From Rhodothermus marinus DSM 4252 (lineage in GTDB: Bacteria > Bacteroidota > Rhodothermia > Rhodothermales > Rhodothermaceae): a DNA stretch of 64,000 bases. Location: NCBI RefSeq assembly GCF_000024845.1, contig NC_013501.1:810001-874000 (forward strand), given 5' to 3'. A program made the position numbers and the translations under genes. The notes below the pieces were generated by a model. It was not told the origin of the DNA. It worked only from the letters and a program-made list of their open reading frames with translations, and did no database searches. Of this stretch, positions 1-64,000 are shown piece after piece (within the stretch, counting starts at the first letter, position 1; each line of letters opens with the position of its first letter).

Positions 1-575
1 ACGAGCCCTGGCATCAGGGACGCTCCATCCTGCGCGGATACCTGTTCGATCTGCGCATGATGGTGCAGGTCGGCGGGCTGTTTCTGCTGACGTTCGGTGT
101 TTCGCTGACGATTCAGGCGATCAACGTGGCCGGACAGGAATGGCTGCAGCGGCTGCACCTGGACTACGTGTGGGTGCAGGAAGGATGGCGGCACATCATC
201 CAGGTGCTGGGCCTGCTCATTCCTTATCTGCTCAGCCTGGCCATGTTCTTTCAGCTCTACTACTTCACACCGAAGCCCCGGCCGCCCGTCCGGGGAGCGC
301 TGCTCGGCGCCGTGGTAGCGGCGCTGCTCTGGGAAGCGGCCAAAACCGCCTTTGCCTTTTACGCGGCCCGCTCCACGTTTTTTGAACGCTTTGCGAATAG
401 CGGCATTTCAGCGATCGGGCACGTCTTCGGCCTGATCCTGGCCTTCGGGTTCTGGGTGTATTATTCGGGCGTGGTGTTTATTCTGGGCGCGCTGCTGGTG
501 CTGCTCTACGAAAAGTACCAGCGCGACCGGAAGGAAATGCCGGCTACTGCTGCAATCTCCGAAGTGGACGCATGA
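1..575 (+). CDS. YihY/UPF0761 family inner-membrane protein, C-terminal part (5' end outside window)
   Basis: The reading frame is open from base 3, so the gene begins upstream and only about 190 C-terminal residues are visible. The protein has about four hydrophobic segments and a charged tail (YEKYQRDRK), the pattern of the C-terminal half of YihY/BrkB (formerly called RNase BN) membrane proteins. The molecular function of this family is not settled. The methionine pair near base 57 lies inside the conserved frame and is not taken as a start. The stop codon overlaps the start of the next gene (ATGA, bases 572-575), which suggests translational coupling with the outer-membrane assembly genes that follow. 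Confidence 0.8.
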   Translation, partial: EPWHQGRSILRGYLFDLRMMVQVGGLFLLTFGVSLTIQAINVAGQEWLQRLHLDYVWVQEGWRHIIQVLGLLIPYLLSLAMFFQLYYFTPKPRPPVRGALLGAVVAALLWEAAKTAFAFYAARSTFFERFANSGISAIGHVFGLILAFGFWVYYSGVVFILGALLVLLYEKYQRDRKEMPATAAISEVDA

Positions 576-2680
576 AGCGCGGGCGTTGTCGGATCGGGAT
601 CGTCGCGGCACTGCTGCTGGGGCTGGTGCGGCCGCTCATGGCGCAGGCGCCGCTGTGGCTGGTCAACGAGCGCACCACGATCCGGACCATTTCGTTTCGG
701 TTCGTGGACACGAAAAGCTTCGAGGAGGACCAGCTCCGGGCGCAGATGGTGCTGCAGGCGCCGTCCTGGTGGGATCGTGTCAAAGGCTGGCTGCCGTTCG
801 TCTCCCCGGCCCATTACCCGTTCGATCCCATCGAACTGGCCCGCGACGTGGTACGGCTTCGCCGCTTCTATGCCCGCAACGGCTTTCTGCATACGGAGAT
901 CACCTATCCGGCCTCGCAGCTCGACACCGTACGCAACCAGATCCACATCGTGCTGAGCATTCGCGAGGGGCCGCCGCTCGTCATCCAGGACGTGGGCTTC
1001 TTCGATCCGGAGGATCGCTATCTGGTGACCACGCTCGATCCGGAGCTGCGGGAGCGATGGCGTCGATTTCGGGATCAGATCGCCTTTCGGGTGGGCGACC
1101 GCTACACTGAAGCGCGGCGCGTGGAGATTCAGGACGCCGTGCTGAACTGGTTTCGCGACCGGGGCTATGCCTTTGCACGCGTGCGTTCCGACGCCCGTAT
1201 CGATTCGACCTTCAACACGGTGGACCTGCGCTTCGTGGTGGACACGGGGCCGCGCGGCTATTTTTCGGAAATTCAGATCGAAGGCAATCGGCGGGTGAGC
1301 GATCGGGTACTGCGCCGGGAGCTGCCGTTCCGCGAAGGCGATGTGTTCGCGCAGCGTAAGGTGGTGGAAGGACAGCGCCAGCTGTTCGGGCTGGAGATCT
1401 TCCGCGTGGCGCTGGCCGACATCCCGCCGCAGCCACGCGACAGCACGGTGACCGTACGCTACCGGGTGGCCGAGTCGGCGCTGCGTTTTCTGGTGCTGCA
1501 GGGCGGCTTTGGCCGCAGCGAGGGGCTCGGGGCCGAGGTGCGCTGGACGCATCGCAACTTTCTGGGCGATGCCCGCACGCTGACGCTGAACCTGGCGGCG
1601 CAGACCGGCCTGCTGGCCCGTCGGGGACCGGGCACGCCACCCCCCCGGCTGTTTCGCTTCAGCGCGCTGTTTCGCCAGCCCTATCTGTTTTCGCGGCGGA
1701 TGGAGCTGCTGCTCTCACCCTTCCTGGAGTATCAGCGCGATCCGCTGCTGGAAGACAGCGACGAGCCGCTCCAGATCAACACGCGCGAGTTCGGTCTGAA
1801 CACCACGCTGTTTTATGAAATCTATCCGTTTCGCACCGTTACGTTGCAGCACGCCTTCAGCCGGGCGCTGCAGCTCACGCAGCAGCGGCGCGACACGACG
1901 AGCACGCGCGACCTGTTCGACAAAAGCATCCTGTCGCTGACGGCCACCTTCGGCCGCACGAACAACTACTTTAATCCCCGGCGCGGCTATCTCATCCGAC
2001 CGTTTGCCGAACTGGGCGGTGGGCTCATCGGCTCGGAGATCGAATACTACCGGCTGGGAGCCGAGCTGACGGGCTACCTGCCGCTCACGCGCCGGAGCGT
2101 GCTGGCCGGTCGTCTGCTTTTCGGGCGTCTGGAGCCGCTGGGGCGCAGCCGCGAGGCGCTGGCCGGCCGTCTGGGGCGCACCGATAGCCTGCGCTACGAG
2201 AACCGCTTCGACCCGATCCTTTTCTACGCGGGCGGTAGCAGCGACGTGCGTGGCTGGGGACTGCAACAGCTCGGACCGAAAGTAACCCGTCTGCAGATCA
2301 GCGACGGTGATACGACGATCTACTACGAGCCGATCGGGGGCAACCGGAAGCTGTTGCTGAACCTGGAGCTGCGCTTTGGCCTGCCGGGACTCGGCAGCGA
2401 CTGGCAGGGCGCCGCCTTTCTCGATGGCGGCCAGCTCGGCCAGGATCGGCTGGTGCTGCGCACGACGGCGTTCCGATGGGCGGCCGGTCTGGGCGTGCGT
2501 TACCAGACGCCCGCCGGTTTTATCCGGCTCGATCTGGCCTACAAGCTCAATCCGAGCTACGAGGACCTGCGCGATCCGGCCGACGTGTACCGCTATCGCC
2601 AGGGATTGACGGATCGCCCTCCGGAGGTCCACTGGCAACGCCGCCTGCGGTTGCACCTGAGCATCGGCCAGACGTTCTGA
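572..2680 (+). CDS. tamA: Omp85/BamA superfamily protein, TamA-like outer-membrane assembly factor
   Basis: This 702-residue protein has an N-terminal signal peptide ending near residue 25 (PLMAQA). POTRA-like modules follow over about residues 30-305, including an EIQIEGNRRV segment typical of a POTRA beta strand. The remainder, about residues 310-702, looks like a 16-strand surface-antigen barrel and ends in phenylalanine (SIGQTF), the usual C-terminal signal for barrel insertion. The gene is followed after 13 bases by a TamB homologue, so a TamA role (the outer-membrane half of the TamA-TamB module) fits better than BamA. It overlaps the upstream YihY gene by 4 bases. The superfamily assignment is firm; TamA rather than another Omp85 paralogue rests on context. 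Confidence 0.85.
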   Translation: MKRGRCRIGIVAALLLGLVRPLMAQAPLWLVNERTTIRTISFRFVDTKSFEEDQLRAQMVLQAPSWWDRVKGWLPFVSPAHYPFDPIELARDVVRLRRFYARNGFLHTEITYPASQLDTVRNQIHIVLSIREGPPLVIQDVGFFDPEDRYLVTTLDPELRERWRRFRDQIAFRVGDRYTEARRVEIQDAVLNWFRDRGYAFARVRSDARIDSTFNTVDLRFVVDTGPRGYFSEIQIEGNRRVSDRVLRRELPFREGDVFAQRKVVEGQRQLFGLEIFRVALADIPPQPRDSTVTVRYRVAESALRFLVLQGGFGRSEGLGAEVRWTHRNFLGDARTLTLNLAAQTGLLARRGPGTPPPRLFRFSALFRQPYLFSRRMELLLSPFLEYQRDPLLEDSDEPLQINTREFGLNTTLFYEIYPFRTVTLQHAFSRALQLTQQRRDTTSTRDLFDKSILSLTATFGRTNNYFNPRRGYLIRPFAELGGGLIGSEIEYYRLGAELTGYLPLTRRSVLAGRLLFGRLEPLGRSREALAGRLGRTDSLRYENRFDPILFYAGGSSDVRGWGLQQLGPKVTRLQISDGDTTIYYEPIGGNRKLLLNLELRFGLPGLGSDWQGAAFLDGGQLGQDRLVLRTTAFRWAAGLGVRYQTPAGFIRLDLAYKLNPSYEDLRDPADVYRYRQGLTDRPPEVHWQRRLRLHLSIGQTF

Positions 2681-2693
2681 AACGCGCCGGCAC

Positions 2694-5600
2694 ATGGAAC
2701 CCACCCCGTCCATAACGCCTGCACGTCGGTGGCTGCGCCGCATCGGATGGGCGCTGCTGGGGCTGATCGGCACGCCGATCGTGCTGGTCGGGCTGCTTCT
2801 GCTGGTGCTGCAGACCTCGTGGGGCGCCGAGCAGGTGCGTCGGCTGATCGAACGTCAGGTGAACGCGCAGCTTCAGGGTGGACGGCTGGAGATCGGGGCG
2901 CTGCGGGGTAACTTCGTGCGCACGCTGGCACTCTACGATCTCGCCTTGCGCGACACGTCCGGGCGCGCGCTGCTGGCGCTGGATTCGCTCGAAATAGCCT
3001 ACGTGCCCGAGGCGTTGCTTTTCGACCGGCGTGTACACCTGCGGCGGGTGCGCCTGATCCGTCCGCGCCTGGAGCTGACGCAGCAACCCGACAGCACCTG
3101 GGACCTGCTGCGTCTGTTCGGCACGGCACCCGACACGACTGCAAAGGAAACGGAGGCCGGTGTCGCCCAGGACGTCTGGATCGACCACCTGGCGCTGCGC
3201 GACGGGACGGCGGCGCTGCACTTCTACACGCCCCGCGCCGACTCGACCTGGCATCTGCACCGGCTCGACGTGCAGCTCGATACGCTGCGATTGCCACCGG
3301 AAGGCTGGCCCGCGTTCTCGGTGCGCACGCTGGAAGCGGTGCTGCAGCCGCCCGGCGCTCCCGACTCGGTGCACGTCCTCACCCGACTGGCGCTGCGCGA
3401 GCGGCATTTCCGACTCGACACGCTGCACATATGGTCCGCCCGCAGCCGGGTGACCGGTGGCGGGACGCTGATGCTCCCGGCCGATACGGGACAGATCGAA
3501 GCCGTGCAGTTCCGGCTGGAGGCGCAGCCGCTGGCCCTCTACGACCTGACGCCGTTCGTGGCGGTCCCGGATCCCGGTCGGACGCTCGCGGGCTTCGTGA
3601 CCGTGCAGGGCAGCGGCCGTCTGCTGCAGGCGCAGGCCGAGCTGCGTACCGGCACGGGTGGCGAACTGGCACTATCGGCCACGTTCACGCCGTTGCTGGA
3701 CGATTCGGTGCGCTACCGGGCCGACGTGCAGGTGCGACGGCTGGACCCGGCTTTCTTCGGCGGACCGGCGGGCCGCCTCGATCTGCAGCTCCGGGCCGAC
3801 CTGCAGGGACCGTCGCTGGAGGCGCTGGACGGCGAGGCCAGGCTCGACGTGTCGGAGGCGCGACTGGGCGCCTACCGACTGGATTCCACCCGGCTTCAGG
3901 TGCGCTTCGTGGAGGGCGAAGGCCGATTGACAGCACAGACCGGTCTGCGCGGCGCCCGGCTGCAACTGGACGGCCGGGGGTGTCCGTTCGACCCGACGCC
4001 CACCTATCGCCTGGATGGTGTGCTGCAGAACCTGAACCCGGCCCGTTTCCTGGCCGACACAAGCTGGACGGGACAGCTGAACCTGGCCTTTCAACTGGAG
4101 GGCGAGGGGGCGACGCGGCTGGACGGGCGGCTCATGCTGCAGCCTTCTCGGTTGAACCGGGCGGCGATCGACAGCGGGCAGCTGGCCGTACACCGGCGGG
4201 GCGACACGCTCCGCTTTGCGCTGGAGGCGACGCTGGCCGGTGGCCGCCTGCAGGGACGCGGGCGATTGGCCGGCGCCTCGACGCCTTCCTACGAGGTGGA
4301 GCCCTTCGTGCTGGAGCGAATCGACGTGGCGGCCCTGCTGGGCGATACGCTGCACAGCGCGGTCAGCGGCCGACTCCGGCTGCGCGGGAGCGGGACGGCG
4401 CCCGAGGCGCTTCGCCTGGAGGCCACGCTCGACCTGGACAGTCTGGTCTATGGCACCTACCGACTGGCGCCCGTGCGCGTGCCCGTCCGGATGGATCGCG
4501 GATTGCTAACAGCCACGCCTGAAATCGGGCTGGACGAGGGCCATGTGGCTTTCCGCTTACAGGGACGGCCGATGGCCCGAAGGCCCCGCTGGCAGATCGA
4601 CCGCGGCCGCCTGGAGCGGGTGAACCTGGCCGCCGTGATACCGGACTGGTCTTCGGTGCTGAACGGCTCGTTCGAAGGATTCTACCGGGGGGCGACGTTG
4701 GCCGATGCGGAGGGCGAACTGACGCTCCTGCTGGAGGACTCCCGGCTCAATGCCCAGCCGCTGGAGACGGCCACGCTGGAGGCCACACTGCAGCGCGGAC
4801 TGTTGACGCTGGTTACCCGGGCCGCCTGGCCCGACGGCTCGCTCCAACTGGAGGCACGGGCCGACTCGCTGACGACCACGCCGGTCTACACGATCGAACG
4901 GCTGGTCTTTCGCGGCGTGGATCTGGCGGCCTGGGCCGGCCAGGCGCGGCCTCGGACGCGGCTGAACGGTGTGCTGACGCTGCACGGCCGGGGCACGGAG
5001 CCGCGCACGATGCAACTTGCCACAAGAATGCGGCTCGATGCCTCGCAGGTGAGCGAGCGGCCCGTTTCGGGACAGTTCCGTGTGACCGCCGTGGCCGGAC
5101 GCTGGCAGCTCGGCGGGCAGATGGGCGTGGCCGACGGACAGGCCCGCTTCGACGCCCGACTGCTGCTGGACGGGTCGACGCCCCGCTACGCGCTGACGCT
5201 CACGGCAGAGCAGCTCGACCCGATGCCCCTGCTGGGCATCGACACGATCTCGGCCCGGCTCTCGCTCGAGGCCGAACTGGAGGGCGAAGGGTTCGATCCG
5301 GCCACCATGCAGGCGTGCGGCCGCCTGCAGAGCGACGGGGCCCATCTCGACGCGCTGGCCGTCGACCGACTGGACGCCCGCTTTTCGATGGCTGAAGGGC
5401 TGCTGCGCCTCGATACGCTCCGGCTGGAGAGCAACGTGGCGACGGCACAGGGCGGCGGCCAGGTGGCGCTCGTGGATCCCGAAGGCGTGCGCATGTCGGA
5501 ACTGACGCTGCAGGTGCAACTCCATCGGCTGCAGCCGCTGCGACGCCTTGTCGGGGCGCGGCTGCTGGCGCTCGACGGCGGCCGGATCGAAGCCCGCGCT

Positions 5601-7811
5601 TACGGACGTCCCGGCCAGCTCCGGTTCGAGGGGAGCTGGACGCTGCAAAATCTGATCTACGATGAACTGCGTCTGGTGGAACTCGAGGGCCGTACGGCCG
5701 GCGAACTGGACCGGCAACGTCGGTTGTCGAAAGCCGAGCTCCGGTCGCAGGTGCATCTGCTGACGCTGGGCACCTTCCAGGTGGAAGACGCCCGGGCCGA
5801 GCTGCGCTACGACGGCCGGCAGGCCGACTACGAGCTGCGCCTCGATGTCGATCGCCGGCATACGGCCCGCCTCGAAGGCCAGGTACTTCCGACGGAGCAG
5901 GAGATCCGGCTGACGCGGCTCGACATGCGGCTGCACGACGCCCGCTGGCGCCTGCTGCAGCCGGCCACGTTCACCTACGGCGAGGCCTATCGCATTCAGG
6001 GCCTGCTGCTCTACACCGAAGCGCAGGACCAGCAGCTTGCGGCCGACGGCGTGATCGACCCCGACGGCACGCAGAGCTTCGTCCTGACGCTCGAACGCTT
6101 CCGGCTCGAAACCGTCACCGATCTGTTCGACCTGGCCGGACTGGGCGGTGCGCTCAGTGGCACGGTGGACCTGACCGGTCCGGCCGCGGCGCCACGGCTT
6201 GGCGGACAGCTTCTGCTCGATCTGACCTCGGAAGGACAACCTGTGGGCGATCTGCAACTGGATCTGCAGTACGACAGCCTGCGGCTCCAGGTGAATGCCA
6301 GGCTCCAGCACCGGGCCGATGCCAGCACGATGACGCTGCGCGGCACGGTTCCGATGGACCTCCGGCTACAGGTGCCGCCCGATGCGCCGCCGTTCGATCC
6401 GAACCAGGCATCGCTCGATCTGACGCTGGCCGCCGATACGTTCGCCATCGCCTGGATTCAACCGTTTCTGGATCCCGAAATCCTGCGCGACGTGCGGGGC
6501 CGGCTGGCCGGACGCGTGCACATCGGCGGCACGCTGGCCGCTCCGTCGCTCGACGGACAGGCCCGGCTTTTCGATGGGGCCGTCTATCTTCCCGAGCTGG
6601 GTGTTACCTATCGAGACATCCGGGCCGAGGCCCGCATGGAGGGTAACCGGATCATCCTGACTTCCTTCGCGCTACACTCGGGCGGACGCCTCACCGGCGG
6701 CGGCACCGTCGAGCTGGAGGCGCTCACGCTGGGCACGCTCGATTTGCGCATGCGGGCCCGCTCGTTCCTGGCCGCCGACAACCGCGCCTATCGCACCGTC
6801 CTTTCCGGAACGCTCCGGCTGGCCGGCACGACCGAACGGCCCGAGATCGAGGGCGACCTGCAGGTGGTCAGCGCCGACATCTACCTGATCGAGCAGACCA
6901 CGGTAGCCGATCTGGAACCCGTCCAGCTCACCGAAGCCGACCTGCAGATGCTGCGCCAGTACTTCGGTGTGCGCATTACCGAAGAGGACACGACCACCTT
7001 CGACTTCTACGAGGCCTCGCGCATGCGTCTGGACCTGCGTATGGAACGCGATGTGTGGCTGCGCTCGAATGCCAATCCCGAAATGAACATACAGTTCACG
7101 GGCACGCTTACCGTCCAGAAAGAGCCCTATCAGGATCTGCAGCTTTTCGGAACGATCGAGGTGATCCCGGAGCGCAGCTACATCGTGCAGTTCGGCAAAC
7201 GGTTCGAGATTACGGAAGGAACACTGTCATTCAACGGACCGGCCGACGATCCGGAGCTCAACCTGAAAGCCCGCTACGTGGTGCCCTCCCGTGAGGATCA
7301 ATCCAGCCAGGTCACGATCCTGCTCTCGGTCAGCGGGCGGCTGGAGCGGCTCAACCTGGAGTTTTCGTCCGAGAACCCTTCGGGTCTCGAATTGCCGGAC
7401 ATCATCTCGTACATTGTCTTCGGCCGACCGGCCGGGCAGGCGCTCGCCTCACTGGCGCCCGGCAGCAACGGGGCCGGGGGCGGCTTGCTGGGCCGCGGGG
7501 CCGGACTGGCGCTCGGCCAGCTGGCCGGCGTCGTCGAAGGTCTGGCCGGCGAAGAACTCGGGCTCGATGTCGTCGAGATCGAACCCGATGGCCTGCAGGG
7601 CGCCAAGCTGACCGTCGGGAAGTACGTTTCGCCGCGGCTGTTTGCCGCCGTCAGCCGACCGATCGCCTTCGGCAACAATGCGGCCACGCAACGAACCGAA
7701 GTCTACACGGAGTTCACCGTCGAGTACACGATCTTCGACGCGATGATCGTGCGCGTGACCAGCCAGGGAACGACCATGCGGATCAACCTGCTGTGGCGCT
7801 ATGCCTACTGA
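2694..7811 (+). CDS. tamB: TamB-like translocation and assembly module protein (DUF490/AsmA-like)
   Basis: This 1705-residue protein has one N-terminal membrane anchor (about residues 14-38) followed by a very long beta-rich region of alternating polar and hydrophobic residues, as expected for the hydrophobic groove of the TamB/AsmA-like family. The C-terminal 350 residues match the TamB (DUF490) domain, with a conserved GTLTV...LFGTIEVIPERSY-type segment and a glycine-rich loop before the end. Family members span the periplasm and are linked to outer-membrane protein assembly and to phospholipid movement between membranes. The position between a TamA-like gene and the mlaEFD lipid-transport genes agrees with both roles. 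The stop overlaps the start of mlaE by 11 bases. Confidence 0.88.
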   Translation: MEPTPSITPARRWLRRIGWALLGLIGTPIVLVGLLLLVLQTSWGAEQVRRLIERQVNAQLQGGRLEIGALRGNFVRTLALYDLALRDTSGRALLALDSLEIAYVPEALLFDRRVHLRRVRLIRPRLELTQQPDSTWDLLRLFGTAPDTTAKETEAGVAQDVWIDHLALRDGTAALHFYTPRADSTWHLHRLDVQLDTLRLPPEGWPAFSVRTLEAVLQPPGAPDSVHVLTRLALRERHFRLDTLHIWSARSRVTGGGTLMLPADTGQIEAVQFRLEAQPLALYDLTPFVAVPDPGRTLAGFVTVQGSGRLLQAQAELRTGTGGELALSATFTPLLDDSVRYRADVQVRRLDPAFFGGPAGRLDLQLRADLQGPSLEALDGEARLDVSEARLGAYRLDSTRLQVRFVEGEGRLTAQTGLRGARLQLDGRGCPFDPTPTYRLDGVLQNLNPARFLADTSWTGQLNLAFQLEGEGATRLDGRLMLQPSRLNRAAIDSGQLAVHRRGDTLRFALEATLAGGRLQGRGRLAGASTPSYEVEPFVLERIDVAALLGDTLHSAVSGRLRLRGSGTAPEALRLEATLDLDSLVYGTYRLAPVRVPVRMDRGLLTATPEIGLDEGHVAFRLQGRPMARRPRWQIDRGRLERVNLAAVIPDWSSVLNGSFEGFYRGATLADAEGELTLLLEDSRLNAQPLETATLEATLQRGLLTLVTRAAWPDGSLQLEARADSLTTTPVYTIERLVFRGVDLAAWAGQARPRTRLNGVLTLHGRGTEPRTMQLATRMRLDASQVSERPVSGQFRVTAVAGRWQLGGQMGVADGQARFDARLLLDGSTPRYALTLTAEQLDPMPLLGIDTISARLSLEAELEGEGFDPATMQACGRLQSDGAHLDALAVDRLDARFSMAEGLLRLDTLRLESNVATAQGGGQVALVDPEGVRMSELTLQVQLHRLQPLRRLVGARLLALDGGRIEARAYGRPGQLRFEGSWTLQNLIYDELRLVELEGRTAGELDRQRRLSKAELRSQVHLLTLGTFQVEDARAELRYDGRQADYELRLDVDRRHTARLEGQVLPTEQEIRLTRLDMRLHDARWRLLQPATFTYGEAYRIQGLLLYTEAQDQQLAADGVIDPDGTQSFVLTLERFRLETVTDLFDLAGLGGALSGTVDLTGPAAAPRLGGQLLLDLTSEGQPVGDLQLDLQYDSLRLQVNARLQHRADASTMTLRGTVPMDLRLQVPPDAPPFDPNQASLDLTLAADTFAIAWIQPFLDPEILRDVRGRLAGRVHIGGTLAAPSLDGQARLFDGAVYLPELGVTYRDIRAEARMEGNRIILTSFALHSGGRLTGGGTVELEALTLGTLDLRMRARSFLAADNRAYRTVLSGTLRLAGTTERPEIEGDLQVVSADIYLIEQTTVADLEPVQLTEADLQMLRQYFGVRITEEDTTTFDFYEASRMRLDLRMERDVWLRSNANPEMNIQFTGTLTVQKEPYQDLQLFGTIEVIPERSYIVQFGKRFEITEGTLSFNGPADDPELNLKARYVVPSREDQSSQVTILLSVSGRLERLNLEFSSENPSGLELPDIISYIVFGRPAGQALASLAPGSNGAGGGLLGRGAGLALGQLAGVVEGLAGEELGLDVVEIEPDGLQGAKLTVGKYVSPRLFAAVSRPIAFGNNAATQRTEVYTEFTVEYTIFDAMIVRVTSQGTTMRINLLWRYAY

Positions 7812-8610
7812 GACGGAAGCGCTCGACATCCCGAAGCGTCCGCCCGAAGGCGTCGGCCGCGCGTTTTTCGAGAAAGCCGGCGGACTGGTGCTGTTCATGG
7901 GCCGGTTCTTCCGGGACGTGTGGCGGCCGCCCTACGAGGTGCGCGAGCTGATCAACCAGATGGACGAAGCCGGCTCGAAAAGCTTCATCCTGACGGCCGT
8001 TACGGGCATTGCCATCGGCGTGGTGCTGGCCATGCAGAGCCGGGGCACGCTCGCCCGCTTCGGGGCCGAGGCGGTGCTGCCCAACATGCTGGCGCTGTCG
8101 GTCTTCAAAGAGATCGGGCCGGTCATCACGTCGCTGGTGCTGGCCGGACGCCTCGGGGCAGGGATGGCCGCCGAGATCGGCTCGATGCGCGTGACCGAGC
8201 AGATCGACGCGCTGGAGGTGGCCGCGCTCAAGCCCTTTCACTACCTGGTGATCACGCGCGTGGTGGCCTGCATCGTGATGTTTCCGGTGCTGACGACCTG
8301 GACGAACATGATCGCACTGGCCGGGGGCTACGTCGAGTCGGTCATCTCGGCCGACATGGACTACCGGCTATTCTGGAACAGCGCTTTTTCGAGCCTGCGC
8401 TTTTCGGACCTGATCGTCGATACGCTCAAAACCAGCGTGTTTGGTTTTCTGGTGGGGATCGTAAGCTGCTACCTGGGCTACACGGTGCGGGGTGGCACGC
8501 GCGAAGTCGGGCAGGCGGCCATGCAGGCCGTGGTGATCTCGTCGCTGCTGATTCTGCTGGCCGACGTCGTCGTCGTGCGCATTTCGCTGTTCCTTTTCGG
8601 GGCGCTGTGA
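7801..8610 (+). CDS. mlaE: MlaE family ABC transporter permease (lipid asymmetry system)
   Basis: This 269-residue permease has about five hydrophobic segments and the MlaE hallmarks: an EIGPVIT segment, a GAGMAAEIGSMRVTEQIDALE block, and a polytopic C-terminus. In known Mla systems two copies form the membrane core that drives phospholipid transfer between inner and outer membranes. The next two genes encode the matching ATPase and MCE protein, giving a compact mlaE-mlaF-mlaD set. The start lies inside the last codons of tamB, implying co-translation. I see no mlaA, mlaB or mlaC gene in the window. Confidence 0.92.
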   Translation: MPTETEALDIPKRPPEGVGRAFFEKAGGLVLFMGRFFRDVWRPPYEVRELINQMDEAGSKSFILTAVTGIAIGVVLAMQSRGTLARFGAEAVLPNMLALSVFKEIGPVITSLVLAGRLGAGMAAEIGSMRVTEQIDALEVAALKPFHYLVITRVVACIVMFPVLTTWTNMIALAGGYVESVISADMDYRLFWNSAFSSLRFSDLIVDTLKTSVFGFLVGIVSCYLGYTVRGGTREVGQAAMQAVVISSLLILLADVVVVRISLFLFGAL

Positions 8611-8638
8611 AAGGAGCCAATTCAGGACGATATGCAAG

Positions 8639-9415
8639 ATGCAAGAAGCTCACGCTACCATTGAAGGGATCGAAGCACCGCCCCCGTCGGAAATTGTGGT
8701 GGCATTGCGCGACGTGCACAAGCGCTTCGGCGAGCGGGAAGTGCTGCGCGGAGTGTCGCTCGACGTGGAGGAGGGGACCTCGGCCGTCGTGATGGGCGGC
8801 TCGGGCACGGGCAAGAGCGTGCTGCTCAAGCACATCGTGCGGTTGCTGGTGCCCGACCGGGGCGCCGTGTGGGTGTTCGGGCAGCGCGTCGATCAGCTCG
8901 AAGGCGAAACGCTCGATCGCCTGCGGCTTTCGATCGGCTACCTGTTTCAGAGCGGTGCGCTGTTCGACTCGATGACCGTCTACGAAAACCTGGACTTCCT
9001 GCTGGAGCGACACACCCGGCTGAGCAAGTCCGAGCGCCGCGACCGGATTCTGGAGACGCTCGACTGGGTGGGCCTGCGCCATACGGCCACGCAGTATCCG
9101 GCCGAACTGTCCGGCGGCCAGCGCAAGCGCATCGCGCTGGCGCGGGCCATCATCCTGCAGCCGAAACTGCTGCTCTACGACGAGCCGACGACCGGCCTCG
9201 ACCCGGTCTCGGTCCGCACCGTCTCGGAACTGATCGTACGGCTGCGCGACGAGCGGGGCATTACGTCGATCGCCATCACGCATGACCTGCTCTGCGCGGA
9301 AATCATTGCCGACCGGGCGCACTTCCTGCACGAAGGCCGCATCCTGATGAGCGGAACGCTCGACGAGCTGCGGCGGTCCGATCACCCCGTGCTGCGCAAC
9401 TTCTTCGGAACCTGA
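8639..9415 (+). CDS. mlaF: MlaF family ABC transporter ATP-binding protein
   Basis: This 258-residue ATPase shows the complete ABC signature set: Walker A GGSGTGKS (residues 53-60), a Q-loop region at YLFQSGALFDSMTV, the signature LSGGQRKR near residue 158, and Walker B LLLYDEPTTGLDP near residue 180. A switch histidine appears in ITHD. The SGALFDSMTVYEN segment is characteristic of the MlaF/Ttg2A branch. It powers the adjacent MlaE permease. An AGGA sequence lies about 11 bases upstream of the chosen ATG. The ATPase has an N-terminal extension of about 18 residues before the ABC domain. Confidence 0.93.
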   Translation: MQEAHATIEGIEAPPPSEIVVALRDVHKRFGEREVLRGVSLDVEEGTSAVVMGGSGTGKSVLLKHIVRLLVPDRGAVWVFGQRVDQLEGETLDRLRLSIGYLFQSGALFDSMTVYENLDFLLERHTRLSKSERRDRILETLDWVGLRHTATQYPAELSGGQRKRIALARAIILQPKLLLYDEPTTGLDPVSVRTVSELIVRLRDERGITSIAITHDLLCAEIIADRAHFLHEGRILMSGTLDELRRSDHPVLRNFFGT

Positions 9416-9476
9416 CGAATTCAAACCGCTGCGGCACGGCTTTTTCGGCATAACTGTTCACCAACCGCTTATCGTC

Positions 9477-10565
9477 ATGTCGCGCGAAGCACGGGTCGGA
9501 CTGCTGGCGCTGGCGGGCATCGCGCTGTTCGTCATCGCACTGTTTGCGATTGCGAACCGCTCGTTTCTGCTGAGCGACACGTTTCTGCTGCGCGCCCGTT
9601 TCAACCGGGTGGCCGGGCTGGTACCCGGAGCGCCCGTACAGTTTCAGGGCGTGAACGTGGGGCGCGTCGAGTCGGTGCAACTGCCGCCGGAGCCGGGCGG
9701 ACAGATCGAAGTGACGATGGCGATCAAGGAAGAAGCCCGGCGTGTGATCCACGTGCGCACGCAGGCGCAGATCAAAAGCGAGGGGCTGGTCGGTCAGCAG
9801 ATCGTCGTGCTGGTCAATCCGCCGGGCGTGCAGGGCGAGCCGGTTTCGGAGGGCGACCTGATCGTGGGGGTCGATCCGTTCGACCTGTTCGAGATCACGG
9901 ACCGGGCGCTGGCCTCGGTGCAGCGCTTCGAGGACGCGGCCAACGCCTTCCGTCAGATCATGCTCGACGTGCGGGCCGGCGAGGGCACGCTGGGCAAGCT
10001 GATCTACGATCCGACGCTCTACGACGAATTCGTGGCCACCACGAACGAGACGCGGCGCGTGCTGAACAACCTGGCGAACAACGCCGAGGCACTGGTGGCG
10101 CTGGCCGAAGAGGCCACCCAGGGCGTGCAGTCGATCCTGGACAAGATCGACCGGGGCGAGGGTACGATGGCCCGGATGCTGAACGACCCGGCGCTTTACG
10201 AGCGGCTGCTGGCTACGGCCGATACGCTCCGGCTGGTGGCTTCCGACCTGCGGGCCATCACAGGTGCCGCGGAAAACGCGGCCAACTGGGGGGCGCTGGG
10301 GGCTTATCGGTTCGCCGAGCTGATGGAAGCGGCCAAGCACAACTGGCTCTTCCGGCGCTACTTCGAGGAGCGCGGTTACATGGAGCGGGCACCTTTCGAG
10401 GTGCGGGAGCGGGCCATCGAACAGGCCTACCGGCAACTTCAGGCCCGCATGCGTGAACTGGACGCCTGGGAACGACAATTGCAGGAACGCGAAGCCCGGC
10501 TGAAGGCGCTGGAAACGCGCCTGTCGGCCCTGGCCGACTCGCTGGCCGGCACCGATGGACGTTGA
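9477..10565 (+). CDS. mlaD: MlaD/MCE domain protein
   Basis: This 362-residue protein has a single N-terminal membrane anchor (about residues 8-28), then an MCE domain (about residues 38-115) with the recognisable RVAGLVPGAPVQFQGVNVG segment. A long helical region follows, ending in a strongly charged coiled coil (about residues 305-355, rich in E, R, L and A). In Mla-type systems this protein forms a periplasmic ring on MlaE that receives or delivers phospholipid. The long helical C-terminus, including an NWLFRRYFEERG stretch seen in many MCE proteins of non-proteobacterial lineages, distinguishes it from the short E. coli MlaD. It overlaps the next gene by 11 bases. Confidence 0.9.
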   Translation: MSREARVGLLALAGIALFVIALFAIANRSFLLSDTFLLRARFNRVAGLVPGAPVQFQGVNVGRVESVQLPPEPGGQIEVTMAIKEEARRVIHVRTQAQIKSEGLVGQQIVVLVNPPGVQGEPVSEGDLIVGVDPFDLFEITDRALASVQRFEDAANAFRQIMLDVRAGEGTLGKLIYDPTLYDEFVATTNETRRVLNNLANNAEALVALAEEATQGVQSILDKIDRGEGTMARMLNDPALYERLLATADTLRLVASDLRAITGAAENAANWGALGAYRFAELMEAAKHNWLFRRYFEERGYMERAPFEVRERAIEQAYRQLQARMRELDAWERQLQEREARLKALETRLSALADSLAGTDGR

Positions 10566-11844
10566 GCACCGCAACATGACGCCACCGAAGTTCACGCCAA
10601 ACGACCTGGAAGAACCGCGGCTGGGGCCGTTCGAGACGCTCCTGCTGGGCGGCGGGCTGGCGCTGTTTCTGGCGCTGCTCTACGAGATGCGGGAGTTTCT
10701 GAGCCCGCCGCTGATCGCGATCGCCGCTACGATCCTGCTCTGGCCGTTGCGCCGGTACCGCTCGGTGCGGGCGCTGCTGCTTTCCGGCGGCTTTCTGCTG
10801 CTGTTCTGGCTGTTGAGCCAGCTCCGGGTCGTGCTCATCCCGTTCGTGGTCGCCTACCTGCTGGCCTATCTCTCCAATCCGCTGGTCGATCTGCTGGAAC
10901 GACGGCTGCACGTGCCGCGCTGGGTGTCGGCGCTGACCGTCACCGTGCTGGTGGTGGGGGCCCTGGCCGCCATCCTGCTGCTGCTGATTCCGACCATTGT
11001 CGGACAGCTCGTCGAACTCATCCGCCAGATGCTTAACAGCGTCGGCGAGCTGCGCCGCTGGCTCTATGAGAATCCCCTGCTGGACCGGCTCGAGGAGGTA
11101 TTGCCTATCGACCGACAGGCGTTGATCCAGCAGTTTACCACGTTTCTGCAGCAGCAACTCAACGCGCTTACGCAAAGCCTTCCCGATGCGCTGGCGACCG
11201 TCGCGCAATCGATCGGCTCGTTGCTGGGCGCGCTGACCGTGCTGGCCATCCTGCCCATGCTGATCTTCTACACGCTCAAGGACTATCCGAAGCTGCGGGA
11301 TGCGTTGATCGGCCTGTTTCCGAAGCACAACGGCCGCCGCGACTACCTGATGTATGCGGGCACCGTGGTGGGCAATTACCTGCGCGGCCAGCTCCTGATT
11401 AGCCTGATCGCGGCCTTCAACGTGTCGGTGGCACTGCTGATTTTCGACGTGCCGTTCGGGTTGCTGATCGGCCTGCTGGCCGGCCTGCTGAACCTGATCC
11501 CCAACCTGGGCGCCGTGCTGACGAACATCATCGCGCTGCTGATCGCGCTGCTGTTCGGCGATCCGCCGCTGCTGGATGCCGTGATCGTGACCGGGGTGCT
11601 GCTGGGACAGGGGTTGCTGGAGGCCAGCGTGCTCTCGCCACACATTCTAAGCCATCAGGTGGGGCTGCACCCGGTGCTGATTCTGCTGTCGCTCTTTGTG
11701 TTCGGGTACTTTCTGGGCGCCTTTGGCCTGCTGATCGCCGTGCCTACGACGGCCATCCTGGTGGGCTTCTATCAGAGCTACCGGGAAGCCCGCGAGAAAC
11801 TCGCCGGTGCCACGACGCCCGAATCGACCGATGTAACGGAATAG
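10555..11844 (+). CDS. AI-2E family transporter (UPF0118, PerM-like)
   Basis: This 429-residue polytopic membrane protein has about eight hydrophobic segments and a long extracytoplasmic loop (about residues 150-220). The C-terminal half contains the family-typical LIGLLAGLLNLIPNLGAVL segment and a GQGLLEASVLSPHILSHQVGLHP segment. Members have been linked to autoinducer-2 export and to Na+/H+ exchange, so the substrate cannot be stated. Translation may begin at 10555 (overlapping mlaD) or at ATG 10576, which gives a protein 7 residues shorter. It may be co-transcribed with the mla genes. Confidence 0.85.
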   Translation: MDVEHRNMTPPKFTPNDLEEPRLGPFETLLLGGGLALFLALLYEMREFLSPPLIAIAATILLWPLRRYRSVRALLLSGGFLLLFWLLSQLRVVLIPFVVAYLLAYLSNPLVDLLERRLHVPRWVSALTVTVLVVGALAAILLLLIPTIVGQLVELIRQMLNSVGELRRWLYENPLLDRLEEVLPIDRQALIQQFTTFLQQQLNALTQSLPDALATVAQSIGSLLGALTVLAILPMLIFYTLKDYPKLRDALIGLFPKHNGRRDYLMYAGTVVGNYLRGQLLISLIAAFNVSVALLIFDVPFGLLIGLLAGLLNLIPNLGAVLTNIIALLIALLFGDPPLLDAVIVTGVLLGQGLLEASVLSPHILSHQVGLHPVLILLSLFVFGYFLGAFGLLIAVPTTAILVGFYQSYREAREKLAGATTPESTDVTE

Positions 11845-11848
11845 GGCC

Positions 11849-12145
11849 ATGTCGAAAAAGCACGTGCCCATCCGCTCCTGCGTGGTCTGCCGCACGCGAC
11901 GCCCCAAACACGAGCTGGTGCGCATCGTGCGGCGGCCGGACGGCCGCGTCGAGCTGGATCCGGAGCAGAAGAAGCCCGGCCGGGGCGCCTACCTGTGCCC
12001 GCAACCGTCCTGCTGGAAACTGAAAGCCGTCATTCCCCGGCTGCAACGCGCGCTGCGGACCGAACTCGACGCCGAGGCCCGCGCTGCCCTGGCCGCCTGG
12101 ACCGAACGCATGCAGCGGGCGACTCCGGCCGACGCCGGGACGTGA
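11849..12145 (+). CDS. ylxR: YlxR family (DUF448) RNA-binding protein
   Basis: This 98-residue protein carries the family hallmarks: an RSCVVCRTRRPKHELVR segment near the N-terminus with a CxxC pair, and GRGAYLC near residue 45. YlxR proteins are small putative RNA-binding or nucleoid-associated proteins. In most bacteria ylxR lies between nusA and infB. Here it stands between a membrane transporter and tgt, with no nusA or infB in the window. It begins 4 bases after the stop of the preceding gene, so it is probably translated from the same message. Confidence 0.88.
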   Translation: MSKKHVPIRSCVVCRTRRPKHELVRIVRRPDGRVELDPEQKKPGRGAYLCPQPSCWKLKAVIPRLQRALRTELDAEARAALAAWTERMQRATPADAGT

Positions 12146-12242
12146 GGCCGATCGGCGAAGGGATTCATTTTCGGCATTTCGCCCTCCGAGGATCCTCTTG
12201 CAGCGGGCTGCGTGGAAGGGCGCCGCAGACGCGCGAAACATC

Positions 12243-13373
12243 ATGCGGTTTACGCTGGAATACGTCGATTCGGAAACGCGGGCGCGGGCCGGACGGCTCG
12301 AAACGCCCCACGGCGTCGTCGAAACGCCCATGTTCATGCCGGTGGGGACCGTCGGCAGCGTGAAGGCCGTCAGTCCTCGCGAGCTGCGCCGGGACGTGGG
12401 CGCGCAGATCATTCTGGGCAACACCTATCACCTCTATCTGCGACCCGGGCTCGAAGTGCTCCGGCAGGCGGGCGGACTGCATCGCTTCATGGGATGGGAC
12501 GGTCCCATTCTGACGGATTCGGGTGGTTTTCAGGTTTTTTCGCTGGCCGCGCTGCGCAAGCTCTCGGAAGAAGGCGTCTGGTTCCAGAGCCATCTGGACG
12601 GCTCCCGCCACCTGTTCACGCCGGAAAACGTAATCGACTACCAGCGCGTGATCGGGGCCGACATCATGATGGTGCTGGACGAGTGTCCGCCGGGCGATGC
12701 GTCGCTGGAGGCGGCACGCCGGGCGCACGAGCTGACCCTGCGCTGGGCCGAGCGCAGCAAGCGTCGCTTCGAGGAAACCGCCCCGCTCTACGGCTACGAG
12801 CAGGCGCTGTTTGCCATCGTGCAGGGCGGGGTCTTCCCGGAGCTGCGGCGCGAATCGGCCCGGGCGCTGGTGGCAATGGATTTCCCGGGTTACGCCATCG
12901 GCGGGCTGTCGGTGGGTGAGCCGACCGAACTCATGTACGAAATGGTGGAGGTGGTGACCGAAATCCTGCCCGCCGACCGGCCCCGCTACCTGATGGGCGT
13001 GGGGACGCCCGCCAACCTGCTGGAAAACATCGCGCGCGGCGTGGACCTGTTCGATTGCGTCATGCCCACGCGCAACGGCCGCAACGGCACGATCTTTACC
13101 ACCGAGGGCATCCTGAACATCCGCAACCGGAAGTGGCAGACCGACTTTTCGCCGCTCGATCCGGGACTGGACGGGTACGTCTCGCAGACCTTCACGAAGG
13201 CCTACGTGCGTCATCTCTTTCAGGCCGGAGAGATTCTTGGCCTGCAGATCGCCACGCTCCAGAACCTGAGCTTTTACCTGTGGCTGATGCGGGAGGCCCG
13301 CCGGGCCATTCTGGAAGGACGTTACCGGAGCTGGATGAACGAAATGCTACCACGCATCAGCCGCCGCCTCTGA
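12243..13373 (+). CDS. tgt: Queuine tRNA-ribosyltransferase (tRNA-guanine transglycosylase)
   Basis: This 376-residue enzyme exchanges guanine for a queuosine precursor at the wobble position of GUN-anticodon tRNAs. The substrate loop TDSGGFQ has the general-base aspartate (D92), and FDCVMPTRNGRNG contains the catalytic nucleophile D271. A TTG at 12198 would add 15 residues, but homology begins at MRFTLEY, so ATG 12243 is chosen. The C-terminal zinc site expected in the enterobacterial-type enzyme (CxCxxC plus His) is absent: the corresponding stretch reads DGYVSQT near residues 310-316, and Q340 replaces the histidine. From memory, Bacteroidota enzymes also lack the cysteines, so this may be a lineage trait. 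Confidence 0.92.
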   Translation: MRFTLEYVDSETRARAGRLETPHGVVETPMFMPVGTVGSVKAVSPRELRRDVGAQIILGNTYHLYLRPGLEVLRQAGGLHRFMGWDGPILTDSGGFQVFSLAALRKLSEEGVWFQSHLDGSRHLFTPENVIDYQRVIGADIMMVLDECPPGDASLEAARRAHELTLRWAERSKRRFEETAPLYGYEQALFAIVQGGVFPELRRESARALVAMDFPGYAIGGLSVGEPTELMYEMVEVVTEILPADRPRYLMGVGTPANLLENIARGVDLFDCVMPTRNGRNGTIFTTEGILNIRNRKWQTDFSPLDPGLDGYVSQTFTKAYVRHLFQAGEILGLQIATLQNLSFYLWLMREARRAILEGRYRSWMNEMLPRISRRL

Positions 13374-13439
13374 AACCGAACCGGCCCGGTAACCGGGGCG
13401 TTAGAGCGAAGCATTCGCAGCAGGCAATCCACGACAGCC

Positions 13440-14675
13440 ATGCCCCGGCAGTTTGACATTCCGGTTTTTTATCGCAGCCCGATCATCTCGCGCGTCAAGG
13501 AGGCCCGCCGTCGCCAGGATCCGCGCAAGAAGGACTTTTCGCCGACGGTGCTGGACTTCGGCCCGGTTCGCTTCAAGCTGGCGCGGCACTTCGGGTTCTG
13601 CTACGGGGTGGAACAGGCCGTCGAGATCGCCTACCGGGCGCTGGAGGAAAATCCGGGCCGTCGGATTTTTCTGCTCTCGGAGATGATCCACAATCCGCAC
13701 GTCAACCGCGATCTGGAACAACGGGGCGTGCGCTTTCTGCGGACCACGCGCGGTGAGCAGCTCATCCCGTTCGATGTGCTCCGGCCCGACGACATCGTGA
13801 TCATTCCCGCCTTCGGCACGACGCCTGAGATCGAAGCCGAGCTGGCCGCCCGGGGTGTGGACGTGCGCCGCTACGACACGACCTGTCCGTTCGTCGAGAA
13901 AGTGTGGAAACGCAGCAGCCAGCTTGGCCAGCGCGGCTACACGATCGTCATTCACGGCAAACGCTACCACGAGGAGACGCGGGCGACGTTCGCGCGGGCG
14001 GCCCGCGAGGCGCCCGTCGTCGTCGTGCGCGACCTGGAAGAGGCGGCCGATCTGGCCCGTGTCATCCGTGGCGAGGCCGACGCCGCGTTCTTCTACGAGC
14101 GGTTTCACGACCGCTACTCGGAAGGCTTCGACCCGGAGCGCGACCTGGTGCGCATCGGTGTGGTGAACCAGACTACCATGCTGGCCACCGAGACGCAGGC
14201 GATCGCCGAGCTGCTGCGCCAGGCCATGATCGACCGCTACGGACCGGAAAACCTGCACGAACACTTCGCCGACACGAGCGATACGCTCTGCTACGCCACG
14301 CACGAAAACCAGCAGGCCACGCGGGCACTGATCGACTCGGGCGGCGACCTGGCGCTGGTAGTGGGCGGCTACAACTCGTCGAATACGAGCCATCTGGTGG
14401 AGCTGTGCGCCGAGCGCATGCCCACCTACTTCGTGAAAGGGCCGGAGGAGCTGCTTTCGCCCGCACGCATCCGGCATTACGACCTGGAGCTCGGGGCCGT
14501 TCGGGAAACCGAAAACTGGCTGCCCGCGCACCGGCCCGTCGAGATCGTGCTGACGGCGGGGGCTTCGTGCCCGGACGCGCTGCTGGAAGCCGTATTGCAG
14601 CGTGTGCTGAGCTGGTTCGAGCCGGTGCGGCCCGTCGAGGAAGTGCTGGCCCCGTATCTGGAAGCCATCGCCTGA
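13440..14675 (+). CDS. ispH: 4-hydroxy-3-methylbut-2-enyl diphosphate reductase (IspH/LytB)
   Basis: This 411-residue protein catalyses the last step of the MEP isoprenoid pathway, making IPP and DMAPP with a 4Fe-4S cluster. The three cluster cysteines are visible: C54 in FGFCYGVE, C149 in DTTCPFV and C284 in DTLCYATHENQ. An ASCPDALLEAV segment near the C-terminus matches the conserved substrate region. At 411 residues it belongs to the long class found in cyanobacteria, plants and Bacteroidota, not the shorter E. coli type. A methyltransferase gene follows after 6 bases. Confidence 0.93.
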   Translation: MPRQFDIPVFYRSPIISRVKEARRRQDPRKKDFSPTVLDFGPVRFKLARHFGFCYGVEQAVEIAYRALEENPGRRIFLLSEMIHNPHVNRDLEQRGVRFLRTTRGEQLIPFDVLRPDDIVIIPAFGTTPEIEAELAARGVDVRRYDTTCPFVEKVWKRSSQLGQRGYTIVIHGKRYHEETRATFARAAREAPVVVVRDLEEAADLARVIRGEADAAFFYERFHDRYSEGFDPERDLVRIGVVNQTTMLATETQAIAELLRQAMIDRYGPENLHEHFADTSDTLCYATHENQQATRALIDSGGDLALVVGGYNSSNTSHLVELCAERMPTYFVKGPEELLSPARIRHYDLELGAVRETENWLPAHRPVEIVLTAGASCPDALLEAVLQRVLSWFEPVRPVEEVLAPYLEAIA

Positions 14676-14681
14676 ACGCGC

Positions 14682-15422
14682 ATGGCCTGGTATCAGGAAT
14701 GGTTTGACCGCGACGAGTACGAACTGGTCTACCAGCATCGTGATGAGCGCGAGGCCGAACAGGTGGTGGACCTGATCGAACGGCTGGTACGGCCGGCACC
14801 GGGGAGTGAAATTCTGGATGTGGGCTGTGGGCGCGGACGCCATGCGCGGGTGCTGGCCCGACGGGGCTATCGGGTGACCGGCATCGACGTGGCCGAGCGG
14901 GCGCTCCAGATCGCCCGTGAACGGGCCGAAGCCGAAGGGTTGCACCACGTGCGTTTCCTGCGGCACGACATGCGCGAACCGCTCTGCCGGGAATGCTTCG
15001 ACGGCGTGGTGAACCTGTTCACGGCCTTCGGATTTTTCGAGGACGACGCCGACCACCTGCGGGCGCTTCAGGCGATGGCGACGGCGTTGCGTCCGGGCGG
15101 CTGGCTCGTGCAGGATTTTCTGAACGCCGATTACGTGCAGCGTCACCTGGTGCCGTGCGATCGGTTTCAACTGGACGGCGTCGAGGTGGTGCAGGAACGC
15201 TGGATCGAAAACGGGCGCGTCAACAAGCGCATTCGCCTGCGCCGAAACGGTGCCGAGCAGGTTTTCTACGAATCGGTCCGATTGCTCCGGCTTGAGGATT
15301 TTCAGAAGCTGTATCAGGAGGCCGGCCTGGACCTGCAGGCCACGCTCGGCGATTACACCGGACGGCCGTTCACTTCGGAAAGCCCCCGGTTGATTCTCTA
15401 TGCGCGAAAAGCTGCGGTATAG
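14682..15422 (+). CDS. Class I SAM-dependent methyltransferase
   Basis: This 246-residue protein has a Rossmann-type methyltransferase fold. Motif I is ILDVGCGRGRHARVL (about residues 45-60), followed by an acidic VTGIDVAE motif II and a VVNLFTAFGFFEDD post-motif. The substrate cannot be read from sequence. It lies 6 bases after ispH and overlaps the next lipoprotein gene by 23 bases, so the three probably share a transcript. It resembles free-standing small-molecule or protein methyltransferases common in this lineage. Confidence 0.85.
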   Translation: MAWYQEWFDRDEYELVYQHRDEREAEQVVDLIERLVRPAPGSEILDVGCGRGRHARVLARRGYRVTGIDVAERALQIARERAEAEGLHHVRFLRHDMREPLCRECFDGVVNLFTAFGFFEDDADHLRALQAMATALRPGGWLVQDFLNADYVQRHLVPCDRFQLDGVEVVQERWIENGRVNKRIRLRRNGAEQVFYESVRLLRLEDFQKLYQEAGLDLQATLGDYTGRPFTSESPRLILYARKAAV

Positions 15423-15972
15423 CTGGGTGCTGGTGCTGGTGGGACTGCTCGGGTGCGATCTGTTTACGCCGCGCGAGCCCGAAGCGCCCGTCGCCGAAAG
15501 TGGCACGTTTTTGCAGCCCGACACACCCGAGCGCGTCGTGGAGAATCTGCAGGCGGCCATCGCCGAACGCAATGCCGGCAACTACGTGCGCTCGCTGGCC
15601 GAGGACTTTGCATTCGTGCCCACGGCTTCGGCGCAGAGCCGCGATCCGGCACTCTGGGCCGGATGGAATCGGGCGCGGGAAGAACAGTACTTCACGGCCA
15701 TGGTGGCGGCCGTGACCCCTTCGGCCACCCCGCAGCTCCAGCTGAGCAACCAGACGGCCAGCTTCGAGAGCGAGAGCCGCTACGTGCTGGAGGCGACCTA
15801 TCGGCTCACCGTGCCCCACACGCGCCCGGATGCGCCGACCATCGTCGAGGGCCGGCTGGTCTGGGAAATCGTCCAGCAACCCAGTGGACTCTGGGCGCTG
15901 TCGCGCTGGACCGACCGCCAGCAGGGCGAAACGCCTTCGTGGAGCGACCTGAAGCGGGCATTCGTGAACTGA
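15400..15972 (+). CDS. Putative lipoprotein of unknown function
   Basis: This 190-residue protein has a basic N-terminus, a hydrophobic core and a lipobox (LLGC, cysteine near residue 19), so it should be a lipoprotein. The mature part has an NTF2/SnoaL-like feel: a helix with ENLQAAIAERNAGNY, then strands ending in WEIVQQPSGLWALSRW and a final DQQ-like tail. I do not recognise a named family. The start overlaps the methyltransferase gene by 23 bases. It is the last gene of this plus-strand run and faces a minus-strand operon. Confidence 0.7.
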   Translation: MREKLRYSWVLVLVGLLGCDLFTPREPEAPVAESGTFLQPDTPERVVENLQAAIAERNAGNYVRSLAEDFAFVPTASAQSRDPALWAGWNRAREEQYFTAMVAAVTPSATPQLQLSNQTASFESESRYVLEATYRLTVPHTRPDAPTIVEGRLVWEIVQQPSGLWALSRWTDRQQGETPSWSDLKRAFVN

Positions 15973-16030
15973 ACCCGGGTTCGGGCGGGCACGGAGGAAA
16001 GCCCCTGCAGAAAATGGCGAATTGAAGTAG

Positions 16031-16052
16031 GGGCGCACCACAGTGTGCGCCC
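16031..16052. repeat. GC-rich inverted repeat between convergent genes
   Basis: GGGCGCAC and GTGCGCCC form a perfect 8-bp stem with a 6-base loop (CACAGT), in the gap between a plus-strand lipoprotein gene and a minus-strand DUF2914 gene. No T-run follows on either strand, so it is a weak candidate for an intrinsic terminator. It may instead be a copy of a dispersed extragenic palindrome. Confidence 0.4.
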
Positions 16053-16071
16053 GGATCATATCAGCTGGCGC

Positions 16072-17181
16072 CTATTCGTAGCGACGGAGGTGGAGCAGTG
16101 GCGGCCGTTCGGCCGGAACCAGCTCGAACGGAATCCGCCCCAGCAGACGGCCCGTCTCGGTGCGCACCTCGACGCGCCATCGGCCCGGTTGCACGTGCCG
16201 CTTGAACGTGTAGCCCCGGTAACCGTTGTCGCGGCCGCCCACCACCGCGTAGGCGATGGCATCCTGCGTGATCCACGCGCGACGGGTCGGATCGTACCGC
16301 TGCCAGACGTGCTGCACGCCCGTGCGCAGCTGCGTCGGCGCAAAAATCGCCGCAAAACAGAAGACCGTGTCGCCTTCGGTGTAATGGAAACGCGGGCTCA
16401 CCCGCTGCCAGAATCGATACCAGGGGGCCGGCTCGTAATGAAGGATATACACGTCGCCTTCGCGGCGTACGTGGTGATAGACGCCGCCTTCGCGCAGCGC
16501 CAGCGGGACCGGTGGAATCCAGTTCAGCACATAGAGGCCGTTCAGCACCAGCACGAGCGCCAGCGCACTTCCCAGTAATGTGGCGGCCTGACGTCCGTGC
16601 ACCACGCCGCGGCGCCGGAAGAGGTGGACCAGCAGTCCGACCGGTACCAGGCTGAGCAGGCCGGACAGCGCAAAGATCAGATCGTTCATGCGCCGGAGCA
16701 CCACCGGCACGAAAAAGACGAAAAACGTGAAGCTGGCCAGCGTGTAGAGGAGCAGCAGCACGTAGAGGTTGAGCAGGCGGCGGTGAATGAACTCGTTGGC
16801 GACCAGCAGGGCGACCAGTCCGGCGAAAAACAGCCAGTGGGCAGGCAGCGTGGTGCTCTGGAAATAGAAGACCACGTAGGCACTGAAAAGTGCGCCGAAG
16901 AAGAATTGCAGTACGGCCGGAAAGTAGGGCCGAAGGCGCGTCAGGCGGGGTGCGGCCAGCTTCCCGTGCTCGACCAGGACGGCCAGGGCGAGCGCGATCC
17001 CCAAGATGAGCAGGTAGCCGAGCAGGATCAGGTTGTCGAGCCAGGCGTCGATGCGCCGCAGCGTGAGCGCATCCCAGGTGACGCCGCCCAGAAAAAATGC
17101 TGCCGGAAGCAGATGGCGAAAGCGGCCCAGCCGGGCGTCCAGCCGCTGCTGAAGTGTCTGCACGCGCTGCGTCAGCCCCAT
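16072..17181 (-). CDS. DUF2914 domain membrane protein
   Basis: This 369-residue protein has about seven hydrophobic segments in its first 230 residues. A C-terminal extracytoplasmic domain follows, with the DUF2914 pattern: TVFCFAAIFAPTQL, a HVWQRYD segment, and GYRGYTFKRHVQPGRWRVEV. The function of the domain is unknown; it is often found in cell-envelope proteins. It follows the DUF2480 gene by one base and is the last gene of the cysteine desulfurase operon on the minus strand. Confidence 0.8.
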   Translation of the reverse strand: MGLTQRVQTLQQRLDARLGRFRHLLPAAFFLGGVTWDALTLRRIDAWLDNLILLGYLLILGIALALAVLVEHGKLAAPRLTRLRPYFPAVLQFFFGALFSAYVVFYFQSTTLPAHWLFFAGLVALLVANEFIHRRLLNLYVLLLLYTLASFTFFVFFVPVVLRRMNDLIFALSGLLSLVPVGLLVHLFRRRGVVHGRQAATLLGSALALVLVLNGLYVLNWIPPVPLALREGGVYHHVRREGDVYILHYEPAPWYRFWQRVSPRFHYTEGDTVFCFAAIFAPTQLRTGVQHVWQRYDPTRRAWITQDAIAYAVVGGRDNGYRGYTFKRHVQPGRWRVEVRTETGRLLGRIPFELVPAERPPLLHLRRYE

Positions 17182-17182
17182 A

Positions 17183-17746
17183 TCATTCCGGACGTTCCGG
17201 GAAGGCCGGGCGCACGGTCTGCGCCTGCGGCCGGGGCCGCGCTTCCGGCCGGCGCCAGAGCGGGACCGACGAACACGGCTCGCCGTACATCACCTTGCGG
17301 GCCACTTCCTGCAGCCGGAGCACCGCCTGCACGTAGGCATCGACCGGCACGATCTTGCTGGCACATCCCTTGACCACCACAATGCGGTCCCGGTACTTCG
17401 ACCAGTCCTCCTGCTCCAGCGCCCGCACGAAATAGTTGCGCAGCAGGTCTTCCCGCCGTCCGAACGCCACGGAACGGGCAATGCCGTGCAGCTTCGTGGC
17501 CACGAGCATGTAAGCCCAGATGGGGACGATGGCGTCCGTCGAGCAGTAGATGGCCACGTGCTTGTCGGCGTACTGCGACCAGTCGTGCGCCTGCACCTGC
17601 TGGCGGAACGGCTTTTCGCGCAGGATCAATCCTTCTTCCAGAAACGGCGCCAGGTCCAGTTCGACGATCGGACGCTCGTCCCAGAGCGCCTCCAGGTTAT
17701 AGACCACAATGTCGCTCTGCGCAACGCGGTTGACGATCGGTTCCAT
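17183..17746 (-). CDS. DUF2480 family protein
   Basis: This 187-residue soluble protein begins MEPIVNRVAQSDIVVYNLE and contains the AIYCSTDAIVPIWAYML and VVVKGCASKIVPVDAYV segments typical of DUF2480, a family I associate with Bacteroidota and relatives. No enzymatic activity is established. Two cysteines lie in these conserved segments. The gene is placed 13 bases after a cysteine desulfurase and directly before the DUF2914 gene. In this lineage the family often sits with Fe-S or sulfur-transfer genes, so a role in sulfur metabolism is an inference from context only. Confidence 0.8.
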   Translation of the reverse strand: MEPIVNRVAQSDIVVYNLEALWDERPIVELDLAPFLEEGLILREKPFRQQVQAHDWSQYADKHVAIYCSTDAIVPIWAYMLVATKLHGIARSVAFGRREDLLRNYFVRALEQEDWSKYRDRIVVVKGCASKIVPVDAYVQAVLRLQEVARKVMYGEPCSSVPLWRRPEARPRPQAQTVRPAFPERPE

Positions 17747-17759
17747 GGTCGATAGCAGC

Positions 17760-18923
17760 TCAGGTGGTTGACGTGGCGACGGAGCGCTGGCGAAGCCGAC
17801 GTACGGCCGCCGTTAGTTGTTCAAGGGCCTCGTCGATGTCGGCCTCGGTGGTGAAACGTCCCAGGCTGATGCGGATCGTGCATTGCGCCTCGGCCTCACT
17901 GAGACCCATGGCGCGGAGCACGTGGCTGGGCTTGCCGCGACCCGAACCGCAGGCGCTGCCGGCCGAAAGTGCCAGCGTGCGCACGGTGGTCAGCAGGCGG
18001 TCGGCCCGAACGCCCGGGATCGTGACGCTGCTCGTCTGGGGTAGCCGTGGCGCCTGCGCTCCGTTGATGCGGACGTCGGGCAAAGCAGCCTGCAGCTCCC
18101 GCTCCAGCCGATCGCGCAGGTGTCGCAGGCGGCGGCTTTCGTCGGCCATTTCCCGGGCGGCCAGTTCGGCGGCCGCTCCCATGCCGACGATGGCCGGCAC
18201 ATTCAACGTCCCGCTGCGCAACCCCTGCTCGTGCCCGCCACCGTCCAGCAGGGGCACCAGGCGCAGCGGCGGGCGACGGCGTACGTAGAGCACGCCGGCA
18301 CCTTTGGGGCCGTAGAACTTGTGCGCCGAGCAGACCAGCAGATCGATCCCCTCGACCGAGACCGGAATCTTCCCCACGGCCTGCGTGGCATCGACCAGGA
18401 GCGGCACACCGTGGGCCTGCGTGCGTCGGGCAACTTCCTCAATGGGATGCAGCACGCCCGTTTCGTTGTTGGCCCACATGACGGCCGCCAGGACGGTCTG
18501 CGGCGTCAGTGCCGTCTCCAGCGCGTCCGGATCCAGCCGCCCCTGCGCATCGACGGGCAGGTAGGTCACCTGCCAGCCCCTGCGTTCCAGGGCCCGGCAG
18601 GCTTCGAGCACGGCCGCGTGCTCGGTCTGGACTGTCACGATATGCTGCCCCCGGTGTCGGGAAGCCTCGGCCACCCCCTTGATGGCCAGGTTCAGCGCTT
18701 CGGTGGCGCCGCTGGTGAAGATCAGGCTGTCCGGCTCGGCCCCCAGCAGGGCCGCCACCTGCTCACGGGCGACCTCGACGGCCGCTTCGGCTTCCAGGCC
18801 GTAGGTGTGGCCCTTGCTGGCCGGATTGCCGAAGCGCTCGGTAAAGTACGGCAGCATGCGCTCCAGCACCCGCGGATCGACGGGGGTCGTGGCGTTGTAG
18901 TCCAGATAAACCGGTCGGCGCAT
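17760..18923 (-). CDS. Cysteine desulfurase (IscS/NifS family, class V aminotransferase)
   Basis: This 387-residue PLP enzyme removes sulfur from cysteine for Fe-S cluster and thio-modification pathways. The Schiff-base lysine is K202 in SAHKFYGPKGAG. The persulfide cysteine C325 lies in the short mobile loop ALSAGSACGSGRGKPSHV, the pattern of the IscS/NifS class and not the SufS class. Homology starts at MRRPVYLDYNATTP, so ATG at 18923 is used. The frame extends to a TTG at 19037, but that extension is proline/alanine-rich and unlike the family. DUF2480 and DUF2914 genes follow closely. Confidence 0.92.
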   Translation of the reverse strand: MRRPVYLDYNATTPVDPRVLERMLPYFTERFGNPASKGHTYGLEAEAAVEVAREQVAALLGAEPDSLIFTSGATEALNLAIKGVAEASRHRGQHIVTVQTEHAAVLEACRALERRGWQVTYLPVDAQGRLDPDALETALTPQTVLAAVMWANNETGVLHPIEEVARRTQAHGVPLLVDATQAVGKIPVSVEGIDLLVCSAHKFYGPKGAGVLYVRRRPPLRLVPLLDGGGHEQGLRSGTLNVPAIVGMGAAAELAAREMADESRRLRHLRDRLERELQAALPDVRINGAQAPRLPQTSSVTIPGVRADRLLTTVRTLALSAGSACGSGRGKPSHVLRAMGLSEAEAQCTIRISLGRFTTEADIDEALEQLTAAVRRLRQRSVATSTT

Positions 18924-18987
18924 GGGAATTTCGTCGGGGAACGGGACTGGAGTTGAAACGGAAGGGCCCGGGGGGAGTTTCGCAGGC

Positions 18988-19024
18988 AAAACGACGGCGG
19001 CGCCCTCAAGCGAAGACGCCGCCG
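18988..19024 (-). promoter_or_regulatory. Hairpin with short T-run in the cysteine desulfurase 5' region (possible attenuator)
   Basis: Read on the minus strand, CGGCGGCG and CGCCGCCG form an 8-bp stem (bases 19017-19024 and 18995-19002), followed three bases later by TTTT. It lies between the divergent start region and the desulfurase ATG at 18923. It could be a weak intrinsic attenuator. Confidence 0.35.
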
Positions 19025-19073
19025 CCTGTCCGTTCAACCGACCCGGCTGCCATCAGGTTGGTTGCTGAAATAA

Positions 19074-19090
19074 TTTAGACTATATCTAAA
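19074..19090. promoter_or_regulatory. Inverted repeat between divergent genes, operator candidate
   Basis: TTTAGA and TCTAAA form a perfect inverted repeat with a 5-base spacer (CTATA) in the short gap between the cysteine desulfurase transcript and the plus-strand hydrolase gene. It overlaps a possible plus-strand -10 (TATATC) with TTGGTT 17 bases before it. The AT-rich dyad is unlike the GC-rich surroundings. Confidence 0.45.
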
Positions 19091-19094
19091 CAAT

Positions 19095-20183
19095 ATGCTG
19101 TGCAGATTCGGTGAAAACGTAAGGCCGTACCTGGCGGGCGGCGTGTTGCTTCTGGTGCTGCTTCTGGCAGCCTGCGGGGAGGTATCGACCGACCTTGAGA
19201 TCGAGACCGAGCGCATCGTGGCCGGGGTGGACCTGAACCAGCTCTTTGCACCGCCCACGGCGCAGGAACGACAGCAGGTGCTCGACGAGTGGGCAGCCCG
19301 CGAGGTGGCTGCCCGCAACGCGCAGGAGGTTGCCCGGGCTTCGCTTGAACTCGACGGAACGTCCGTGACGCTGCAGATCCTGCACCATACGGTGCAGGGG
19401 CAGCGACATGTGGGGGCGGTGGTGGTGCCCGACAGTTTGCAGGGGCCGGCGCCCGTGCTGGTATGGCTGCACGGCGGCGATGCAGGCGTGCGACTGGAGA
19501 CCGACGTCTGGCCGCTGGTCGACAGTCTGGACCTGCGCCGCTTCGTGCTGGTGATCCCGGCGTTCCGCGGCGAAGCGCTGGCCTACCAGGGGCTTACCTT
19601 TTCGGCCGAGGGTGCGCGCAATCCCTGGGACGGCGACGTGGACGATGCCCTGGCGCTGCTCAACGTCGTGCTGGCCCGGGTGCCGATGGCCGACGCGGGG
19701 CGTATTGTGGTGTTCGGAATGGATCGCGGGGCTACCGTGGCGTTGCTGATGGCCGTGCGGGACGCGCGTATTCAGACGGCGATCGGTGTGGCCGGCCTGA
19801 CGGATTTCTTCGGGGCGTTCATGCAGCAGGTCGTCGAGGAAGCCCTGCAGGGGACGGTCCGGCCCGCGCCGGGACTGGCCGCCTTCAGCGAGCAGGTGCT
19901 CGTGCCGCTTCGGGACGGCACGCTCTCGATGGCCGAGGCGCGGCGGGCCCTGCTGCGGCGCTCGCCCGTCTGGTTCGCCGATCGGATCCCGGCGGGCCAG
20001 TGGCACCATGGCCTTCAGGATCCGGTAATTCCGGCCTCGGAGGCCGAACGCCTCGCTTCGGTCCGCCCTGCGTCGTTCCAGGTGTACCTGTACGAAAGCG
20101 AAGCGCATGATCTGATTTCGCTACCCGGCAGCCTGGAGCGCATTCGGGCGTTGCTGGACGAACTGGCTGGAGCGAACCCATGA
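19095..20183 (+). CDS. Alpha/beta-hydrolase fold lipoprotein with Asp at the nucleophile position
   Basis: This 362-residue protein has a lipoprotein signal (LLAAC, cysteine near residue 27) and an alpha/beta-hydrolase core resembling the S9/dienelactone branch. There is an oxyanion-type VLVWLHGGDAG segment, a nucleophile elbow VVFGMDRGATVAL, and a likely catalytic histidine H338 in SEAHDL. The elbow normally reads GxSxG; here it is G-M-D-R-G, with D210 in place of serine. That is the residue used by haloalkane dehalogenases and epoxide hydrolases, but it could also mean loss of activity. The start lies very close to a predicted -10, so the leader is short. It overlaps the GNAT gene by 4 bases. 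Confidence 0.75.
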   Translation: MLCRFGENVRPYLAGGVLLLVLLLAACGEVSTDLEIETERIVAGVDLNQLFAPPTAQERQQVLDEWAAREVAARNAQEVARASLELDGTSVTLQILHHTVQGQRHVGAVVVPDSLQGPAPVLVWLHGGDAGVRLETDVWPLVDSLDLRRFVLVIPAFRGEALAYQGLTFSAEGARNPWDGDVDDALALLNVVLARVPMADAGRIVVFGMDRGATVALLMAVRDARIQTAIGVAGLTDFFGAFMQQVVEEALQGTVRPAPGLAAFSEQVLVPLRDGTLSMAEARRALLRRSPVWFADRIPAGQWHHGLQDPVIPASEAERLASVRPASFQVYLYESEAHDLISLPGSLERIRALLDELAGANP

Positions 20184-20629
20184 ATGCGGCGACTTTCCAT
20201 GTTCATCCGGTCCGCAACGAAGAAGAATGGGCGCAGGCCCGGGCCATTCGGGCGCGCGTGTTTATCGAAGAGCAGGGTTGTCCGCCCGAAGAGGAATGGG
20301 ACGGATTTGACGAAGTGAGCCGCCATTTTCTGGGATGGGTTGGCGAGGTGCCGGTGGCGACGGCACGCTGGCGCGTGGTGCCCTTCAACGAACGTCTGGT
20401 GGCCAAGCTGGAGCGCTTTGCCGTGCTGCCGGAATACCGCGGGCGGGGCTACGGTCGCGCACTGGTGCAGTACGTGATGGAAGACGCGCGGCGGGCCGGA
20501 TTCACGACGCTGCTGATCCACGCGCAGGCCCATCTGGAGCGCTTCTACGAAAGTCTGGGCTTTCGGAGTACCGGCCATCGCTTCATGGAGGCAGGCATTC
20601 CGCATGTGCAGATGATCTGGCAGCAATAA
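20180..20629 (+). CDS. GNAT family N-acetyltransferase
   Basis: This 149-residue acyl-CoA-dependent acetyltransferase shows an ARAIRARVFIEEQG N-terminal motif and the acetyl-CoA binding loop LPEYRGRGYGRALV (Q/RxxGxG/A type) near residue 85. A FYESLGFRSTG C-terminal motif follows. It most resembles the ElaA/YjcF-like subgroup of small GNAT enzymes. The substrate is unknown. The start overlaps the preceding lipoprotein gene (ATGA), so the two are likely co-translated. Confidence 0.88.
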   Translation: MNAATFHVHPVRNEEEWAQARAIRARVFIEEQGCPPEEEWDGFDEVSRHFLGWVGEVPVATARWRVVPFNERLVAKLERFAVLPEYRGRGYGRALVQYVMEDARRAGFTTLLIHAQAHLERFYESLGFRSTGHRFMEAGIPHVQMIWQQ

Positions 20630-20662
20630 AAAAGCGCCGACCGGCCGAAGCCGATCGGCGCC
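20627..20662 (-). terminator. Intrinsic terminator for the minus-strand SurA-like gene
   Basis: GCGCCGACCGGC (20634-20645) pairs with GCCGATCGGCGC (20650-20661) with one mismatch. On the minus strand the stem is followed by a run of six T, immediately downstream of the SurA-like stop codon. Plus-strand transcripts from the GNAT gene would meet the same hairpin without a T-run. Confidence 0.8.
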
Positions 20663-20683
20663 TGAGGTGCTGCCATGAAGGAA

Positions 20684-21736
20684 TTATAGCTGGGCCTGCA
20701 CGAGCGCTGGATTGATCCGAACGGTCGCTTTGGCCAGCAATTCTTCGAGCAGGTGCTGCACGGCTTCCTGCTTGCGTTCCTGCAGGAGCTGCTCGCGGGC
20801 TTCGGCCGCGTCCATGGGCGTGCCCTGACGGCGCTCCAGCAGGCGGATCAGGTGATAGCCGAAGCGGGTGCGCACCGGTTCGGTCGTCACGTCGCCGGAG
20901 TCACGCAGCGCAAAGGCCGCCTCCTCGAAAGGCTCGACGGTCTCGCCGCGCCGGATGAAGCCCAGATCGCCGCCTTCCTGCGCGCTACCGTCCTCACTGT
21001 GGCGGCGGGCCATTTCGGCAAAGTCGGCGCCGGACCGGATGCTGTCGAGCACGGCCTGCGCGCGGGCCTTCACGGCGGCGGCTTCCTCTTCGGAGGCGTT
21101 CGGTGCCAGGCGGAAGAGGATGTGCTGCACATGCACCTCCTCGGCCTGCTGCTGGCGGAACTGCTCGACTTCGTCGTCGGTGGGCGGTGTGGCGCGCGAT
21201 TCAATCTGCTCCCGGAATGTCCGTTGCCGGACCATCTGCGCGATCATGCCGCGCAGCGAGTCCTCGGTCAGCCCGTCCTGCGTCAGCGCTTCCTGAAAAG
21301 CCTCGGGGCTGGGGAAGCGGGCCCGGATCTGCTCCAGCTCCTGCTCGACGGCGGCCGGATCGGCCTGGATGCCTTGCCGGGCGATCTCACCGTCGACCAC
21401 GTGGCGCACGATGAAGTCTTCGATGATGCTCTTGTGCACTTCCGGCATCAGGGCCGGGTTCATCTGGATCTGCGGATAGCGCTGCAGGATGAAGCTGAGC
21501 TGCTGGCGAAATTCCTCGGCGGTCAGCGTGTCGGAGCCGTATTCCGAGGTGACGATGGCCGCCACCGTCGAATCGGACACCGGCGCACCCACCTGATAGG
21601 AGCGATCCTCGTCGCTGCTGGTGGCATTGGCTTCGGTATCCTGTGCGCGGCAGCCCAGAAGGAGCAGCAACGTCAGGCTCAGCAGGGCCGGCAGGCGAAG
21701 CAGGCGGCCTGCGTGCAGCAACAGTGCGGAAAACAT
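20684..21736 (-). CDS. SurA/PpiC-type peptidylprolyl isomerase lipoprotein
   Basis: This 350-residue protein has a lipoprotein signal peptide (LLLGC, cysteine near residue 29). A SurA-like N-terminal helical domain covers about residues 60-185 (EFRQQLSFILQRYPQ, FIVRHVVDGEIARQGI). One parvulin domain follows at about residues 195-300, containing VHVQHILFR, RSGADFAEMARRHSEDGSAQEGGDLGF and RFGYHLIRL. A C-terminal helix closes the protein. It should act as a lipid-anchored periplasmic foldase or chaperone for envelope proteins. Unlike E. coli SurA it has a single parvulin domain. A terminator follows directly. Confidence 0.88.
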   Translation of the reverse strand: MFSALLLHAGRLLRLPALLSLTLLLLLGCRAQDTEANATSSDEDRSYQVGAPVSDSTVAAIVTSEYGSDTLTAEEFRQQLSFILQRYPQIQMNPALMPEVHKSIIEDFIVRHVVDGEIARQGIQADPAAVEQELEQIRARFPSPEAFQEALTQDGLTEDSLRGMIAQMVRQRTFREQIESRATPPTDDEVEQFRQQQAEEVHVQHILFRLAPNASEEEAAAVKARAQAVLDSIRSGADFAEMARRHSEDGSAQEGGDLGFIRRGETVEPFEEAAFALRDSGDVTTEPVRTRFGYHLIRLLERRQGTPMDAAEAREQLLQERKQEAVQHLLEELLAKATVRINPALVQAQL

Positions 21737-21895
21737 AAAAGCAACCTGTTATGATGAAGGTACGGGGAAAGACAACGGCAGTGCAACGGAGCGTCCGCCG
21801 ATTAGATCCGGACGGCGGTGGCTTTCCGCAAAAAAACGTTCAAGCGAAACCCGAAAGTGGCTTTGTGCGTTTGCAGCAGCGGTTTTTCGCTATGT

Positions 21896-21971
21896 GCCGC
21901 GTTCGTCTAGGGGTCTAGGACGCCAGCCTCTCACGCTGGTAACACGGGTTCGAATCCCGTACGCGGTACCA
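21896..21971 (+). tRNA. tRNA-Glu (anticodon CUC)
   Basis: A complete cloverleaf can be drawn. The acceptor stem GCCGCGT pairs with ACGCGGT, with a G-U pair at the top. The anticodon stem CCAGC/GCTGG encloses the loop CTCTCAC, with CTC at positions 34-36. The T-arm ACGGG/CCCGT encloses TTCGAAT. Discriminator A and an encoded CCA end follow. It is a single isolated tRNA gene, followed by a strong intrinsic terminator. Confidence 0.95.
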
Positions 21972-21972
21972 C

Positions 21973-22005
21973 GCCCGCCGATCGACTGGTCGGCGGGCTT
22001 TTTTT
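21973..22005 (+). terminator. Intrinsic terminator after tRNA-Glu
   Basis: GCCCGCCGA (21973-21981) and TCGGCGGGC (21990-21998) form a perfect 9-bp stem followed by seven T, beginning two bases after the tRNA CCA end. Confidence 0.93.
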
Positions 22006-22063
22006 GTGCGAACGAAACGATGTTGTATTCGTTTTAGCTTTTGAAAAACAACATATTGCGGGG

Positions 22064-22537
22064 ATGGAAAAGCAGCGTGGAAAACAGCCGACCAAGAAAG
22101 CGCAGATCCTTTCGCTTTATCGATCCGGCATTCAGAACGTGGAGGATCTGGCATTGCTGACGGGAAGCCGACCCAGCTACGTCGGCGCCGTGCTGCGCGA
22201 GGCCGGACTGGCACCGGGCTACGTGGATCTGTACACGTCGACCCGGCACCCGGTGAACGTCTATTCGCGCTACTTTGCCGGCAGACTGGGCTATCGGGAT
22301 GTGGAGACGGCCCGTGAGAGTGTGGCGCTGATCGATCAGCTCTACCGCCAGTTTGCCCGCACAGGCGACCGGGCGGGTCAGCACCATGCGATGGTGATGG
22401 CGCTGACCATGTTCAACCGGGCACGCTGGTCGGGCAAGCAGGACGCGGCCGAGGTCTATCGCCGGTGGCTGCTACGCCAGTTGCGGGCAGGACGCCCGCG
22501 TCGCGCGGAAAAGCCTGAAAGCGCCTCGGCTACCTGA
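22064..22537 (+). CDS. Small HTH-like protein of unknown function
   Basis: This predicted protein of 157 residues starts at MEKQRGKQPTKK. The region at about residues 10-45 (KAQILSLYRSGIQNVEDLALLTG, then SYVGAVLREAGL) looks like a helix-turn-helix of the kind that reads conserved DNA, so DNA binding is possible. The C-terminal two thirds are helical (SVALIDQLYRQFARTGDRAGQ, TMFNRARW), end in a basic tail, and match nothing I recognise. A TTG at 22004 would extend the frame, but it lies in the tRNA terminator T-run, so ATG 22064 is preferred. The DNA just upstream is AT-rich and contains a 7-bp inverted repeat (ATGTTGT/ACAACAT). Confidence 0.6.
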   Translation: MEKQRGKQPTKKAQILSLYRSGIQNVEDLALLTGSRPSYVGAVLREAGLAPGYVDLYTSTRHPVNVYSRYFAGRLGYRDVETARESVALIDQLYRQFARTGDRAGQHHAMVMALTMFNRARWSGKQDAAEVYRRWLLRQLRAGRPRRAEKPESASAT

Positions 22538-22538
22538 A

Positions 22539-22571
22539 CAAAAAAGAAGCCCGGCCACAGGGCCGGGCTTC
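22539..22571 (-). terminator. Intrinsic terminator shared by convergent genes
   Basis: GAAGCCCGGCC (22546-22556) and GGCCGGGCTTC (22561-22571) form a perfect 11-bp stem with a 4-base loop. The minus-strand side is followed by a T-rich run, so it mainly terminates the DUF5666 gene; it may also stop plus-strand transcripts. Confidence 0.85.
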
Positions 22572-22598
22572 CGTGGGGTGGTGGTTCGGGGGACGCGG

Positions 22599-24824
22599 CT
22601 ACCGCATCAGCACCATGGAGCGCGTCTGCACCTGGTTGCCCACACGCAGGCGGTAGAGATACAGGCCGCTGGCGGCCGGACGACCGGCCTCGTCCGTGGC
22701 ATCCCAGATCGCCTCGTGCTGGCCGGGCGACAGCATGCCCTGCACGAGCGTGCGCACCCGCTGTCCGAGCACGTTATAGATTTCCAGCGTGACGGGTTGC
22801 GGCGCCGTGCCGCTGAGCGTGAAGCGGATGGTGGTCTGCTGGCGGAACGGGTTCGGGTAGCTGGGGGCCAGCTCGAAGGTACCGGGCAGGGCCGGCGCTT
22901 CGGTCGTGGTCGTCGAGGGCGTGCCCAGCACCGTCACGTAGTCGGCCGTGTAGGTGGTGCCGGCCGTGGTGGCGCCGGTCTTGCCGGCCGAAGCCGGGCG
23001 GCGCCCGTAGACGATCACCTGCTGTCCGGCCTGCACATCGCTCCAGGCGATGGGGCGCTGCTGCTCGTCCACCACCACGGTCTGCGCGTCGATCAGGAAC
23101 GTCATCTGTTGCACGACCACGGCATCGGCGCGCACGCTATCGGCCTGGCCGGTGGCGGCAACGAAGTCCTCCAGCTTGATTTCCAGCGCCACCAGTCCCA
23201 GGCCGGGCTGAATTGTCGCTTTCACCTCGACGATCTGGCCGGTCTGCAGGTCGGCCAGCGTGATGGGCGTGCCGTCATGGGCCAGAATCTGCGTGTTGGC
23301 GTCCACGAACACGGTCAGTCCGGCCACGATCAGGCTGTCGGCACCCAGCGCTTCGATGGTGCCCTTGAACTCCACCTCCTGTGCGTCCTCACCGGTCAGC
23401 ACCCGGATGCGCATGGCCCAGTAGGTGCCGTCGGGATGCACCACGGCGCGCACGCGCACCACCGTACCTACCTGCAGGTCGCTCAGCGTGGCCTGCTGGC
23501 CCTGCGCATCGATCACGTACACGCCGGGGCGTGCGTGGAAGACCAATCCCGCCACGGTTAGCGTGCTGTCGGTCAGCGCTTCGATGGGACCGCGCACGTC
23601 CACGACCGGATGGAACGCCTTGCGCACTTTGATCTTCGTGGCCAGCAGCGTGCCGTCGGGCTGAATCAGCGCCTTGACCTTGACGAGCATGCCCACCTGC
23701 AGGTCGGCCAGCGTGAGCGGCCGGTCCCAGGCATCTTCGATCACCGTATTGTTGTTCACGCGGAAGGTCAGACCGCCCACGACCAGGCTGTCGCCGCCGA
23801 TCGCTTCGATCCGACCCACCAGCTCAAATTCGTGCTGTTCCACTTCTTCCACCTCGATCTCCAGCGCGAAAAGCAGGCGATGCCGCAGGTCGAAGTAGCC
23901 CTTGACCTCGACGAACTGGCCCACCTGCAGGTCGGTAAACGACAGCAGCTGGTCGTCTTCGCCGTGGATGCGCGTCAGGTTGGTCACCCGGAAGGTCAGA
24001 CCGCCCACGGTCAGTGTGCTGTCGGTCAGCGTCCGGATGAAGCCCTTGATTTCTACCTTTCGGCGGTGCACTTCCACATGCGCCTCGTTTTTGACCTCGA
24101 TTTCCGTGGCCAGCAACTGACCGTCTTGGCCAATCCGGGCCTTGACCTCGACCAGCATACCCACCTGCAGATCGGCCAACGTGAGCGCCTGGTCTTCTTC
24201 GCCGTGAATGCGCGTGTGGGCGGTCACCCGGATCCGGAAGTCCCGCACCACGAGGACGGAATCCTGGAGTTGCAGGATGGGCCCGGTAATTTCGATCTCC
24301 GGCAGATCCTCTCCACCTTCGCCGCCCGGCATCCCTGCCTCGATCCGAAGGGCGATGAACTGTTCGTTCTGCACCTCACCTTCGACTTCCACGTAGCGGC
24401 CGAGGGCCAGTTCGCCTTCGATCTCGGTCTGCGTGGTCAGCCAGAAGGTGAAGCCCTGTACGACCAGGCTATCTTCACTCAGGGCATGGATGCGTCCGCG
24501 GGCTTCCACGCGGTCCGGCCGGTCTTCGGCATGCTCCAGCTCGATCTTGTGCGCGTAGTAGAAGCCGTCCGAGCCCAGGTAGCCTTCAATCTCCACGCGC
24601 TGTCCCACGGTGAGCTGCCCGAATGGGATGGGCTGCTCCATCGTGTTGTAGATGCGCGTCAGCGCGGTGACCCGGAACGTGACGCCGTGCAGCGTCAGAT
24701 CGGCTTCGCCGATTGCCTCGACGGTTCCTTCCAGCGAAACGCCGGGTCGATCGTCGGCGCGGGCGGTGCCCGCCAGCAGTCCCAGCAGCAGGGCTACCGC
24801 CAGGGTCGTAGCGATGCGTTGCAT
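22599..24824 (-). CDS. Secreted DUF5666 repeat protein with FlgD/Por-type C-terminal sorting domain
   Basis: This predicted protein of 741 residues starts at MQRIATTLAVALL. A GGAGG sequence lies six bases before this ATG (24824), and a signal peptide ends at ARA. The mature protein contains about eight tandem units of roughly 70 residues. Each follows one scheme: a GxIxALxxDSLxVxGLTFxV segment, a T-x-I-x-(G/D)xxxxPLTLADLQVG segment, and VEVKAxIQPDGxLLAxxIxV. These are DUF5666-type beta-barrel units; the last is degenerate. A linker and an 85-residue C-terminal domain follow (YPNPFRQQTTIRF, GLYLYRLRVG), resembling the sorting domain of type IX-secreted proteins. The function is unknown. Upstream of the start lies a perfect 14-bp palindrome. 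Confidence 0.8.
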   Translation of the reverse strand: MQRIATTLAVALLLGLLAGTARADDRPGVSLEGTVEAIGEADLTLHGVTFRVTALTRIYNTMEQPIPFGQLTVGQRVEIEGYLGSDGFYYAHKIELEHAEDRPDRVEARGRIHALSEDSLVVQGFTFWLTTQTEIEGELALGRYVEVEGEVQNEQFIALRIEAGMPGGEGGEDLPEIEITGPILQLQDSVLVVRDFRIRVTAHTRIHGEEDQALTLADLQVGMLVEVKARIGQDGQLLATEIEVKNEAHVEVHRRKVEIKGFIRTLTDSTLTVGGLTFRVTNLTRIHGEDDQLLSFTDLQVGQFVEVKGYFDLRHRLLFALEIEVEEVEQHEFELVGRIEAIGGDSLVVGGLTFRVNNNTVIEDAWDRPLTLADLQVGMLVKVKALIQPDGTLLATKIKVRKAFHPVVDVRGPIEALTDSTLTVAGLVFHARPGVYVIDAQGQQATLSDLQVGTVVRVRAVVHPDGTYWAMRIRVLTGEDAQEVEFKGTIEALGADSLIVAGLTVFVDANTQILAHDGTPITLADLQTGQIVEVKATIQPGLGLVALEIKLEDFVAATGQADSVRADAVVVQQMTFLIDAQTVVVDEQQRPIAWSDVQAGQQVIVYGRRPASAGKTGATTAGTTYTADYVTVLGTPSTTTTEAPALPGTFELAPSYPNPFRQQTTIRFTLSGTAPQPVTLEIYNVLGQRVRTLVQGMLSPGQHEAIWDATDEAGRPAASGLYLYRLRVGNQVQTRSMVLMR

Positions 24825-24871
24825 GATCGCCTCCATCTGGTCTGGTGAAACACAATACGTGACGCTTAATG

Positions 24872-24885
24872 GTTGTTGCAACAAC
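24872..24885. promoter_or_regulatory. Perfect 14-bp palindrome upstream of the DUF5666 gene
   Basis: GTTGTTGCAACAAC is a perfect palindrome 48 bases upstream of the DUF5666 start, in a position suitable for a repressor or activator site. Confidence 0.45.
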
Positions 24886-24955
24886 GGTGCCAGTAACAGA
24901 TCTGCACAAAATGGGCTGAAAAATGGCGAATGGGTGCGAAAAGAAGCAATGAGAG

Positions 24956-24974
24956 GTGTGCAACATGTGCACAC
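24956..24974. promoter_or_regulatory. Inverted repeat in the divergent DUF5666/valS region
   Basis: GTGTGCA and TGCACAC form a perfect 7-bp inverted repeat with a 5-base spacer, 24 bases upstream of the predicted valS -33 element. It is an operator candidate for either divergent gene. Confidence 0.4.
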
Positions 24975-24997
24975 TATAGTTCAACAAGGATTAAAGG

Positions 24998-25025
24998 TTG
25001 CGCGTGCTTTTCTGTGCTATCTTTA
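24998..25025 (+). promoter_or_regulatory. Predicted Bacteroidota-type promoter of valS
   Basis: TTG at 24998-25000 and TATCTTTA at 25018-25025 are separated by 17 bases and match the TTG/TAnnTTTG scheme of Bacteroidota primary sigma promoters at all but the last base. An 82-base leader follows before the valS ATG. It contains a small stem (TGCCG/CGGCA) but no convincing regulatory ORF. Confidence 0.55.
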
Positions 25026-25107
25026 AAAAAATGCCGCCGGAACTCCCGGCAGTGCCTCAGGTTGAGAGAAAACGCTGAGTTGATGTGCGTCTGAAACGGC
25101 CGAGGTT

Positions 25108-27795
25108 ATGGCAGGAGAGCCGCTGTTGAAGACCGAGCGGGTGCGCAAGGTCTACGATCCGCAGGAGATTGAGCCCCGCTGGTATGCCTACTGGGAGGCG
25201 AACAACTTTTTCCGGGCGGAAATCCGACCCGACAGAACGCCTTTCGTGATCATGATGCCGCCGCCCAACGTAACCGGGCGGCTTCACATGGGCCATGCGC
25301 TGCAGGACACGATCCAGGACGCGCTGACGCGCATCCGGCGCATGCAGGGCTACGAAGCGCTCTGGCTGCCGGGCATCGACCACGCGGGCATTGCCACGCA
25401 GAACGTGGTCGAGCGCGAGCTGCGCGAGAAAGAGGGCAAGACGCGGCACGATCTGGGCCGCGAGGCCTTCCTGCAGCGCGTCTGGCAGTGGAAGGAGGAG
25501 TACGGCGACATCATCCTCCAGCAGAAGCGCCGGCTGGGCGACTCCTGCGACTGGTCACGCACGCGCTTCACGATGGATGAGGGCTTCACGCGGGCCGTGC
25601 AGGAGGCCTTCATCCGACTCTACAACGAGGGACTCATCTACCGGGGCGACTACCTGGTCAACTGGTGTCCGGTGGACCAGACCGCGCTGTCGGACGAGGA
25701 GGTGGACAACGTCGAGCAGGACGGCCACCTCTGGTATATCCGCTACCCGCTTGTTGACGGCAGCGGCTACATTACGATCGCCACGACGCGCCCCGAGACG
25801 ATGCTGGGCGACACGGCCGTGGCCGTGCATCCCGAAGACGAGCGCTACCGCCACCTGATCGGCAAGAAGGTGCGGCTTCCGCTCATCGGGCGCGAAATCC
25901 CGATCATTGCCGATGAGCACGTCAAGCGAGACTTCGGCGCAGGCGCCCTCAAGATCACACCCGGCCACGACAAGAACGACTTTGAAATCGGCCAGCGCCA
26001 CGGCCTTCCGATCATCAACATCATGAACCCGGACGGCACCATCAACGAAAACGGTGGGCCGTATGCGGGTCTGGATCGCTTCGAAGCGCGCAAGCGCATC
26101 GTCGAGGACCTGCGGGCGCAGGGGCTGCTCGAAAAGGTGGAGCCCTACCGCCACACGGTGCCCATTTCCAGCCGCTCGAAGGCGATCATCGAGCCGATGC
26201 TCTCCCGGCAGTGGTTCGTGCGGATGAAGCCACTGGCCGAGCCCGCCATCGAGGCCGTACGTCGGGGGGAGATCCGCTTCTATCCGGAGCGGTGGGCCAA
26301 CGAGTACTTCCGCTGGATGGAAAACATCCGCGATTGGTGCATCAGTCGCCAGATCTGGTGGGGCCACCGCATTCCGGTCTGGTACTACACGGACGAAAAC
26401 GGCCAGATCGACGAGTCGAAGGGCTTCGTGGTGTCGATCGAGCAGCCCGAGCCCGGCATGGTGCAGGACGAAGACGTGCTCGACACGTGGTTTTCGTCCT
26501 GGCTCTGGCCATTCGCCACGCTGGGCTGGCCCGATCAGACGCCCGATCTGGAGTACTTCTATCCCACGACGGTGCTCGTCTCAGGCTACGACATCCTCTT
26601 CTTCTGGATCGCCCGCATGATCATGGCGGGCATTCACTTCACGGGTAAGATCCCCTTCCGGGATGTGTTCATCACCGGCATGGTCAAGGACAAGTACGGC
26701 CGGTGGATGTCGAAGAGCCTGGGCAACGGCATCGACCCGCTGGAGATGATCGACCAGTACGGGGCCGATGCCGTGCGCTACTCGCTGACGGTGCTCTGCA
26801 CGCAGGGGCAGGACATCAAGCTCGACCCCTCGAAGTTCGAGATGGGGCGCAACTTCGCCAACAAGATCTGGAACGCCTTCAACGTCTTCGGTCAGTTCAT
26901 GGAGACCGACGACGAGGGGCGGCCCCTGCGCGACTATCGCCGCCAGCGCCGCTTCGAGGAGCTGTCGCTCGTGGAGCGCTGGATGGTGACGCGCCTGAAC
27001 CAGACGATCGCCACGGTCAACGAGGCGATTGATCGCTACCGGCTCAACGAGGCGCTGCTGACCATCTACGACCTCTTCTGGGGCGATTACTGTGACTGGT
27101 ATCTGGAGCTGATCAAGCCGCCGCGCGGCCAGGCCATGGACGACGAGACGATCGCGCTGGCCGTGGAGCTGTACGAAAAGATGATCCAGCTCCTGCATCC
27201 GTTCATGCCGTTCATCACCGAGGCGCTCTGGTGGCGGCTGCGGCCGCGCGGCGAGCGGGAGGCGTGCATTGTCTCGCGCTGGCCCGAGCAGAACCCGGAT
27301 GAGATCGACGAGACGGCGCTGGTGCGCTTTGGCCGCATTCAGGAGATGATTTCGGGCATCCGGAACGTGCGGAGCACCTACGGCGTGCCGCCCGGCCGCG
27401 AAATCCGGGCGCTGATCAACGTCCCGGAGGCCGAAGCGGAGGAAGTGGCCCACCTGGAGGCCCATCGCGACTACTTTGCGCGGCTGGCTCGTGTGAGTGA
27501 GCTGACCGTCGGAGTCGGGCTGGAGCGGCCGAAGGCCAGCGCTACCGTGGTGGTGGGCCGCTACGAGGTGTATGTGCCGCTGGCCGACGTGATCGATCTG
27601 GAGCAGGAGCGGGCACGCCTGGAAAAAGAGATCGCGCAGAAGGAACGGTTTCTGGAAAGCGTGCGCAAAAAACTCCAGAATCCCCAGTTTCTGGAAAAGG
27701 CGCCGGCCGAGGTGGTGGCCCGCGAGCGTCAGAAGGAGCAGGATGCCCGGGCCGAACTGGAGCGCCTGCAGGCCAACCTGGCCGCGCTGAGCTGA
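25108..27795 (+). CDS. valS: Valine--tRNA ligase
   Basis: This 895-residue class I synthetase has the HIGH-type motif HMGH at residues 60-63, preceded by PPPNVTG. A connective editing domain follows (TTRPETMLGDTAVAV, GTGALKITPGHDKNDFE-like). The KMSKS loop is written WMSKS (residues 533-537), with tryptophan in place of the first lysine. An anticodon-binding domain and a C-terminal coiled-coil arm (about residues 830-895, LEKEIAQKERFLESV) complete the protein. It charges tRNA-Val and hydrolyses mischarged Thr-tRNA. Length and domain order are normal. It is followed after 18 bases by pyrB, which probably shares the transcript. Confidence 0.96.
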   Translation: MAGEPLLKTERVRKVYDPQEIEPRWYAYWEANNFFRAEIRPDRTPFVIMMPPPNVTGRLHMGHALQDTIQDALTRIRRMQGYEALWLPGIDHAGIATQNVVERELREKEGKTRHDLGREAFLQRVWQWKEEYGDIILQQKRRLGDSCDWSRTRFTMDEGFTRAVQEAFIRLYNEGLIYRGDYLVNWCPVDQTALSDEEVDNVEQDGHLWYIRYPLVDGSGYITIATTRPETMLGDTAVAVHPEDERYRHLIGKKVRLPLIGREIPIIADEHVKRDFGAGALKITPGHDKNDFEIGQRHGLPIINIMNPDGTINENGGPYAGLDRFEARKRIVEDLRAQGLLEKVEPYRHTVPISSRSKAIIEPMLSRQWFVRMKPLAEPAIEAVRRGEIRFYPERWANEYFRWMENIRDWCISRQIWWGHRIPVWYYTDENGQIDESKGFVVSIEQPEPGMVQDEDVLDTWFSSWLWPFATLGWPDQTPDLEYFYPTTVLVSGYDILFFWIARMIMAGIHFTGKIPFRDVFITGMVKDKYGRWMSKSLGNGIDPLEMIDQYGADAVRYSLTVLCTQGQDIKLDPSKFEMGRNFANKIWNAFNVFGQFMETDDEGRPLRDYRRQRRFEELSLVERWMVTRLNQTIATVNEAIDRYRLNEALLTIYDLFWGDYCDWYLELIKPPRGQAMDDETIALAVELYEKMIQLLHPFMPFITEALWWRLRPRGEREACIVSRWPEQNPDEIDETALVRFGRIQEMISGIRNVRSTYGVPPGREIRALINVPEAEAEEVAHLEAHRDYFARLARVSELTVGVGLERPKASATVVVGRYEVYVPLADVIDLEQERARLEKEIAQKERFLESVRKKLQNPQFLEKAPAEVVARERQKEQDARAELERLQANLAALS

Positions 27796-27813
27796 ACCTG
27801 CGCTGAACCGAAC

Positions 27814-28776
27814 ATGAGTACGTCAGCCGATACGCCGCTTCAGGGCCGGCTCCGGCACCGACACCTGCTGGGGCTGGCCACCTATTCCGCCGAGGAGATT
27901 CAGCTCATTCTGCAGACGGCCCGCCAGTTTCGGGAAGTGCTCGAACGCCCCATCCGGCGTGTGCCCACGCTTCGGGGCGTGACGGTGGTCAACCTGTTTT
28001 TCGAACCGTCCACGCGCACGCGCATCTCGTTCGAGCTGGCCGAAAAGCGCCTGTCGGCCGACGTGGTCAACTTCTCGGCGGCGGGCTCGTCGGTGGTCAA
28101 GGGCGAAACGCTCAAAGACACGGCCCGCAACCTGGAAGCCATGAAGATCGACATGGTCGTCATCCGGCATCGCTCGCCGGGGGCGGCCCATTTTCTCACG
28201 CGCTGCATCGACGCCGTCGTCATCAATGCGGGCGACGGTGCGCATGAGCATCCGACGCAGGCGCTGCTGGATCTGCTGACCATCTCGGACCATTTCCCGT
28301 CGTTCGAAGGGCTGAACGTCTCGATCATCGGCGACATCGCGCATAGCCGGGTGGCCCGCTCCAACATCTACGGCCTGAAGGCGCTGGGAGCGAACGTGAC
28401 GCTCTGCGGGCCGCGCACGCTCATGCCGGTGGGCATCGAGGAGCTGGGCGTGCGCGTCACTTACCGGCTGGAAGAAGCGCTGGAGGGCTGCGACGTGGCC
28501 ATGGCGCTGCGGCTGCAGCTCGAACGCCAGACGGCCGGGCTGTTCCCCAGCCTGCGCGAGTACCACGAGCGCTACGGCATCAAGCTGGAGCACTTAGAGC
28601 GCTACCCGGACCTGCTCGTCATGCACCCGGGACCCGTCAACCGGGGCGTCGAGCTGGCCAGCGAGGTCGTCGATCACGAGCGGGCCATCATCCTGAATCA
28701 GGTCACCAACGGCGTGGCCGTGCGGATGGCCGTGCTCTACCTGCTGGCCGGTATGCCCGAGGCGGTCGCCGCATAA
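27814..28776 (+). CDS. pyrB: Aspartate carbamoyltransferase catalytic subunit
   Basis: This 320-residue enzyme makes N-carbamoyl-aspartate, the second step of pyrimidine synthesis. Carbamoyl-phosphate binding residues are present in FFEPSTRTR (residues 62-70), the 80s-type loop reads [12 protein letters not shown], and HPTQALLD and [10 protein letters not shown] supply active-site residues. No pyrI regulatory subunit gene is adjacent, and no pyrC or pyrR lies nearby. The gene follows valS by 18 bases. It ends 2 bases before the stop of a convergent aminotransferase gene, leaving no room for a terminator. Confidence 0.95.
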
Positions 28777-28778
28777 CC

Positions 28779-29942
28779 TCAGGCTTCGGGCGGCCGACCC
28801 GTACGTAGCGCCGTCTCCACGTAGGTGCGGATGGCCTCGGCAATGTAGGTCTGCTGTGCGGGCGTCAGTTCTGTGTGCATGGGCAGCGAGAGCACCTCGC
28901 GGGTGGCCTTTTCTGCTTCCGGAAGTGTATCGAAGGGGCCGTAGTCCGCAAAAGCCGGAAGCCGGTGCAGCGGGACCGGGTAGTAAACGGCCGTGGGAAT
29001 GTCACGCTGCTCCAGATAGCGCCGGAGGCCGTCGCGGCCGCCGGGCACGTCCGGGTGAACGCGGATCGTGTACTGGTGAAAGACGTGCGTGCGCTCCGGC
29101 GCCCGGTAGGGCAGCGTCAGACCCGGGCAGTCGGCCAGCAAGGTGTCGTACCGGGCGGCGGCCTCCTGACGTGCCCGCGTGTAGGCGTCCAGGTGGCGCA
29201 GCTTGACGCGCAGGATGGCCGCCTGCAGCGCATCGAGCCGACTGTTGACGCCGATCAGTTCGTGGTAGTATTTGCGCCGGGCGCCGTGGTTGGCCAGCAT
29301 CGACAGCCGTTCGTGCAGCGCCGGATCGTTGGTGAGCACGGCGCCGCCGTCGCCGTAGGCACCCAGGTTCTTGGACGGAAAGAACGACAGGCAGCCGATA
29401 TGGCCGAAGGTGCCGGTTTTCCGGTCCCGATAGGTGGCGCCGATGGCCTGGGCGTTGTCTTCGATGACGAACAGCCGATGACGCTCGGCCAGCTCCAGCA
29501 GCGGTGTCAGATCCGCCGCCTGGCCGAACAGATGGACGGGCACGATGGCGCGGGTGCGGGGCGAGATCCGGGCCTCGACGCTGGCCGGGTCCAGGTTGAA
29601 CGTCCGGGGATCGATGTCGGCAAAGACCGGCCGGATGCCCAGCAGGGCCGCCGCTTCGGCCGTGGCCACGAACGTAAAGGCCGGCACGATCACCTCGTCG
29701 CCCGGCTTCAGGTCCAGCGCCATATAGGCCAGTTGCAGCGCATCGGTGCCGTTGCCCACGCCCAGTGCAAAGCGGCAGCCCAGATAGGCCGCCAGTTCCT
29801 CTTCGAAGCGGGCTACGATCGGACCCCGGATGAACTGACCGCTTTCCAGCACTTCTTCGATGGCCGCAAGAACTTCTCCGCGGATGGCCCGATACTGGCC
29901 GACCAGATCGACCATCTGCAGGGCAGGGGGAGCTTCCGCCAT
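28779..29942 (-). CDS. DegT/DnrJ/EryC1/StrS family aminotransferase (nucleotide-sugar type)
   Basis: This 387-residue PLP enzyme has the sugar-aminotransferase pattern: GTDALQLAYMAL near residue 65, PVHLFGQ near 135, EDNAQAIGA near 161, and the Schiff-base lysine K191 in FFPSKNLGAYGDGG. Closest resemblance by eye is to WbpE-like enzymes that aminate keto groups of UDP- or dTDP-sugars for surface polysaccharides. It stands alone here without glycosyltransferases. On the minus strand a TATCTTG box (plus bases 29973-29979) lies about 30 bases upstream of the ATG and may be its -7 element. Confidence 0.88.
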   Translation of the reverse strand: MAEAPPALQMVDLVGQYRAIRGEVLAAIEEVLESGQFIRGPIVARFEEELAAYLGCRFALGVGNGTDALQLAYMALDLKPGDEVIVPAFTFVATAEAAALLGIRPVFADIDPRTFNLDPASVEARISPRTRAIVPVHLFGQAADLTPLLELAERHRLFVIEDNAQAIGATYRDRKTGTFGHIGCLSFFPSKNLGAYGDGGAVLTNDPALHERLSMLANHGARRKYYHELIGVNSRLDALQAAILRVKLRHLDAYTRARQEAAARYDTLLADCPGLTLPYRAPERTHVFHQYTIRVHPDVPGGRDGLRRYLEQRDIPTAVYYPVPLHRLPAFADYGPFDTLPEAEKATREVLSLPMHTELTPAQQTYIAEAIRTYVETALRTGRPPEA

Positions 29943-30048
29943 GTCGTTTCAACGGGTTGGTTACAACGGCGGCAAGATACGAAACAGAAGAACCCGGCGC
30001 GGGGAAGTTTCGTAGGGAAAGCAATCCGAAAACCAGGCGCGTTATGCC

Positions 30049-30180
30049 ATGCTGAACCTGTTGCAGGTGCAGGGGCCGGTTTCCATGCCGACCGGGCTGG
30101 AATGGCTCCCGATAGCCAGCGTGCTGGTCCCGGCGGTGCTTCTGATCGTGCTGATCTACCTGGCCCGCCGGGCCACCTGA
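30049..30180 (+). CDS. Possible 43-residue single-pass membrane peptide
   Basis: This ORF of 43 codons starts at ATG 30049. It has a polar N-terminus of about 20 residues, one strong hydrophobic segment (VLVPAVLLIVLIYLA) and a short basic tail (RRAT), the layout of a small membrane protein with its C-terminus in the cytoplasm. An AGG lies about 10 bases upstream. The stop codon is directly followed by a 12-bp hairpin. It occupies the gap between a divergent aminotransferase gene and a convergent TPR gene. I do not recognise it, and no translation evidence is available. Confidence 0.45.
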   Translation: MLNLLQVQGPVSMPTGLEWLPIASVLVPAVLLIVLIYLARRAT

Positions 30181-30217
30181 AAAAGCGAAAGGCCCGCTGT
30201 CATGGCGGGCCTTTCGA
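30181..30217 (-). terminator. Intrinsic terminator of the TPR gene
   Basis: CGAAAGGCCCGC (30187-30198) and GCGGGCCTTTCG (30206-30217) form a perfect 12-bp stem with a 7-base loop. On the minus strand it is followed closely by five T, just downstream of the TPR stop. It may also limit plus-strand read-through from the small ORF. Confidence 0.85.
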
Positions 30218-30235
30218 TGTATGAGGCAGGCTTGT

Positions 30236-31090
30236 TTATCGCGACGAGGAAAGCTGCGACAGGTAGTGCTCGGCCGGCGCCTTGTAGCTACCGTAGAGCG
30301 CGTTGCTGAAGGCCTCGCGGGCTTTCTCTTTGTCGCCCATCAGCATGTAGGCCTCGCCCATCACGAAGTAGATCTTGGCCTTGTCCGTGCGGCTACCCCG
30401 GTGCAGCTCCAGCGCCTTCTGGGCCATTTCCACAGACTTCTGATACTCTCCCAGCGTCTTCAGCGCCTCGGCGTAGTAGTAGTATACGTCGGCGTCGGGC
30501 GAGACGTCTTCGATCTGTAAGAGTTCGTCCAGGTAGCCGATGGCTTCACGGGCGTCCGAGGGATTCGGATTGCCGCCGTTGCGGGCCAGCGTGCTGGAGG
30601 CCAGGTAGAGGTAATGGTCCCGAATGGCCTTTTCGGCGGCCTGGAGCGACTCACGATCCTGTGCCTCCTTGCTGACGGCCAGCGCCTGCTTCAATGTTTC
30701 GAGCCCCTCGTCAATGCGGTTGAGCTTGAGTAGCGCCAGCCCTTTGCCCAGGTAGTTCTTCGGATAGGACGGGTCGTGCTCGACCCCTTTCGTGTAGTGC
30801 TCCAGCGCCTTGTCGTACTGCTCGTTGCGATAGGCCCGCAGGCCGAAGTTGTAGTCGAGCTGGGCGACAATGCGCAGCGCTTTCTGGGCGACGTCTTGAT
30901 CGTTGGCCTGTTTGGCCATCTGGGCGGCTTTCAGGAAACCGTCGTACGCCTTCTGATACTGCTTGGCCTTGGCGTCTTCAAGCGCCTGATTGAAAACCTT
31001 CTTGTACTCGTCCGCCTGCTGGGCGCGGGTGGTCACAGGGGTCAACACGACGGCCAGCAGGGCCATGCCCAGCAGAAGAACCGCGCGCAT
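30236..31090 (-). CDS. Exported tetratricopeptide-repeat protein
   Basis: This predicted protein of 284 residues has a signal peptide (MRAVLLLGMALLAVVL to TRAQ). TPR-like helical pairs follow: YQKAYDGFLKAAQMAKQ, YDKALEHYTKGVEHDPSYPKNYLGKGLALLKLN, and KAKIYFVMGEAYMLMGDKEKAREAF. It should sit in the periplasm or at the outer membrane as a protein-interaction scaffold. ATG 31090 is preferred because AAAGGA lies just before it; ATGs at 31105 and 31108 are alternatives adding 5 or 6 residues. A TATCTTTA -7 box (plus 31175-31182) and a 16-bp palindrome lie upstream. Confidence 0.8.
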   Translation of the reverse strand: MRAVLLLGMALLAVVLTPVTTRAQQADEYKKVFNQALEDAKAKQYQKAYDGFLKAAQMAKQANDQDVAQKALRIVAQLDYNFGLRAYRNEQYDKALEHYTKGVEHDPSYPKNYLGKGLALLKLNRIDEGLETLKQALAVSKEAQDRESLQAAEKAIRDHYLYLASSTLARNGGNPNPSDAREAIGYLDELLQIEDVSPDADVYYYYAEALKTLGEYQKSVEMAQKALELHRGSRTDKAKIYFVMGEAYMLMGDKEKAREAFSNALYGSYKAPAEHYLSQLSSSR

Positions 31091-31154
31091 GTTTCCTTTC
31101 TGCATCATCGCTCTCTGGTTGGAGTGTTTTGGAAATTCGAAACTTGCGGCCAGA

Positions 31155-31182
31155 TTGTCTTTGAAGACAAGGCTTAAAGATA
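31155..31182 (-). promoter_or_regulatory. Promoter -7 box and overlapping palindrome upstream of the TPR gene
   Basis: On the minus strand a TATCTTTA element (plus 31175-31182) is followed by an inverted repeat, TTGTCTT/AAGACAA with a 2-base centre (31155-31170), which would cover the transcription start. The upstream element at -33 reads TTT, not TTG. Confidence 0.4.
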
Positions 31183-31237
31183 CAAGTTCCAGCGGTAAAA
31201 AGAAAGATAACCGGTTTTTCACGAAAACTGCACAGCG

Positions 31238-31981
31238 CTAAAAGTTAGGTCCGAGCGCATGTTCCCGGTAGAAGGTTTCGATAATCTCGGCCGCCTCTTC
31301 TGGCTCATCTGTGAGCATGAACAGCTCCAGATCTTCAGGCGAGATATTGCCGGCGGCCAGCATCTCGTTGCGAAGCCAGTCGAGGAGACCGCTCCAGTAG
31401 TCGGTGCCCATCAGAATAACCGGGAAGCGGGAGGCCTTGCCGGTCTGAATGAGCGTCAGCGCCTCGAACAGCTCGTCCATCGTGCCGAAGCCGCCGGGCA
31501 GCACGATGAAGCCCTGCGCGTACTTGACGAACATCACCTTCCGCACGAAGAAAAAGTCGAAGTTGATCAGCTTGTCGCGGTCGATGTAGGGGTTGCTTTC
31601 CTGCTCGTGCGGGATGACGATGTTCAATCCCACCGACACGCCGCCGGCTTCCTTGGCCCCTTTGTTGGCGGCCTCCATGATGCCGGGACCGCCGCCGGTG
31701 ATCACCCCGAAGCCATGCTCGACCAGACAGCGGCCTACGGCCTCGGCCATCCGGTAGTAGCGATGGCCGCGGGGCGTGCGTGCCGAACCGAAGATCGACA
31801 CGCACGGGCCGATGCGCGACAGCGTCTCGAAGCCCTCGACGAATTCCGACATGATCCGGAAAATGCGCCAGAGGTCTTTGATCTGACGCTGCTGCCAGGC
31901 CAGCGCTTCGGCTTCCGAGAGCTTGCTGAGCGGATGGCGGGCGTGTCCGTCGGTTTGTGACAGCGGAAACGGCTTGTCCAT
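31238..31981 (-). CDS. LOG family protein (TIGR00730; possible nucleoside 5'-monophosphate phosphoribohydrolase)
   Basis: This 247-residue protein has the LOG signature: an SIFGSAR start of the Rossmann-like core, GGGPGIMEAANKGA and PGGFGTMDELFE. Family members release bases from nucleoside monophosphates; in some organisms they make cytokinins, in others they act in purine salvage or stress. The N-terminal extension of about 50 residues before the core is typical of the longer bacterial class. It begins 6 bases after the stop of the OmpA-like gene, so the two share a transcript. Confidence 0.87.
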   Translation of the reverse strand: MDKPFPLSQTDGHARHPLSKLSEAEALAWQQRQIKDLWRIFRIMSEFVEGFETLSRIGPCVSIFGSARTPRGHRYYRMAEAVGRCLVEHGFGVITGGGPGIMEAANKGAKEAGGVSVGLNIVIPHEQESNPYIDRDKLINFDFFFVRKVMFVKYAQGFIVLPGGFGTMDELFEALTLIQTGKASRFPVILMGTDYWSGLLDWLRNEMLAAGNISPEDLELFMLTDEPEEAAEIIETFYREHALGPNF

Positions 31982-31987
31982 GACTTC

Positions 31988-32644
31988 TCAGTACGACCGT
32001 TGCACTTCTTTGCGGTAGGCCTCACTTGCAAAAATCGCGATTTCGACGCGTCGGTTAAGCTGGCGCCCTTCTTCAGTGGCGTTGGAAGCGATGGGTTCGG
32101 TTTCGCCCTTCCCCATCGTGCGGATGCGGCTGGGACGGATGCCCTGCTGCATCAGAAAGGCGGCGGCCGCCTCGGCGCGTCGCTCCGAAAGGCGCTGGTT
32201 GTATTCCTCGGGACCGGTGCTGTCGGTGTGGCCCACGATGAGCACTTCGGTTTCAGGATACTTTTTCAGGCTTTCGGCCAGGCGACGGAGTTTCTCGCGG
32301 GCTTCCGGGCGCAGCGTGGCCGAGTCGAAGTCGAACAGGATGCCCGAGTCGAAGGTGACCAGGATGCCCTCACCGACGCGTTCGATGCGGGCGTCCGGCA
32401 GCTCTTGCTGCATTTCGGCGGCCTGTCGGTCCATGCGCTGGCCGATGATGGCCCCCGCCGTGCCGCCCACGATGGCGCCCAGAATGGCGCCGCGGGCCGT
32501 GTTGCCCGTCGCCTTGCCGATGGCGCCGCCGACCACGGCTCCGGCGCCGGCCCCGACGGCAGCGCCTTTCTCCGTATTGCTCAGCCGGGCACAGCCAGCC
32601 AGCAGCAGCGCTAGCATGAAAAAGATCGCTCCAGTGGTTCGCAT
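31988..32644 (-). CDS. OmpA family lipoprotein with glycine-zipper segment
   Basis: This 218-residue protein has a lipobox (LLAGC, cysteine near residue 18). A glycine/alanine-rich zipper covers about residues 28-68 (AAVGAGAGAVVGGAIG and a second GAILGAIVGGTAGAIIG block). An OmpA-like peptidoglycan-binding domain covers about residues 95-208, with LFDFDSATLRPEA, VGHTDSTGPEEYNQ, LSERRAEAAAAFL and NRRVEIAI. The arrangement matches Pal/YiaD-type proteins that tie the outer membrane to the cell wall. It heads a two-gene minus-strand unit with the LOG-family gene. Confidence 0.92.
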   Translation of the reverse strand: MRTTGAIFFMLALLLAGCARLSNTEKGAAVGAGAGAVVGGAIGKATGNTARGAILGAIVGGTAGAIIGQRMDRQAAEMQQELPDARIERVGEGILVTFDSGILFDFDSATLRPEAREKLRRLAESLKKYPETEVLIVGHTDSTGPEEYNQRLSERRAEAAAAFLMQQGIRPSRIRTMGKGETEPIASNATEEGRQLNRRVEIAIFASEAYRKEVQRSY

Positions 32645-32737
32645 CGTTGTTTCAGCTTTGGTTTTACAAATTCATACCCCTTCCTTCTTCTTCAAGTTCA
32701 ATGCCGAAGGCTTTAAGTCTGGGAGAGCGCGAATATT

Positions 32738-32769
32738 TTGCACAGATGCGCCGATTGAAATTGCACAGA
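32738..32769. repeat. Two copies of TTGCACAGA in a divergent promoter region
   Basis: TTGCACAGA occurs at 32738-32746 and 32761-32769, a 23-base period, in the gap between the OmpA-like gene and the nucleotidyltransferase gene, upstream of its -7 box. It is a possible tandem operator. Confidence 0.3.
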
Positions 32770-32796
32770 GGTCGCACATTCCAGAGGTCGGTGTCC

Positions 32797-32804
32797 TATC
32801 TTTG
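32797..32804 (+). promoter_or_regulatory. Predicted -7 element upstream of the nucleotidyltransferase operon
   Basis: TATCTTTG matches the TAnnTTTG consensus of Bacteroidota promoters exactly and lies 36 bases before the chosen ATG. No good TTG at -33 is visible at the usual distance. Confidence 0.45.
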
Positions 32805-32840
32805 AGCCAGGTTTTCGCATCAACGATGGTAAAAGGAACC

Positions 32841-33839
32841 ATGAAGCTGATCATTCCCATGGCCGGACGGGGTACGCGCGTGCGTCCCCATTCGCATGTG
32901 ACCCCCAAGCCGCTCCTTCCTGTCAAAGGTAAGAGCATGGTGGAGCGCATCGTGGACACGTTCAACCGGGTGTTGCCGCGCCATCTGGACACCGGGGTTT
33001 TCGTGCTCGGACCGGACTTCGGCGAGGAGATTCGCGCGCAGCTCCGGGACATCTGCGCCCGGCACTGCATGACGGCGCATTTCGCCGTGCAGCCCAGGGC
33101 CGAAGGTACGGCACACGCCGTCTACTGCGCGGGCGATCACCTGGAGGGCGAGGGCATCGTGGTGTTCGCCGACACGCTTTTCGAGATGGAGCCCGGCATC
33201 GATCTGGAGGGAGCCGACGTGGTCATGTGGGTCAAAGAAGTGGACGATCCGCGGCGCTTCGGGGTGGCGGTGCGCGAGGGCGATCGGGTGGTGGCGCTCG
33301 TCGAGAAGCCTTCCGAGCCGATTTCGCGCGAAGCGTTGATCGGCATCTACTACGTGCGGGATCTGGCCGTGCTGCGCCGCTACATCCAGCAGCTCATCGA
33401 CCAGGACATCCGCGGCCACGGGGGCGAGTTTCAACTGACGGATGCCTTCGACCGCATGCTGAAGGACGGCTACGTCTTCAAGACGGCCACCGTCACCGAG
33501 TGGCTCGACTGTGGTACGATCGAGGCGCTCATGGAAACGACGCGCTACTTCCTGCACAAAGAACGGGACACGCTGCGGCAGGGTACCGTGGAGAACAGCA
33601 TCGTACACGAGCCGGTGTACGTGGGACCCGGCGCACGTGTGGTCGATTCCGTTGTCGGGCCCAATGTGTCGATCGAAGCCGGTGCCGAAGTGCGCGGTGC
33701 GGTGGTACGCGACAGCATCCTGTTTGCCCATGCGCGCGTTGAAGGCGCCGTGCTGGCCGACTCGCTGGTGGGCCAGCATGCCGAGGTGCGCGGTCAGCCG
33801 CAACGCCTCAACATTGGCGACCATTCGACGGTCCGATGA
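32841..33839 (+). CDS. Sugar-phosphate nucleotidyltransferase (RmlA/GlmU-like)
   Basis: This predicted protein of 332 residues has the nucleotidyltransferase N-terminus LIIPMAGRGTRVRPHSHVTPKPLLPVKGK, with the nucleotide-binding GxGTRxxP pattern. Further motifs are EGTAHAVYCA, FADTLFE and VVALVEKPSEP. The last 70 residues look like a short left-handed beta-helix (VGPGARVVDSVVGPNVSIEAGAEV). It should activate a hexose-1-phosphate with a nucleoside triphosphate; the exact sugar is not readable. AAAGGA precedes ATG 32841, which is preferred over ATG 32826. A much longer upstream reading frame is a shadow over ompA. It overlaps mutS2 by 4 bases. Confidence 0.85.
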   Translation: MKLIIPMAGRGTRVRPHSHVTPKPLLPVKGKSMVERIVDTFNRVLPRHLDTGVFVLGPDFGEEIRAQLRDICARHCMTAHFAVQPRAEGTAHAVYCAGDHLEGEGIVVFADTLFEMEPGIDLEGADVVMWVKEVDDPRRFGVAVREGDRVVALVEKPSEPISREALIGIYYVRDLAVLRRYIQQLIDQDIRGHGGEFQLTDAFDRMLKDGYVFKTATVTEWLDCGTIEALMETTRYFLHKERDTLRQGTVENSIVHEPVYVGPGARVVDSVVGPNVSIEAGAEVRGAVVRDSILFAHARVEGAVLADSLVGQHAEVRGQPQRLNIGDHSTVR

Positions 33840-36250
33840 GCCCCACCGACGCAACGCTGCACGGCTATCCCGACACGCTTGAGACGCGGCTGGGCTTCGA
33901 CGTGGTGCGCGAGGCGCTGAAGGCGCAGACGCGCAGTCCACTGGGCGCCGAGGCCGTCGCGCAGCTCCGGCCGCTGCGGGATCTGGAGGCGGTCAGGGCC
34001 GAGCTGGCCCGTGTCGAGGAGTTGCAGCAGGCGTTGCGTTTCGACGATCCTGTTCCGCTCGAAAACCTGATCGATCTACGGCCCTGGCTGGTGCAGGCCG
34101 CACCCGAAGGGTCCCGCCTCGAAGGCGAGGCGCTGGAGGCCGTACGTCGCGTGCTGATGACGGTGCGCCTGCTGGCCCGCTACTTCCGCGAGCGGCGGAG
34201 CAAGTATCCGGCGCTGGCCGTGCTGGCCGAACGCCTGACGCCGCTTCCGGAGCTGGAGCAGCGGCTGGCCGCCGTGGTGGACGAAGACGGCCAGGTGCGC
34301 GACGACGCGTCGCCGGAACTGCGGCGCCTCCGCCGCCAGCTGGCCCTGCAGCGTCAGCGCCTGCGCGAAGCGCTGCTCGAAGCGCTCCGCGAGGCCATCC
34401 GGCAGGGCTACGCGACCGAGGACCAGCCCACCATTCGCAACGGCCGCATGGTGATTCCCGTGCGGGCCGAGGCGCGCCGCAAGGTACCGGGCTTCGTGCA
34501 CGACACCTCGGCCTCCGGGCAGACGGTCTACATTGAGCCGGCCTCCTGTCTGGACCTGAACAACGCGGTGCGCGAGCTGGAGCTGGCCGAACTGCGCGAA
34601 ATCGACCGCATCCTGCGCGAGGCCACCGGCTGGCTCCGTCCGCATCTTCCCGCGCTGAAGGCTTCGCTCGAAGTGCTGGGCCACTTCGATCTGCTGCAGG
34701 CCAAGGCGCGGCTGGCCGAACTGATGGACGCCCATGTGCCCGAAGTGGCCGCCGACGGCGTGATCGAGCTGAAGCGCGCCCGCAACCCGGTCCTTGTGCT
34801 GCACTTTCGGCGCCTTCAGGAGACGACCGGTGAAGTGCGCGAGGTGGTGCCGCTCGACCTGACGCTGGGCCGCACCTTCCACACGCTGATCATCACCGGA
34901 CCGAACGCGGGCGGCAAGACCGTCGCCATGAAAACCGTCGGCCTGCTGGTGCTGATGCTGGCCTGCGGGCTTCCCATTCCCGCCGACCCGGCCTCGCACG
35001 TGTCGCTCTTCGATCAATTGCTGATCGACATCGGCGACGAGCAGTCCGTGGAGGCCGACCTGTCCACTTTCAGCGCGCACATGACGCACATGGCCTACAT
35101 GTTGGCCCGGGCCGACGCGCGCACGCTCATTCTGATCGACGAGGCGGGAACGGGGACCGATCCGGACGAAGGGGCGGCGCTGGCGCAGGCCATCCTCGAA
35201 GAGCTGATGCGGCGCGGCGCGCGCACGATCGCCACGACCCACCACGGCGCGCTCAAGGTCTTCGCCTACGAAACCGAGGGCGTCGAGAACGGCTCCATGC
35301 AGTTCGACCAGGCCACCCTCAGCCCGACGTATCGCTTCCAGCTCGGAGTGCCCGGTTCATCCTATGCCTTCGAGATCGCCCGGCGCATGGGGATTCCCGA
35401 ACCGGTGCTGGCGCGGGCGCAGGCGCTCGTGGGTCGGCAGCAGGTGGCGCTGGAGGCGCTTGTGCGGACGCTGGAGGCGCGCAACCAGGAGCTGGAAGCC
35501 CGGCTGGCAGCGCTGACCGAAGAGCAGGCACGTCTGGAGCAGCTCCGGCGCGAATACGAGGCGCGTCGGGCGCAACTCGAAGCCGAGACGGAGGCGATCC
35601 GGCAGCGCGCTCTGGAGGAGGCCGAACAGCTGCTGAAAGAGGCCAACGCGCGCATCGAACGCACCATCCGGGAAATCAAAGAGGCGCAGGCCGAGCGGGA
35701 GGCCACCCGGGCAGCGCGAGAGGCGCTGGAGCGTTTCCGCCGTCGCCTGCACGAGCAGCGGCGCCGGGCCCGTCCGAAGCCATCGGCCGCCGAGGAGCCG
35801 CGCTCGACGCTGGCCGTGGGCGATCAGGTGGTGCTCGACGAGGGCGGCACGCCGGCCGAAGTGCTGGCGCTGGAGGACGACGAGGCACTGATCGCCGTGG
35901 GCTCGCTGAAAATGCGCGTGCCGGTGAGCCGGTTGCGGCGGCTGAACCGGGCGGCGCGGCGTGCGCAAACGCGAACGACCACAGGCGCGACGCTTCCGGC
36001 CCTTCAGGCCCGCACGCGCATCGACGTGCGCGGCTACCGGGTGGATGAGGCGTTGCAGGCGGTCGAGCGACTCATCGACGAGGCGGTGGCCAGTGGTGTG
36101 CGCGAGGTGGAAGTGCTGCACGGCAAAGGTACCGGCGCCCTGCGTCAGGCCATTCGCTCTTATCTGCAGGGCCGCCCCGAAGTGGAGCGCTTTGAAGATG
36201 CCCCGTGGGAGCAGGGCGGCCCCGGTGTGACCCGAATCTGGCTGAAGTAA
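33836..36250 (+). CDS. mutS2: MutS2 family ATPase/nuclease
   Basis: This 804-residue protein has a core helical region with the VHDTSASGQTVYIEP segment typical of MutS2, then an ABC-like MutS ATPase: Walker A GPNAGGKT near residue 358, and Walker B LILIDEAGTGTDP near residue 433. A long charged coiled coil covers about residues 535-650. A C-terminal Smr domain covers about residues 725-804, with IDVRGYRVDEA and HGKGTGALR. MutS2 proteins suppress recombination or rescue collided ribosomes, and the Smr domain is a nuclease. All key motifs are present and the length is normal. Confidence 0.95.
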   Translation: MSPTDATLHGYPDTLETRLGFDVVREALKAQTRSPLGAEAVAQLRPLRDLEAVRAELARVEELQQALRFDDPVPLENLIDLRPWLVQAAPEGSRLEGEALEAVRRVLMTVRLLARYFRERRSKYPALAVLAERLTPLPELEQRLAAVVDEDGQVRDDASPELRRLRRQLALQRQRLREALLEALREAIRQGYATEDQPTIRNGRMVIPVRAEARRKVPGFVHDTSASGQTVYIEPASCLDLNNAVRELELAELREIDRILREATGWLRPHLPALKASLEVLGHFDLLQAKARLAELMDAHVPEVAADGVIELKRARNPVLVLHFRRLQETTGEVREVVPLDLTLGRTFHTLIITGPNAGGKTVAMKTVGLLVLMLACGLPIPADPASHVSLFDQLLIDIGDEQSVEADLSTFSAHMTHMAYMLARADARTLILIDEAGTGTDPDEGAALAQAILEELMRRGARTIATTHHGALKVFAYETEGVENGSMQFDQATLSPTYRFQLGVPGSSYAFEIARRMGIPEPVLARAQALVGRQQVALEALVRTLEARNQELEARLAALTEEQARLEQLRREYEARRAQLEAETEAIRQRALEEAEQLLKEANARIERTIREIKEAQAEREATRAAREALERFRRRLHEQRRRARPKPSAAEEPRSTLAVGDQVVLDEGGTPAEVLALEDDEALIAVGSLKMRVPVSRLRRLNRAARRAQTRTTTGATLPALQARTRIDVRGYRVDEALQAVERLIDEAVASGVREVEVLHGKGTGALRQAIRSYLQGRPEVERFEDAPWEQGGPGVTRIWLK

Positions 36251-36285
36251 CTCCCCCTACCCCACTATCGAACACAGACAGGCCT

Positions 36286-37254
36286 ATGGCACGCATTGTT
36301 GTCACGCGACCCGTCATGGAAGAAGGGCTTCGTCCGTTGTTTGAAAACGGCCATCAGGTTGAGATCCTCGATCCGGACCCGGAGCACCCCCTTGATGAAG
36401 ATGCGCTGATCGAAGCGGCCCGGGAGGCCGACGCATTGATCACCATGCCCTCGGATCCGGTCACGGCGCGCGTGCTGGAAAACTGTCCGAAGCTGCGCAT
36501 CGTGGCCCAGCATGCCGTGGGCTATGAAAACATCGATCTGGAAGCAGCTCGCGCGCGCGGCATCGTGGTCACGCACACGCCCGGGGTGCTGACCGACGCT
36601 ACGGCCGACTTTACGTTTGCCCTGCTGCTGGCGTTGGTACGTCGGGTGCGCGAGGCGGATCGCTATGTGCGGGAGGGCCATTTCAAGCGCTGGGAGACGA
36701 AGCTGCTCCTGGGGCACGATCTGCGCGACAAGGTGCTGGGCATCGTGGGACTGGGCCGCATCGGGAGCGCCGTCGCCCGGCGGGCGCTCGGCTTTGGCAT
36801 GCGCGTTGTCTATTACAACCGGCGGCCGGCCAACCCGACCATTGAGCGCCAGAGCTGCGCCCGCTACGTGTCGTTCGACGAACTGCTTCGCACCAGTGAC
36901 GTGATTTCCATACACTGTCCGCTCAATAAAGAGAGCTATCACCTGTTCGATCGCGCCGCCTTTGCGAAGATGAAGCCGACGGCCGTGCTGGTGAATACCG
37001 CCCGGGGGCCGATCGTGGACGAAGAAGCGCTGGTCGAAGCACTGGAACAGGGCCAGATTGCAGGGGCGGCGCTCGATGTGTTCGAGCACGAACCCCGGGT
37101 GCACCCGGCGCTGTTGCGGAGCGATCGGGTCGTGCTGGCGCCGCACCTGGGTAGCGCGACGGTCGAGGCGCGAACGGCCATGGCGCGAGCCTGCGCCGAG
37201 GCGGTGCTGGCCGTGCTGAACGGCGAAGAAAAGATTCCATACCGGCTGGTGTAA
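36286..37254 (+). CDS. D-2-hydroxyacid dehydrogenase (glyoxylate/hydroxypyruvate reductase type)
   Basis: This predicted protein of 322 residues has the D-2-hydroxyacid dehydrogenase fold. The NAD(P)-binding motif is GIVGLGRIGSAVARRALGFG near residue 150, followed by YYNRRP. The catalytic set is arginine in NTARGPIVDE, glutamate in VFEHEP and histidine in LAPHLGSAT. The combination resembles glyoxylate or hydroxypyruvate reductases more than PGDH, since no ACT domain follows. The frame is open from 36205, but homology starts at MARIVVTRP. It lies 35 bases after mutS2 and directly abuts the DUF4783 gene. Confidence 0.88.
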   Translation: MARIVVTRPVMEEGLRPLFENGHQVEILDPDPEHPLDEDALIEAAREADALITMPSDPVTARVLENCPKLRIVAQHAVGYENIDLEAARARGIVVTHTPGVLTDATADFTFALLLALVRRVREADRYVREGHFKRWETKLLLGHDLRDKVLGIVGLGRIGSAVARRALGFGMRVVYYNRRPANPTIERQSCARYVSFDELLRTSDVISIHCPLNKESYHLFDRAAFAKMKPTAVLVNTARGPIVDEEALVEALEQGQIAGAALDVFEHEPRVHPALLRSDRVVLAPHLGSATVEARTAMARACAEAVLAVLNGEEKIPYRLV

Positions 37255-37722
37255 ATGCAAATGCGGGCGGAACATCCGGCAGCATCCGGCAGCATGCGTT
37301 GCATGCGGTGGCTTTGCGTCGGGCTTTGCATCCTGGCGCTGTGGCTGATGGGTGCGGTGGTAGGCAGGGCGCAACCGGCCGATTCGCTGCGCCAGGTGCT
37401 GGTCGAAGCGCTGGCGCGAGGGGATGCCGCCCGGCTGCTGGAGCAGGCACCGCCCCAGGTGGAGCTGGCCCTGCTGGGCAGAGGACAGCTCTACAGCCGC
37501 ATGCAGGCCCGCTATGTCCTGATGGACTTTTTCCAGGCCTACCCGCCGCTGCGCGTCAAACTCGACGAAGACCGACTGCTGGAGCCCCATCGGTTTCTGG
37601 TCGGACGCTACTGGTATGCACGGGCGGCCGCGCCCTTTCAGGTGTACATGCGGCTACATCATGAGGCAGGCACGTGGAGGCTTCATGAGCTGCGGGTGAC
37701 GGCCGGCCGCCCGCGGCGATAG
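37255..37722 (+). CDS. DUF4783 domain protein, exported
   Basis: This protein of up to 155 residues has a signal-like hydrophobic segment (WLCVGLCILALWLMGAVV, ending GRAQ) and a small NTF2-like domain. The domain shows the DUF4783 pattern SRMQARYVLMDFFQAYPPL, GRYWYARAA and WRLHELRV. Family members are periplasmic or lipid-anchored proteins of unknown function in Bacteroidota and relatives. The frame begins directly after the stop of the dehydrogenase gene; internal ATGs at 37294 and 37303 would give a more standard signal peptide and are likely real alternatives. The sensor kinase gene follows after 15 bases. Confidence 0.75.
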   Translation: MQMRAEHPAASGSMRCMRWLCVGLCILALWLMGAVVGRAQPADSLRQVLVEALARGDAARLLEQAPPQVELALLGRGQLYSRMQARYVLMDFFQAYPPLRVKLDEDRLLEPHRFLVGRYWYARAAAPFQVYMRLHHEAGTWRLHELRVTAGRPRR

Positions 37723-37737
37723 CGGGGCAGGTGCACC

Positions 37738-40700
37738 ATGGTTGCCCGGCACATTCCCCGAAGGTCCCACCGCTACTGGCAGGTTGGCCTGCTGCTGCTG
37801 GGACTCCTGCTGGGCACCGGGGTGTTTCGCGTGCTGCGGCTGGCCTGGCTCGAGCGCCATGTGGAGTCGGCGCGACAGACGCAACTGGACCGCATGGCCG
37901 CCCGCATCGAGGCCGATCTGCTGGCCCGGCAACAGCGCCTGCTGGCCAAGGCCCGGCGGCTGGCGCAGCACGAAACGGTTCGGCATGCCTTGCAGGCGCT
38001 CCGTCGGCAGGAGGGCGAGGCATGTCCCGAAGCGCTGGTGGCGCTGCTGGCACGCCAATCGTTACCTGTACGGTGGGGCATTGAGGTCTACGATGTGGTG
38101 CCCCGGCGCGTGGCCTGGGCCGGTGTAACCATGCCGGTCGGGACCATCCCCAACACGGAGGCCTTTCTGCGGCAGGTGCAGGTGGAGCTGGTGGACGATC
38201 CACCCTGGCGGCTGGCACTCAGCCTCTGGCATCCGGTGGTCGACGCGGAGGGACATGCCCTTGGAGCCGTTCGGGTGCTGGAGCTGCTTCGCTGGCAGAT
38301 GCCCGTCGAGAATCTCTATCTCGACACGTACAATCAGCTCCGTCTGTGGGAGCGCGAGCTGGGCGTCACGGTGCAGCTCCTGTTGCCGGGACAGACGACG
38401 CCCGCCGACGGACAGGCCGCATACACGCTACGGGCGCTGAACGGACAACTGGGCACGCTGCTGCTGGGTATCCCCTCGCCTGGCCAGGTGCTCCGAGATG
38501 CGGCGCGACGTATGGATCATCTCCTGGCGTTGTGGGCCACAGCGCTGCTCATCTGGGCACTGATCGGGATGATCCGGTGGATGTGGGCCGCGCGTGGTAG
38601 CCCGCAACACCTGCTGAAGCGTGCCGCACTGGTAGGGCTGGCCTGGTGGGGCGCGCGCTACCTGCTCCTGGTGCTGGACGTACCCAACCGCTGGCAGCGC
38701 GGACGCACGCCGCTGGCGCCGCTTTTCGATCCGGCCCACCTGGCCTCGGCCTTCGGCGGGGGATTGATACGCTCCATCGGCGACCTGCTCCTGACGGCAC
38801 TCTTTGCGCTGGGGTTCGCGCTGGGGGTATGGCGGGTGGTGGCCGAATGCCGGCGTAACACGTCCGACACAACCCCCGGCCACACGCTACGCGCGGTGGG
38901 TGTTCGACTGATGGCCGCCCTGCTCATGCTGGGGCCGGTGGTGCTGCTGGGGCTGGTGGTGCGGCACAGCGTGCTCGACAGTACGCTCGACTATCTGGCA
39001 CGAACCGGCCTGTTCCCCTCCCGGCTCGTGCTGCTGGTCTGGGCCGGGCTGCTGGTACTGTTGCTGGCGCTGCTGGTGTTGCTGGCGGCCCTGGGCCGGG
39101 GTACAGGGTGGTTCGGTGGCACTGGCCCTGAAGCGTGGCATGCCCGGCTGGGATTGGCCCTCGGGCCGGCACTTGTCGTCGTGGGCATTGCTTACGGGTT
39201 GATGCCGCTCGATCGGATGGTGCCGTGGCCGGTCGCGCTGGTACTGGTGGGGGCCGGACTGGCCGCTTCGTGCTGGAAAGTGCGGTGGCCGCGGACCGGA
39301 CGCTGGCTGACGCTCCGTGCGCTGCTACCCGTCCCCTTTGTGCTCAGCCTGCTGCTGTATCCGATGCTGCAAGCGGCGCTGGATGCGCAGCGTCGCCTGC
39401 AAATGGAACGGGCCCTGGACCAGTTCGGGCAGGGACAGGACCCCCGGCTCGTCTTTGCCATCGAGCAGGCGCTGCAGGAGCTGGCGGCCGACAGCCTGCT
39501 GAGCGTGTTGCTGACCACCGATCCGGATTCGGTTCGGCTCGACTCGCTGGCCGACGCGTTGCTGCGCGGCTCGCTGCTCTCGTCGCTGACAGGGACCTAC
39601 GAGGTGAACCTGACCTTTTTCGATCGAGAGCGCCGGCTGGTCGGCCGCTATGAAGGGAGTCCGATCGCTTCCGGGTCGGAGGCACTGGCCCAGGATGCCG
39701 CCGAGTTTGCGATGCTCTGGCAGGCGTTTCGCCGCTCTGAAGGCCGGTTGCCATTCATCAGGCAACTGAGCGGGCGGCGTGAGCCGGGCCGGCTGCAATA
39801 TGCCGGCTTCACCATGGTACGCCGCGATGATGGCCGTGTGGCCGGGTGGGTGATGGTCCGGGCCGAGCCGATCAGCCCGCTATACGGCGCCGAGACCCCG
39901 TTTCCACGCGTGCTGGTACCGGCCGGCGTGACCGGGATGCTGCATGAAGGGCTGTCGCTGGCCGAGTTTCGCGAAGGGGTGCTGGTCCGCAGTCAGGGAC
40001 AGGCGTTCGTCCGCTATCGGCTCGATCCGACGGTAACGCGCCGGCTCCGGCAGCAACCGGTGCTGTGGCGCTACGAGACCGAAAACGCGCATACCTACCT
40101 GACCTGCTACCGGCGCGTGGACGATGCGGCCCGGATCGTACACGCGGCCCGTCTTCCCGCGCTATCGCTTTTCGACCACCTGTACTACCTGCTACGCCTG
40201 ACGCTGACCGGCCTGCTGCTGATGCTGGCGGTGTATGCGGGCGGGCTGATCTATCGCTGGCGCAGGGGATGGCTTCCGCTTCCCGAAGCCCGCTTTCAGG
40301 ATCGTGTGCTCAATGCGCTGGTCGGGGTGGGCTTCGTGGCGGTGGTCGTCGTGGGCGTGGTCGGTGTGCGTGTGCTGGAGGCCGAAAGCCAGCGGGCCGT
40401 GCAGGCCTGGCTGCGTCAGTACCTGGACCGCGTCGAGCGCACGTTGAGCCAGGCGGCCCGTCCGGGCGAACTGCCCTACCAGGTGCTGGACCGCGTTCCG
40501 CTCGATTCGATCGCCCGCCGCACCGGGCTGGACCTGCAGCTCTACCGGGGCGGGCAGCTCATCGCCACCACGCGTCCCCGGCTGGTGCGCGAGCGGCTGA
40601 TCGAGCCGCTGATGCCGAGCAGCGCCTACGAGGCGCTTTACTGTCGGGCACAGCGGTCGGCCTTCGTGCCCGAGCGCCTGGGGACATTCGCCTACTGGAC

Positions 40701-41781
40701 GGGCTATCGGGCGCTGCTTGACGAGGCAGGGCGGCCGCGCTACGTGGTGGCCGTCCCGGCACTGCCCGAGCAGGAGCGGCTGGAGGAGGAACGGGCGCGC
40801 ACCGTGGCCTATCTGTTCGGGGCGCTGCTGGTGCTGATGTTTCTGGTGCTACTGACGGCCTGGCTGGTGGCCCGTGCGCTGGTGCGTCCGCTGGCCCGAC
40901 TCCGTGAGGGACTGCAGGCGGTGGCCCGGGGCGAGCTGGACCGACCGCTTCCTGTCGAGTCGCGCGACGAACTGGGCGCGCTGGCCCGCACCTTCAACTG
41001 GATGCTCCGCCAACTGGCCGAAAGCCGCGAGCAACTGGCCCGCCAGGAACGCGAGCTGGCCTGGCGCGAAATGGCCCGACAGGTGGCGCATGAGATCAAA
41101 AACCCGCTCACGCCCATGAAACTGTCCGTCCAGCACCTGCGCCGCGCCTTTGCCCGACGCGACGATCCCGGTCGGTTCGCCGAATTGTTCGAACGCGTCA
41201 CCACCACACTCATCGAACAGATCGACACACTTTCGCACATTGCCGCCGACTTTTCGACGCTGGCCCGTATGCCCACGCGCCGACTGGAACGGGTGGATCT
41301 GAACGAAGTCATCCGCGAAGCGGCCCGTCTGATGGAAGCCGAAGCCGGCCGGCCCATCGAGCTGGCGCTGCATCCGGAACCGCTCGTCGTGCAGGCCGAT
41401 CGCGAGGAGCTGCGGCGCGTCTATATCAACCTGATCAAAAACGCGCTACAGGCGCTCGTGCCGGAACGGCCGGGGCGGGTGCGGGTTACCACGCGCCTGG
41501 AAGTGGATGAGGTCGGACGCCGCTGGGCCTACAGCACCGTGGAAGACAACGGGCGCGGCATCCCCGAGGCGCTGCGTCCGAAAATTTTTGAACCGAATTT
41601 CTCCACCAAAACCGGCGGTAGCGGACTGGGGCTGGCCATCGTGCGGCAGTGCGTGCTGGACCTGCAGGGCGCCATCGGCTTCGAGTCGGAGGAAGGGGTC
41701 GGCACGACGTTCTGGCTGCGGTTGCCGCTGGCTTCGGACGAGCAGCCCCCGGAAGCTCCCGCAAACCAGACAACAGGCTGA
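37738..41781 (+). CDS. Very large NtrY-like sensor histidine kinase
   Basis: This 1347-residue membrane kinase begins with one transmembrane segment (about residues 13-33) and an extracytoplasmic region of about 220 residues. A polytopic block of roughly eight hydrophobic segments spans about residues 258-545. A second extracytoplasmic region, two more transmembrane segments and a third extracytoplasmic region (about residues 870-1010) follow. The last transmembrane segment leads into a HAMP domain. The kinase core has the phospho-acceptor H1118 in QVAHEIKNPLTPMK, NLIKNALQAL (N box), VEDNGRGIP (G1) and GGSGLGLAIV (G2). No response regulator lies in the window. Nine bases separate it from trkA, so sensing linked to ion balance is possible but unproven. 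Confidence 0.85.
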   Translation: MVARHIPRRSHRYWQVGLLLLGLLLGTGVFRVLRLAWLERHVESARQTQLDRMAARIEADLLARQQRLLAKARRLAQHETVRHALQALRRQEGEACPEALVALLARQSLPVRWGIEVYDVVPRRVAWAGVTMPVGTIPNTEAFLRQVQVELVDDPPWRLALSLWHPVVDAEGHALGAVRVLELLRWQMPVENLYLDTYNQLRLWERELGVTVQLLLPGQTTPADGQAAYTLRALNGQLGTLLLGIPSPGQVLRDAARRMDHLLALWATALLIWALIGMIRWMWAARGSPQHLLKRAALVGLAWWGARYLLLVLDVPNRWQRGRTPLAPLFDPAHLASAFGGGLIRSIGDLLLTALFALGFALGVWRVVAECRRNTSDTTPGHTLRAVGVRLMAALLMLGPVVLLGLVVRHSVLDSTLDYLARTGLFPSRLVLLVWAGLLVLLLALLVLLAALGRGTGWFGGTGPEAWHARLGLALGPALVVVGIAYGLMPLDRMVPWPVALVLVGAGLAASCWKVRWPRTGRWLTLRALLPVPFVLSLLLYPMLQAALDAQRRLQMERALDQFGQGQDPRLVFAIEQALQELAADSLLSVLLTTDPDSVRLDSLADALLRGSLLSSLTGTYEVNLTFFDRERRLVGRYEGSPIASGSEALAQDAAEFAMLWQAFRRSEGRLPFIRQLSGRREPGRLQYAGFTMVRRDDGRVAGWVMVRAEPISPLYGAETPFPRVLVPAGVTGMLHEGLSLAEFREGVLVRSQGQAFVRYRLDPTVTRRLRQQPVLWRYETENAHTYLTCYRRVDDAARIVHAARLPALSLFDHLYYLLRLTLTGLLLMLAVYAGGLIYRWRRGWLPLPEARFQDRVLNALVGVGFVAVVVVGVVGVRVLEAESQRAVQAWLRQYLDRVERTLSQAARPGELPYQVLDRVPLDSIARRTGLDLQLYRGGQLIATTRPRLVRERLIEPLMPSSAYEALYCRAQRSAFVPERLGTFAYWTGYRALLDEAGRPRYVVAVPALPEQERLEEERARTVAYLFGALLVLMFLVLLTAWLVARALVRPLARLREGLQAVARGELDRPLPVESRDELGALARTFNWMLRQLAESREQLARQERELAWREMARQVAHEIKNPLTPMKLSVQHLRRAFARRDDPGRFAELFERVTTTLIEQIDTLSHIAADFSTLARMPTRRLERVDLNEVIREAARLMEAEAGRPIELALHPEPLVVQADREELRRVYINLIKNALQALVPERPGRVRVTTRLEVDEVGRRWAYSTVEDNGRGIPEALRPKIFEPNFSTKTGGSGLGLAIVRQCVLDLQGAIGFESEEGVGTTFWLRLPLASDEQPPEAPANQTTG

Positions 41782-41790
41782 AAGAACCCC

Positions 41791-43143
41791 ATGCGCGTGG
41801 TGATCATCGGCGCCGGTGAGGTCGGGTTCGACGTGGCCCGGACGCTTTCGCTGGAGCAGCACGACGTGGTCGTGGTCGATACCGATCCGACCGTGCTGGA
41901 GCAGGTGGCGCAGCGGCTCGACGTGCTGACGGTCCAGGGCAGCGGTACTTCGATCCACACGCTGGAGGCGGCCGGCATCCGCGAGGCCGACATGCTGATT
42001 GCCGTGACTGCCATCGACGAGGTCAACCTGATCGCCTGCATGATTGCCGACCGTCTGGGGGTGCCGACCACGGTGGCGCGCGTACGCTCCGATGTGCTGG
42101 GCCGGGCCGAGTCGGTGCTGCAGGCCAGCGAGCTGGGCATCGACCTGCTCATCCATCCCGAAGAAAGCACGGCCGCCGAGATCGTGCGCCTGATCCGCCG
42201 GGCCGGGGCCACCGACGTGCTGAACTTCTGCGACGGCCGCCTGCAACTGGTGGGCATGCGGCTGGACCCCGGCGCGCCCGTGCTGGGCCGATCGCTCCGC
42301 GAACTGGCCGCCGAGCTGGCCCCCCTGCGCTTCCGCGTGATGGCCATCAGCCGGGGATTTCGCACGATCCTACCCCATGGCGATGAACGGCTGCAGCGCA
42401 ACGATCAGATCTTCGTGCTGGCCCGACCCGACGAGATTCCGGTGGTCGCCCGGGCAATGGGCAAGCTGGAGGCGCCGATCCAGCGCATCATGATCCTGGG
42501 CGGCACCAAGGTGGGCGCTCAGGTGGCCCGACAGCTTGGCGATGAGAAAAATCGCCAGATCAAGTTGATCGAACCCGATCGCGAGCAGGCCGAGCAACTG
42601 GCCGAGGAGCTGGAGCACGTGCTCGTGCTGCACGGCGACGTGACCGACATCGACCTGCTGGTGAGCGAAGGGCTGGGCGAAATGGACGCCTTCGTGGCCG
42701 TGACCGACGACGAGGAGTCGAACCTGGTCACCTGCCTGATGGCCAAGCACCTGGGCGTACGGAAAACCGTGGCGCTGCTCTCGAAGACGGCCTACGTGCC
42801 CATCAGCCAGGCGATCGGACTGGACGCGGCCGTGAGCCAGAAGCTGGCCGTCTCGCGCGAGATTCTGCGCTTCCTGCGCGGCCGGCACGTGCTCAGCGTG
42901 GCGACCGTCTACGGACTGAACGCCGAGATTCTGGAGATCGAGGCCAAGCCCCGGGCGCCCATCGTCCGCAAGCCCCTCAAGGCGCTGAAACTTCCCCGGG
43001 GGGTGCTGATCGGTGCCCTGTTGCGCAACGGCCAGGTGGAAATTGCCACCGGCGATACGCAAATTCAGGAGGGCGATCGGGCGATCGTGTTCGTGACGCC
43101 CGACCAACTGGTCGAAGTGGAACGGCTGTTCGACAATCGCTGA
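41791..43143 (+). CDS. trkA: Trk potassium system NAD-binding regulator TrkA
   Basis: This 450-residue cytoplasmic protein consists of two RCK_N/RCK_C pairs. The first NAD-binding motif is IIGAGEVGFDVAR at the N-terminus with the acidic VVDTDP strand; the second is ILGGTKVGAQVAR near residue 232 with LIEPD. Each is followed by a TrkA-C domain (the second ends IVFVTPDQLVEVERLF). It gates the TrkH channel encoded 3 bases downstream in response to nucleotide binding. Length and duplication are as in E. coli TrkA. Confidence 0.95.
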   Translation: MRVVIIGAGEVGFDVARTLSLEQHDVVVVDTDPTVLEQVAQRLDVLTVQGSGTSIHTLEAAGIREADMLIAVTAIDEVNLIACMIADRLGVPTTVARVRSDVLGRAESVLQASELGIDLLIHPEESTAAEIVRLIRRAGATDVLNFCDGRLQLVGMRLDPGAPVLGRSLRELAAELAPLRFRVMAISRGFRTILPHGDERLQRNDQIFVLARPDEIPVVARAMGKLEAPIQRIMILGGTKVGAQVARQLGDEKNRQIKLIEPDREQAEQLAEELEHVLVLHGDVTDIDLLVSEGLGEMDAFVAVTDDEESNLVTCLMAKHLGVRKTVALLSKTAYVPISQAIGLDAAVSQKLAVSREILRFLRGRHVLSVATVYGLNAEILEIEAKPRAPIVRKPLKALKLPRGVLIGALLRNGQVEIATGDTQIQEGDRAIVFVTPDQLVEVERLFDNR

Positions 43144-43146
43144 GCC

Positions 43147-44631
43147 ATGGTGTTGAATCTGCGTGCGCTGGCGGCGACGCTGGGCGCCCTGCTGGGATTC
43201 CTGGCCGTTGCGCTATTGCTACCGGCGGGCATTGCGCTGCTCTACGAAGAAGCCGCTTGGAAGCCGTTTGTGCTGGCGGCCCTGCTTGCCGGAGTTGTGG
43301 GTGGTGGTCTATGGGTACTCGGTGGGCGCCGTCCCCACGAGCCCGGCATCCGGGAGGGGTTCGCCATCGTGGCGCTGGCGTGGCTGGTGCTCTCGCTTTT
43401 CGGGGCGCTGCCGTTCGTGCTGGGCGACGTGCTCTCCTACACGGACGCCTTTTTCGAGACGATGAGCGGCTTTACCACGACGGGCGCCACCATCCTGGGC
43501 GGCGAGCGCACCCCGGAGATCGAAGCGCTGCCCCGTGCCTATCTGTTCTGGCGGAGCCTGGCGCACTGGCTGGGCGGGATGGGCATCATTGTGCTGACGC
43601 TGGCCATTCTGCCCATCCTGGGCGTGGGCGGCATGCAGCTGTACAAGGCGGAAGTGCCCGGCCCGACGGCCGACAAGCTGACGCCGCGCGTGCGGGAGAC
43701 CGCCCGCCGGCTGTGGTTGATCTACGTGGGCATCACGGCGCTGGAAGTGCTGCTGCTGTTGCCGGCGATGGACTGGTTCGACGCCGTCAACCACGCCTTC
43801 GCCACGATGGCCACGGGCGGCTTTTCCACGAAGAACAGCTCGGTGGGGCAGTTCGGCTCGGCCTACGTGGAGTGGGTCATTACCGTGTTCATGCTGCTGG
43901 CCGGCGCCAACTTCGCGCTGCACTATCGGCTGCTGCACGGGCAGTGGAGGCCGGTGTGGCGGGACACCGAGCTGCGCGTCTACCTGTCGATCGTAGCGGT
44001 TGCCACCGTCCTGATCACGCTGGGCATCTGGGCGCCCCTGCACGCCGAAGGGGACTACCAGACCTATGCGGAACTGGCCGACGCACTGCGGCACGGCGCC
44101 TTCCAGACCGTCTCGATCATCACGACAACGGGGTTCGGCACGGCTGACTACGAGCAATGGTCGCCGCTGGCCGTGGGCGTGCTGTTTCTGCTGTTTTTTG
44201 TGGGCGGCATGGCCGGTTCGACGGGCGGCGGCATCAAGGTGGTACGGCACGTTTTGCTCTTCAAAAACTCCTTTCGGGAATTGAAACAACTGGTCCATCC
44301 CCGCGCCATCGTGCCTGTACGGCTCAACGGCCGGATGGTCAGCGACGAGATTTTGCGGAATGTGCTTTCGTTTTTTGTGCTGTACTTCGGGCTGCTGGGC
44401 ATGGGTACGCTGGCGCTGAGCGCCATGGAGGTGGACCTGCTGAGCGCCTTCGGGGCCGTGCTCTCCTGTCTGGGGAATATCGGTCCGGCGTTCGGGACGA
44501 TGGGTCCGGCCGAGAACTACGCGCATCTGCCGGCGCTGGCCAAGTGGATCCTGGCGCTGCTGATGATGATCGGCCGGTTGGAGATCTTCACCGTGCTCAT
44601 TCTGCTGACGCGCACCTTCTGGCGGCGTTGA
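43147..44631 (+). CDS. trkH: Trk potassium uptake channel subunit TrkH
   Basis: This 494-residue polytopic membrane protein has about ten to twelve hydrophobic segments and four pore-loop-like repeats. Examples are TMSGFTTTGATIL, FATMATGGFSTKNSS, IITTTGFGTADY and LGNIGPAFGTMGP, each carrying the glycine-containing filter region of the Trk/Ktr superfamily. It forms the K+-conducting pore regulated by TrkA. It is the last gene of the run that begins at the nucleotidyltransferase; no terminator hairpin is obvious after it. Confidence 0.95.
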   Translation: MVLNLRALAATLGALLGFLAVALLLPAGIALLYEEAAWKPFVLAALLAGVVGGGLWVLGGRRPHEPGIREGFAIVALAWLVLSLFGALPFVLGDVLSYTDAFFETMSGFTTTGATILGGERTPEIEALPRAYLFWRSLAHWLGGMGIIVLTLAILPILGVGGMQLYKAEVPGPTADKLTPRVRETARRLWLIYVGITALEVLLLLPAMDWFDAVNHAFATMATGGFSTKNSSVGQFGSAYVEWVITVFMLLAGANFALHYRLLHGQWRPVWRDTELRVYLSIVAVATVLITLGIWAPLHAEGDYQTYAELADALRHGAFQTVSIITTTGFGTADYEQWSPLAVGVLFLLFFVGGMAGSTGGGIKVVRHVLLFKNSFRELKQLVHPRAIVPVRLNGRMVSDEILRNVLSFFVLYFGLLGMGTLALSAMEVDLLSAFGAVLSCLGNIGPAFGTMGPAENYAHLPALAKWILALLMMIGRLEIFTVLILLTRTFWRR

Positions 44632-44837
44632 TTTCTGTGAAAAATGGGAGAAGATGTGCAATCCTTTCTTTTGAAGTTGATCGGTATGTGTTGTCCGTAT
44701 TTTAGCAGGAAAGCGCATCCATATTCAAAAAAATGTTTGGAAAAGCGGGATCTTTCTTTATTTAATAAAACAAAAAGCGCTACCGATCCTGTTTGATGAG
44801 CGTGTCGTGGATGATCGGCCCTGGTTCGGCGAAACGG
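44632..44837. other. AT-rich intergenic stretch before the branched-chain operon
   Basis: This is about 205 bases without a credible gene. The part from 44640 to 44800 is much richer in A and T than the rest of the window, including a TTTATTTAATAAA stretch. A plus-strand TTG at 44677-44679 and TATTTTAG at 44698-44705, 18 bases apart, resemble a Bacteroidota-type promoter. Otherwise I see nothing definite. Confidence 0.4.
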
Positions 44838-44866
44838 TTGACATCTGGGCCATTTGCACGTTAATT
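44838..44866 (+). promoter_or_regulatory. Predicted sigma70-like promoter of the ilv-leu operon
   Basis: TTGACA (44838-44843) and TTAATT (44861-44866) are separated by 17 bases and lie 36 bases upstream of the leader-peptide ATG. The -35 is perfect; the -10 matches three to four of six positions. Confidence 0.55.
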
Positions 44867-44902
44867 AGGCCACACGTTGCACGCAAAAGCTGAAAGGTTT
44901 TT

Positions 44903-45103
44903 ATGTCACACGGACGTCACCGGATGAACACAGTGGCTGCGTGCGGTCAGGCGACCGCGCTGGTGACGTCGTGGGCCCATCCCTTTGATCAGGGGATGAC
45001 CGCGCGAGTACAGCAGGTTGTAGCCGGGAGCAGCCTCCGACTTCGGGCGCTGCCGCTGCTCCTTATTGGCCTGCTCGTACTCATTATTGGCCTTATTGGC
45101 TGA
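44903..45103 (+). CDS. Predicted branched-chain amino acid leader peptide (attenuator ORF)
   Basis: This 66-codon ORF lies directly before ilvB and is preceded by AAAGG five bases before the ATG. Its last 17 residues (LPLLLIGLLVLIIGLIG) contain 13 Leu, Ile or Val, and the ORF ends 142 bases before the ilvB start. This is the layout of ilv/leu leader peptides, in which ribosome stalling at BCAA codons reports starvation. The codons used include CTC, CTT, GTA and ATT. The DNA contains TTATTGGC three times within the codon run. A second ATG at 44924 would give a shorter peptide. The alternative is a small hydrophobic membrane protein. Confidence 0.65.
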   Translation: MSHGRHRMNTVAACGQATALVTSWAHPFDQGMTARVQQVVAGSSLRLRALPLLLIGLLVLIIGLIG

Positions 45104-45113
45104 TACGCACGGC

Positions 45114-45182
45114 GGTCAATCCCCTTGGCACTTCACAGGTAGGGCGGTTCAGAAGCGCTTGAGGCCGGGGGATTGACCCCGG
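45114..45182 (+). promoter_or_regulatory. Mutually exclusive RNA stems between the leader peptide and ilvB
   Basis: GGTCAATCCCC (45114-45124) pairs perfectly with GGGGATTGACC (45168-45178), an 11-bp long-range stem that begins 11 bases after the leader stop codon. A competing local hairpin, CCGGGG (45165-45170) with CCCCGG (45177-45182), uses the same downstream bases. Only one can form. This is the expected logic of an attenuation switch, although no T-run follows, so termination would be Rho-dependent or control would be at translation. Confidence 0.5.
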
Positions 45183-45245
45183 AAGCCAGACCGAGCGAAC
45201 CAGAAAACCAGACCAATTTTCACCGTCCAAGCCTGTGAGGTAGCC

Positions 45246-47039
45246 ATGCGTACCGACACGATCCCGCTGGTCCGATCTGCCCGTCCGGCCCTGAGCGCCG
45301 AAGGCGAGCCTGTGGCCGCATCCACCGAACCCGTGACCGGCGCCGAAATCTTCGTACGGTCGCTGGAGGCCGAGGGCGTCGAGATCGTCTTCGGGCATCC
45401 CGGCGGCGCCGTCATCCACATCTACGACGAAATCGCCCGCCTCAAGCCGCGCTTTCAGCACATCCTTGTACGCCATGAGCAGGGCGGCACGCACATGGCC
45501 GAAGGCTATGCCAAGGCCACGGGGCGTGTGGGTACGGTACTGGTCACCAGCGGACCCGGAGCCACCAACACGGTCACGGGCATCGCTGACGCCTACATGG
45601 ACTCGGTGCCCATCGTGGTCTTCACCGGTCAGGTGCCCACCAAACTGATCGGCAACGACGCCTTCCAGGAAACCGACACGATGGGGATCACGCGCTCGAT
45701 CACGAAGCACAGCTTCCTGGTGCGCGACGTGCGCGATCTGGCCTGGACGATCAAGGCCGCCTATCACATTGCGCGCACGGGGCGTCCGGGGCCTGTGGTG
45801 GTGGACCTGCCCAAAGACGTGTTGCTGGCAAAGGCACCTTTTGCCTATCCGGAGGAGGTTCACCTGCGGGGCTACAGGCTGCCGGGGCCGCCAGATCCGG
45901 AACGCATCCGGGAAGCGGCGGAGCTGATCGCCGCGTCGCGGCGACCGCTGCTCTACGTGGGGGGCGGCACGATCAACGCGAACGCGGCCGACCTGCTGAC
46001 TCAACTGGCCCGAAAGGCCCGCATCCCGGTCACTACGACCCTGCACGGGCTGGGCGCCTTCCCGGAAGACGATCCGCTCGCGCTGGGCATGCTGGGCATG
46101 CACGGCACCTGGTACGCCAACCAGGCCGTGCAGCACGCCGACCTGATCATCGCCGTGGGCGCGCGCTTCGACGACCGGGTGACCGGCCGCGTCGATTCCT
46201 GGGCGCCCTATGCGAAGGTGATCCACATCGACATCGACCCGTCCTGCATCTCGAAGAACGTCCCGGTCGACTGCGCCATCGTGGGCGACGTGCGCGAGGT
46301 GCTGGAGCAGTTGCTCCCGCTGGTGGAGCCCAAAGACACGAAAGAATGGCTGGCCAAGATCGAGTACTGGCGCGCCGAGTGCCCGCTCACCTATGAAAAA
46401 GGCGATGGCAAGCTGCGGGCGCAATACGTCATCGAACGCATCCGCGCCAAGACGGGCGGCCACGCCGTAGTGGTCTCCGACGTGGGGCAGCATCAGATGT
46501 GGACGGCCCAGTACTTCCGCTTCCTGCACCCGCGTACGCACATCACTTCAGGCGGGCTGGGCACGATGGGCTTTGCCCTGCCGGCCGCCATCGGCGCTGC
46601 CTTCGGGCTGCGCGGACGAAGCGACTGGCCGGTGGTCTGCATCAGCGGCGACGGCGGGTTCGTGATGAACGCCCAGGAGCTGGGCGTGGCCGCGGCGCAT
46701 CGCCTGCCCATCAAAGTGGCCATCATCAACAACAATTTCCTGGGCATGGTCCGGCAGTGGCAGGAGCTGTTCCACGAAAACCGGTTCAGCCACACGGACC
46801 TGTCCGACACGAACCCGGACTTCGTCAAGCTGGCCGAGGCATTCCACTGCGTGGGCCTGCGGGCTACCCGGCCCGAAGAGGTCGATGCCGTGCTGGACGA
46901 GGCCTGGAAGGTGAACGATCGGCCCGTTGTGATCGACTTTCGGGTGGTGAAGGAAGAACTGGTCTTCCCGATGGTGCCGGCCGGCGCTTCGACCAGCGAA
47001 ATGATCACCAAGCGTCTCACCCCTAACGCTTTTGTCTGA
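45246..47039 (+). CDS. ilvB: Acetolactate synthase large subunit
   Basis: This 597-residue ThDP enzyme has an EGVEIVFGHPGGAV N-terminal domain, the catalytic glutamate in RHEQGGTHMAEGYAKATG, the VTSGPGATN loop, and the ThDP/Mg motif GDGGFVMNAQELGVAA ending IINNN. It joins two pyruvates to acetolactate (valine/leucine) or pyruvate and 2-oxobutyrate (isoleucine). An N-terminal extension of about 25 residues precedes the conserved domain. The gene follows the leader region and is followed after 8 bases by ilvN, its regulatory partner. Confidence 0.96.
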   Translation: MRTDTIPLVRSARPALSAEGEPVAASTEPVTGAEIFVRSLEAEGVEIVFGHPGGAVIHIYDEIARLKPRFQHILVRHEQGGTHMAEGYAKATGRVGTVLVTSGPGATNTVTGIADAYMDSVPIVVFTGQVPTKLIGNDAFQETDTMGITRSITKHSFLVRDVRDLAWTIKAAYHIARTGRPGPVVVDLPKDVLLAKAPFAYPEEVHLRGYRLPGPPDPERIREAAELIAASRRPLLYVGGGTINANAADLLTQLARKARIPVTTTLHGLGAFPEDDPLALGMLGMHGTWYANQAVQHADLIIAVGARFDDRVTGRVDSWAPYAKVIHIDIDPSCISKNVPVDCAIVGDVREVLEQLLPLVEPKDTKEWLAKIEYWRAECPLTYEKGDGKLRAQYVIERIRAKTGGHAVVVSDVGQHQMWTAQYFRFLHPRTHITSGGLGTMGFALPAAIGAAFGLRGRSDWPVVCISGDGGFVMNAQELGVAAAHRLPIKVAIINNNFLGMVRQWQELFHENRFSHTDLSDTNPDFVKLAEAFHCVGLRATRPEEVDAVLDEAWKVNDRPVVIDFRVVKEELVFPMVPAGASTSEMITKRLTPNAFV

Positions 47040-47047
47040 GGTGCGCC

Positions 47048-49802
<2,755 letters not shown>

Positions 49803-49822
49803 AAACCAATTCGGAAGGAGAC

Positions 49823-49897
49823 ATGGACGAAGGGGTTGTAGCGGTACGAAGCGGCAGGGTGGGACGGCGACTTAGCCGGCGCCCGGCCACCGAGTAG
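49823..49897 (+). CDS. Possible 24-residue peptide ORF between leuB and leuA
   Basis: ATG 49823 is preceded by GGAAGGAG four bases upstream, the strongest Shine-Dalgarno sequence in this operon, and opens a 24-codon ORF ending at TAG 49897. The peptide is arginine-rich (VAVRSGRVGRRLSRRP) and not rich in Leu, Ile or Val. The true leuA start lies 100 bases downstream with a weak ribosome binding site. The last codons overlap the left arm of a stable RNA stem, so translation could control folding. No homologue is known to me. Confidence 0.45.
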   Translation: MDEGVVAVRSGRVGRRLSRRPATE

Positions 49898-49939
49898 GTC
49901 CGGCAACCGGGTGCCGCGGGTTGCCGACAGGCCGGGCGC
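49879..49939 (+). promoter_or_regulatory. Nested RNA structure upstream of leuA
   Basis: An outer stem, GCGCCCGGCC (49879-49888) with GGCCGGGCGC (49930-49939), is a perfect 10-bp pairing. Inside it GTCCGGCAACC (49898-49908) pairs with GGTTGCCGAC (49919-49928) with one bulged C. The structure ends 57 bases before the leuA ATG. It has no T-run and looks like a cis-acting RNA element or a cap on translation. Confidence 0.5.
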
Positions 49940-49996
49940 GCTATGTGGCCGAAGCGGCAACATCCGAACCTTCCGTCCCAAACCCTGCCAACAGCC

Positions 49997-51610
49997 ATGA
50001 GCGACCGTATCATCATCTTCGACACCACGCTGCGCGACGGCGAGCAGGCGCCGGGCGCTTCCATGACGATCGACGAAAAGCTGCGCATTGCGCATCAACT
50101 GGCCCGGCTGAACGTGGATGTCATCGAGGCTGGCTTCCCGATCTCCTCGCCGGCTCAGTTCGAAGCCGTGCAGCGCATCGCCGCCGAGGTGGAAGGTCCC
50201 GTCATCTGCGCGCTGGCACGGGCGCGCGAAGAGGACATCCGGGCGGCCGCCGAAGCGCTCAAGCCCGGCAAACGCACGCGCATCCACACGTTCATTGCCA
50301 CCAGCGACATCCACATCGACGCGAAATTCGGCGACGAGCGCTACGGGCGCACGCTGGCCGAAAAGCGCCGGACGATCCTGCGTCTGGCCGAAGAGGCCGT
50401 CCGGCTGGCCCGCACCTTCACCGACGACGTGGAGTTCAGCGCCGAGGATGCCGGCCGCACCGACGTGGGCTACCTGGCCGAAGTCGTGCAGGTAGCTATC
50501 GAGGCCGGCGCTACCACGATCAACCTGCCCGATACGACCGGCTACTGCGTGCCCGACGAGTACGCGGCCATGTTCCGGGAAGTAATCCGGCGGGTGCAGC
50601 CGCCTCCGCACGTCATCTTCTCGGCGCACTGCCACGACGACCTGGGGCTGGCCGTGGCCAACTCGCTGGCGGCCGTGCAGGCGGGCGTGCGCCAGATCGA
50701 GTGCACGATCAACGGCATCGGCGAGCGGGCCGGCAATGCCGCCCTCGAAGAGGTCGTCATGGCGCTGAAGGTGCGTGGCGAGCGGTTTGGTCGCCTGCAG
50801 GTGAACATCGTCACGCAACACCTGACGGAAACCAGCCGCATGGTGTCGATGGCCACCGGCTTTCCGGTGCCGCCCAACAAGGCCATTGTCGGCCGCAACG
50901 CCTTCAGCCATGAGGCCGGTATTCACCAGCACGGCGTGCTGCGGCGGCGCGATACCTACGAGATCATGCGCGCCGAAGACGTGGGCCAGGAGCCCGAACA
51001 GATCCGGCTGGGACGCCACTCGGGGCGGCACGGCCTCTTCAGCCGCCTGGCCAAACTGGGTATCGAAGTTCCGGAGGAGCGCAAGGAGGAAGTCTATCGG
51101 CGCTTCCTGGCGCTGGCCGACCTGAAAAAGGAAATCTACGACGAGGATCTGCGCCGCCTGGTAGCGGAGCAACCGGACGAAAACCCGGAGGCGCTCTACC
51201 AGCTCATGGAAATGCACGTCGCGACCGGTACGCACCGGGCACCGGAGGCCGAGGTGCAGATCCTCAACCGGGCGACCAATACGCTGCACATCGGACGGGC
51301 CACCGGCGACGGTCCGGTCAACGCCATCTACAAGGCGATCGATCAGGCCGTGGGAGCCGCGCACGAGCTGGTCAGCTACGAGCTGCGTTCGGTCACCGAA
51401 GGGGCCGACGCCGTGGGCGAGGTGACCGTCGTGATCGACTTCAACGGCACGCGCTTCACGGGCGTGGCCCGGCACACCGACGTGCTGCGCGCGTCGGCCG
51501 ACGCCTACCTGGAGGCCATCAACCAGCTCGAGCAGTACCGGGCCGACCGGGAAAGCGTCACGTTCGTACGTGCCGGTATCATGCAATCCTTTGGCGGTGC
51601 AGCCGCCTGA
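49997..51610 (+). CDS. leuA: 2-isopropylmalate synthase
   Basis: This predicted protein of 537 residues has the DRE-TIM barrel motif FDTTLRDGEQAPGASM at its start, HCHDDLGLAVANSLAA with the metal-binding histidines, and NGIGERAGNAALEE. A LeuA allosteric domain occupies the C-terminal 130 residues. It condenses acetyl-CoA and 2-oxoisovalerate and is normally inhibited by leucine. ATG 49997 is chosen because homology starts at MSDRIIIFDTT; the frame is open back to 49943. It is slightly longer than the usual 500-520 residues. Confidence 0.95.
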   Translation: MSDRIIIFDTTLRDGEQAPGASMTIDEKLRIAHQLARLNVDVIEAGFPISSPAQFEAVQRIAAEVEGPVICALARAREEDIRAAAEALKPGKRTRIHTFIATSDIHIDAKFGDERYGRTLAEKRRTILRLAEEAVRLARTFTDDVEFSAEDAGRTDVGYLAEVVQVAIEAGATTINLPDTTGYCVPDEYAAMFREVIRRVQPPPHVIFSAHCHDDLGLAVANSLAAVQAGVRQIECTINGIGERAGNAALEEVVMALKVRGERFGRLQVNIVTQHLTETSRMVSMATGFPVPPNKAIVGRNAFSHEAGIHQHGVLRRRDTYEIMRAEDVGQEPEQIRLGRHSGRHGLFSRLAKLGIEVPEERKEEVYRRFLALADLKKEIYDEDLRRLVAEQPDENPEALYQLMEMHVATGTHRAPEAEVQILNRATNTLHIGRATGDGPVNAIYKAIDQAVGAAHELVSYELRSVTEGADAVGEVTVVIDFNGTRFTGVARHTDVLRASADAYLEAINQLEQYRADRESVTFVRAGIMQSFGGAAA

Positions 51611-51635
51611 ACCATAAACCCACAGGGGAACGCCT

Positions 51636-52934
51636 ATGGGCATGACCATCACCGAAAAGATCCTGGCCCGCCACGCCGGGCGCGACCGGGTAACCCCGGG
51701 CGAAAACATCTGGATCAGCGTCGACATCCTGATGACGCACGACGTGTGCGGGCCGCCAACTATCGAAATCTTCAAGCGCGAGTTTGGACCGAATGCCCGC
51801 GTGTGGGATCGCGAAAAAGTCGTGATCCTTCCGGACCACTACATCTTTACGGCCGATCCGCACGCGCGGCGCAATATCGAGATCCTGCGCGAGTTCGCCC
51901 GCGAGCAGGACCTGCCCTATTACTACGACGTGGGAACGTCCCGCTACAAGGGCGTCTGCCACGTGGCGCTCGCCGAAGAGGGCTTCAACCGTCCGGGCAT
52001 CGTGCTGATCGGCACCGACAGCCACACCTGCACGTCGGGGGCCTTCGGCCTCTTTTCGACGGGGGTGGGCAACACGGACGCGGCCTTCATCATGGGCACC
52101 GGCAAGATCTGGGTCAAGGTGCCCGAAACCATGCGCTTCATCTTCGAGGGCAGCCTGCCGCCCTACCTGATGGCCAAGGACCTCATCCTGGCCATCATCG
52201 GCGACATCGGGATCGACGGGGCGACCTACCGTGCCATGGAATTCGACGGGGAGGCCGTCTACGACCTGTCGATCGAAGAGCGCATGACGCTCACGAACAT
52301 GGCGATCGAAGCGGGCGGCAAGAGCGGCATCATCGCGCCCGACGAGAAGACGATCGCCTACGTGCGGGAGCGGACCGATGCGCCCTTCGAGATCTATCAC
52401 AGCGATCCCGATGCGCGCTACCACTCGGAGTACGTCTACGACGTCTCGAAGCTGGAGCCCGTCGTGGCCAAACCGCACCGGCCCGACAACCGGGCGACCG
52501 TCACCGAGGTGGCCGGCACGAAGCTCGACCGTGCCTATATCGGGAGCTGCACGGGCGGTAAGCTGGAAGACTTCATCGCGGCCGCCCGCATCCTGAAGGG
52601 GCAGGAGGTGCGGATCGATACCTTCGTGGTGCCGGCTTCCACCTACGTGGAGCAGCAGTTGCACCACTACAAGATCGACGGCGTCTCGCTCTACGACATC
52701 TTCGTGAATGCGGGTTGCAAGATCGGCCATGCCAGTTGTGGCGCGTGCCTGGGCGGTCCGCCCGACACGTTCGGCCGCACGCACGGCACCGAGGTGGTCA
52801 TCTCGACCACGAACCGCAACTTCCCGGGCCGCATGGGCTCCAAGCAGGCCTCCGTCTATCTGGCCTCGCCGCTGACGGTGGCCGCTTCGGCCCTGACGGG
52901 CGTCATCACCGACCCGCGCGAAGTGCTGGTGTAA
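51636..52934 (+). CDS. leuC: 3-isopropylmalate dehydratase large subunit
   Basis: This 432-residue 4Fe-4S hydro-lyase has cluster cysteines in GTDSHTCTSGAFG, in SCTGGKLEDF, and in GCKIGHASCGACLGG. At about 430 residues it belongs to the shorter archaeal/homoaconitase-like LeuC class and not the 465-residue enterobacterial class. With LeuD it isomerises 2- to 3-isopropylmalate and, in the citramalate route, citramalate to 3-methylmalate. A strong hairpin separates it from leuD. Confidence 0.94.
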   Translation: MGMTITEKILARHAGRDRVTPGENIWISVDILMTHDVCGPPTIEIFKREFGPNARVWDREKVVILPDHYIFTADPHARRNIEILREFAREQDLPYYYDVGTSRYKGVCHVALAEEGFNRPGIVLIGTDSHTCTSGAFGLFSTGVGNTDAAFIMGTGKIWVKVPETMRFIFEGSLPPYLMAKDLILAIIGDIGIDGATYRAMEFDGEAVYDLSIEERMTLTNMAIEAGGKSGIIAPDEKTIAYVRERTDAPFEIYHSDPDARYHSEYVYDVSKLEPVVAKPHRPDNRATVTEVAGTKLDRAYIGSCTGGKLEDFIAAARILKGQEVRIDTFVVPASTYVEQQLHHYKIDGVSLYDIFVNAGCKIGHASCGACLGGPPDTFGRTHGTEVVISTTNRNFPGRMGSKQASVYLASPLTVAASALTGVITDPREVLV

Positions 52935-52946
52935 TCCTGAAAAACA

Positions 52947-52980
52947 CGGGGTGGAGCAGTCTCCGGACTGCTCCACCCCG
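52947..52980 (+). terminator. Perfect 15-bp hairpin between leuC and leuD
   Basis: CGGGGTGGAGCAGTC (52947-52961) and GACTGCTCCACCCCG (52966-52980) form a perfect 15-bp stem with a TCCG tetraloop. It is followed by CTTTCC, not a real T-run, so it may reduce read-through, protect the 3' end of the leuC message, or act as a partial terminator inside the operon. Confidence 0.55.
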
Positions 52981-53000
52981 CTTTCCAACCCGATACGGCT

Positions 53001-53570
53001 ATGAAAGACATCATCCGTGGGCTGGCCTACGTCGTAGGTGACTCGATCGACACCGACCAGATCATTCCGGCGCAACACCTGGTCTACAGCCTGACGCGTC
53101 CCGAAGAACGGCGGCTCTATGGCCGCTATGCGCTCAGCGGCGTACCGGCCGAAGGCCAGGGCCTTCCGTTCGGTAACATTCCGTTTACCGAGCCGGACGC
53201 CTACAAAAGCCGCTTCAAGATCGTGGTGGCCGGCAAGAATTTCGGCTGCGGTTCCTCGCGCGAGCACGCCCCGTTCGCGCTCCAGGAAGCCGGCTGCGAG
53301 GCCGTCGTCGCCGAAAGCTATGCGCGCATCTTCTACCGCAACGCCATCGACGGCGGCTTTGTCGTGCCGTTCGAAACGCCGGTTCGCCTGATCGACAAAA
53401 TCCGCACAGGCGACGAGCTGGAGATCGACACGCGCCTGGCCAAGCTGACGAATCTGACCACCGGCGAAGAATTTCTGCTCCATCCACTGGGCGAAGTGGC
53501 CGAAATCCTGCGGGCGGGCAACCTGTTCGAGTATGCCCGTAAGGCCGGCCTGATCCCCACAAACGCCTGA
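53001..53570 (+). CDS. leuD: 3-isopropylmalate dehydratase small subunit
   Basis: This 189-residue swivel domain has DSIDTDQIIPAQHL near the N-terminus and the conserved FGCGSSREHAPFAL near residue 82. ESYARIFYRNAIDGG follows. It completes the active site of LeuC. Length is between the archaeal (about 165) and enterobacterial (about 200) forms. cimA follows after 5 bases. Confidence 0.95.
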   Translation: MKDIIRGLAYVVGDSIDTDQIIPAQHLVYSLTRPEERRLYGRYALSGVPAEGQGLPFGNIPFTEPDAYKSRFKIVVAGKNFGCGSSREHAPFALQEAGCEAVVAESYARIFYRNAIDGGFVVPFETPVRLIDKIRTGDELEIDTRLAKLTNLTTGEEFLLHPLGEVAEILRAGNLFEYARKAGLIPTNA

Positions 53571-53575
53571 TAGCC

Positions 53576-55183
53576 ATGAAGATCGAACTCTTCGACACGA
53601 CGCTGCGCGACGGTACCCAGGGCGAACACGTTACGCTGACCGTCGACGACAAAATCCGCATCGCCCGCCGACTGGACGACTTCGGCATCGACGTGATCGA
53701 AGGGGGATGGCCGGGCTCGAATCCCAAGGACAAGGAATTTTTCGAGCGGGCCCGGGACATCGAATGGAAGCACGCCCAGATCTGCGCGTTCGGCTCCACG
53801 CGCCGGGCCGGGCTGGCGCCCGAAGACGATCCCAACCTGCGGGCGCTTCTGGAAGCCGGTACGCCCACGGTGGCCATCTTCGGCAAGAGCTGGACGCTGC
53901 ATGCCCGCGTCGCGCTGGGCGTCTCGCTCGAAGAGAATCTGGAGCTGATCGCTTCGTCGGTGGCCTATCTGAAGGCGCACGGCCGCCGCGTCATCTACGA
54001 CGCCGAGCACTTTTTCGATGGCTATCAGGACGATCCGGCCTATGCGCTGGAGACGCTGCGCGCGGCGGCCGAGGCCGGTGCCGACGTGCTGGTGCTCTGC
54101 GACACGAATGGCGGCACGCTCCCGAGCGACATCTACCGGATCGTGGGGGAGGTGCGACGCCAGTTCGACGTGCCGCTGGGCATCCACACGCACAACGACA
54201 CCGGCTGCGCCGTGGCCAACACAATCATGGCCGTGGCGGCCGGCGCCCGGCACGTGCAGGGCACGATCAACGGCATCGGCGAACGCTGCGGGAACGCGGA
54301 CCTGTGCGTGGTCATCCCGAACCTGCAGCTCAAGATGGGCTTCCGGTGCGTGCCCGAAGAGAAGCTGGCCCAGCTGACGGACCTTTCCCGCTTCGTCAAC
54401 GAAGTGGCCAACCTGACGCCGATCGATCGGGCGCCGTACGTGGGGCGGAGCGCCTTCGCGCACAAGGGCGGCGTGCATGTCTCGGCCGTCATGAAGGATC
54501 CCCGGGCTTACGAACACATCCCGCCCGAGAAGGTGGGCAATCGCCGCCGGGTGCTGGTCTCGGACCTGTCGGGCAAGAGCAACATCCAGTATAAGGCCGC
54601 CGAGCTGGGCATCGAACTCAAGGAAGGCGAGCAGGCCCGGCAGGCCGTGCAGCGCATCAAGGAGCTGGAGCACCTGGGCTACGAATTCCAGGGGGCCGAG
54701 GCCTCCTTCGAGCTGCTGCTGCGTACGATCCAGGGCGAAGACACGCGTTTCTTCACGCTGGATCGGCTGCGCGTGCGAACCGAAATCGACGAGGACGGCG
54801 GCATCTGCAACTCGGAGGCCACGCTGGCCATCCGCGTGCAGGATGCGCGTGAACTGGTAGTGGCCGAGGGCAACGGACCGGTCGATGCGCTTTCGAACGC
54901 GCTGCGCAAGGCGTTGCGCTGCTTCTATCCGGATCTCGACCAGGTGCACCTGAGCGACTACAAGGTGCGCGTGCTCAACTCCGACGACGGCACGGCCGCG
55001 GCCGTGCGCGTGCTCGTGGAACACCGGGACGGCGAGCGCCGCTGGCACACGGTGGGCGTTTCGACGAACATCCTGGAGGCGAGCTGGCAGGCGCTGGCCG
55101 ACGGCATCCGCTACTACCTGCTGAAGAAGCGGCAGGGCGAGCTGGCCGCTTCGGCGGCGCTGGCTTCGGCTCAGCGCACGTAA
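53576..55183 (+). CDS. cimA: (R)-citramalate synthase
   Basis: This 535-residue DRE-TIM enzyme starts MKIELFDTTLRDGTQGEHVTLT. It has GGWPGSNPKDKEFF, THNDTGCAVANT with metal-binding histidines, NGIGERCGNADLC and a C-terminal regulatory domain. The GGWPGSNP segment and the E. coli-LeuA-unlike start match the CimA branch, which makes citramalate from pyruvate and acetyl-CoA for isoleucine. It follows leuD by 5 bases as the last gene of the operon. Its last 13 bases overlap the 3' end of the convergent S8 protease gene. Confidence 0.92.
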   Translation: MKIELFDTTLRDGTQGEHVTLTVDDKIRIARRLDDFGIDVIEGGWPGSNPKDKEFFERARDIEWKHAQICAFGSTRRAGLAPEDDPNLRALLEAGTPTVAIFGKSWTLHARVALGVSLEENLELIASSVAYLKAHGRRVIYDAEHFFDGYQDDPAYALETLRAAAEAGADVLVLCDTNGGTLPSDIYRIVGEVRRQFDVPLGIHTHNDTGCAVANTIMAVAAGARHVQGTINGIGERCGNADLCVVIPNLQLKMGFRCVPEEKLAQLTDLSRFVNEVANLTPIDRAPYVGRSAFAHKGGVHVSAVMKDPRAYEHIPPEKVGNRRRVLVSDLSGKSNIQYKAAELGIELKEGEQARQAVQRIKELEHLGYEFQGAEASFELLLRTIQGEDTRFFTLDRLRVRTEIDEDGGICNSEATLAIRVQDARELVVAEGNGPVDALSNALRKALRCFYPDLDQVHLSDYKVRVLNSDDGTAAAVRVLVEHRDGERRWHTVGVSTNILEASWQALADGIRYYLLKKRQGELAASAALASAQRT

Positions 55184-58100
55184 ACGAGCGGGCGGGTCTC
55201 CGCTTTGCCGCCGATCTCCAGGCGGACGAAGTACAGGCCCGAGGCCACCTCGATCCCCGCATCGCTGTGGCCGTCCCAGGTGATGGTATGGCGGCCGGTG
55301 CCCGGCACGCCGTCCACCAGCCGGCGCACCCGCCGCCCCAGCAGGTCGTAGATCATCAGGCGCACGGGTTCGGGATCGGGCACGTCGTACACGATCTGAA
55401 TGACGTTGCCACCGCCGGAAGGCAGGTAGACCTGCACGCCGGCCTCGGCCGGAATCACCTCCAGGTGAATACGCGGCGTTTCGATCGTGAACGTGCCGTC
55501 GCTGACGGCTACGACTACCGTGTACTGGCCGACTTCCTGCGGGGTGAACGTAAACTGACCGCTCTGAGGATCGATGGTGGCGCCGGCCGGCGCTTCAACC
55601 AGCGTGTAGGTCAGCGGATCGCCCTCGGGATCCTCGGCGCGGAATTGATAGCGGAACGTCCGCCCTACCACGAGCACCGTGTCGGTGAGGACAGCCACAA
55701 AGGTTGGCGGGCTGTTGGTATCCTGCACGACGAGCACGGTTCGGGCCGTGTCGGTGGCCAGACCATCTGTGACCAGCAGACGTACCGTGTAAATGCCGGC
55801 CTGATTGAAGCCGGGCACGAACCGGACCTGGCCGGTCAAGGGATCCACCGAGAACCCGTCCGGTCCTTCCAGTACCCGGAAGCTGAGCGAGGCGCAGGCG
55901 TCCGGATCGGTGGCCGTAAATTGCCAGTTGAGCGCCTCGCCTTCACGGACGACCAGCGTATCGGGCACGGACACGAAGGCCGGCGGCTCGTTGGGAATGG
56001 AAGGCCGGATGACCTCGTCCCAGAACCGCTGCGCTTCGTCGGCGGCCTGCACGAGCGTGTCGGCATCGGCGGCCGCCAGAATGGCAAAGGCTACCGGAAT
56101 GCGGCAGCCCGGATCGAGTCGGAAGGGGCCCGCCGCCATGAGCTGCGACACGTCGGTATTGCTGAGATGCGTCCGCTGCAGGCCGCCCGAGAGTGCGCTC
56201 CACTTTTCGCTCTGCGTGAAGCCGTCGTAGAGTTCCGTCGGATTGTCGATCGCCCGGTAGGAGAAGGGGGCCGGCGTCAGCAGGCGAATGGCCGCCAGCG
56301 TGTCGGGGTTGGTGCTTTTATCCTGCACGATGCCCAGGCGACGCGTCGGGTCATAGCGGGCATAGTCCTGGGCGTCCGGATTCAGGTCCCAGTCCAGAAA
56401 AATTCCGGCATACAGCGGAGAAAGCGTTATGGTGCGCGTATTCTCAATGGTGTAGTGGACGATCACAAAGAGCTGGCGCCCCGGAACCGTATCGGCGTAG
56501 GTTTCCTGCAGTACGTTGATGTGCAGCGGGAAGGGCGCTGCCCGGTCGGTCAGTTCGATGGTGCCCTGCTGGGCCGTAAAGCGTCCCGGTGCGATGACTT
56601 CGAGGCTACTGCCCTCGACCGGCTGAAAATCGCGGTGCTGGGTCTCGCCGTCTTCGCCTCGGACGGCATCAGAGACGAACTGCGGTGAGATTCCGGCCAA
56701 TAGGCCCCCTTCAAAAAGCAAATTGTGCCCGTCCAGCGCGAAGCCCACGCCGCTCGACTCTCCGGCAAAGCCCGTCCAGCCGAGGTTGCCGGTGGTGGTG
56801 ATCGACGTCTGGATGCGTCCGGTTGCCAGCGTGGCGGTTTGCTCAGGATTGATCACCAGGCGGAACAGATCGCGGTCGGCGTAGCCGCCATCGGCCTGGA
56901 TGTCGGCCAGAAAAATCGCCGTGCGGTTTTGCGGGGCATCGGAGGCAATGCTGAAGGAAAACGTCACCAGCACGGTATCGCCCGGATCGAGCTGCGACAC
57001 CTGAGCTGCGCCCTGCAGGATGGTGAGGTAGTCGGCGTCGGCGCTCAACTGAAACTGCACCCCGGTGGCCGGGGCCAGATGATTCGTGAAGCGGGCGGTG
57101 AGCTGGACGGTCTCGCCGCTTTCGAGGTAGCCGTCGGCGTCGCTATCGGTCACATCGAGATCGACCAGGCGGATGGCCGGAAAGCCGGTTTCCGTGACGG
57201 CGCGGAAGGCGTTGATGCGGCCGCGGCCCAGGCGTCCGGAAAAGCCCGGATTGACGGCGTCGATCGGGTCGGCGGTCAGGCGGATCTGTTCGCGGGCCTG
57301 ATCGGGCGTGTATTCGGGAAAGCGCGTCCGCACCAGGGCGGCGATGCCAGCCGTCAGGGGACTGGCGAACGAGGTGCCGCTGGCCGATCCCGTGTAGCGG
57401 CCGTTGGGCAGCGTGCTGTTTAGGTTGACGCCCGGCGCGAAGACGTTCACGCTGCGACCGTAGTTCGAAAAGCTGGCCTTGCCGTCGTTGTCTTTGTTGG
57501 TGGCGCCCACCGAGAGCACGCGCGGATGGCTGGCCGGACCGAACGGCACGCGGTCGTTGTCGCCGCTGTCGTTGCCGGCGGCCGCCACGATGAGGCTGCC
57601 CAGATCGGTGGCGAATTCGACCACGTCGGCTTCCAGTCTGGAAAGACCGGGACCGCCCCAGCTCGCATTGATCACCTGCGCGCCGTTCAGGGCAGCGTAC
57701 ACGATTCCCTGATAGCCGTAGCAGATGCTGCGATCCGTGTCAGCGCAGCTCGCATTGATCGGCATAAAGCGGGCGTTCCAGCTACTGCCCGCCACGCCCC
57801 GATTGTTGTTCGTGACGGCGGCGGCCACGCCGGCTACCTGGGTGCCGTGCGCCGCGTTGAGCGGCGTGGCCGAAAGTCCGGAAGGATCGGGCGTATCGTT
57901 GGCAAAATTCCAGCCGTGTACGTCGTCGACGAAGCCGTTGCCGTCGTCGTCGATGCCGTTGTCAGGGATCTCACCCGGGTTGGTCCACACGTTGTCGATC
58001 AGATCGGGATGACGCCAGTCGGTGCCGCCGTCCACGATGGCGATGACCACGTCGCCCTGTTCGCCCTTGACCACGTCCCAGGCTTCCGGCGCCTGAATGC

Positions 58101-58536
58101 GTGGCAGGTGGGTCATCTGTGGGTAAAGCGAGTCGTTGGGGACCTCCACGATCTGCCGGATCGGCAGCGGCTCGGCGTACACGACGCCGGGCAGGCGGCT
58201 CAACTCGGCCGCCACGCGCCAGGGCGAGATCGGACGGTTGTAGCGCAATAGATAGATGGTGCGCAGACGGTCCAGCGCGGGATGCGGACGTTTCCGGGCC
58301 GCCTGCTCCAGAAAAGGAAAGGCCGGCTCCAGCACAACGGGCTCGAAACGGGCCAGCGTGCGGTCCAGCATCGGACGGCCGGTTTTCCCGGCCTGCAGCG
58401 TGATCGGCGCTTCAAACTTGACAACGACAACGCCGGGCTGGACAGGCATTCGAGGAGTGCGATCGGCTCGGGCCGACCGGACGAATACACCCGTGAGCAG
58501 CAGTGCGAAAAAGACGGATCGCAGAGCGAAACGCAT
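55171..58536 (-). CDS. Secreted S8 (subtilisin-like) peptidase with Ig-like and sorting domains
   Basis: This predicted protein of 1121 residues starts at MRFALRSVFFALL with a signal peptide. It has a short inhibitor-like region and a subtilisin domain with D169 (IVDGGTDWRHPD), H230 (AHGTQVAGVA) and S389 (GTSFASPLTAG). A beta-rich region follows, then two cadherin/He_PIG-like Ig modules (FTATDPDACASLSFRVLEGP and RAEDPEGDPLTYTLVEAP). A C-terminal sorting domain closes it (IYDLLGRRVRRL, GLYFVRLEIG). It should be an extracellular protease. The frame could start 12 residues earlier at 58572. Its 3' end overlaps cimA by 13 bases. Confidence 0.9.
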   Translation of the reverse strand: MRFALRSVFFALLLTGVFVRSARADRTPRMPVQPGVVVVKFEAPITLQAGKTGRPMLDRTLARFEPVVLEPAFPFLEQAARKRPHPALDRLRTIYLLRYNRPISPWRVAAELSRLPGVVYAEPLPIRQIVEVPNDSLYPQMTHLPRIQAPEAWDVVKGEQGDVVIAIVDGGTDWRHPDLIDNVWTNPGEIPDNGIDDDGNGFVDDVHGWNFANDTPDPSGLSATPLNAAHGTQVAGVAAAVTNNNRGVAGSSWNARFMPINASCADTDRSICYGYQGIVYAALNGAQVINASWGGPGLSRLEADVVEFATDLGSLIVAAAGNDSGDNDRVPFGPASHPRVLSVGATNKDNDGKASFSNYGRSVNVFAPGVNLNSTLPNGRYTGSASGTSFASPLTAGIAALVRTRFPEYTPDQAREQIRLTADPIDAVNPGFSGRLGRGRINAFRAVTETGFPAIRLVDLDVTDSDADGYLESGETVQLTARFTNHLAPATGVQFQLSADADYLTILQGAAQVSQLDPGDTVLVTFSFSIASDAPQNRTAIFLADIQADGGYADRDLFRLVINPEQTATLATGRIQTSITTTGNLGWTGFAGESSGVGFALDGHNLLFEGGLLAGISPQFVSDAVRGEDGETQHRDFQPVEGSSLEVIAPGRFTAQQGTIELTDRAAPFPLHINVLQETYADTVPGRQLFVIVHYTIENTRTITLSPLYAGIFLDWDLNPDAQDYARYDPTRRLGIVQDKSTNPDTLAAIRLLTPAPFSYRAIDNPTELYDGFTQSEKWSALSGGLQRTHLSNTDVSQLMAAGPFRLDPGCRIPVAFAILAAADADTLVQAADEAQRFWDEVIRPSIPNEPPAFVSVPDTLVVREGEALNWQFTATDPDACASLSFRVLEGPDGFSVDPLTGQVRFVPGFNQAGIYTVRLLVTDGLATDTARTVLVVQDTNSPPTFVAVLTDTVLVVGRTFRYQFRAEDPEGDPLTYTLVEAPAGATIDPQSGQFTFTPQEVGQYTVVVAVSDGTFTIETPRIHLEVIPAEAGVQVYLPSGGGNVIQIVYDVPDPEPVRLMIYDLLGRRVRRLVDGVPGTGRHTITWDGHSDAGIEVASGLYFVRLEIGGKAETRPLVYVR

Positions 58537-58618
58537 GGCTTTCGTCGGTTCGCGAAGCGTTTGTCGCTTCAAAATAACGCCCGTCCCGGTCTGAATCCAG
58601 ACGGATGCGACGATGCGG

Positions 58619-59470
58619 TCAGGAGTCGGCTTCGTGCCGATCCAGCGATTTGGCCTCCTCCCAGTAGCGATCCATTTCGTCCAGATCGGCCTCGGCCGGG
58701 GTGCGGCCCTGCTCGGCCAGCCGCGCTTCGATGTGCCGGAAGCGGCGAATGAACTTGTTGTTGGTGCGCTGCAGGGCGTTTTCCGGATTCAGCCCCAGCA
58801 GCCGCGCATAGTTCACGAGCGCAAACAGCACATCGCCCAGCTCGTCTTCCAGTTTTTCCGGGGCGGCTCCGGTCTGTGTCAGCTGGTGGAACTCCTGCAG
58901 CTCCTCTTCCACTTTCTGCCAGGCCTGCTCCCGTTCCGGAAAGTCGAAGCCCACACCGGCCGCCTTTTCCTGAATCCGGTAAGCCCGCAGCAGGCCCGGC
59001 AGGTGCCGCGGTACGCCTTCGAGTGCCGAAACCTGCTCCTTGCGGGCGGCCGCTTTTTCTCGAAGCTTGATCTGCTCCCAGTTGCTCAGCACTTCCTGCA
59101 CGCTCCCTACCTGCACGTCCCCGAAAACATGCGGGTGGCGCCGGATGAGCTTTTCGGTTTCGGTTTCGATCACGTCTTTCAGCGTGAAGCGTCCGGCCTG
59201 CTCGGCCATGACGCTGTGGAACACCACATGCAACAGCAGGTCGCCCAGCTCGCGCTTGAGTTCTTCCCAGTCGTTTTCTTCGATGGCCGAGACGACCTCG
59301 TAGGCTTCCTCGATGAGCAGGTGCTTGACCGACTCGTGCGTCTGCTCCCGATCCCAGGGGCAATCGCGGCGAAGCTGGCGCACGATCGCCACAAAGTCGG
59401 CGTAAGCCTCCAGCCGGTCTTCCGATTCGCGAAACGACGGATCGTAGGGTTTCTTTTCTGCTTCCGCCAT
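58619..59470 (-). CDS. mazG: Nucleoside triphosphate pyrophosphohydrolase MazG
   Basis: This predicted protein of 283 residues has two MazG domains. The first contains CPWDREQTHESVKHLLIEEAYEVVSAIEE and RELGDLLLHVVFHS, with the metal-binding acidic residues. The second contains EKLEDELGDVLFALVNYARLL. The enzyme hydrolyses NTPs, including damaged ones, and in E. coli affects ppGpp levels. The open frame extends to 59599, but homology begins near MAEAEKKPYDPSF, so ATG 59470 is used. It precedes the S8 gene by 82 bases. Confidence 0.92.
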   Translation of the reverse strand: MAEAEKKPYDPSFRESEDRLEAYADFVAIVRQLRRDCPWDREQTHESVKHLLIEEAYEVVSAIEENDWEELKRELGDLLLHVVFHSVMAEQAGRFTLKDVIETETEKLIRRHPHVFGDVQVGSVQEVLSNWEQIKLREKAAARKEQVSALEGVPRHLPGLLRAYRIQEKAAGVGFDFPEREQAWQKVEEELQEFHQLTQTGAAPEKLEDELGDVLFALVNYARLLGLNPENALQRTNNKFIRRFRHIEARLAEQGRTPAEADLDEMDRYWEEAKSLDRHEADS

Positions 59471-59673
59471 GATTCCAGCGGTTAATGACCCGGGTGCAAC
59501 CGACGGCACCATAACCACCCGAGGCGCGATTTGTTTTGCAGTGCACAGGGGCGGCGGGTGACGAAAAAATTTCTCGTACTGGATCAAAGGGTGTGACATA
59601 CTGTTGACACTAATCGTAAATTAACTTCCTCATTGCATCTCCTGGCGGGCTCGTGTGCGCACCGCAGGGAGGG

Positions 59674-59688
59674 CCGGCCTCTGGCCGG
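59674..59688 (+). promoter_or_regulatory. Small hairpin in the ssb 5' region
   Basis: CCGGCC and GGCCGG pair around a 3-base loop 62 bases before the ssb ATG. The 280-base gap 59471-59750 also holds TTGACA at about 59598 and an AT-rich TAAATTAA stretch, so a promoter is likely here, but spacing to a -10 is not convincing. Confidence 0.3.
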
Positions 59689-59750
59689 TGGACTCGTGTG
59701 CCAGCCGCCAGGACTCATGGAATCACCAACCAAAAACCAGGAGGTGCATC

Positions 59751-60236
59751 ATGGCACGCAGCATCAACAAAGTCATCCTCGTCGGCAACCTGGGGCAGGA
59801 TCCCGAACTCCGCTACACGCCCGGCGGCACGGCCGTCTGCAACATGCGTCTGGCCACCAACGAAGTCTATCGGGATGCCGATGGTAACATGGTGGAGCGC
59901 ACGGAGTGGCACAATCTGGTGGCCTGGGGACGGCTGGCCGAGATCTGCAATCAGTACCTCCGGAAGGGCTCCAAGGTGTACGTCGAAGGCTCGCTCCAGA
60001 CGCGCTCGTGGGAGGACCGCGATGGCAACACCCGGTACACGACGGAGATCAAGATCCGGGAGATGGTGATGCTGGATCCGCGGAGCGAGGCCACGCCCGA
60101 GCCGGAGGCGGCCGTTACGGCTTCGACGCAGCGCCAGGCGACCGCGCCGCGTCAGACGTTTGCGCCGGAGCCCGAACCGGAAGCCTTCGATGAGGACGCC
60201 TACACGCTGTCGCCGGACGACGACCTGCCGTTCTGA
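59751..60236 (+). CDS. ssb: Single-stranded DNA-binding protein
   Basis: This 161-residue protein has an OB fold over residues 1-110 ([51 protein letters not shown]). A short glutamine/proline-rich linker follows, and the C-terminal acidic tip DDDLPF recruits repair and replication partners. AGGAGG lies seven bases before ATG 59751, which fixes the start against an open frame running back to 59655. It is a monocistronic gene ending at a strong bidirectional terminator. Confidence 0.96.
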
Positions 60237-60251
60237 GTGCGCAACAGAAGC

Positions 60252-60288
60252 AAAAAAAGCGGGGCGCCCATTACAGGCGCCCCGCTTT
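60252..60288. terminator. Bidirectional terminator between ssb and the DegP-like gene
   Basis: AAAGCGGGGCGCC (60256-60268) and GGCGCCCCGCTTT (60276-60288) form a perfect 13-bp stem with a 7-base loop. A-rich and T-rich flanks make it usable on both strands between convergent genes. Confidence 0.9.
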
Positions 60289-60299
60289 GTTATGATCGC

Positions 60300-61835
60300 T
60301 CAGGAGCCGGGTTTCTGCAGGGCGGTGATCAGGGTGCCGCCGGATTGCGGATCGTAGAGCCGGAGCAGGAACGTGGCGCCCGGCTTGATGGCCTGGTAGG
60401 CCTTCTCGAATTCCTCCACGTTTCGCACCGGCTTGCGATCGACTTCCGTGATGATCAGGCCGCGGCGCAGGTTTGCCTCGCGGTAGGCCGCGCTATTGGG
60501 ATCGACGTCCGTAATCAACACGCCTGCTACGTCGGTGTCTTCCAGGTTGAAGCGGCGGGCCAGCTCCGGCGTGATGTCGGCGATCGAGAAGCCCAGCTCT
60601 TCCATCAGGTCCGATTCCGCACCGCGGCCGCTTTGCGTGCGCCGGCGTGAGGCCGTCGCCCCTTCGGACGGGGCGGCCCCCAGTTTGACGGTAACCGTAC
60701 GGGTTTCGCCGTCGCGGTTGATTGTCAGCTTAACTTCGTCGCCCGGCCGGTGCGTGCTGATGATTTTCGAAAGCTCCAGGTGATTCGTCAGCTGCTGGCC
60801 GTCAATAGCCACGATGAGGTCGCCCGGTTTGATGCCGGCCTTTTCGGCCGCCGAGCCTTCTTCGACGGTGACGACCTGGGCGGCGCCGCGCGGCAGGTTC
60901 AGCGCTTTGATCACCGAGGGCGCGGCGGCCGTGTACTGCACGCCCAGGCGGGCGCGCTCGACGTGGCCGGTTTCGATGAGCTGGGGCACCACGTACTGGA
61001 CGATGTCCACCGGGATGGCAAAGCCAATGCCCTGATAGCCGCCCGTGCGGGTGTAGATGGCCGTGTTGATGCCGATCAGCTCGCCGCGCAGGTTGACCAG
61101 GGGGCCGCCCGAGTTGCCCGGGTTGATCGCCGCGTCGGTCTGGATGAAGTTCTGTACGGCCGGCCCCTCGCTGTAGTAGCGGTTCAGCGCGCTGATGATG
61201 CCAGCCGTCACCGTGTTGCTGAGCTGGGGCGACAGCGGCGAGCCGAAGGCCAGCACCCACTGCCCGACCCGCAGCGAACTGGCGTCGCCCATGGAGATGT
61301 AGGGCAGGTTCTCGGCGTCGATCTTCAACACGGCCAGGTCGCTCTGCGGGTCGGTGCCCACGACTTCCGCGTCGTAGGTGGTGCCGTCGTGCAGCACCAC
61401 CTGCAGCTCATCGGCGCCTTCCACCACATGGTTGTTCGTCACGATGTAGCCGTCGGCGCGGATGATCACGCCCGAGCCCAGTCCCTGGGAGCGGAATTCC
61501 TCGGGCATGTCGGGCATGCGAAAGTTGAAAAACTCCTCGAAGGGAGTGCCTTCGAAGGGATTCCAGCGGAACGGTTGTCGCCGGATGACCCTTTCCGAGC
61601 GGATCTGCACCACGGTGGGGTTGACGCGTTCGGCCACGGCCACGAAGGCTTCCTCCAGGGAGTTGACGGCGGCCCCTTCGATCCGTGTGCCGCCGTTTTC
61701 CTCGCGGGCCAATGTGGGCGTCGTGGCCCGGTTGCTCAGCCCGAGCAGGTTGGCGCCGGCCGTGGTGAAAAACACACCGGCCAGGAAGGCAATCACCACC
61801 AGCGCAATGATCGAAAGCGTTCGCGTCCGTCGCAT
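60300..61835 (-). CDS. DegP/HtrA-type periplasmic serine protease
   Basis: This 511-residue protein has an N-terminal membrane anchor or signal (residues 8-28, TLSIIALVVIAFLAGVFF). The trypsin-like domain has H136 (TNNHVVEG), D166 (SDLAVLK) and S242 (NPGNSGGPL). Two PDZ domains follow (about residues 280-375, RLGVQYTAA and GDLIVAIDGQ; and about 425-505, GVLITDVDPNS). It degrades or refolds damaged envelope proteins. GAGGTGCC directly precedes the ATG. Whether it is DegP, DegQ or DegS-like cannot be settled by eye; two PDZ domains exclude DegS. Confidence 0.94.
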   Translation of the reverse strand: MRRTRTLSIIALVVIAFLAGVFFTTAGANLLGLSNRATTPTLAREENGGTRIEGAAVNSLEEAFVAVAERVNPTVVQIRSERVIRRQPFRWNPFEGTPFEEFFNFRMPDMPEEFRSQGLGSGVIIRADGYIVTNNHVVEGADELQVVLHDGTTYDAEVVGTDPQSDLAVLKIDAENLPYISMGDASSLRVGQWVLAFGSPLSPQLSNTVTAGIISALNRYYSEGPAVQNFIQTDAAINPGNSGGPLVNLRGELIGINTAIYTRTGGYQGIGFAIPVDIVQYVVPQLIETGHVERARLGVQYTAAAPSVIKALNLPRGAAQVVTVEEGSAAEKAGIKPGDLIVAIDGQQLTNHLELSKIISTHRPGDEVKLTINRDGETRTVTVKLGAAPSEGATASRRRTQSGRGAESDLMEELGFSIADITPELARRFNLEDTDVAGVLITDVDPNSAAYREANLRRGLIITEVDRKPVRNVEEFEKAYQAIKPGATFLLRLYDPQSGGTLITALQKPGS

Positions 61836-61992
61836 GGCACCTCAGGGTTTGATGCAACGCAGTTTCACCGTACTAACGGCAGGATTTTCTGAAGGATCAG
61901 GTTGAAGCGCTACGTTGTCGTAACGCGTGCACCTGCTGGCCGAAGCCGAAAGAAGAACGGAAGGGGAGCAGCTTTTCGTATTTCTGGCTACA

Positions 61993-62026
61993 AGAAAAAA
62001 GCGCGGAGCCGTGGGGCTCCGCGCTT
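61993..62026 (-). terminator. Intrinsic terminator of fumC
   Basis: AAGCGCGGAGCC (61999-62010) and GGCTCCGCGCTT (62015-62026) form a perfect 12-bp stem. On the minus strand it ends in six T, 24 bases downstream of the fumC stop. The remaining 61836-61992 is the degP upstream region without a clear promoter. Confidence 0.9.
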
Positions 62027-62049
62027 CGGGGCGTCGCTTCCGTTGCGAC

Positions 62050-63453
62050 TCAGTGGCGGGCGATGCCCGGCTCGGTCATTTCGCGGACGTTCAGCACGCG
62101 GTCGAGCTCTTCGTCCGAAAGCAATCCCATTTCTTTGACGACTTCCCGGACCGACTTGCGCTCGGCCGCCGCCTTTTTGGCCACCTCGGCGGCTTTGTCG
62201 TAGCCGATAATGGGGTTCAGGGCGGTGGCGATGGCCGGGTTCAGCTCCAGCAGCTGGCGGCAGCGTTCCCGATCCGCTTCGATTCCGTCCACGCAGCGCG
62301 TGCGGAACGCCTCGCAGCCGTTGGTCAGGATCTGAATGCTTTCGAGCATGGCGTAGGCCATGACGGGCATCATCGTGTTGAGTTCGAAGTTGCCGTGCTG
62401 GCCGCCGATGGTGATCGTCAGGTGATTGCCCATCACGCGGGCGCAGATCATCATCATCATCTCGCAGTGCACGGGGTTGACCTTGCCCGGCATGATCGAC
62501 GAACCCGGCTGCACGGCGGGCAGGCGGATCTCGGCCAGGCCGCTGGTCGGACCACTGGCCAGCCAGCGGATGTCGTTGGCGATTTTCATCAACGCGACGG
62601 CCAGTGTGTTGAGCGCGCCGGAGACCGACACGTAGGCGTCCTTGCTGCCCTGGGCCTCGAAGTGGTTTTCGGCTTCCCGGAAGGGCAGGCCGGTCAGGTC
62701 GCTGATGTGTTCGATGGCGCGCGCGGGGAACTCCGGGTGGCGGTTGATGCCCGTGCCGGTGGCCGTGCCGCCCAGCGCCAGCTCCGACAGTTCGTGTGAA
62801 ACGGTGCGGAGCCGCCGGATGGCATGGTCGATCTGGGAAGCATAGCCGCCGAACTCCTGGCCGAGCCGCACGGGCGTGGCGTCCATCAGGTGCGTGCGGC
62901 CGCTTTTGATCACGTCGTCGAACTGCTCGGCCTTTTCCTGTAGGCTGGTGCGCAGCCGGAGCAGGGCCGGGATCAGCTCGTTTTCCAGGGCCACGCGGGC
63001 GGCAATGTGCATGGCCGTGGGAATCACGTCGTTCGACGACTGGGACATGTTTACGTCGTCGTTCGGGTGCACGAGCTTGCTGCCCCGCTCGCCGCCCAGC
63101 ATTTCGGTGGCCAGGTTGGCGATCACCTCGTTGGCGTTCATGTTCGTCGAGGTGCCGCTACCGGTCTGGAAGATGTCCACGACGAACTGATCGTCCAGTT
63201 CGCCGCTGATCACCCGCCGGGCGGCCTTTTCGATGGCTTCGGCCTTTTCGGGAGGCAGCAGGCCCAGCTCCCGGTTGGCGCGGGCGGCGGCCAGCTTGAC
63301 GATGCCCAGCGCTTCGATAAAGCGACGCGGAAAGCGCAGTCCACTGACCGGAAAGTTCTCGACGGCGCGTTGCGTCTGGGCGCCGTAGAGCGCGTCGGCC
63401 GGGACGCGCACCTCACCGAGCGAGTCGCGTTCAATGCGATAAGCCTGTGCCAT
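62050..63453 (-). CDS. fumC: Class II fumarate hydratase
   Basis: This 467-residue TCA-cycle enzyme interconverts fumarate and malate without Fe-S. It contains GSGTSTNMNANEV near residue 98, the catalytic H188 in GRTHLMDATP, and the family signature with catalytic S318 in PGSSIMPGKVNP. AGGA precedes the ATG. All motifs and length match FumC; the aspartase and argininosuccinate lyase relatives differ at these positions. Divergent from panC. Confidence 0.97.
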   Translation of the reverse strand: MAQAYRIERDSLGEVRVPADALYGAQTQRAVENFPVSGLRFPRRFIEALGIVKLAAARANRELGLLPPEKAEAIEKAARRVISGELDDQFVVDIFQTGSGTSTNMNANEVIANLATEMLGGERGSKLVHPNDDVNMSQSSNDVIPTAMHIAARVALENELIPALLRLRTSLQEKAEQFDDVIKSGRTHLMDATPVRLGQEFGGYASQIDHAIRRLRTVSHELSELALGGTATGTGINRHPEFPARAIEHISDLTGLPFREAENHFEAQGSKDAYVSVSGALNTLAVALMKIANDIRWLASGPTSGLAEIRLPAVQPGSSIMPGKVNPVHCEMMMMICARVMGNHLTITIGGQHGNFELNTMMPVMAYAMLESIQILTNGCEAFRTRCVDGIEADRERCRQLLELNPAIATALNPIIGYDKAAEVAKKAAAERKSVREVVKEMGLLSDEELDRVLNVREMTEPGIARH

Positions 63454-63602
63454 GGCAGATTTCCTGTTGGTAGGATGCCGCGAAAACGTTTTGCCGCTAC
63501 TAACTTACAACGCCCGGTGTAGAAAAAAAGACGCAGCAGGACGGTCGGGCATTTTTTCGTGGTTTTTCAGTAGATTGCAGGGCTGCAAAACAGGAGTGAG
63601 CA

Positions 63603-64000
63603 ATGGAAGTCATCCGAACAGTTCGGGAGATGCAGGCGCACGCCGACGCCCGGCGTCGGGAAGGGCGGCGTCTGGCGCTGGTGCCCACCATGGGGGCGCT
63701 GCACGAGGGACATCTGGCGCTGGTGCGTACGGCCCGCGCGCATGCCGACCATGTGACCGTCTCGATCTTTGTCAACCCGACACAGTTCGGTCCCAACGAA
63801 GACTACGCCCGCTATCCACGCCAGCTCGAACAGGACGTGGCGGCGCTGGAAGCGCTTGAGGTAGACGTAGTCTTTGCGCCGACCGTCGAGGAAATGTATC
63901 CGGACGGACCCGAAGCGAATCTGACCTGGGTCTATGTAGAAAAGCTCGACGCGCACCTGTGCGGCCGCTACCGGCCCGGACATTTCCGGGGCGTGACCAC
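63603..64000 (+). CDS. panC: Pantothenate synthetase, N-terminal part (runs off window)
   Basis: The frame is open from ATG 63603 (GGAG eight bases upstream) to the window end, giving 132 codons. It contains [20 protein letters not shown] with the HIGH-type nucleotide-binding motif (HEGH), [21 protein letters not shown], and [14 protein letters not shown]. These are diagnostic of pantoate--beta-alanine ligase, which makes pantothenate for CoA. Its precursor, 2-oxoisovalerate, comes from the ilv pathway encoded 16 kb upstream. The 3' half lies outside the window. Confidence 0.94.

Follow-up and report, generated by a model that had tools for sequence, protein, structure and literature searches.

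A branched-chain amino acid leader ORF and conserved RNA segments upstream of ilvB in Rhodothermus marinus and relatives: a candidate translational attenuator

Leader-peptide attenuation responsive to branched-chain amino acids (BCAA) is strongly supported by comparative sequence analysis for ilvB of Rhodothermus marinus DSM 4252, within the 64,000 nucleotides that were analysed as a whole and are called the window here. The preferred reading, with a probability of roughly 0.7, is a ribosome-sensed translational attenuation of the ilv-leu cluster that would resemble the erm attenuators, switch kinetically and possibly involve polarity by Rho. By comparison of genomes, a BCAA-tailed ORF, both of two mutually exclusive predicted pairings, a predicted pairing to the start site and a relay ORF are established. 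The features of the window are as follows.

44838-44867, + strand: putative promoter, TTGACA-N17-TTAATTA, a block conserved in 5/6 aligned genomes of the genus
44903-45103, + strand: leader ORF with the BCAA run abutting its stop; ATG and tail are kept in the genus
44913-44970, + strand: hairpin within the leader ORF, GACGTCACC / GGTGACGTC, with perfect 9-bp arms
44992-45006, + strand: segment 1, GGGGATGACCGCGCG, inside the ORF and 5' of the BCAA run, with lineage-specific complementarity to segment 2
45050-45100, + strand: regulatory codon run, 13/17 Leu/Ile/Val, at the same place relative to the stop in other lineages
45112-45124, + strand: segment 2, GCGGTCAATCCCC, 8 nt past the leader stop; a conserved core with segment 1 or 3 as partner
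45125-45139, + strand: anti-Shine-Dalgarno arm, TTGGCACTTCACAGG, predicted to pair with 45232-45245
45165-45182, + strand: local hairpin 3:4, CCGGGG-GATTGA-CCCCGG; a hairpin centred on segment 3 occurs in 29/29 sequences
45168-45178, + strand: segment 3, GGGGATTGACC, 11 bp perfectly paired with segment 2, with covariation
45232-45248, + strand: Shine-Dalgarno sequence and start codon of ilvB; by its unpaired probability, the Shine-Dalgarno is sequestered in the predicted OFF fold
45246-47039, + strand: ilvB, the predicted first regulated gene (TIGR00118, 782 bits)

The original prediction of a 66-codon ORF with 13 Leu, Ile or Val among its last 17 residues was recomputed and is correct, as is the distance of 142 nt between its stop and the ilvB ATG at 45246. 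Of the 1371 ORF tails in the window, counted in all six frames with a minimum of 17 aa, only the tail of this ORF (MSHG...RALPLLLIGLLVLIIGLIG*) reaches 13 L/I/V. The repeated codon motif was also found as claimed, with CCTTATTGGC/CATTATTGGC counted three times in the run, and the position of the regulatory codons directly at the stop recurs in other lineages. Leader tails are dense in L/I/V over about 11 codons: each of the positions 3 to 13, counted back from the stop, has a fraction of 0.62-0.96 (background 0.25), and this density declines further upstream. The codon preference of the run is the inverse of that of the window genes, with rare codons enriched: ATT makes up 83% of the Ile codons in the run and 10% in window genes, CTT 48% and 3% of the Leu codons, respectively. 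An NCBIfam search with the 66-aa ORF gave no match.

The ATG at 44903 aligns in six genus genomes and is preceded by GAAAGG in the window. A second in-frame ATG at 44996, also aligned across the genus, was rejected as the true start since its adjoining GGGG is too close for a Shine-Dalgarno sequence, whereas 44903 has GAAAGG at good spacing. The start at 44903 is thus favoured without being proven. The proposed sigma70-like promoter is only partly borne out: TTGACA at 44838-44843 is followed by a 17-nt spacer and TTAATT(A), and the TTGACA-N17-(T)TAATTA block aligns in five of the six genus genomes in which the region was aligned, but a strict consensus promoter scan did not flag 44838-44867. 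The sixth and most divergent genome has TTGATC and GTAATTA at this block.

The leader lies upstream of ilvB in 7/7 genus genomes. In the DNA alignment of the genus, conservation is seen at the promoter-like block, at the start and the BCAA tail of the ORF and in several RNA blocks, and the remaining ORF drifts. Synonymous sites are kept in conserved blocks inside the leader ORF (CATCCC...GGGATGACCGC), which argues for selection at the RNA level; the core of segment 1 is likewise invariant in the genus, synonymous sites included. The arms of the hairpin at 44913-44970 change jointly to GACGCCACC / GGTGGCGTC in two relatives.

Two mutually exclusive pairings, 1:2 and 2:3, surround the leader ORF, with segment 2 common to both. 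In the leaders of the order Rhodothermales, segment 2 has the form CGGYCAAUCCC about 9 nt after the stop, and segment 3 (GGGAUUGRCC) lies some 30-50 nt 3' of it. Segment 2 is likewise complementary to segment 1 (GGGAUUGnCCGU), which lies in the ORF, either ahead of the run or where the run begins. Helix 2:3 contains a compensatory change, one pair being UA in 10 sequences and CG in 9, and its covariation score was reached by 0/500 shuffles, a result that was repeated on a wider set. In a lineage-swap test on 28 genomes, the fit of each genome's own segment 2 to the ORF and to the downstream region was compared with that of the segment 2 of other genomes. The observed sum was reached in 0/5000 permutations for 1:2 and in 0/5000 for 2:3, counts that overstate independence because the sequences are related; a far-upstream control gave 2572/5000. 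In single genomes, 1:2 beats dinucleotide shuffles of the ORF in 14/28 and is therefore weak in some lineages, most of all in families f15 and f13. The arms of hairpin 3:4 differ between families, and 12/29 beat shuffles at 0.05. The original prediction had found the BCAA leader and missed the RNA segments downstream of it, which carry more weight as evidence. A GCACYUC loop after segment 2 (window 45128-45136) is conserved between families outside helix 2:3; it is predicted to pair with the Shine-Dalgarno sequence in the window, and resembles the 3' end of 16S rRNA.

IlvB is present in 79/114 genomes of the order, and the ilvB upstream regions of 76 of these 79 were inspected. A BCAA-tailed ORF precedes ilvB in families f1 (all), f15 (6/6), f8 (3/3) and f10, in many f12 genomes and in one f3 genome. 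A covariance model of the RNA 3' of the leader stop alone, which is blind to the peptide, matched 37/114 order genomes, in practice with one site apiece, and a broader model matched 48/114. In f4, f7 and f13, the sites precede ilvD instead of ilvB, and the ORF ending there is BCAA-tailed; the same holds for f6 and additional f13 genomes. Where ilvD is the first operon gene, the RNA site and the BCAA-tailed ORF thus precede ilvD. Since the model could select neither the peptide nor the gene, these ilvD-linked sites with BCAA tails are an independent confirmation. No site was found by the models in many order genomes (f3 genus g3, f11, f14). Weak second matches occurred in G001 and G020 and a further match in G076; a match in G009 (E 0.017) was discarded as spurious, there being no BCAA ORF.

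Outside the order, the broader model matched 10 genomes in an even sample of 394 phylum genomes. Nine of them have BCAA-tailed leaders before ilvD-like starts; the exception, G291, has no BCAA-tailed leader, and its match was considered spurious. A Calditrichota MAG (L012, titled Caldithrix abyssi) carries the same core before ilvD, with the tail LPLDVLLLLGIIIISLLISILLIG*. Balneolota leaders (L015, L020, L022) keep the layout with other arms, CCAGAGGTYA / TGACCTCTGG.

Several individual leaders deviate from this layout or have additional elements. The RNA core is present in G068 (f12; L126, G068:C1 about 8170-8345), where an in-frame insertion of ~102 nt appears to lie between the BCAA run on one side and the leader stop with segment 2 on the other. 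In other Bacteroidota (L227, L231, L232, L206), an extra hairpin between segment 3 and ilvD (e.g. TCTGAA...TTCAGAGG) encloses the ilvD Shine-Dalgarno sequence, and several of these leaders share TATATCTG. In G030 (L199 786-973, - strand), the opposite strand carries a SAM riboswitch (RF00162, 72 bits) upstream of the ilvD leader.

In the window, ilvB is followed on the same strand by ilvN, ilvC, leuB, leuA, leuC-like, leuD-like and cimA (NCBIfam). One leader would therefore sense all three end products of the cluster. The ilvN gene (47048-47675) is frameshifted in the window into a 181-aa ORF and an overlapping 64-aa ORF. Five relatives, among them the closely similar G002, have an intact ilvN of 206-208 aa; the frameshift may be an assembly error or a real mutation.

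From this arrangement we infer the stalling, the translational output, the part of Rho and the kinetics of the ilv leader as follows. The leader ORF would be translated, and a shortage of charged Leu, Ile or Val tRNA would stall ribosomes between segments 1 and 2, within the codon run at the end of the ORF. A stalled ribosome would separate these two segments and leave segment 2, about 9 nt past the stop, free to pair with segment 3, which would break the downstream hairpin and open the next translation start, that is, ilvB in the window and ilvD or the short relay ORF in relatives. With ample amino acids, ribosomes would finish and depart, 1:2 would form, and 3:4 together with an outer stem would shut the Shine-Dalgarno sequence or the start codon. 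The message that goes unused may then be subject to Rho-dependent polarity and be cut; a rho gene is present. The run ending at the stop and segment 2 following about 9 nt on fit this model, since a ribosome anywhere in the run would leave segment 2 free, and one at the stop would cover its first bases only. Segment 1 lies mostly 50-95 nt upstream of the leader stop, so that a stalled ribosome would hinder 1:2 and not cover segment 1.

The closure of the start site was assessed by folding in silico. For the window, the unpaired probability of the ilvB Shine-Dalgarno is 0.00 with segment 2 taken and 0.27 with 2:3 formed. Across the genus, its predicted openness at 37 C is 0.00-0.01 in the closed fold vs 0.14-0.34 with 2:3, and at 65 C 0.01-0.10 vs 0.24-0.43. 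Openness of the start codon is predicted at 0.55 with 2:3 enforced vs 0.30 with segment 2 taken, and is higher with 2:3 in 22/28 sequences. The predicted closures differ between lineages: the ilvB Shine-Dalgarno region in the window (CCUGUGAGGUAGCC), the ilvD start in f4 (CGCAUGG:CCAUGCG), GGCAUC:GAUGCC in f15 and CAGGUAUCG:CGAUGCCUG in f12. The loop pairs better with the start region of its own lineage than with those of other lineages (0/5000, and 9/3000 with one sequence per family). In the genus, the closed element is the Shine-Dalgarno and not the AUG, and sequestration of the start codon is weak in silico in f13, f3 and f6. In equilibrium folding, placing a ribosome on the stop or within the run barely shifts the openness of the start (0.34, 0.38, 0.32). 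The closed start hairpin is usually favoured over 2:3 at equilibrium, and the switch is visible only when 2:3 is forced or segment 2 is removed. Therefore, the switch has to be kinetic; as modelled here, kinetic switching would be the weakest link of the mechanism, and it is an assumption made for other attenuators as well.

The start codon that is closed in f12, f15, f10 and one f3 genome is not that of ilvB and opens a short ORF. In 17/17 sequences, which are not independent as two families supply most of them, the end of this relay ORF falls between -60 and +25 nt relative to the ilvB start, and it often overlaps ilvB; the other two frames end there in 3/17 and 0/17. The ilvB of f8 and the ilvD of f4, f6, f7 and f13 start at about the equivalent place, some 60-95 nt past the leader stop, and ilvB in f1 starts 113-149 nt past it. 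The use of a start codon at a conserved place by different frames is hard to explain if transcription alone were controlled.

These observations bear on the alternatives to translational attenuation. Ribosome sensing could have Rho-dependent termination as its main output, as in tnaC, with the start-site structures being secondary. This would agree with the presence of rho, with the C-rich sequence after segment 3 in some leaders and with the relay ORF which, read as translated, fills the gap before ilvB in several families. Alone, however, it does not explain the lineage-specific pairing to the start region, and it is regarded as unlikely.

Transcription attenuation in the manner of E. coli ilvGMEDA or trp, with 3:4 as an intrinsic terminator and 2:3 as an antiterminator, would account for the control codons, 1:2, 2:3 and the local 3:4, all of which form the classical layout. 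It leaves the start-site pairing and the relay ORF unexplained, however, and 0/28 Rhodothermales sequences have a U-tract, taken as at least 5 T within 8 nt, in the stretch from segment 3 to the start. A terminator scan of the window region found none either, so that an intrinsic terminator at the ilv leader was rejected on both the scan and the T counts. AT-rich sites in Bacteroidota and Balneolota are also without a U-tract directly after segment 3. The missing U-tract is not a habit of the organism, because the genus uses a U6 terminator for trp: upstream of trpE in the window genome (L256/L258, G000:C1 about 1191860-1192040), a leader, MRHVAYHSAHYFGWWWFSPAAVGRARA, with three consecutive TGG is followed by a 10-bp hairpin (GCCCACCGC...GCGGTGGGC) and TTTTTT just before the trpE ATG. 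This element is kept in six genus genomes, in one with compensatory changes of the arms, and is by its sequence a classical trp attenuator. Terminator-based control of the ilv leader is therefore rated as quite improbable. From the classical ilv/leu logic that had been proposed for this leader, the BCAA leader and the 1:2 and 2:3 pairings stand, and sequestration of the start site appears to take the place of the terminator.

A protein- or ligand-binding, riboswitch-like RNA element with an incidental peptide would be suggested by the conservation of the GCACYUC loop between families. This reading has very little probability since nearly all lineages examined have the BCAA tail together with the RNA, and the codons directly adjoin the RNA. 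In addition, no Rfam family matches the leader at the gathering score or at E up to 5, which led to the rejection of a known riboswitch or T-box. To read the leader ORF as a short membrane protein, or as a hydrophobic frame arisen by chance, with no regulatory role is hardly credible and largely contradicted: its tail is hydrophobic like a membrane helix, but the ORF tail is conserved in relatives without conservation of the whole protein, the amino-terminal part differs between families while the BCAA tail and stop position are kept, the codons of the run are the genome's rare ones, and the ORF is linked to a co-varying RNA and to whichever BCAA gene leads the operon.

Ribosome-sensed control of amino acid synthesis is a textbook mechanism that was worked out mostly in Proteobacteria and Actinobacteria. 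The RNA core shared by Rhodothermales, other Bacteroidota families and a Calditrichota genome, for which Rfam holds no family, suggests that the system is old in this region of the tree. Whether it constitutes one family across Bacteroidota and Calditrichota, with the core GGGAUUGnCCGU / CGGYCAAUCCC / GGGAUUGRCC, gating of the start site without terminating transcription and a relay ORF to ilvB, appears evenly balanced. The likely translational output is uncommon for amino acid operons, and the relay ORFs would be a natural case of control passed on via a second small ORF. Attenuation is not unique to the ilv operon in the genus, which has the trp attenuator, nor is the ilv system to the genus, as it occurs in other Bacteroidota. 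Since the genus has trp with and ilv without a U-tract, the difference is directly testable in one host.

The claim that leader-peptide attenuation is undescribed in Rhodothermota has to be narrowed. For the phylum, a single sentence in the main text of PMC9723704 suggests it for Flavobacterium psychrophilum; that text describes neither the anatomy nor a conserved RNA and takes the control to act on transcription elongation. The kind of system, ribosome-sensed BCAA attenuation, is already known. A search of open-licence papers found no description of the RNA core, the translational output or the relay ORF, which does not settle priority. Attenuators in Bacteroidetes/Chlorobi were reportedly predicted by Vitreschak 2004 and Lopatovskaya 2010. 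As far as their descriptions go, the F. psychrophilum and Bacteroidetes/Chlorobi attenuators resemble the ilv leader in belonging to amino acid operons of the same phylum or its neighbours. Some of the ilvD sites found here may be those meant by the earlier Bacteroidetes predictions.

The E. coli ilvGMEDA, ilvBN and leu operons are classical ribosome-mediated transcription attenuators. With the classical ilv/leu attenuators, the leader shares the BCAA codons before ilv and the exclusive pairings 1:2, 2:3 and 3:4. Unlike them, it has no U-tract terminator, its 3:4 is longer and so shuts the start site that follows, its codon run ends at the stop, and segment 1 lies 5' of the run. Attenuators of this classical kind are also described for M. 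tuberculosis ilvB1NC (PMC13236596) and C. glutamicum ilvBNC (PMC11857589).

In the LEU element of actinobacterial leuA, leucine codons pair with the Shine-Dalgarno sequence, a pseudoknot was proposed, and codon mutations did not fit classical attenuation (PMC1262725). A leader ORF with a run (of leucine there), alternative folds and Shine-Dalgarno sequestration are common to both. Here, however, a separate arm past the stop pairs with the start site and not the codons, the predicted partner of the Shine-Dalgarno being 45125-45139.

Translation attenuation by cysteine leader ORFs of M. smegmatis is cited in PMC13236596. As cited there, these leaders likewise combine an amino-acid-sensing ORF with a translational output, which is the presumed output of the ilv leader, and they differ in sensing cysteine and in belonging to another phylum. 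To our knowledge, no conserved 1/2/3 RNA accompanies the mycobacterial cysteine leaders.

In its presumed output, the ilv leader resembles the erm translational attenuators, in which a ribosome stalled in the leader ORF changes the hairpins so that the next start becomes accessible, as outlined in PMC8274638 and PMC5118997. In the ilv leader, the alternative fold also sequesters the next Shine-Dalgarno sequence or start codon in silico, and stalling would free the next start site in the same way. In contrast to erm as outlined in these papers, the ilv leader would respond to scarcity of three amino acids and not to an antibiotic, control a biosynthetic operon and, in several families, act through a relay ORF.
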